A stretch of 28,366 nucleotides of DNA from Stentor roeselii. Lineage: Eukaryota > Ciliophora > Heterotrichea > Heterotrichida > Stentoridae. The position numbers were made by a program, and so were the translations under genes. The stretch lies in the NCBI GenBank assembly GCA_006503475.1, contig RSEH01000388.1, forward strand, positions 1-28,366, in the 5' to 3' direction. Positions 1 to 28,366 of this stretch are shown piece by piece (position 1 is the first letter of the stretch; each line of letters begins with the position of its first letter). The notes below the pieces were generated by a model, which saw only the letters and a list, made by a program, of their open reading frames with translations, had not been told where the DNA came from and did not search any database.

Positions 1-2
1 AT

Positions 3-188
3 ATAAAAAAGGAAAATAATTTCAATGATATGACTGAAGTCATTGAAATTAGAACTGATAATGAGCATATTGAAAGCAGTTTCCATTCTTTAAGTTATAT
101 TGAAGATATTTTAGACAGAAAAAATAGAGATAGTCATCTAATTCACTTATCTCGTAGTTTATCTCAACGTATTGGTAATTTAACATAA
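3..188 (+). CDS. C-terminal end of an upstream gene (partial)
   Basis: An open frame enters from the left edge and stops at TAA 186-188, giving 61 residues of a charged C-terminal tail rich in Glu, Asp, Ser and Ile. No domain is recognisable. The next family gene on the same strand also carries a charged tail after its membrane segments, so this could be the cytoplasmic tail of another beta-helix/multi-TM protein, but I see no clear alignment between the two tails. Confidence is moderate: the stretch is open with balanced amino-acid use in AT-rich DNA, but too short to be certain. Confidence 0.5.
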   Translation: MKKENNFNDMTEVIEIRTDNEHIESSFHSLSYIEDILDRKNRDSHLIHLSRSLSQRIGNLT

Positions 189-301
189 TCATTTCCTTCA
201 CATTGATAAATGGTTGAAATAATCATCTACGCTGATCCAATTCAGAGCCCTGCAGGAAAGTGTTAGAAGATATAAAAGTTTTTGGAAATTCAGGGGTTTT
301 T

Positions 302-3300
302 ATGATAGACTCTTTAAATTTAGATCACTTTAGCAATTTATTCATCAGAAACTTAACAATATCAAGATCTAGTGCTAAAGAAGGTGTTTTCTTATACTTA
401 ACTTCAAGAGTTATGATTAATCATTCATTGATTTCAGATATTGAAGGAAGGCTGAATCATAATTCAAAGTCATTTTTATTAGACTTTCACTATCAAGGAG
501 TTCTCAAATTAGAGAATTTTCGATTTATTGACAATTACAACTTTGAAACAATTGGGATTTCAGGGTCTTATCAAAACAAAATCCTGACTTTAAGTATTTC
601 GAACTTCTACTTATTTAACTGTTCTCAAATCTCTCAAGTTTTTGAATTTGTTGGTGAATCTGCTGATGCTATTTTAGTAACTATTAAAAATACTACAATC
701 ATGTGTTTCAATAATCCGGAAAAAACGATTGAATTTATCCATTTGAATTCAATAAATGTCTCCATTGAAGAAATTCAAGTAAAATATTCGAAATCCTTTT
801 CACATTTGACAAATTCTCAGCTTATCATTAATAAGGGGAAACTTCAATTTACTGAAAATACTTTGATTATTGTTCAGAGGGAAAGCTTTTTCAAGTGTAT
901 TGACTGTCAAATTTTGAATAATTCGGGTCCTCTTTTTGTAGTTACTATACAGAGCTCTATTTACTTGGAAAATTCTGAAATTCTTCATAATTTTATTGTT
1001 CATGAGTTGAGAAATTCTTTGTTTCAAATCGAATCTGAGGGAAAATTAATGAATATCTTAAATAAAACGAAACTTAGAGATAATAACACTAAAGGAAAAC
1101 AAACTTTTGAACTGTTCTATACTAGTTTTAAAATGATTGATTGTGAATTCTTCGGTAATATTCAACAAAATAAAGAATTTGTAGAAATAGTTGCTTATGG
1201 CTCAGACATTTATATAGAGAAATCTAATTTGATAAAGGATTCAAGCAAAGCATATGGATCATTCATATCTTTATCATTAGGAAGTAACCTCGAAGTAATG
1301 CAATCTTCTTTTTTCAAATCAATTTCAACTCAAAATGGGGGAGCAATCAGTGCTGAAAATTGTGTAATCATTAAAATTTCTAAGTCCTTATTCTCAAATA
1401 ATACTTCGAAGTTGAAGGGAGGAGCAATTTATTCAACTAAAACACCAGTGATTATTTCTGATTCAACCTTCGAATACAATAGTGCTTTGGATGGTTCAGA
1501 CCTATTTTTAACTGATAGTGACTACCAGATATCTGGAACTAATATTTCCAAATCTCTTAATATCAATCAGAACAACTCATTTGCTCTTCAATTGGCCGGA
1601 ACATCATTAATGATGATAAATACAACTATTCAAAATTTAGATTTTCAAGTCTCTGGACTTGAATGCAAATCTTTCGAACTTGTTACCATTAAAAACTGTA
1701 TTTTTACTCAAATTATTGGAAAATCTTTTGGAGCTACGTTGTTTAATGGTAATGGTATCAATGGGACTGTATATATTTTAGAAAGTCAATTTATTGATAA
1801 TTTCTCTGAAAATAATGGAGGAGCGATTTCTTTATTTGATAACAATTTAAATGTAAAAAATTCTATTTTCAGAACGAATAAAGCAGGGCTTGATGGAGGA
1901 GCACTTTTTTTAAATACTCATGAATGTGAAAAATGCAAATTTGAGATTGAAGGAAAATCGAATATTACTGAAAATTATGCTAAAAGAGATGGAGGAGGAA
2001 TCAAGTGGCTTGATTTTAGACCTGATTTTGACACTCAGATTATCATGAGTAATAACTCAGCTGCTTATGGGCATAACATTGCAAGTGGTCCTGCATTTTT
2101 GTGCATTGGTTTTAAGTGCTCTGAAAATCAAGAAAAAGAATATTCATCTAACATAAAGGATATTCCTCCAGGTCAGGAAATTTCAGAATTTCTGAAAATA
2201 AGTCTCTTTGATAGTTCTGAACAATTAATTCAAACCGATAATACAAGTGTCCTATTCCTAAAAAGCTTTAACAAAGATATCATCCTAAGTGGTCAAACAT
2301 CTTTCACTGCAATAAACGGATCATTTCACATAACAGGATTAATTATCAGGGCTAATCAAGGCTCAAAAGTGAGTATTATAGCTCAAACTGACTCAATATC
2401 TAACAATCCACCCAGAAATGACAATAAAACTTACAAAAACTTTATTGTTTTGAATGGAACTTTAAGAAATTGCATAGCTGGAGAAACTATTGAATCAGAT
2501 TCGTGCAGAAAGTGTCCTCAAACTGAATTTCTAATAAAACCTGAGAAGAGTTGTAAAGCTTGCCCCAAAGGTGGAATATGTCCTGGAGGATCGAGCATTT
2601 GGTTAAAGCCTGGATATTACCGAACTACAAACGAATCTGAAGTAGTCTATAAATGTCCATATCAAAATGCTTGTCTTGGGAATAGTAGTGGTTTTCAAAC
2701 TCAATGCTTGAAAGGATATACTGGAATAACCTGCTTTGTTTGTGATAAAGGTTACACTAGAGTTGCTTTTGATAAGTGTCAAGAGTGTCCTTCTTCAACT
2801 AATTATTATCTGAGTTTAGCTGGATTGATTGCAGTTTTTCTAGTTATCAGTGTTATTTTAGTGAAAACAACGATAAATTCTGCATTTAAGACTAAATCGA
2901 AATACTCGATTTACATCAAAATCTTTACTAATTACCTACAACTCGTGTTTTTAATAAGTGAGTTCGATCTCTCATGGCCAGATTACGTCATATCTTTCTT
3001 CGAAGCACAGAAATTCGTAGTAACAGCTTCAGACAGGTTTGTATCAATAGATTGTTACTCAGGATTCATTCAGGACAATTTTGATATATATCTTTATAAA
3101 ATTCTTTTTTATTCCTCTCTTCCTGTCATCATCTTTTTGGCTTCTTGTGTGGCTTGGCTAGGAATTTGCTTTCTCAAAGAAAGCTATGAATACATGAAGC
3201 GAGAATTGCCTTTAACAATTATCGTTATCTTTTTCTTGATTCATCCTGGACTGATCAAATTTTTATATTCAAACTTTTCATGTAAAGAATTTGACCAATT

Positions 3301-3685
3301 AGGAACTTACTTAAACGGCAACTACAATTTTAAGTGCTGGACAAGTGTTCATATAAAATACTCTTTAAACATTTGTTTACCTTCAATCATTTTGTGGTCC
3401 TGGGGGATTCCTTTTATTGTACTGGTTTTGATGATTAAAAATAGGAAAATTTTATATAAGGACCAAAACAAAATCATTTATGGATTTTTCTATAATGGTT
3501 ATAAGAGCTCGAAGTTTTATTGGGAGTTTGTTATACTCTATAGAAAAACTATTCTGATTTGTATTCTTATCTTTTTGGCTCAAGTTTCAATACCTGTCCA
3601 AGTACTAACTGTTGAGCTAGTTTTGATATTTTCACTTTGGAAGCAGTTGATAATCCCCTTGTATATATTTTGCAAATTAAATTAA
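302..3685 (+). CDS. Beta-helix (Pmp/pectin-lyase-like) ectodomain, Cys-rich, multi-TM membrane protein; probably truncated
   Basis: The frame is open from 236 (after TGA 233-235), with the first ATG at 302, giving about 1,127 aa. Residues 1-620 are a right-handed beta-helix with Pmp-style GGAI/GGAL/GGGI and FxxN repeats, clearest near residues 345, 372, 505, 532 and 563. Residues about 723-830 are Cys-rich (CxxC pairs, ephrin-receptor/GCC2-GCC3-like). About seven hydrophobic segments follow from about 835 to the end. The large ciliate family with this layout is thought to sit at the cell surface; ligand and role are unknown. Signs of breakage: no signal peptide, a 5' end that starts inside the beta-helix, and a stop at the point where family members have a KPF...NN-E motif and two further hydrophobic segments. 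That missing end occurs at 4385-4874. It may be a pseudogene or a truncated expressed gene. Confidence 0.75.
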   Translation: MIDSLNLDHFSNLFIRNLTISRSSAKEGVFLYLTSRVMINHSLISDIEGRLNHNSKSFLLDFHYQGVLKLENFRFIDNYNFETIGISGSYQNKILTLSISNFYLFNCSQISQVFEFVGESADAILVTIKNTTIMCFNNPEKTIEFIHLNSINVSIEEIQVKYSKSFSHLTNSQLIINKGKLQFTENTLIIVQRESFFKCIDCQILNNSGPLFVVTIQSSIYLENSEILHNFIVHELRNSLFQIESEGKLMNILNKTKLRDNNTKGKQTFELFYTSFKMIDCEFFGNIQQNKEFVEIVAYGSDIYIEKSNLIKDSSKAYGSFISLSLGSNLEVMQSSFFKSISTQNGGAISAENCVIIKISKSLFSNNTSKLKGGAIYSTKTPVIISDSTFEYNSALDGSDLFLTDSDYQISGTNISKSLNINQNNSFALQLAGTSLMMINTTIQNLDFQVSGLECKSFELVTIKNCIFTQIIGKSFGATLFNGNGINGTVYILESQFIDNFSENNGGAISLFDNNLNVKNSIFRTNKAGLDGGALFLNTHECEKCKFEIEGKSNITENYAKRDGGGIKWLDFRPDFDTQIIMSNNSAAYGHNIASGPAFLCIGFKCSENQEKEYSSNIKDIPPGQEISEFLKISLFDSSEQLIQTDNTSVLFLKSFNKDIILSGQTSFTAINGSFHITGLIIRANQGSKVSIIAQTDSISNNPPRNDNKTYKNFIVLNGTLRNCIAGETIESDSCRKCPQTEFLIKPEKSCKACPKGGICPGGSSIWLKPGYYRTTNESEVVYKCPYQNACLGNSSGFQTQCLKGYTGITCFVCDKGYTRVAFDKCQECPSSTNYYLSLAGLIAVFLVISVILVKTTINSAFKTKSKYSIYIKIFTNYLQLVFLISEFDLSWPDYVISFFEAQKFVVTASDRFVSIDCYSGFIQDNFDIYLYKILFYSSLPVIIFLASCVAWLGICFLKESYEYMKRELPLTIIVIFFLIHPGLIKFLYSNFSCKEFDQLGTYLNGNYNFKCWTSVHIKYSLNICLPSIILWSWGIPFIVLVLMIKNRKILYKDQNKIIYGFFYNGYKSSKFYWEFVILYRKTILICILIFLAQVSIPVQVLTVELVLIFSLWKQLIIPLYIFCKLN

Positions 3686-4384
3686 CGAGAGTTGATTTTG
3701 ATGTCAAATAAACCAAATCATCAAATGCAATAATTTGAACTAACTATGAAGTTTTAATATGCTAAAAATTTCTCTTCAATATTCAAAATAATGAATAGAT
3801 GAAATAATTCAATACGGATTAATTTAGATATATTTTCAAAACAATCAAAAATTTTCTAAGATATTGCATATAATTTCTTTCACAGTACTAATAACAATTC
3901 TACTTCAACATCCAACTGTTCACCTTTTAGAGAAGGTGAAAGTATTAGATCATTCATATAAACAAATAAATAAGATCATAGGTGTTTTCATTAATCAAAA
4001 GGCTCTAAAATTAGTAAACATTGAAAAATAATTAAAATCAATTCTCCATTCAAATTAAATTAGGAGTCTATAATTATAGGCTTTCATAAAAGTGATAGAG
4101 ATAAGTGGATAGTAGTAAAGATTTATAGTTCGAATGCAAAATATAATAATTTATGGAATGAATTATTTTGAATATTAATCAATAAATTAAAATAACCTCT
4201 TATACTGAAAGAATGTAAAAATCATTATGCATCTATAAAAAATGAGATTAATAATAGCATTTATGTTTAATGTTTTAAATGTTCTATATGAATTTAAATT
4301 AGTAACTAACACTCTAAATAGTAAATATCAATAATTTCTCAACTTGGCTCTGCTAAGAAAGGGGTAATATTACTTGATTAATAA

Positions 4385-4874
4385 ACACTTTTCTTCCATT
4401 ATAAAATCAAGCCTTTTAATTCAAAAGAAATGAACAATATGGAAATTCAAGCCTTGATTATTGCAAATCTCACCATTTATAGCGGACAGTATTATATGAC
4501 TGAAGATATAAGCTATGATGTTCAGTTATTGTTTTTTTATATAATATTAATAGGAAACTGCTACTTTATAATATTCTGGCTATTTTGGGTAAGAATCCCA
4601 ATTCTCACTAATCTTTCTAAAATTTTACCATTTGCCAAACCTTTAATCACAAAAGGAGATGCTTTTGAAGAAGATTTTAATACAGAATATTTAAAAAAAA
4701 ACTGGATCTATTTATGATGAAAGATCTGGAACTCGAAGATTTACTTTTTTTAATATTGAGGAAAATGACTTAGTTCAATTTAACTTTGATTCACTAAAAG
4801 AATTTTATATAGAAGTCTTTAATCAAGAAATTAAGGATAAAGATGTAAAAGATATACTGAAAATTCAAAAATAA
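4385..4874 (+). pseudogene. 3' fragment of a beta-helix/multi-TM family gene, with a frameshift
   Basis: After a stop at 4382-4384 the frame reads through a KIKPFNSKEMNNMEIQ motif and two hydrophobic segments (about 4440-4490 and 4525-4595). This matches the expected C-terminal end missing from the gene at 302-3685. The frame ends at TGA 4715-4717, but shifting one base at the A9 run (about 4693-4701) reopens a charged tail ending at TAA 4872-4874. Two explanations fit: one gene interrupted by about 700 bp, or a second, 5'-deleted tandem family member. The frameshift could also be a homopolymer sequencing error. The first ATG, 4430, is internal to the conserved motif, so this is not an independent small gene. 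Confidence 0.65.
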
Positions 4875-5412
4875 GTGATGAGAATACAAAGATAATTTAG
4901 AATAGCAATAATATTGATTAATTTTTAACGAAATATGATTAACAAATTCATAATTGTATATTCTGAGGAACTAACAACTATCTATTCATCTAAATTATTG
5001 CAAATTTTGATAAAGCCTTAAGATAGATATAATAAGAGCATCATTCAAACTCTAATTAATTTAAGATAAAAATAATTAATTTGAAGATCTTTAAAAAGAC
5101 TCAAGTGAAATATAAGCGTTTATTATTAAGGGTTTTTTTTAAGAGAATCTAGGAAAAGAATACTTAAGTGAAGAATCGAGAAAATTTCAGTCTTTTTCCT
5201 AATATAAATCAACAATTCAAATAAAACTGTTGTGAGCAGTTTAATAAACACAATGATATAATCAAGCAACGTACAAAGTCTGATATTCCATCAACTTCTT
5301 TTCCAATAAGACCTCAAATTTTCTTATATCAAGAAAAATTTAAATATCAAAAAATAATCAATATTATAAAAGAATAATTTTATCATAAACTGATGATACT
5401 TTTTAACATATG
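4875..5412. other. AT-rich intergenic stretch, possibly decayed coding sequence
   Basis: No intact gene is seen. Around 5085-5220 one plus-strand frame is coding-like (acidic and lysine-rich) but interrupted by several TAA. It may be decayed tail sequence of the beta-helix/TM family. The stop density is close to what AT-rich DNA gives by chance, so this is weak. Confidence 0.3.
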
Positions 5413-5850
5413 AAAAATATGCTAATCCGACCGACTGGATAAAGCTCCTATGAGTGTCTTTATGTGGATGAAGTATCGTGCATGTTTTTTGAGGCCAATT
5501 ATAGCAACGCATCGCGCTATTAGTGGGCTGGTTGCCTGACATGGGCAGTGATATTTAGTTCTGGTGACGAGTTAATTTTTTGCTCGCCAGGCCGGCAGGG
5601 TGTAACGACAGGCGCTTTCCCGCTGCATCACCCGACTAGTGGTTTACTTTAGAAGGGGTTGCAATCTTCATCAATTACCATCAACACTCCACCAGCTTTT
5701 CTCTACTGATCCAGGGGTTTTCTACTCCCACTTAAGGGACAAGAGGGTTAGAGCTTATCCCTCTGCGGACGGTAGTGCTGGAGAAGCCTTGGGACTACCC
5801 CAACTCTTGCGGAAACAAGACTCAAGATTTCTCTAACTATCTAAGTTTCT
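5413..5850. other. GC-rich, hairpin-dense island; candidate structured RNA gene or foreign insert
   Basis: About 430 bp with roughly half G+C by eye sits inside DNA that is about three-quarters A+T. Hairpins visible directly are 5598-5602 with 5629-5633 (GGGTG/CACCC), 5726-5729 with 5736-5739 (TCCC/GGGA), 5743-5747 with 5759-5763 (GAGGG/CCCTC), 5789-5793 with 5799-5803 (TTGGG/CCCAA) and 5806-5809 with 5816-5819 (CTTG/CAAG). The plus strand has two T6 runs inside. The minus strand has no TTTT until a T5 at the complement of 5413-5417, as expected for a minus-strand Pol III transcript ending there. I could not match it to SRP, RNase P/MRP, U3 or telomerase RNA, or find a convincing A or B box. 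Two short open frames (5639-5836 +, 5324-5542 -) look incidental. Confidence 0.4.
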
Positions 5851-6342
5851 TATAAATTACATACAAGACCTTATGTAATTCAACTTTATCGATTTCAAAT
5901 ATATAATTTCAATTAACTATAATAAGAATGATTTAAATACAATTAAAAATCATTTAAATATTCGAATCATTACTAATTTTCTGAAATCATCGCTTTCTTG
6001 ACTACCTTCATAGATAAACTTAAAATAATCCATATTATCATAATTTCAACTGAAATCTTCAAGGTTTTCATCTCAAGACTCATTTAAAACAGTAGAAATT
6101 ATGATGAGTAGATAGTTCAAGCATTAGAATCAAAGAATATTTGATAATAGATAAAAAAGTTTAAGAATTAAACTGTGGTATAAGACTACCTCATATAAAC
6201 TAAATACCATCAGCATATTCATGTTACAGAATATCTAATTTATTATTAAGGTATTTGTTAAACTTCATAAATCTTATTTGATCTAATTAAGTACTAATCC
6301 GTGATTTGAGATTCCTTCAAAGAAAATATGAAATATAAATAA
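5851..6342. other. AT-rich intergenic DNA before the first zinc-finger/propeller gene
   Basis: No gene, RNA or clear repeat was recognised. It holds the 5' flank of the gene starting at 6343. A near-repeat of an 11-bp ATGATTTAAAT-type word occurs twice around 5928-5960, which is unremarkable in this base composition. Confidence 0.4.
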
Positions 6343-9300
6343 ATGAATCAGAACCTATCAGAAAAAGTTTATCCTAGACTTGAAACAGAGAGGAGAAAAA
6401 GAGCCTTAAGTAAAAAATACTTCATTTGTAAGTGTTTGCAATGCCAAAAATTCGTTCATTATTTTCATTTGATCGAGCATTCAAAATTCTGTGGAAGTTC
6501 AATTGATCCAAAAAACTTCAAATTTCCAAAAGATAAGAAATTCCTATTAAAAGAAACCCTTAAAAAGAGCATCAATAAACTCGAACTATTCCTTTCATTA
6601 CTTTCTATCAAAGATTTATCAAGTGAGCCACAAAAAGAAAACAAAATAAAAAAAATTTCAAAACTTTTAAAATTTTACTTAAATATATCCAAAAAGAGTA
6701 CATTTTTACATAATGAAATCATCGAAATTCAAAGCAAAGTATTTAATACCGATTTAATTTTCAACTCAGAAGCCCTTGATGTTGCCTTAAAAGTCAAAAA
6801 AACAGATTATTTTGAAACTTATGCTCCTGAAAAAATACCAATATTACAAAATTACTTTTTAATCAAAATCAATTTTTTAAATAGTTATAATGTTTGCCAT
6901 TTGCACAAGAATTATATTATAATTATAAATAGAAAATGTATAGCATGTTTAAATCTAGAAAATGAAACAATATTATTTATTATAGCTATCAAAAACGTCA
7001 CAAGTGTCCAGTTTGTTGGAGATCTCGATTTTCTTATTTATTATGTTGAATCTGTAGTTACTATCTGGAATGTTCGAGATTCATCAATAGAAAAACAAAT
7101 TCTATTTCCTGGCTGCAGAATTTTAGGAATTTATTTAAACTTCAGCCAGTCTCACGCGATAGTTCTTACTCAAAAAGGAATCAATGGCTTTACCCTTAAA
7201 TCTGTTGATTTATGCAACTTTGAATTAGAAAAATCAGTAATAAATTTATCATATTTGCCAGATGCTATAGTTATAAGTGAAACAAACACACCTTTCTTTT
7301 CATATAAAAATTCTATTTTAAGGGGAAATTTTGAAACAGATGAAATAGAGATGATTTATACTCACAGTTACAATATTAAATATTTATGTTTATCAAAAGG
7401 AGGCCAAAAAATCATTTTTTTTAGTAACCAAGAAATTAAAGTCTTAGATACAAAACTTAAATATATTAATGATGAGCTTACAATCAAATGGATCCAAAAA
7501 TTAATTTTTTGTAGAGCTGGTCTTTCTTTTTTGGTAATTGATAAAAGAGGATACTTTGATTTAAACAACATGGAATATATAAAAAATTTTGCTGCAAATG
7601 AAAATACAGATTTTTTAAATATAACACCTGAGAAGCCCTATACTACTTCAAGTTCAGGTATTTTAGGTCCTTACAATAAACCTTCAAGTGGATATATAAT
7701 AAAAGATTTGATACCAAACAATATAAAAATTAATCAGAATCTTAAAAAACAAATTGCAGATCCAAGTGAGATAAAACTTTTAAATGGTGCATATTACCAT
7801 TTCAATATTAGAAAAGGTTTAAATGATTACTTTGTTAATTTTTTCGATGGAAAACTCGAAATTACTTCCTTGAAAACCATGAAAAGCAGGAAGTTCATAT
7901 TTTCTTCGAAAATTAACACTTTTGACAGGATTAGAAACACAAATAGTTTTTTTTTAGCGGATAAAAAATTTTTATGTCTTTGGAAGGCAGATGAAAATTC
8001 CCCTTCCTTTGGAGTTTATGATTGTCAATTACGAAAATATAGTCCTGGATTAAAATGCACAATCTTTAAACAATTTCTGATTATTTCTACTTTACAAATG
8101 TATTTTTCTGTGTTAAAAATAAAAAATATGCATAAAAAAGTTTCTTTATTAGAAAATTTTGAATCAATTATAAGAATTACAGACAATTCGGTTTTATATA
8201 GAAAGGACGATAAAATTATGAATCTTAATAATGAAAGTAATCTTTTTATTTTTCACACTCATGATCATAGATTTAAGAGAGCAAAATTTCACTTTTTAAA
8301 TAATGAAATTATTGGAATTGTTAATCAAAATGGATTTTCTATGTTCGATATAATATCTGGCAAAATATTTTCTGATTCAGATATTGGACCATCATATTAT
8401 TGCATTCCTATACTTTTAAAAAATCACAATTTACTATTACTTGTACTGAATGATCGTATTAATGTTTATAATTTAAGCAATTTTAGAATTGTATTTAATA
8501 TTTTGGCTAAGTTTCCTGTAAGATCAATTTCAAATGAAAAAAATTATTTTATCTTTGAAAACTTGATTTACTTTAAGATCAAAACAGATTCAAAAATTAA
8601 CATAAAATATTTTGAAATATCTACATTCAAACATGGAGAAATCACTTTTTATGAAGATTATTTATCATTAGATTTCTATGAGCAATTTATTATCATTCGA
8701 AGACATGAAGGAGTATATTTATATTCATATTTAAATATTAAAGATCCATACAAAATCCCTCTCATCACTAGTGAAGGATATAATATTTGCATCAATCAAT
8801 TTATAATTAATTACAATGACAAAAATATTAATATTTTTAGTTTGATTGATCAAGAAATACATGAAATTAAAAGAAAAACTGAAAATTTTGCTAGGAGAGG
8901 CTTCTGGTATGAAATCAATTATCACTTTGTTCTGATACCTTCTGAGAATTTATTGATATTTTATAGAGGACATGATTCTTTTGTAAATCTTGAAGTTGAA
9001 GTGTTTGATCTTTTGACTTTTTCATCTGTTTACAATTTTTCAAATACTTTTTCAGAGTTGAACATACTAAAGATTAAAGATTCTATTTATATTGTTGAGT
9101 ATGATAAAGAGATTAATGTATATGTGAGAAATAACAACTTTATAGTGAAATGCAGACATAATATCCTTAAGCCTTATCATCGTAAGACTAAAATCTATTT
9201 AGAAGGAAACAATAATCAATATACAAGTATTAATTCAAACTCTTCAAGTTTCAGAAAAATGAAACTTATAGATCTTGATGATCATCAAATTATTGAAAAT

Positions 9301-9576
9301 ACTCATAAAGTCATAATTTATCATAAGGTCAGTAAGAGAGTAATCAGGGAAATTGAACTTAATGATTTGCTTGGTATAGTTTTGTCTATGAATGAAAAAA
9401 TTCTGGTTTTATTCAATAAAAGATCAATTTTAAAATACGATATTACTTTAGGAGAAACTGTAAAATTCGATATAGTATTCAACATCAAAAAATTACTCTT
9501 CTTATCAAACGATGGTAGCAAAGCTTATATTACCGATGATTACCTAAAAATAATATATGCAGCAGATCTTAATTAG
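6343..9576 (+). CDS. Lineage-specific C2HC zinc-finger plus cryptic beta-propeller protein (paralog A)
   Basis: Intact 1,077-aa frame from ATG 6343 to TAG. A single zinc-finger-like site near the N terminus has C31, C34, H46 and C50 (C-x2-C-x11-H-x3-C), followed by a Lys-rich helical stretch to about residue 150. The remaining roughly 900 residues are beta-rich, with short alternating hydrophobic strands and occasional WD40-like ends such as the VTIWNV strand with W242, consistent with one or more degenerate propellers. No signal peptide or membrane segment is evident, so a soluble intracellular protein is likely. The protein at 12308-15526 has the same layout, with all four zinc ligands at the same residue numbers. 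Zinc binding and propeller fold are inferred from pattern; the function is unknown. The two genes are tail-to-tail, 2.7 kb apart. Confidence 0.85.
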   Translation: MNQNLSEKVYPRLETERRKRALSKKYFICKCLQCQKFVHYFHLIEHSKFCGSSIDPKNFKFPKDKKFLLKETLKKSINKLELFLSLLSIKDLSSEPQKENKIKKISKLLKFYLNISKKSTFLHNEIIEIQSKVFNTDLIFNSEALDVALKVKKTDYFETYAPEKIPILQNYFLIKINFLNSYNVCHLHKNYIIIINRKCIACLNLENETILFIIAIKNVTSVQFVGDLDFLIYYVESVVTIWNVRDSSIEKQILFPGCRILGIYLNFSQSHAIVLTQKGINGFTLKSVDLCNFELEKSVINLSYLPDAIVISETNTPFFSYKNSILRGNFETDEIEMIYTHSYNIKYLCLSKGGQKIIFFSNQEIKVLDTKLKYINDELTIKWIQKLIFCRAGLSFLVIDKRGYFDLNNMEYIKNFAANENTDFLNITPEKPYTTSSSGILGPYNKPSSGYIIKDLIPNNIKINQNLKKQIADPSEIKLLNGAYYHFNIRKGLNDYFVNFFDGKLEITSLKTMKSRKFIFSSKINTFDRIRNTNSFFLADKKFLCLWKADENSPSFGVYDCQLRKYSPGLKCTIFKQFLIISTLQMYFSVLKIKNMHKKVSLLENFESIIRITDNSVLYRKDDKIMNLNNESNLFIFHTHDHRFKRAKFHFLNNEIIGIVNQNGFSMFDIISGKIFSDSDIGPSYYCIPILLKNHNLLLLVLNDRINVYNLSNFRIVFNILAKFPVRSISNEKNYFIFENLIYFKIKTDSKINIKYFEISTFKHGEITFYEDYLSLDFYEQFIIIRRHEGVYLYSYLNIKDPYKIPLITSEGYNICINQFIINYNDKNINIFSLIDQEIHEIKRKTENFARRGFWYEINYHFVLIPSENLLIFYRGHDSFVNLEVEVFDLLTFSSVYNFSNTFSELNILKIKDSIYIVEYDKEINVYVRNNNFIVKCRHNILKPYHRKTKIYLEGNNNQYTSINSNSSSFRKMKLIDLDDHQIIENTHKVIIYHKVSKRVIREIELNDLLGIVLSMNEKILVLFNKRSILKYDITLGETVKFDIVFNIKKLLFLSNDGSKAYITDDYLKIIYAADLN

Positions 9577-10548
9577 ATAAGATTAATAAGGACTAATAGA
9601 AAATAGTTTATCAATAATTATCTTTACTTTATGGACTACAAATAAAAAAAGTCTTACAATCATCATGAATTTTATAATTTTTAGATTGTTAGTTATATTT
9701 GTGACAGATTTTTTAGATATTTTTAGATATTAAACAAACACAATTATGTTTAAAGTGTAAAATATAATTCAAAAAAGTTTAACTGAACTAAATAAAGCAC
9801 TTAAATAAAGATAAAATCATTAATACAAATTTTCTATAATTATTATAAATACTTGCTCAACTAAAAAGAGGTGTTTAAATGAACGATAAAAATTTTAATG
9901 TACCATCTGTATGAATTTTAAAGGTAGGAGTGATATCAATAAAATTAGATCTAATTTAAAAAGAAAGGAGATACTTATGCAAAAGAAATCGATCGAAATA
10001 TGTATTGCTTAATTTCTCAACAGTATGACTTCAGAGCAGTAACATACTGAAAAAAAAATAAACCTTAGGTTTTTAACTCAAAAAATATCATAAACCTTTA
10101 TCAAATTCTGCTTGAGTATATTTTCTTTTGAAAAGTTATGATTAATCAATTTCTTATATTATTAAACTCATCTCCTCTTCAATATCCCTAATAAATACTA
10201 ATTATTTTCCAATTATAAAATGCATGTTCCTCTAATTCATTATTGAATTCAGATATTTATGATTCCTATTTGAATTTTAGGTGATTAACTTGCATTTAAA
10301 TTCATTCAGAAATTGAATTTTTTTCCAGATAACAAAAGGATCACAAATAGATTTTATTTTTTTATTGTTATTTATATCTGAACTAATAGTATATTCAGAT
10401 ATATAAATCACTTACATAGGTTCCTCAATTTTGTTTAATATAACTAATAATATCCACGCTTAGAAAAAGATGAAGATGTTGATTTTATCCTATTATGTAT
10501 TTCTTTAAGCTAAGAAAATTCAACCATATCTAGTAATTAGTGTATTAC
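9577..10548. other. AT-rich intergenic DNA between convergent genes, left part
   Basis: About 970 bp downstream of the first paralog, with no intact frame and no recognisable RNA gene. It contains the 3' flank of the TAG-terminated gene ending at 9576. The part next to 10549 adjoins a kinase-like relic on the minus strand, and some of it may be the decayed tail of that relic. Confidence 0.4.
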
Positions 10549-10656
10549 CTAAATTTTTTCGATAGTTTCATTTCGTTCAATCAATGCAGCCAATTCTTTG
10601 AAATTCATTCTTTCATCTTTACTTGAGCAGAGCATATTTTATATCAATTCTTTAAC
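10549..10656 (-). pseudogene. Relic of a protein-kinase C-lobe end (subdomain XI-like)
   Basis: In one minus-strand frame, 36 codons read as a typical kinase subdomain XI: a helix VKELI-x-NML, then a DER motif carrying the conserved Arg, then the FKELAALI helix. One TAA lies inside the first helix, where kinases often have Gln, and the frame ends at TAG 10549-10551. No intact gene surrounds it. It is either the far end of the relic at 10926-11483 after frame loss, or a second kinase relic. Confidence 0.45.
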
Positions 10657-10925
10657 AAATATTAGAAAAATTCATTAAAATAGTTATTAGAATTATATTA
10701 TTTCTGATTTTTATGTTATAATATATTAACCTCATGAATTTGGCATACAGATTCAATTATTTAAAGGAACATAATTTAATAGGAAACATATAAAATCAAA
10801 CATAAGTATAAACCAAAAGCTTTTTATTGATTCTAACATTATTTTACATAAATTCAATTCTTGTTTATCAATATTCCAATTATAATTTGTCTATTATCTT
10901 TGAAATCATTTTTATTTGATTGAGT

Positions 10926-11483
10926 TTATTACATGATCATCATATTTTTAAGAAATTTCTCGAGCCGAGAAAAACCACACTTCCTTAATCTTGACAGGAA
11001 ATAATCAATTTTTCCTTCGAAGATTTTTATTTTCCTTTGAAGAGCTATCTGTAAAATGATGGTCCCAACAGTATAAACATTTTCTTTCTCTAATGTTTCA
11101 TCGTATATAATGTGTGATTTATCATCATTTAAAGATTGTCTCTGTAAACTGATAGCTTGAAATATAACTCCTTGATTATTTTAAACACAACAATTCTCCA
11201 AATCAAAAATCTTGATAGTAAAGCTTTAATCGATTACAAATGATTTAAGATCGAATCTAGTTATAAAAATATTTTCACACTGAAGAACAAAGATCATTTC
11301 AATTAACGAAAATACTGAATTTTCTATGTTAATATTTGGTTTTCGGATGCCATGGTTTTTTAAAGACTTGATAAAATTAGATAAATTTGTTCCATCATCT
11401 TTTATGACGTTCCTATATGATTTGTCATTATTTTCATTGACTTTTGATTGACCAAGAGCTAAGCCTTCCATTTCAAGACCCAA
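10926..11483 (-). pseudogene. Kinase-like pseudogene with two in-frame TAA codons
   Basis: From 11483 down to 10932 one minus-strand frame runs 184 codons with only two stops, TAA at 11226-11228 and 11181-11183. The next stops are a TAA TAA pair at 10926-10931. Chance would give roughly fourteen stops here, so it was under coding selection until recently. Kinase traces are an ENIFIT strand, an IKIFDLEN segment in the DFG position (DFG becomes DLE), and ENVYTVGTIILQIAL matching the DVYSLG helix of the C-lobe. The HRD catalytic loop is missing. The open segment begins with TTG and has no convincing ATG start. It was probably a pseudokinase or kinase gene, now dead unless the TAA codons are read through. 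Confidence 0.55.
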
Positions 11484-12307
11484 AGAACCTATTTATTATA
11501 TAAATCAACAGCATTAATCATTTCAGGGAATTTCATATATACCTCAGTATCTGTGAGTCTTAGCTACTTTAAAGTAAATTATTTGGCGATTTTTTAAAAT
11601 TCTTGTGTTTCTTGTAATTTAAAAAAATTGAACTAAATTTGCATATGTTTCGAATTTTCTTTTCTTTTCTTCTGCAAGTTAATGTTAAGGATTCCATCTA
11701 AATTTATGATATTAGTTATAAAATAAGTTTTCTATTCAACCTAAAAAATTTCAGAGGAATGGATATATTAAACTTTTATTTCACCCTCATCTAATTTATT
11801 CTCATGACACAGGTTTCGTAATTTATAGAACTATTAGATAGGATTTGATTTAAGATTTGAAATTATTTTTGAACCGAATTAATAAAAGAATCATTACACG
11901 TCAAAAACTCTAGAAGTTACTTTCACAACTATAATACATAAAGGCTTATTATATTATCACTACAGTTTGATACTTTAAAAATTATCATAATTGAATTAGC
12001 TATCTGCAGGGCTACACGTTGTAAGCATAGCCCTAATTACTTTTAAATATCAGATCTATAATCAAAAAATTTTTTTTCATACAAAATAAAGTTAGTTTTA
12101 TCTTGTATAATATAACCAAAAGATCTTAATGGGAAAAAAGCTTATGCTTTATCGAATTTATAAATTTATGGATTAATCATAACTACAATCAATGAGATAT
12201 ATTAATAAAACCGAACAGATGAATGCCAGTAGAAAAAGGTACATAATTATCAAGTATCAATAAAAGCAACCCAAAAATTAATTTTAAACTAATATTCTTA
12301 CTATCTA
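11484..12307. other. AT-rich intergenic DNA between convergent genes, right part
   Basis: About 820 bp without an intact gene. Sequence just upstream of the kinase relic (minus strand) has dense stops in all frames and does not supply an obvious kinase N-lobe. The only distinct structure is the hairpin at 12008-12034. The 3' flank of the gene ending at 12308 lies at the right end. Confidence 0.4.
12008..12034. repeat. Perfect 7-bp stem-loop
   Basis: AGGGCTA (12008-12014) pairs exactly with TAGCCCT (12028-12034) around a 13-nt loop. The stem is unusually GC-rich for its surroundings. It lies about 270 bp beyond the 3' end of the minus-strand gene. No run of T follows, and the rest of a tRNA is absent. 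It could be an RNA processing or 3'-end signal, or a remnant. Confidence 0.4.
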
Positions 12308-15300
12308 TTATTCTATATCTATCGCTTGAATAAAGTTCCATTCTTTTGTCTTAATAAATATTTTCTTATCATCATTTGAAATAAATAAGAGACTATCAAT
12401 GCCACACGTTATGATTACTTTCTTGCCTGACTTACACGCAATATCAAAAGTTCCAATATAAGTACTTGTTCCATAAGTTATAATATTTCCAGATTTTGTT
12501 AAAAAAAATCCAATACATCCATAAACAAGAATCTCATCAAGCTGTTCATGACCATCCTTTGAAAAAATCATTATTTTTTCGCTTGTCCAGAAAATGATTC
12601 TTTCATTTGTTTCAATCAAAAATTTAGGAGATCTACGCATTCTTGATTCAACAAAATTCAAAAAATAATTTTTTTCATTACCTTTGGGAATCTTCAATGA
12701 TGATTCTATTACATACTCTGGAAAATGAGGAGTTTCTATTCGAAGAAAATTATTATTTAAATAAAGGCTGAACTCATTGCCAACTTTTGTGAAATAAATG
12801 CATTCGTTTATTTTTATAATTTGAGAGCGAGTATCAAAGTCATTTTCTTGAAAGTTATAAACAATATCTCCAGATTCAAGATCGTAAATGGAGAACTCTA
12901 ATAAAGGATAGAAATTTGTGATTCTAAATATAATAAATAGTTTTTTTTCAGGTATAATTAGCAAGTCGATCGTATTAATTAACTTTGAATTAATAAGTTC
13001 AGCCATTCTCGAAGATGTGCTTAATACGAGTTTTTTATCATTTTCTAAAGATTGAATTGTAATATTTTCTCTATTAATAATAAATACGAGGTCTTCCATT
13101 ACATACACTTTATTTTCTAAAGACCCTATTTCAATTATCTTTTCTAAGCGATTAAAATCAAGAGAATAAATCTTTAGATAATTTTCGTCAATGGTATAGA
13201 AAAGATTTTTATTGAATCCAATTCTTTCGTAGTCTGAATCAATAAAATTCAATACTTCCAAAGATTTTGATTCAATATTATAAATCAGAGATTTTTTTTC
13301 CCTTTTATTAGGGTTGAATGATTTGCCCATAATAATTATAAATAAATTTTCATCAGTAAATTCAAAGTAAACTTGCTTAATGTTCATAAAATTTTGCTTA
13401 TTTACTATTGAAAATGTTTTGAGATCATAAATATATAAATTCTTGCTTAGTTTAATAAGCAGCAAATCAAAATAGGATTCGATATAAATATTTTCCTCAA
13501 AATCATCAAATTCTATTCTATCTTGAATTAGCCCTGAACAAAGATCCATCAATATTAAGCTAAAAGAATTCATCAAAACTATCAAATTTTCTTTTATTAT
13601 AAATACTTGTTTATATTTTTTCAAAATTTTATCTTTTACTAAAATGGTTGGGAAATATTCTGCTGGTTCTATTTTTAAAATTTTACAACCATTCTTTAAA
13701 TAAATTCTGTCAGTGCACACTTGGATAATTGATTCATAATTATAAGAGATAAATCTTTGGTTTTCTTTAATTAATGAATAAATAATGCAACTAGTTCCGT
13801 TTTGTGAAACAACCAAATGTTTTGAAATCGTTCTTATCTTTATGTTTGACTGGCCAGAGTCATTAAAATCGCTTTCAAGTGCCAAAACCATTTTAGGGTA
13901 ATTAGAATCTGATCTCCAAAACCAATATCTAGATTTATTACTTATATAAAACATATCAGAATTTTTTATGATTCTTATTTTTCCTTCATTATTCATTCGT
14001 AAAGATATATTTTTTAAACTATTAGGACAAAAAATAGATATTTTATTTAGAGTCTCACATAAATAAAACTGAGATGAAGTCGATAAAAACTTTATTTTTT
14101 GAAGATCATTAGAATTGTGAAGAGTTTTTCTTATATAATTAAATAAATTTTTGTATATTTTTTCCGTGTTTTTAAATAAACTCATTTTAGAAATTCCTAT
14201 ATATGAGCTTGTAAGTTGTAAAATATATTCATTGATTATTGTTTTTTTGTTATTTTTTTGAAGTTCGATTCTATCCAGGTCAATCATTATTTCCGAGTTC
14301 AAAACTAATATTTTTCTATCAGAAGTTAAAAATGAAAGCCATTTTAAAGTATTATTCTCGAACTTATAAATTAATTCAGTGGTTTCAGAACTAATACTCA
14401 AAACTTTAACAAAAGGAAAACCAAGGAAAATAATTTTTTTACTATCATTACTAAAGCACATCATAGAAATTTCTTCTGACCCAGTATACAAGCATTTTTT
14501 TCCTCCTTCCTTCACAAATAAAATATTTCTATTAGCAAAGTAAAACTCATCAATATCATTCGAGACAATAAACACTTTGAAAGATTCATCTAATTTTAAT
14601 TTGGTGATGTTAATTTCTAAGATGTTTAAGTCAAGTGAAAAAATATCAAATTCATTTGATCTTTGAGACTTGGGATTTAAAAATATTGCACGAGTTTTAT
14701 TTAGATTAAAATGGACATCAAAAGAAGAAATTTTTCCTATATTTATGATTTTTTCTACTCTTCTAAAACAAATATTCCAAATAGTTAGTTGATCATTCTT
14801 ATAAAATATCACATATTCCATATTTCCTAGTATTTGCGCACAGAACTTTAGAGAAACCTTCAAAGTAAAAAGTGCTTCACAAGTTTCAAAATTTATGCAA
14901 ATTATTTTCTTATCAAACTGAGCCAATAACCATTTATTAAAAACAGCTTTAAAGTTCCACTTAGCATTATTTTCTGAATCAACCTTCGCAAAATTGAAAT
15001 TTCTTGAAAGTTTCGGTTTTTCATCTAAATTTTTCCTAAATTTTTCAGATTTTCTCGATACTTTATTCACTTGAAGTATTCCTGGAACAAAAGAAAAGAC
15101 TTGTTTATTTTTTATCAAGTTTTCTGATATTTCGAGGAATTCTGTTAGAGTAAAATTTGATTGAAGTTTTATCATCGAATAACACTTATAAAAATTTTCA
15201 ATTTTTTCAAGGATTTGTAAGAGTTTAATGACTTCAACTTCATTTGAATTAGTTAGTTTTAAATTTACCAAATTCTTTACTACCTCAAGGTTTCTTTGAT

Positions 15301-15526
15301 TAGAGATAAAAGCTTTTTCGGCTTCTTCAAGTAAGTATTCAGGGATCTCGTAATGAACCGGCCCTTTTTTGCAAGGACATTTTTTATCATGCACTACGAT
15401 ATCTGCAGAGTATATGCTGTGATTACATTCAATGCACTTGAAGACCTTCGATATACTTTTATCAAGGCCTTTATCTTCTTCGGGGAAATATTCGTCATCG
15501 CTTTGCTGAAGCCAGTCCACAATCAT
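12308..15526 (-). CDS. Lineage-specific C2HC zinc-finger plus cryptic beta-propeller protein (paralog B)
   Basis: Intact 1,072-aa frame from ATG 15524-15526 to TAA. The N terminus is acidic, then C31, C34, H46 and C50 form the same C-x2-C-x11-H-x3-C site at the same residue numbers as in the gene at 6343-9576. A helical region (about 60-140) follows, then a long beta-rich region with WD40-like strands, including LTIWNI with W250 (W242 in the paralog), a KKIIFLG...VKVL segment and a closing SNDDKKIF strand. All have counterparts in the paralog. The two proteins are clearly related but diverged, so the duplication is old and both copies were kept intact. The WD40 protein at 16017-18086 lies upstream on the same strand, about 490 bp away. 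Molecular function is unknown; a scaffold or protein-binding role is only what such folds usually do. Confidence 0.85.
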   Translation of the reverse strand: MIVDWLQQSDDEYFPEEDKGLDKSISKVFKCIECNHSIYSADIVVHDKKCPCKKGPVHYEIPEYLLEEAEKAFISNQRNLEVVKNLVNLKLTNSNEVEVIKLLQILEKIENFYKCYSMIKLQSNFTLTEFLEISENLIKNKQVFSFVPGILQVNKVSRKSEKFRKNLDEKPKLSRNFNFAKVDSENNAKWNFKAVFNKWLLAQFDKKIICINFETCEALFTLKVSLKFCAQILGNMEYVIFYKNDQLTIWNICFRRVEKIINIGKISSFDVHFNLNKTRAIFLNPKSQRSNEFDIFSLDLNILEINITKLKLDESFKVFIVSNDIDEFYFANRNILFVKEGGKKCLYTGSEEISMMCFSNDSKKIIFLGFPFVKVLSISSETTELIYKFENNTLKWLSFLTSDRKILVLNSEIMIDLDRIELQKNNKKTIINEYILQLTSSYIGISKMSLFKNTEKIYKNLFNYIRKTLHNSNDLQKIKFLSTSSQFYLCETLNKISIFCPNSLKNISLRMNNEGKIRIIKNSDMFYISNKSRYWFWRSDSNYPKMVLALESDFNDSGQSNIKIRTISKHLVVSQNGTSCIIYSLIKENQRFISYNYESIIQVCTDRIYLKNGCKILKIEPAEYFPTILVKDKILKKYKQVFIIKENLIVLMNSFSLILMDLCSGLIQDRIEFDDFEENIYIESYFDLLLIKLSKNLYIYDLKTFSIVNKQNFMNIKQVYFEFTDENLFIIIMGKSFNPNKREKKSLIYNIESKSLEVLNFIDSDYERIGFNKNLFYTIDENYLKIYSLDFNRLEKIIEIGSLENKVYVMEDLVFIINRENITIQSLENDKKLVLSTSSRMAELINSKLINTIDLLIIPEKKLFIIFRITNFYPLLEFSIYDLESGDIVYNFQENDFDTRSQIIKINECIYFTKVGNEFSLYLNNNFLRIETPHFPEYVIESSLKIPKGNEKNYFLNFVESRMRRSPKFLIETNERIIFWTSEKIMIFSKDGHEQLDEILVYGCIGFFLTKSGNIITYGTSTYIGTFDIACKSGKKVIITCGIDSLLFISNDDKKIFIKTKEWNFIQAIDIE

Positions 15527-16016
15527 ATTTATAAACTAAGGTTAAAGTAATTAAATTATAGTAAGAATGTAATTTCTAATTATATGATGATATATCTATG
15601 TTATATCATTATAAAATTAGGAATATTTTAAAATTTCTTCGTAAGATACTGAAGATAGTCTTATATTCGTATTAAGGTTTATATACATCATGAGAAATTA
15701 TCTATCTTGTGAAAAATTAAACCTTATTTCTTTAAGTGAACCATAAAGTACTCTTTTTGGTTGAACAAAGAACTAATAATTTATTCTCAAAAGAAATCAA
15801 ATTTCAATTTCAATATTCTAAATCTTGAATTGTTATTTTACACAGCTATTCATCTTCCACAAGCAAAGATCAAAATATCAAGATCCAATATCAATTGGCC
15901 TATACTAAATTACCCTTAAATTTACTTATGTTAAAATATATTCTTGATATGAGATATAAATACTTGAGTAATTATCTATCTAAATCTCATTCTAAGATCA
16001 ATTAATTATGCTAAAA
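15527..16016. promoter_or_regulatory. 490-bp spacer between two minus-strand genes; 5' flank of the 1,072-aa gene
   Basis: This AT-rich spacer holds the promoter region of the minus-strand gene starting at 15526 and the 3' flank of the one ending at 16017. No specific promoter motif was recognised. The main visible structure is a stem-loop centred at about 15598: ATGATATA 15587-15594 pairs perfectly with TATATCAT 15602-15609 around a 7-nt loop, extendable by a wobble and three A-T pairs. Confidence 0.35.
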
Positions 16017-18086
16017 TCAATGTAAATATCTAGCAAGTCCTGCTTTAATATCCTTATTTTTTTCAAGCCAAATTTCCGACTCAGCCAAATTCAAAAAATA
16101 ATTTTCTTTATGTTTTTTTTCAATATTCCAAACATAAATTCCATTAATCGCATCTGTAGACACAACATATTTTTGATCACTAGTGATCATCACTCTCCAA
16201 ATATCCTGTCGATGCCCATCTAATTTAGCATGAATAGCATTTTTAACGAGATTCCAAATAACCAGTTGTTTATCTTCACCGCCAGAAGCTGAAAAAGTTT
16301 TGCTCTTCGTGATTTTCACAGTATAAACCTTTCCAGTATGCTCTGTAAAAGATAAATTTTGTTGAAAGGTAATCATGTCCCAATACTGAATATTTCCAAG
16401 AGAATCTCCACTCAAGGCACCCACACCATCACTTGAAACATCGACACAAAATACTGAGCCTTTATGTCCATTGAGAATAGCTTTTATTGATCCTTCTTGA
16501 AGATTCCAAACAATTAAATTATTTTCATTTCCTTCAGAGCCACTAATCAAAAAATTTTTATTTGTTGATAAACAAGTTACTTCAACATTATTCACATGAC
16601 CTAAGAGGATTTTATCATTGTTACTTTTAGATACATCACATATGATTACTTTTTCTGAATTACCATAAGAGATTAGACTTTTGCTGATATTTTCGGAATC
16701 TGTATTGAAAGTCTTTAAACTTAAATAAGCCTCACAGATCTGTGATGAAATATTTGTGATTCCAATTCTTCCATCACGAGAAACAGAAAAAATTCGATTA
16801 TTAACGGATTTTACACTGAATATAAAATCTTCGTGAATATGCAACTTGAATAATGATGATTTTGAATTCACGTCCCACAGTATTACTGACCTGTCCTCTG
16901 AACCGGAAATTATGTTTTCATTGTTGCTGGTCACTGATACAGATAATACAGGGGCTGAATGATCTGAGTGAGCTCCCCAAAATGCAAGAGAATCAGTTTT
17001 CCAGATTTTAACTTCAGAGTCTTCTGATCCTGTCACTATTAGTTGAAAATCTGATGTAGTTGCTATGGTTAATATTTGCTGATTATGAGCTTTATTTGAG
17101 TAAATTTTTTCTATGGATATTAAATCCCATATTTCTAAGATATTCCGTGTAGCTGTGAAATATAAGTTTTCAGAAATGATAATACCACAGTATATTTTAT
17201 ATTGAGTAGGTATTCTTTTGTATATATTACTCGAATCAATTTTCCACAATATTATTTCATTTCCATAGCCTCCAGAAGCAATTAATTTTTCATCAAAACT
17301 AAAAACAACACTAGAAACAGCAGCTGAATGTCCTGAAAATATATTTTTCAAGCATCGGTGTTCAAGGTCCCAAAGTATTACTCTTTTATCCGCAGATCCA
17401 CTGAGGGCAAGGCGACTATCATTTGATAATGCGACGCTTAAAACTGCCTCATTATGCTCAGCATAGCAAGCTGTTTGACTAATGCTAATAGTATCCCAAA
17501 CTCTTACTGTAGTGTCTTCAGATCCAGTGAGAAAAGTTTTTCCATCTTTAGAAACAGCTAAACAATAAAATCCTCCATTGTGAGTTTGTAAAAACTTCTT
17601 CCACGCATATTCATTTTCTTTCACAATATCTGATCGAAAATTTATGAAATTCTTTGAGTAAACTCTCTTTATATCTGAAATCAATATTTCTAATTCAGGT
17701 TTAATCAAATACATTTCAGATTTTATGATGCATTTAATTTCTTCTATATCTGAAATTGGAAATTCTGTTTCTATTGAAATTTTATAATAATTATTTAAAG
17801 TTTTATTAATCTTTTGAAGGGCAAGGTTGAATAAGTTTTTAATTTCTTCGATTAGGTGTTTTGTTTGATTTTCTAAGTTTTTCTTAAGATCATTTAATGA
17901 AAGGATCCTCTGATTAAGTTCTGTTTTAAACATGTTTTTTTCAAATGGTTCAAGTTTTATCTTAAGTCTCTGATATTGATGGTTTTCTGTACTATCTAAG
18001 TGTTGATCAAAATGAGATTGACACAAATAAATTTCTGAGCAGTGACACAAAAATAAGGGTAGTTTATTACAGAATTTGCAGTTCAT
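16017..18086 (-). CDS. B-box-like zinc site, coiled coil and about 12 WD40 repeats
   Basis: Intact 689-aa frame from ATG 18084-18086 to a TGA stop. Residues 1-40 resemble a B-box zinc site (C3, C6, C14, C16, C22, H25, H29, H36). Residues about 45-160 are a charged helical region, probably a coiled coil. From about 165 to 680 there are around twelve canonical WD40 repeats with GSEDTTVRVWD-, GSADKRVILWD- and GSEDRSVILWD-type ends and GH/EH starts, enough for two seven-bladed propellers if degenerate blades are counted. The overall B-box, coiled coil, propeller layout resembles TRIM-like scaffolds without a RING; no enzymatic domain is seen. The repeats are far closer to consensus than the cryptic propellers of the two roughly 1,075-aa neighbours, so it is not a simple paralog of them. 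Function unknown; probably a cytoplasmic scaffold. Confidence 0.9.
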   Translation of the reverse strand: MNCKFCNKLPLFLCHCSEIYLCQSHFDQHLDSTENHQYQRLKIKLEPFEKNMFKTELNQRILSLNDLKKNLENQTKHLIEEIKNLFNLALQKINKTLNNYYKISIETEFPISDIEEIKCIIKSEMYLIKPELEILISDIKRVYSKNFINFRSDIVKENEYAWKKFLQTHNGGFYCLAVSKDGKTFLTGSEDTTVRVWDTISISQTACYAEHNEAVLSVALSNDSRLALSGSADKRVILWDLEHRCLKNIFSGHSAAVSSVVFSFDEKLIASGGYGNEIILWKIDSSNIYKRIPTQYKIYCGIIISENLYFTATRNILEIWDLISIEKIYSNKAHNQQILTIATTSDFQLIVTGSEDSEVKIWKTDSLAFWGAHSDHSAPVLSVSVTSNNENIISGSEDRSVILWDVNSKSSLFKLHIHEDFIFSVKSVNNRIFSVSRDGRIGITNISSQICEAYLSLKTFNTDSENISKSLISYGNSEKVIICDVSKSNNDKILLGHVNNVEVTCLSTNKNFLISGSEGNENNLIVWNLQEGSIKAILNGHKGSVFCVDVSSDGVGALSGDSLGNIQYWDMITFQQNLSFTEHTGKVYTVKITKSKTFSASGGEDKQLVIWNLVKNAIHAKLDGHRQDIWRVMITSDQKYVVSTDAINGIYVWNIEKKHKENYFLNLAESEIWLEKNKDIKAGLARYLH

Positions 18087-18870
18087 AATTATAAGCCATA
18101 TTAAAGTCTACTATATATTGAAGTTAAAAATATAGACACTAACAGAGATTAAAGGTATATTTATTCAGGTTATCTCAGGAAAGTTTTCAAACTCAAGAAA
18201 GTACAGAACCGCATACTGCATAAGTCTTAATATAAGGAGTACTTAAACAATTGCAGTGAGTTTACCTAAAAAACTAAAAAAATTTAAGGTTTGTTTCAAA
18301 AATTACTGATAAATAAGAATCGTGTAAATTTCTGATTATTTTCACAAAGGTTTCAAGAGTTTACTTATATTGTGAAGTCAAAGTACAATTATGGGATGTT
18401 ATCTCATATAATTTAGATTCTCATTAGTCTTGGAATTAGTCTAAAAACTATTAGAACCTTCAATGAACTGAATTGATGTAATAACTATACTTCAGCCTCA
18501 AACAAATATATATTATTTTTATACTGATGATGATGCTATAACTATGTATTTAAGGAAGATCAACCTTGATTCTCTAAAAATTTTATAAAATAGCAAGATA
18601 TTTCAATAAGAATACAAATGAAATAATGAAAATTATATCTTATGAATCACTTCTATTTTCTAGTGAATAACATCTAAAAATCAATTTTTCAGGATCAAAT
18701 AATCTGGGTAACATTTAACAACAAAAAAAGATATAGTATTGATTATTGCTGTTGGAACACTGAACAATTCCTAACTCAACATTTAATTATCAAAATCTTA
18801 TAAAATTAACCCTATAATAAAATCCATTCCATCTCATATAATTCTTAATCTTATAGTCTCTATAAAAGAA
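18087..18870. other. 784-bp AT-rich spacer between divergent genes, with a possible WD40-like relic
   Basis: It separates the starts of the WD40 gene (minus) and the kinase gene (plus), so it should contain both promoters; no specific motif was recognised. A plus-strand frame ending at TAG 18424-18426 reads EVKVQLWDV, the shape of a WD40 repeat end, starting about 18374. A short DDDAITMYLRKINLDSLKIL frame lies near 18523-18582. Both are cut by stops and too short to prove a pseudogene. Confidence 0.3.
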
Positions 18871-20115
18871 ATGGAAAAGTTGATCAACTCAAACTATCAT
18901 AAAGTTCTAGACACCAAAAGATATAAAAATTCCACGATCTTCGAGGTTTTAGACAAATACCGAAAAGTCTACTGCATTAAAGTTTTAAACTACGTAAGAA
19001 TAAAAGAAATTGAAATCCTAAAAAAAGATCTTCCATCCTCTTGCATAAAACTCATCAAAGACTTAAAATTGGGAGGAGAATATGCATTAGTTTTTCCTTA
19101 TTACCCTAACAGTCTCAATTATACCTTATTCGATATTAATGGCTTGATTCCTCTTCAAGTCTTCAAAAAGTGGTGTAAACAAATAGCCTCCACCGTGATG
19201 CAATTACATAAAATAGGCATAATCCATGCTGACTTAAAGCCTGATAACATTCTTCTCACTGAAAGAATTGAGAACATCGAGCAAGCCAACTGTTTAATTT
19301 GCGACTTTGGGATTAGTGCTATTATTGGATTAGAATATTCACAAATTGGAGCAGGAACTTCCTACTTTAAAGCAAAAGAAGTCATTGACAAGAATTCTCC
19401 TACTGAAGAATCAGATGTCTATTCAATCGGCATTCTAATGCTTGCCATGATTTTGAATGAAATGTTTTATGAGTACATGAAAAATCCTAAATTTAATGAC
19501 CTTCAAGTTATCACAGATAAAATCGATGAACTCAATTTCTGTCCAAATGAAAGCAAAGTTTTAGCTAGATTGATAGTAAATTGCATAAAATACTTACCAA
19601 GCGAGAGAATAAAATTAGATGCTTATTTAAATGATCCTTTTTTTAGAGACTGCCAGTATGATATAAGTGAACAGGTTTCGAATAAAGACCCACAAGATGA
19701 ACTTATAGAAAAATTTGATGAAATTCGAAATAAGTATACAAAGTTTTTCTCGTGTTTGATGAGTTATAAAAGTAAAAACATGGGCAATACTTTAAAAGAT
19801 GGGTTCATGATTAGTTTAATTATCAAAAATTTAGCTAAACAATCTGCGATACATGAGCTTCAAGAACTTAAGGTTATCTGTGTAAATCGACTGCATAAAA
19901 ATCATCCTTTGATTGAAAATATCGATTTAAAAATTGGCCAGTATACATCTAATAACAATTTAGAGGATCTTATCAGTTTTAATGATGTTAAAGCCTCACT
20001 TGAAATTCTTGATTACTTTTTAGATGATTTTAGAAGCAGATCTGATAGGATTGATGACTCTTTTATTGAGATGCTGGATCATATTTCGGAAAGAATGAGT
20101 TTAAGAATAAGTTAG
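18871..20115 (+). CDS. Protein kinase, atypical HAD catalytic loop (non-RD)
   Basis: Intact 414-aa frame from ATG 18871 to TAG. The kinase domain covers residues about 8-260. The Gly-rich loop is not recognisable, but the ATP-anchoring Lys (CIK, K37), the alpha-C Glu (E46 or E48), the catalytic loop HADLKPDN (H119, D121, K123, N126), DFG (145-147), the APE-equivalent AKE (168-170), the DVYSIG helix (182-187) and a subdomain XI Arg (SERI) are present. The Arg of HRD is Ala, so activity should not depend on activation-loop phosphorylation in the RD manner; all residues that carry out phosphotransfer remain. Specificity is probably Ser/Thr, from the DLKPDN loop. Residues about 265-414 form an uncharacterised helical extension. 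Degenerate kinase-like sequence lies downstream, consistent with local expansion and decay of kinases. Substrates are unknown. Confidence 0.9.
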   Translation: MEKLINSNYHKVLDTKRYKNSTIFEVLDKYRKVYCIKVLNYVRIKEIEILKKDLPSSCIKLIKDLKLGGEYALVFPYYPNSLNYTLFDINGLIPLQVFKKWCKQIASTVMQLHKIGIIHADLKPDNILLTERIENIEQANCLICDFGISAIIGLEYSQIGAGTSYFKAKEVIDKNSPTEESDVYSIGILMLAMILNEMFYEYMKNPKFNDLQVITDKIDELNFCPNESKVLARLIVNCIKYLPSERIKLDAYLNDPFFRDCQYDISEQVSNKDPQDELIEKFDEIRNKYTKFFSCLMSYKSKNMGNTLKDGFMISLIIKNLAKQSAIHELQELKVICVNRLHKNHPLIENIDLKIGQYTSNNNLEDLISFNDVKASLEILDYFLDDFRSRSDRIDDSFIEMLDHISERMSLRIS

Positions 20116-20385
20116 AGGATCATTCATTTAAAATTAGGAATAGGATTAAGAAATTCTTTGTTTAAAGTTATTAACTAAGGAATTTAATTTATTTGTTATA
20201 TATTAACCAGTTCAAGTTGAATCATCATTTATCATATTTATTGTATGTAAATTTGAACAATCTAATTATTTATCCGATATAACATCTAAAATTTCAAATC
20301 CATATAAATGGAAGCTGATCTTAGTTCTAAGTTTAAAAGTCATAGGGGACGGTTGATTCCAAAATTGAATACTTAGTGAAAATGA

Positions 20386-20586
20386 AATAAAGAAGATAAT
20401 GCAAGGCCTCAGTGGAGATCAATCGAATCTCTAGATTTTGATCAATCTAATTGGGACTCACCACTCGCAATAGAAATTTTTATCAGCCTCGCTGAGAGAA
20501 ATAATTTTTCAGCAGTTTAAAGAAAATTTAAGAGGCTTGGCATCTTGAAAGAACTACGGGTAAAGCACTTGTCAGTGAGGAAGTGA
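20386..20586 (+). pseudogene. Coding relic, one internal TAA
   Basis: Between TGA 20383-20385 and TGA 20584-20586 a 66-codon frame has a balanced composition, with Trp, Asp, Pro and Ala in a region otherwise of low complexity. A single TAA interrupts it about two-thirds along. Richer base composition in this stretch than around it supports former coding. No family is recognised with certainty. Confidence 0.35.
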
Positions 20587-20774
20587 AAAAAATTTAAAAA
20601 ATTTTAAGAAATATTTTCAAGTCTTAGTCAGCTTCTAGAAATTTAAAGCTATATAGTGGTCTTTTGGATATTTAAATGTGACTCTGAGACCATTGTAATT
20701 TTATTGTGGTTTCTATGATAAAAATAGACCAATCTTTCCTCAAATATTGAGAATTTGAAGAAAAAATATAAATA

Positions 20775-21199
20775 AAAATTTATTTGTTATTGAAGCTGAA
20801 AGGTACCTGGGAAATCAGAATTTTTCTTATCAGACAGATATTTATTGTTTATAAGAATTTTTAGAAAGATCTTAAATGAAAATATATAAACTATCTTGTA
20901 TTGATTGGAGTTTATAAAGTTTTCAAGAGCTCTAGATAAATTAATTGAACAATTAAACATATTAAATTCATAAAAAAAGATCAATTGAAGAAGAACAACC
21001 AAAATGTTATGAAAGAAGAATTTCTTATCCTGAAATTCTGTGTGAATTTCTTGATAAAATCATAAAAAACCTAAAAAAAGCCTGATGTATTCATTATAAT
21101 TAGCTGATTTTTGATCAAAATGTTTAACTAACAGGGATATTAAGGATTGATTAGGTTGTTACAACATCAAGTGATTATATTACTCTTTTCTTTTAATAG
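20775..21199 (+). pseudogene. Possible kinase-like relic with many stops
   Basis: One plus-strand frame contains a segment resembling the kinase F-helix region (YQTDIYC, compare SDVYS) near 20820-20850, then a lysine-rich stretch and an acidic/proline stretch near 20985-21060. It carries eight TAA, four TAG and one TGA in about 141 codons. That is near the chance level for this composition, so the case rests only on weak motif resemblance. Confidence 0.25.
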
Positions 21200-21414
21200 A
21201 AAAATGTTGATACAGATTCTTTGATGCCTCAATAAATTGAATATTAAGTAATGTTTGGCTTCTATTTTTACTCATGATAGTTAATTCAATAAGTTCAAAT
21301 GACTTGATGAAATTTAATGAATTTTGAATAAAAGGTAAAAATCTTGAAAGCATCCAATTTTTAAGATAACTGGCTGTAACATCAGTCAAATAATTTGTGA
21401 AATAATGAACTTAT

Positions 21415-21910
21415 GATAAAAAGCAAGATATCTAAATCCATCATTTTAATATTTTTGAAGAATACAAAGGTTTAGAGTATAAAGGATTCAAGAAACTGAA
21501 TCAATACTTTTTTCTCTTAACATTTAAAGCTCCTTTCAAAGGAATATTAGAAAGTTCAAAAATCTAAATTGTCGCTAGAGGATGAACTGAGAAAAGTCAC
21601 TCCAAAGATTTATTTTATGATTTCGCTAAAGAACATGACAGTAGTGTCTCTAAAAACCCTCAAAATCTCACTGATACTCTTAAAATAACAATTAGTCTTA
21701 ATAACATTTACTTGGAAGTACTTCTTGATTAACTTCATGATCTTAAGTATTTTTTGCATAGAAATTTATTTTAAATGTATGTGAGACCAATCAAAGGTAA
21801 CCTTGCAAACAATAAACATTAAAAGGCAAACAGTTAGAAAAATAATTTTTTATATAACGCTGACAATTTAAAAACCAGGCAAAGTTTCAGTGAGAGGAGA
21901 ATACACTAAT
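21415..21910 (+). pseudogene. Coding relic with scattered stops, possibly kinase-derived
   Basis: A single plus-strand frame of about 165 codons has about seven stops (five TAA, one TAG, one TGA), roughly half the number expected by chance, and no frameshift is needed. It includes a hydrophobic helix followed by LKYFLH, similar to the helix before a kinase catalytic loop (LKYLH), but the HRD residues are not preserved. Likely a decayed gene; the kinase assignment is tentative. Confidence 0.3.
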
Positions 21911-22175
21911 GATATTTAACAGTTCAAAATTTTAACCAAGCAGAGCAAGTTAATAATAATTACTTCTTTATTAAAACATTCTTCAAGAAAATGCAGAAGT
22001 TTAAATTATATTCTGTCAATCCAGAAATTTATAAACAACTTAATAATTAATCCAATATTTTCTTAATATTCTAATCTAAAAAATTCCAAAATCATTTGAA
22101 ATTTTAATCAACTCTCCTTAACACCCTAATCCAAAATCATCCCTTCTTCAATCATCTAAACCTTTCAACATGTAA
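21911..22175. promoter_or_regulatory. 5' flank of the compact gene block
   Basis: AT-rich sequence becomes pyrimidine- and A-rich with few G over the last 120 bp before ATG 22176. An ATG at 22170 is followed directly by TAA, so the start is the next ATG. No specific promoter element was recognised. This marks the change from relic-rich DNA on the left to closely packed genes on the right. Confidence 0.35.
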
Positions 22176-22874
22176 ATGGAGGAGTCACTCAATCAATCAG
22201 AAAACGACGCGGAATCACAAAAGTTACTATACAAATACCAATACGCCTTTTTGCATATGCAGAAGTCCTTCACTTCCCTATTCAAAATCATCCGTCTCTA
22301 CGAACAAAAAGTGACATTCAGGTACTTAGTCCGATGGAAATCTCAAACTTTCAACCAGGTCTTCAAATTGAAATTTTTCATCTTTCGACTGAAGCTGAAA
22401 TCATCAGAAAGCAAAATGAGAAACCATTTCCGTCTTTCTCTTCAAAAAGCTTTTTCTGAGCTTATAAATGCAGCTAACTATTTGCAGTACTTGGCTGTCC
22501 TCAGAAATCAGTTCAAAAAAGTGCAGGAAAGCAATACGAGAGAATTGAATGTCATGGAAAAAGAAATGATTAACTTGAAGAGAAGTCAGGCAGAACTGGA
22601 AAATATCACCAAAGGATACACGAAAAGAGAAATCGGGTTTAAAATGAAAATTGATCTCAATGGAAATAAGAATCTTTTGGAGAAATTGAAAAATGAAAAT
22701 AAACAGATAAGAAATGATCTTTGTGATATTGATAACAGAACTTTTAGCTTTTTTAAAGACCTTGGGATTATCATGGATGAACTGGAAGAAATGAAAAAGA
22801 GGAAATTAAGAAAAATCAAGAAAAAGACGAAAGTTGTAATTAAAGGCAAGCCAGTCTTTGTTGGGCAAGTTTAA
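22176..22874 (+). CDS. Basic coiled-coil protein, unknown function
   Basis: Intact 232-aa frame from ATG 22176 to TAA. Residues about 15-110 are helical and basic, with a FRYLVRWKSQ motif (W54) that resembles a single SFI1/centrin-binding repeat (L..W+), though one copy is not diagnostic. Residues about 110-215 form a charged coiled coil, and the C terminus is strongly basic (about 209-226, Lys/Arg-rich). No signal peptide or membrane segment. A cytoskeletal or basal-body role is possible in a ciliate but is a guess. ELP4 starts about 40 bp downstream on the same strand, so the two are tightly spaced; the codon use resembles the neighbouring conserved genes rather than the left compartment. 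Confidence 0.8.
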   Translation: MEESLNQSENDAESQKLLYKYQYAFLHMQKSFTSLFKIIRLYEQKVTFRYLVRWKSQTFNQVFKLKFFIFRLKLKSSESKMRNHFRLSLQKAFSELINAANYLQYLAVLRNQFKKVQESNTRELNVMEKEMINLKRSQAELENITKGYTKREIGFKMKIDLNGNKNLLEKLKNENKQIRNDLCDIDNRTFSFFKDLGIIMDELEEMKKRKLRKIKKKTKVVIKGKPVFVGQV

Positions 22875-22914
22875 TAGATAAATTATTGGTTTAAACTTGG
22901 AATTGCAGTAACTG

Positions 22915-23703
22915 ATGGTGAGATTATTAAAAATGAATTCAAGACATGTAAGGTCACTCTCTGTTCCAAATAGAATCCTCTCAGCAAGATTCGGCATTCC
23001 TTCTCTCGACAGCCTCTTAAACGGAGGAATCCCTTTAGGCTCTCTTGTATTACTCGAATCAGGAGAAACGACTGAAACTCTCTTCACCAAAGCTTACCTA
23101 GGAGAAGGTGCAGTATGCAAAGACCAATTACTAGTTTACTCTGAAAGTGAAAAACAATCAGAAATCGGTAAAATGAAAAGAATCGGAAACCTTTCAGTTC
23201 GAGGCACAACATCGATTCGTTACGAGACATTCAGCAAGTCAAGTTCAATAACCCAGCCGTACTCAATTGACATCGGATCAGTAAACCCTGACTACGAAGA
23301 CTACCACTACTCAATAATAAACTGTTCATCAGAAGACCTGTATCACCACTTATGGCTAAAAATCAAAGACGACTTAAAAAAATCCTCAGGAGGGTCCAGG
23401 GTGTTAATCGGAGACTTCTTAGGACTTGCCTGGCCGCATCAGTCTTTATCAGAGATCTTCGAGTTCCTTCGATCAGTGAAGACTCTTCTTAGGTCGAAGA
23501 ATTCAGTTTGTCTGATAACAGTTCCTTTAAAGTCATTATCTGCGAATTTGAAACAAATGCTTTGGCAAGCAAGTGACATCGTCATTCTCAGTGGCACTGA
23601 TTTCATTTCAATAGAAAAACCTCCTAAGTCAGTGATGCTAAATGAAAAGAAATACTTAGTAGTTAACAATAATGGACTACCAGTCCTCGAATCATTTAAT
23701 TAA
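22915..23703 (+). CDS. ELP4: Elongator complex subunit ELP4
   Basis: Intact 262-aa frame. The N-terminal GIPSLDSLLNGGIPLGSLVLL block (about residues 23-45) is the hallmark of the RecA-like Elp4/PAXNEB fold, and YHHLWLKIKDDL, RVLIGDFLGLAWP and the later RSVKTLLRSKNSVCLITVP strand-helix-strand fit the family. Elp4 forms the Elp4-5-6 ring of Elongator, which with Elp1-3 adds the cm5-type group to wobble uridine of tRNAs; the ring binds tRNA. At 262 aa it is shorter than the yeast and human proteins (over 400 aa), lacking terminal extensions but keeping the core. The start could be ATG 22915 or the in-frame ATG 22933. Its stop codon lies 2 bp from the stop of the convergent Rab gene, so the transcripts must overlap at their 3' ends. 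Confidence 0.85.
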   Translation: MVRLLKMNSRHVRSLSVPNRILSARFGIPSLDSLLNGGIPLGSLVLLESGETTETLFTKAYLGEGAVCKDQLLVYSESEKQSEIGKMKRIGNLSVRGTTSIRYETFSKSSSITQPYSIDIGSVNPDYEDYHYSIINCSSEDLYHHLWLKIKDDLKKSSGGSRVLIGDFLGLAWPHQSLSEIFEFLRSVKTLLRSKNSVCLITVPLKSLSANLKQMLWQASDIVILSGTDFISIEKPPKSVMLNEKKYLVVNNNGLPVLESFN

Positions 23704-23705
23704 AG

Positions 23706-24320
23706 TTAAGAACAACAAGAGCCCTGGTCTTCTTGCTTTTCTTTTAATGTCTCGTTGTCACTTTTCGACCCTTCCTTGACTACCAAGCTTTTCGCGTAGT
23801 TTTGAGCTGCATGTGCAACGATTTCAAATAATTCATTAACTTGAGTGTCTTTCGAAGCTGAAATCAAGAAAATTTCATTGTAAAAATTTTCCTTTTTCAC
23901 TAGTTTCATCATTGTTTCCATGCTGAACTTCTGAGATTTTTTCAAGTCGATTTTATTTCCTACTAAAAAAACTGGTGGCGCCTTATTCGGCTCGTATCCT
24001 CCGAATTCATGAAATTCTTCACTCCAGCCTTTAACACTTTCGAAAGAGTGAGGGTTGGAAAGGTCAAAAACTATGATGCATGCATGGCAGTTCCGGAAAA
24101 ATAAACGAGATAAACTTGCGAAGCGCTCTTGACCAGCTGTGTCCCAGATTTGAAGTTCAATTGATGAAGACCCAAGGTCTACTTGCTTCACTGTTAAACC
24201 ACCTGAAACTGTTGCCATTGTTGTTAATGAAAATTCATTCTTGGTGAATCTTTTTATTATGCTGGTCTTTCCGACGTTGGAGTCTCCTAAAAGGATGATC
24301 TTCAGAGAATTTTTTACCAT
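23706..24320 (-). CDS. Rab family small GTPase, nearest Rab5/21/22-type
   Basis: Intact 204-aa frame from ATG 24318-24320 to TAA. All nucleotide-binding motifs are present: P-loop GDSNVGKTS (12-20), the switch I Thr within ATVSGG, WDTAGQERF in switch II with the catalytic Gln, VGNKIDL for guanine specificity, and SAS in place of the usual SAK. The C-terminal CCS is a prenylation signal of Rab type, placing the protein on membranes, where Rabs recruit tethering and motor effectors. Two deviations are visible: Ser follows the switch I Thr where most Rabs have Gly, and the Phe of the following GxxF is Leu. Either could alter effector choice. ATG is 43 bp from the stop of the upstream 399-aa gene on the same strand. 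Confidence 0.92.
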   Translation of the reverse strand: MVKNSLKIILLGDSNVGKTSIIKRFTKNEFSLTTMATVSGGLTVKQVDLGSSSIELQIWDTAGQERFASLSRLFFRNCHACIIVFDLSNPHSFESVKGWSEEFHEFGGYEPNKAPPVFLVGNKIDLKKSQKFSMETMMKLVKKENFYNEIFLISASKDTQVNELFEIVAHAAQNYAKSLVVKEGSKSDNETLKEKQEDQGSCCS

Positions 24321-24363
24321 TTAATTACGAAGTTGATGATTTTTTTGAAAGTTTTAGTTACTT

Positions 24364-25563
24364 TCACAGGTCTTTTACTATCAATCTGGTTTTTTTGCTT
24401 CTGGATTTTGAGATTGTTTTGTAGATTTCTTTGAATTCGGTTTTGCCGTATTTGATTTTTAAAAAGTACCAATTTCCTTCTTTGTCCTGCAAAAAGTCGC
24501 AGGCTAGTTCTGTTAGTTTGCTGTTGTCGAGGTAGTAATAATCGATTTTACCCCATAAGTACTCAGTCATTTGAATGATTTCTGAGAAACTTTGATTTTT
24601 CCCTTCGAACAAGCTCGTTAAACCCGGTTGATTAGAAGTTAAAAATCTGATTGAAGGTGAACAATTATTTATTTCTGTATTTGTTGAATGTGTATTTCCA
24701 GTTTTATTCTGAAAAATTTTGACAAATTTAATTTTTTCATTATCAACTTCTTCCTTCAAAGAAGTGATTTCTTTCCAGTCAGTTCCAGTTTTCATCGCTT
24801 TTTTAACATCTTTATGAAAAATGACTGTCCTTATCATATCTTGAGTGAGTTCTTTATCTTTCGGGCCAAAGCTCGCTCTAGTATCAATTTTGCAGTCAAA
24901 TCGATTTTTATTACTAAAAATGAGAACTTTTTTAAACTCATTCAAGATTACACGATACTTCGCAATTCTCAACCCTTTTGGCATGATGAACTTCTGAATG
25001 ATAAGATCAGGTTTAAGGTTAAGAAGAAAAGTGCCAAGCGAGTTAATTGAAAACTCAAGAATTTTATCTTCTCGATATTTCATGATAGCCAAAGGGTAGG
25101 TAAACGGCTGAGTATCAGGAACATTTGGATGCAATTTTTTAAGGAATTTGATGGCATCAGTGATTTCGAAGGCTTCTTGGATTTTTAGCACTTTTTCTGA
25201 ATCAACGAGCATAATCTTCTGGAAACCGCAGTTGATTATTATCGAGGTTGGAACTGGGATGTGAAAATGAGAGTCTTTCGACTTTATCACTGAAAGGATC
25301 TGAAAAGTGTCAAGTCCTGAGAGGATGTTACTGTAAGTCCTTGCAAGTATTTCTGAATGGTACTTGTTTGGGTCTGAAATCGTTGAACGTCTGATAAAAC
25401 TCGCTGATAACCCTCTTTTTGATTTAATCAGTGTCTTCTGACTTAAATCCTGAGGACGATACTTAAACGTCGTGCACTTCTCTAATTTCGAGCAAGAATT
25501 ACTAAACTTTCCTGATAAATCCAAACTTTTCTGAATTTTTCTTCTAATTTTTCCAGATTCCAT
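24364..25563 (-). CDS. Conserved-looking protein of unknown function, 399 aa
   Basis: The frame is open further upstream, to 25785, but that part is antisense to NOC3 exon 1, so the ATG at 25561-25563 (MESGKIRR) is chosen, giving 399 aa and a TGA stop. The N-terminal about 75 residues are basic and Ser-rich, probably disordered. From about 80 it is a mixed alpha/beta protein with an LIIQKFIMPKG...KYRVIL segment and, near the C terminus, an LACDFLQDKEGNWYFLKIK segment (W365). The pairing of a QKFI...YRV strand with a later DF..D..G.WYF strand faintly recalls ATP-grasp ligases of the tubulin-tyrosine-ligase type, but I cannot place the metal- and ATP-binding residues, so no function is assigned. 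It is expressed divergently from NOC3 over 35 bp. Confidence 0.8.
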   Translation of the reverse strand: MESGKIRRKIQKSLDLSGKFSNSCSKLEKCTTFKYRPQDLSQKTLIKSKRGLSASFIRRSTISDPNKYHSEILARTYSNILSGLDTFQILSVIKSKDSHFHIPVPTSIIINCGFQKIMLVDSEKVLKIQEAFEITDAIKFLKKLHPNVPDTQPFTYPLAIMKYREDKILEFSINSLGTFLLNLKPDLIIQKFIMPKGLRIAKYRVILNEFKKVLIFSNKNRFDCKIDTRASFGPKDKELTQDMIRTVIFHKDVKKAMKTGTDWKEITSLKEEVDNEKIKFVKIFQNKTGNTHSTNTEINNCSPSIRFLTSNQPGLTSLFEGKNQSFSEIIQMTEYLWGKIDYYYLDNSKLTELACDFLQDKEGNWYFLKIKYGKTEFKEIYKTISKSRSKKTRLIVKDL

Positions 25564-25598
25564 TAATTTCAAAGTAATCCTTAGAAACCTGAATAAAA
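25564..25598. promoter_or_regulatory. 35-bp bidirectional start-codon interval
   Basis: Only 35 bp separate the ATG of the minus-strand 399-aa gene (25561-25563) from the ATG of NOC3 (25599). Both 5' UTRs and any core promoter must fit here or overlap the opposite gene's coding sequence. No TATA-like element stands out beyond general A/T richness. Confidence 0.6.
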
Positions 25599-27074
25599 AT
25601 GGGAAGAAGAAACAAGAAACTTGCGAAGCTTCAACAAGCACAACAAGCTCGTGAGTTTCTTCGACACAAAGAAAAACACACAAGTTTCTATTCTTTACCC
25701 TCTGATGAGAAGCGAATCGAGATAGCTTACACAAGCACAATAATCTTAAGCAACCCTGAACTTCAATACACGAAACTCGAGTCACTTTTCGAGTTATGCG
25801 AAGACCCAGATCTCGAGATCCGTGCTTTGTCGATTTCCTCTCTTTGCAGCATTTTCATCGACATTCTTCCAGGTTACAAAATAAAGTCTCATGAGGAGGA
25901 AAAGATTTCATTATCAAAAGAAACAAAAGCACTGAGAATATATGAGTCAGACTTGTTGAAGTATTATTCTAGGTTTATTGAAATTGTGGAAAATGTGAAC
26001 TCGCTTGGAGCCATCAGCGTCATTTGTCGGCTTCTTGTGAAACTCAGTCATTTTAACTACAGGGAAAAACTTCTGAACCTTGCTCTTCGGTTTATTAATG
26101 ACTCGCCTGATGAGGTGGTTGATGTTCTTCAGATTATTCTCACGTCGAATGACCTTGAGTTCAGGTTTGTCACTGTCAAGACTATCGAGCAGTATGTAAA
26201 ATCCACGTCTTTCAAGATAATCCCGGAAAAAATCATTGAAATCTTGGCAAGTCTTAAATTCAATAAACTTCAAAACGACCTGCCAATGAAAAGAAAAAGA
26301 GAAGAAGAAGATATTGAAGGGAAAAAAGCAGAACAAGAAGTGGTTTATGTAAAATTTATTTAGAACCAGAAGACTCTTAGAGAAGTTCTTTCAATTTACT
26401 TTTTAGTAGTAAAGAGATATTTTAATACGAAACTTCTTACACCTACTTTAAAAGGACTTTGCAAATTCGCAGAAATGTTGAACATTGAAATTGTTTTAGA
26501 CCTGGTGAAGAACTTGCTGGATTTACTTAAAGAAAAAAAAATCAAATCGATTAATCGTTTTCACTGCATCTTCGCCTGCATCAGAATAATTTCTTCTACT
26601 CAGCAAGTCCTGAAATTCGAAGACAAAGACCTGACAAAGATCTTGTATAATGCACTTCTGGTCCCTCCTAGTGACAGGCCTTCTCAACGAATAATGATCC
26701 AAGGACTATCATGGTTATTAGTCGAGCAGAAACAGTTTTCTTACGACCTGGTTTCTGCCTTTTTAAAGAGAATCATGCAAGTCGCTTTTCATTGTGACTT
26801 GGAACTAATGAGGAGCCTTTTGTGTCTTTCAAAGCAGATCATGTTGAAGTTTCCGAAATCTTCATCTCTTCTCGAAGAAGACGAATCCACAGGTCACTAC
26901 AACGCTTCAATTCCAGACCCGTACTTAGCAGAAGCCAGCAGCTCTTCACTAGTTTCAGAACTTTCACTGTTAAAAACAATAAAAGATAGCCAAGTGAGTG
27001 CTTTGATCAAGTCTCTCTCTTCGAAACTCCCTTCAACTTCAAAACCTTTGGATTATTTAAATAGTTTTGAATAA
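25599..27074 (+). CDS. NOC3: Nucleolar complex protein 3 (NOC3), two exons joined over a 15-nt intron
   Basis: Exons 25599-26348 and 26364-27074 encode 486 aa. Exon 1 holds the N-terminal NOC3 domain (about residues 30-150), including the SLCSIFIDILPGYKI block and the LRIYESDLLKYY helix. Exon 2 continues without frame change into the CBF/NOC3 C-terminal repeats: LSIYFLVVKRYFNTKLLTP, LKGLCKFAEMLN, and a C-terminal IPDPYLAEASSSSLVSELSLL block matching the conserved DPE-C-A-SS-LWEL region. Noc3 works with Noc2 in late nucleolar steps of 60S subunit maturation and, in yeast, also in replication licensing. It is shorter than yeast Noc3 (about 660 aa), mainly lacking an acidic N terminus and inter-domain linkers. 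A Lys/Glu-rich linker ends exon 1. Divergent from the 399-aa gene; the next gene begins right after its stop. Confidence 0.9.
26349..26363 (+). other. 15-nt spliceosomal intron in NOC3
   Basis: gtaaaatttatttag lies between ...VVY and NQKTLRE.... It starts GTA and ends TAG. Removing it joins two halves of NOC3 in frame across a conserved region, and keeping it puts an in-frame TAG into the mRNA. Heterotrich ciliates such as Stentor are known for introns of this length, which is a strong hint to the organism. It is a multiple of three, so only the internal stop, not frame, reveals it. Confidence 0.92.
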
Positions 27075-27533
27075 ATGGGACTTAAAGGGTCAAAACACAT
27101 CAGTTTGCCAAATGTCGTCGATACTTGCTCTAGTCAAGAGTTTCTGTTGAAAAGAAAACTTCATGATCGAAATGAATTCACTCTTGCAAGGATTTCGAGA
27201 GATGAGTATTTGGATACTGAAGAAGATAGCTTTAATGCAAGTCATAATGGGAAACGACCTACTTTTCTTGAACCTCCTAATGTTCATGATGATGTCTCGA
27301 AGGAACTTTTCAGACAGAGTAGTGTCAGAAGTGAAGTCAATGAATTTACTTATGCGAAAGAACAGTTGGCTCGCAAGAAAAATAAAAGTCACATTGATAA
27401 AAGTGTCAATTTGGAAGATAAGAAGAAGATTAGGAAGAGGAAGAAGAAAAGTACGAAAAGGCATCGAAGTCATGAACCTCCTGAAAATACAGGTTCTAGT
27501 GAAAGGCCTGTGATTGGTAATCAGTGTAATTAA
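27075..27533 (+). CDS. Small basic protein with myristoylation-type N terminus
   Basis: 152-aa frame starting at the base after the NOC3 stop codon and ending at TAA. It begins MGLKGSK, which fits the N-myristoylation consensus (Gly2, Ser6, Lys7), and has a Lys/Arg-rich block at about 116-131 that could aid membrane binding or nuclear import. The rest is polar and probably disordered, with no domain recognised. There is no other in-frame Met, so the start is ATG 27075 if the gene is real. Zero spacing from NOC3 means its 5' UTR and promoter would lie inside the NOC3 coding end, or that both come from one transcript. An overlapping +1 frame (27163-27513) is rich in Arg, Met and Lys and looks like a shadow. 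Confidence 0.65.
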   Translation: MGLKGSKHISLPNVVDTCSSQEFLLKRKLHDRNEFTLARISRDEYLDTEEDSFNASHNGKRPTFLEPPNVHDDVSKELFRQSSVRSEVNEFTYAKEQLARKKNKSHIDKSVNLEDKKKIRKRKKKSTKRHRSHEPPENTGSSERPVIGNQCN

Positions 27534-27893
27534 TTTATGAATGGGGAGAATTTTGATTGGGTTCTTTGGTTATCTGAAATTTTTTATTGGTGGCTATTTT
27601 GTGTTTAAATGAATTTTTGGGACTGGTTTATTTACCATTTATATAATTACCTAAACTAATTTAATAGTAATAATCTTGTGTTTTATATTTTTTAGATAAT
27701 TGGTTAAGAGTCTAGGTACTCAATTTAAGTGTGGAATTTATACTAAATATGAATGCCTTTTAAGTTAATAAAGTAGAATTGCTTGTCTCTTTTTACAAAA
27801 TCAAATTTAATAATGTTCGGTTTAATCCATAAATTCATTCATTTTCTCTGTAAAGATAAATAATCAAAATTACGAATTCCTATATCAGAATAA
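27534..27893. other. AT-rich 3' flank of the compact gene block
   Basis: No gene or RNA was recognised. G/T-rich sequence just after the stop (27534-27620) gives way to low-complexity AT-rich DNA. It presumably includes the 3' UTR of the small basic protein. Confidence 0.4.
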
Positions 27894-28366
27894 ATGTTCC
27901 ATCATATTTTCGAGTATGAAAAATATTTTCAAATATTATTTAAACGAATGCAAGATGAAAATCCAATAGTTTCAGATCACTATTTAAGAAGTCTTAAGCA
28001 AACAATTTATAACGATAATTTTACTGCGAAACATGACATTTTCACAAATAATTTTTGACAAGCTACACGAAGATGAGAAAATCAAAAATAAATGTTGTAA
28101 GAATCTTTGACCAGGGCATCATATATCTATTAATTCTGCTGGGAACTACCATTTGAAACTGAAATCATTGAAATAGAGCTAAAATAAATCGCAATTTTCA
28201 ATATGTACAACCAAGGCAGGTGTTATAAGTTCATTACCTTCATGGTTTCACATATTTAGGCCAAGACTCTAATAGAAGAATCTTTGTGACAACTATTTAA
28301 TAGGCTTAGTGGTCCCGAGCTTATTTCAGATGATTTAAGCCCTACTCGAAAGATGAAAAACTTTAA
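27894..28366 (+). pseudogene. Coding-like stretch with scattered stops running off the window
   Basis: An ATG at 27894 opens a 54-codon frame ending at TGA 28056-28058. The same frame continues coding-like to the window edge through seven more stops (four TAA, one TAG, two TGA) without needing a frameshift. The base composition is richer than the flank, and the translated segments have globular-looking composition with Gly, Pro and Cys in places. No family was recognised. It is most likely a decayed gene. The stop count, eight in about 155 codons, is only somewhat below chance, so certainty is low. Confidence 0.3.

Follow-up and report, generated by a model that had tools for sequence, protein, structure and literature searches.

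Two adjacent genes, A and B, in the 28,366-nucleotide window analysed here (the whole of contig C332) probably encode scaffold proteins of a small family that is diverging fast. To judge from sequence comparison and structural modelling, the proteins would combine a C2HC zinc finger, a helical linker and probable beta-propellers.

The genes and their neighbourhood

Gene A (6343..9576, forward strand, stop TAG) and gene B (12308..15526, reverse strand, stop TAA) encode proteins of 1,077 and 1,072 aa. As the original prediction had it, the two are intact and lie tail to tail: both reading frames are open in the standard code with their 3' ends facing, and their ends do not change if TGA is read as tryptophan. 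The products share 24% identity over 763 aa (BLASTP, E 2e-26), and with such an E value the likeness is homology and not chance. The landmarks that had been proposed to match between them indeed fall in the same alignment columns, namely TIWN at A240 and B248 (W242/W250), KIIF at A356 with KKIIF at B363, and SND at A1055 and B1050. GT...AG strings of 15 or 16 bases occur within the reading frames, two in A and three in B, and thus short introns may be present inside them.

TGA appears to be a stop codon in this genome: it terminates the WD40 gene at 16017-18086, and apart from that one no in-frame TGA occurs in the seven genes examined, which do use TGG codons. Tiny introns are mentioned in the title of the Stentor genome paper, as cited in a study of Blepharisma (PMC9942806). 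In the window, a NOC3-like gene (25,599-27,074; Pfam NOC3p and CBF) is interrupted by a single in-frame 15-base GT...AG stretch (26,349-26,363), the last three bases of which form a TAG stop codon. Introns of Blepharisma are reported to be tiny and predominantly 15 and 16 bases long (PMC9942806). These features fit a heterotrich ciliate with the standard code, a single intron-like stretch being the basis. A further reading frame at 260-3685 (1,141 aa) matches the Chlamydia PMP repeat once (E 6e-6) and also DUF7630, and by eye its product looks like a membrane protein.

The DNA between A and B was said to have decayed while both genes stayed open, and the interval does hold the gutted relic of a WD40-protein gene, in pieces at 10520..11914 on the reverse strand. 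Positions 11,398-11,618 and 10,938-11,408 correspond, at 72% and 86% DNA identity, to the two ends of the reading frame C122:8433-12545; about 3.5 kb of the middle is missing, and only short open frames remain. The relative on contig C122 encodes a 1,370-aa WD40 protein (by Pfam, scanned as two pieces). A reading of the relic as a WD40-kinase fusion was dropped, as the Pfam matches listed for the two halves of this relative include WD40 families but not a kinase. Contig C485 carries two shorter matches to the region of the relic. WD40-repeat reading frames were also seen within a few kb of the ends of contigs C178, C92, C119, C83, C441 and C122; no telomere repeat was obvious by eye in the contig ends inspected.

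Family members and selection

The 44.4 Mb genome (522 contigs) was searched for relatives with A, B and the C311 paralogue as queries, only the best candidates being scored. Two further full-length genes were found, C214:39849-43046, which is 42% identical to A along its length, and C311:15418-18576, which is 30% identical to B over most of its length; no other full-length member was present among the best-scored candidates. By sequence, then, this is a real family with four full-length members. Because of these identities we pair A with the C214 gene and B with the C311 gene. The description of A and B as a diverged gene pair therefore needs qualification: they are homologous, but they are not each other's nearest relatives, and derivation of one from the other is unsupported. 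Pattern searches of viral contigs (447 matching stretches) and of bacterial and archaeal genomes (595 stretches) gave no confirmed relative of A or B, which is expected since the family is eukaryotic.

The proposed comparison of dN and dS between paralogues (NG86 with bootstrap) gave ratios of about 0.5. For A and the C214 gene dN/dS was 0.46/0.95 = 0.49 (0.40-0.58), for B and the C311 gene 0.72/1.48 = 0.49 (0.37-0.61), and for A and B, a comparison close to saturation, 0.96/1.79 = 0.54 (0.37-0.68). These values show purifying selection on the genes of the family. They also bear on the possibility that the genes are functionless duplicates heading for decay, an account that would explain the fast divergence of the family and the presence of fragments elsewhere in the genome. 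One such fragment, C441:721-1173, is a 94% DNA copy of positions 12,364-12,821, in the 3' part of B, with five bases deleted and 23 substitutions spread 8/8/7 over the codon positions, and it is read as unconstrained because of this flat pattern. Contig C473 holds a shorter piece of the 3' end of A. Against decay, all four full-length genes are open and dN/dS is about 0.5, and we regard it as the least credible of the explanations considered. The C441 copy is located towards one end of its contig, with an intact WD40 reading frame close by.

The zinc finger

The pattern C-x2-C-x11-H-x3-C occurs once per protein, at residues 31, 34, 46 and 50 in A, B and the C214 protein and at 13, 16, 28 and 32 in the C311 protein, so that the claim of zinc ligands at identical residue numbers in A and B (C31, C34, H46, C50) is borne out. 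The finger is encoded at 6433..6492 (forward strand) in A and 15377..15436 (reverse strand) in B, and all four ligands are among the alignment columns that are invariant in the four members. Residues 28-50 are modelled as strand, strand, helix with a pLDDT of about 50, which nothing else in the poor full-length model equals, and the finger profile of the family matches classical zinc fingers among PDB sequences (E 0.0013). The finger would presumably bind metal.

Pfam matches to the finger were all below cut-off: DUF1922 and LIM in B, Zn_ribbon_ACC in the C214 and C311 proteins, and Sgf11 and zf_UBZ in the C311 protein, with no match at all in A. The zf_UBZ score was 13.7 bits, where the cut-off is 25.6, and the other three fingers had no such match. 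The zf-C2HC_2 family (PF13913) matched 22 places across the genome, none of them a gene of this family, and neither the four proteins nor their fingers. The ligand spacing is presumably the same as in UBZ4 and zf-C2HC_2 fingers, and the CCHC ligands and the betabetaalpha pattern, which is predicted in the present family, are shared with UBZ4, zf-C2HC_2 and Sgf11 fingers, whereas Pfam scores against these are below cut-off or absent. The ubiquitin-binding motif DxHxAxCL is described for FAAP20, a UBZ2 finger (PMC4267625). All four family fingers are without this motif, the comparison covering the FAAP20 (UBZ2) type. We read the finger, from the model and the sequence, as a betabetaalpha C2HC finger that could not be assigned to a named family.

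The strand-rich region

In A, a helical linker (residues 65-133; 6535..6741, forward strand) is predicted by a low-confidence model after the finger. It is followed by a beta-strand-rich region (residues 182-1075; 6886..9567, forward strand), for which profile similarity and low-confidence models point to probably two or three propellers. Profile-profile comparison shows similarity of the family to WD repeats above its controls, the WD-repeat profile matching near columns 251-262 and 347-388. The full-length AF2 model, of A with B, had a mean pLDDT of 32.4 and a pTM of 0.25, and a model of the C-terminal part had a pLDDT of 49.9 and a pTM of 0.45. In the latter the last 108 residues of A (970-1077; 9250..9573, forward strand), the best modelled, can be superposed, at low confidence, on two to three blades from known propellers. 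The Foldseek matches listed read as propellers with TM-scores of about 0.08-0.29; the description of the tool holds matches of low-confidence models meaningless, and with a pLDDT of 32.4 the list for the full-length model is weak evidence only. Structure prediction, put forward as the check that could speak against a propeller, thus did not come out propeller-free, nor did the low-confidence models, which show blade-like strands, contain a closed ring. The predicted cryptic propeller has indirect support, from the WD-repeat profile similarity and the superposition on blades in a low-confidence model.

The strand-rich part might instead be another repetitive beta fold, such as a beta-solenoid or stacked beta-sandwiches, and the poor models agree with this. 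At E 10 none of the four members matched the WD40 repeat of Pfam (PF00400, curated cut-off 27 bits) or any other Pfam propeller family. A 42-residue period was also missing: in the autocorrelation of the family profile, lag 42 did not rank among the top eight; the highest was lag 9 at 0.226, against 0.225 as the top of 200 shuffles. Four WD40 reading frames of the same genome gave an autocorrelation peak at 42. Internal repeats were compared with hhalign against 40 shuffles, and the real score was unreached in three of six comparisons and reached by 2, 2 and 3 shuffles in the others, a result not counted as proof because column shuffles destroy the strand alternation. Since the WD-repeat profile similarity exceeds its controls and the Foldseek matches listed read as propellers, we consider a different beta fold unlikely.

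Another explanation, to which we give somewhat less than an even chance, is that the proteins are extreme offshoots of the genome's own zinc-finger/WD40 families, of ordinary architecture with eroded repeats. It is compatible with the propeller reading and differs from it on origin. The neighbouring protein encoded at 16017-18086, with eight WD40 stretches, has a similar layout of Cys/His-rich N-terminus, intervening segment and propeller-like C-terminal part in the same neighbourhood; the two stretches matched by the WD-repeat profile favour such an origin, and the WD40 reading frames in the loci fetched grade down to weak ones. A and B differ from this neighbour in that their WD repeats go undetected by Pfam, in having about 890 strand-rich residues where it has about 510, and in their C-x2-C-x11-H-x3-C finger, whose ligand spacing is, by eye, unlike the neighbour's N-terminus. 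Similarity to any single WD40 protein is moreover marginal: when 94 reading frames were compared, the best scored 11.2 bits (E 3e-4). Two results count against the propeller reading itself. In that comparison the second-best reading frame outside the family was not a recognised WD40 protein, and the single-sequence scores of A (17.3) and B (15.1) were within background (reversed reading frames up to 19.1, an unrelated forward one 17.8); the C214 protein scored above it at 25.7 and the C311 protein barely so at 19.7.

A diverged triple propeller of the DDB1/CPSF160/SF3B3 type was also considered. Such proteins resemble A and B in their length (about 1,100 aa, against nearly 1,080), cryptic blades and possibly three rings, and the Foldseek matches listed for the full-length model include DDB1 entries, aligned over about 980-1,190 columns. 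Their TM-scores are about 0.1, however, and none of the four members matched CPSF_A or MMS1_N at E 10, whereas CPSF_A matches four other places in the genome. A and B also have an N-terminal zinc finger, which DDB1-type proteins are not known to have. We rejected membership of this group on the Pfam results, and hold such an ancestry to be very improbable.

Proposed function and significance

The layout that we favour is an N-terminal betabetaalpha C2HC finger, a helical linker of about 70 residues and a strand-rich stretch of about 890 residues, probably folded into two or three beta-propellers with the WD signature almost gone. The propellers might offer peptides or partner proteins a rigid surface to bind to, and the finger, perhaps with the helices, could dock to a second partner, be it ubiquitin, protein or nucleic acid, or pair two copies, so that the protein would bring clients together. 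A scaffold role is suggested by analogy with other finger-plus-propeller scaffolds, and closed propellers, their number, metal binding and a cellular location are what we infer beyond this. A bolder version, in which these are lineage-restricted cryptic triple-propeller hubs that evolved independently of DDB1 and WD40 proteins and whose finger reads a ubiquitin-like mark, strikes us as a long shot.

The combination was originally held to belong to no family that could be named, and no named family with a finger-plus-propeller architecture was found in Pfam or PDB sequences; NCBIfam gave no name either, which carries little weight as that library was built for prokaryotes. Among the literature matches listed for ciliate C2HC/WD40, Stentor coeruleus WD40/zinc finger and heterotrich propellers, no such family appeared by title, which suggests, on titles alone, that it is undescribed. 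Proteins that join a zinc finger to propellers are a familiar design; this family is set apart by blades that can no longer be recognised and by the spacing within its finger, and the reading overturns nothing known. If right, it would tell us the likely architecture of a large gene family, so far unannotated, in a heterotrich-like genome. It would also provide a case in which propeller proteins have drifted until WD40 profiles no longer recognise them, with a metal site of four residues kept unchanged, and propeller proteins in such protists would then be undercounted.
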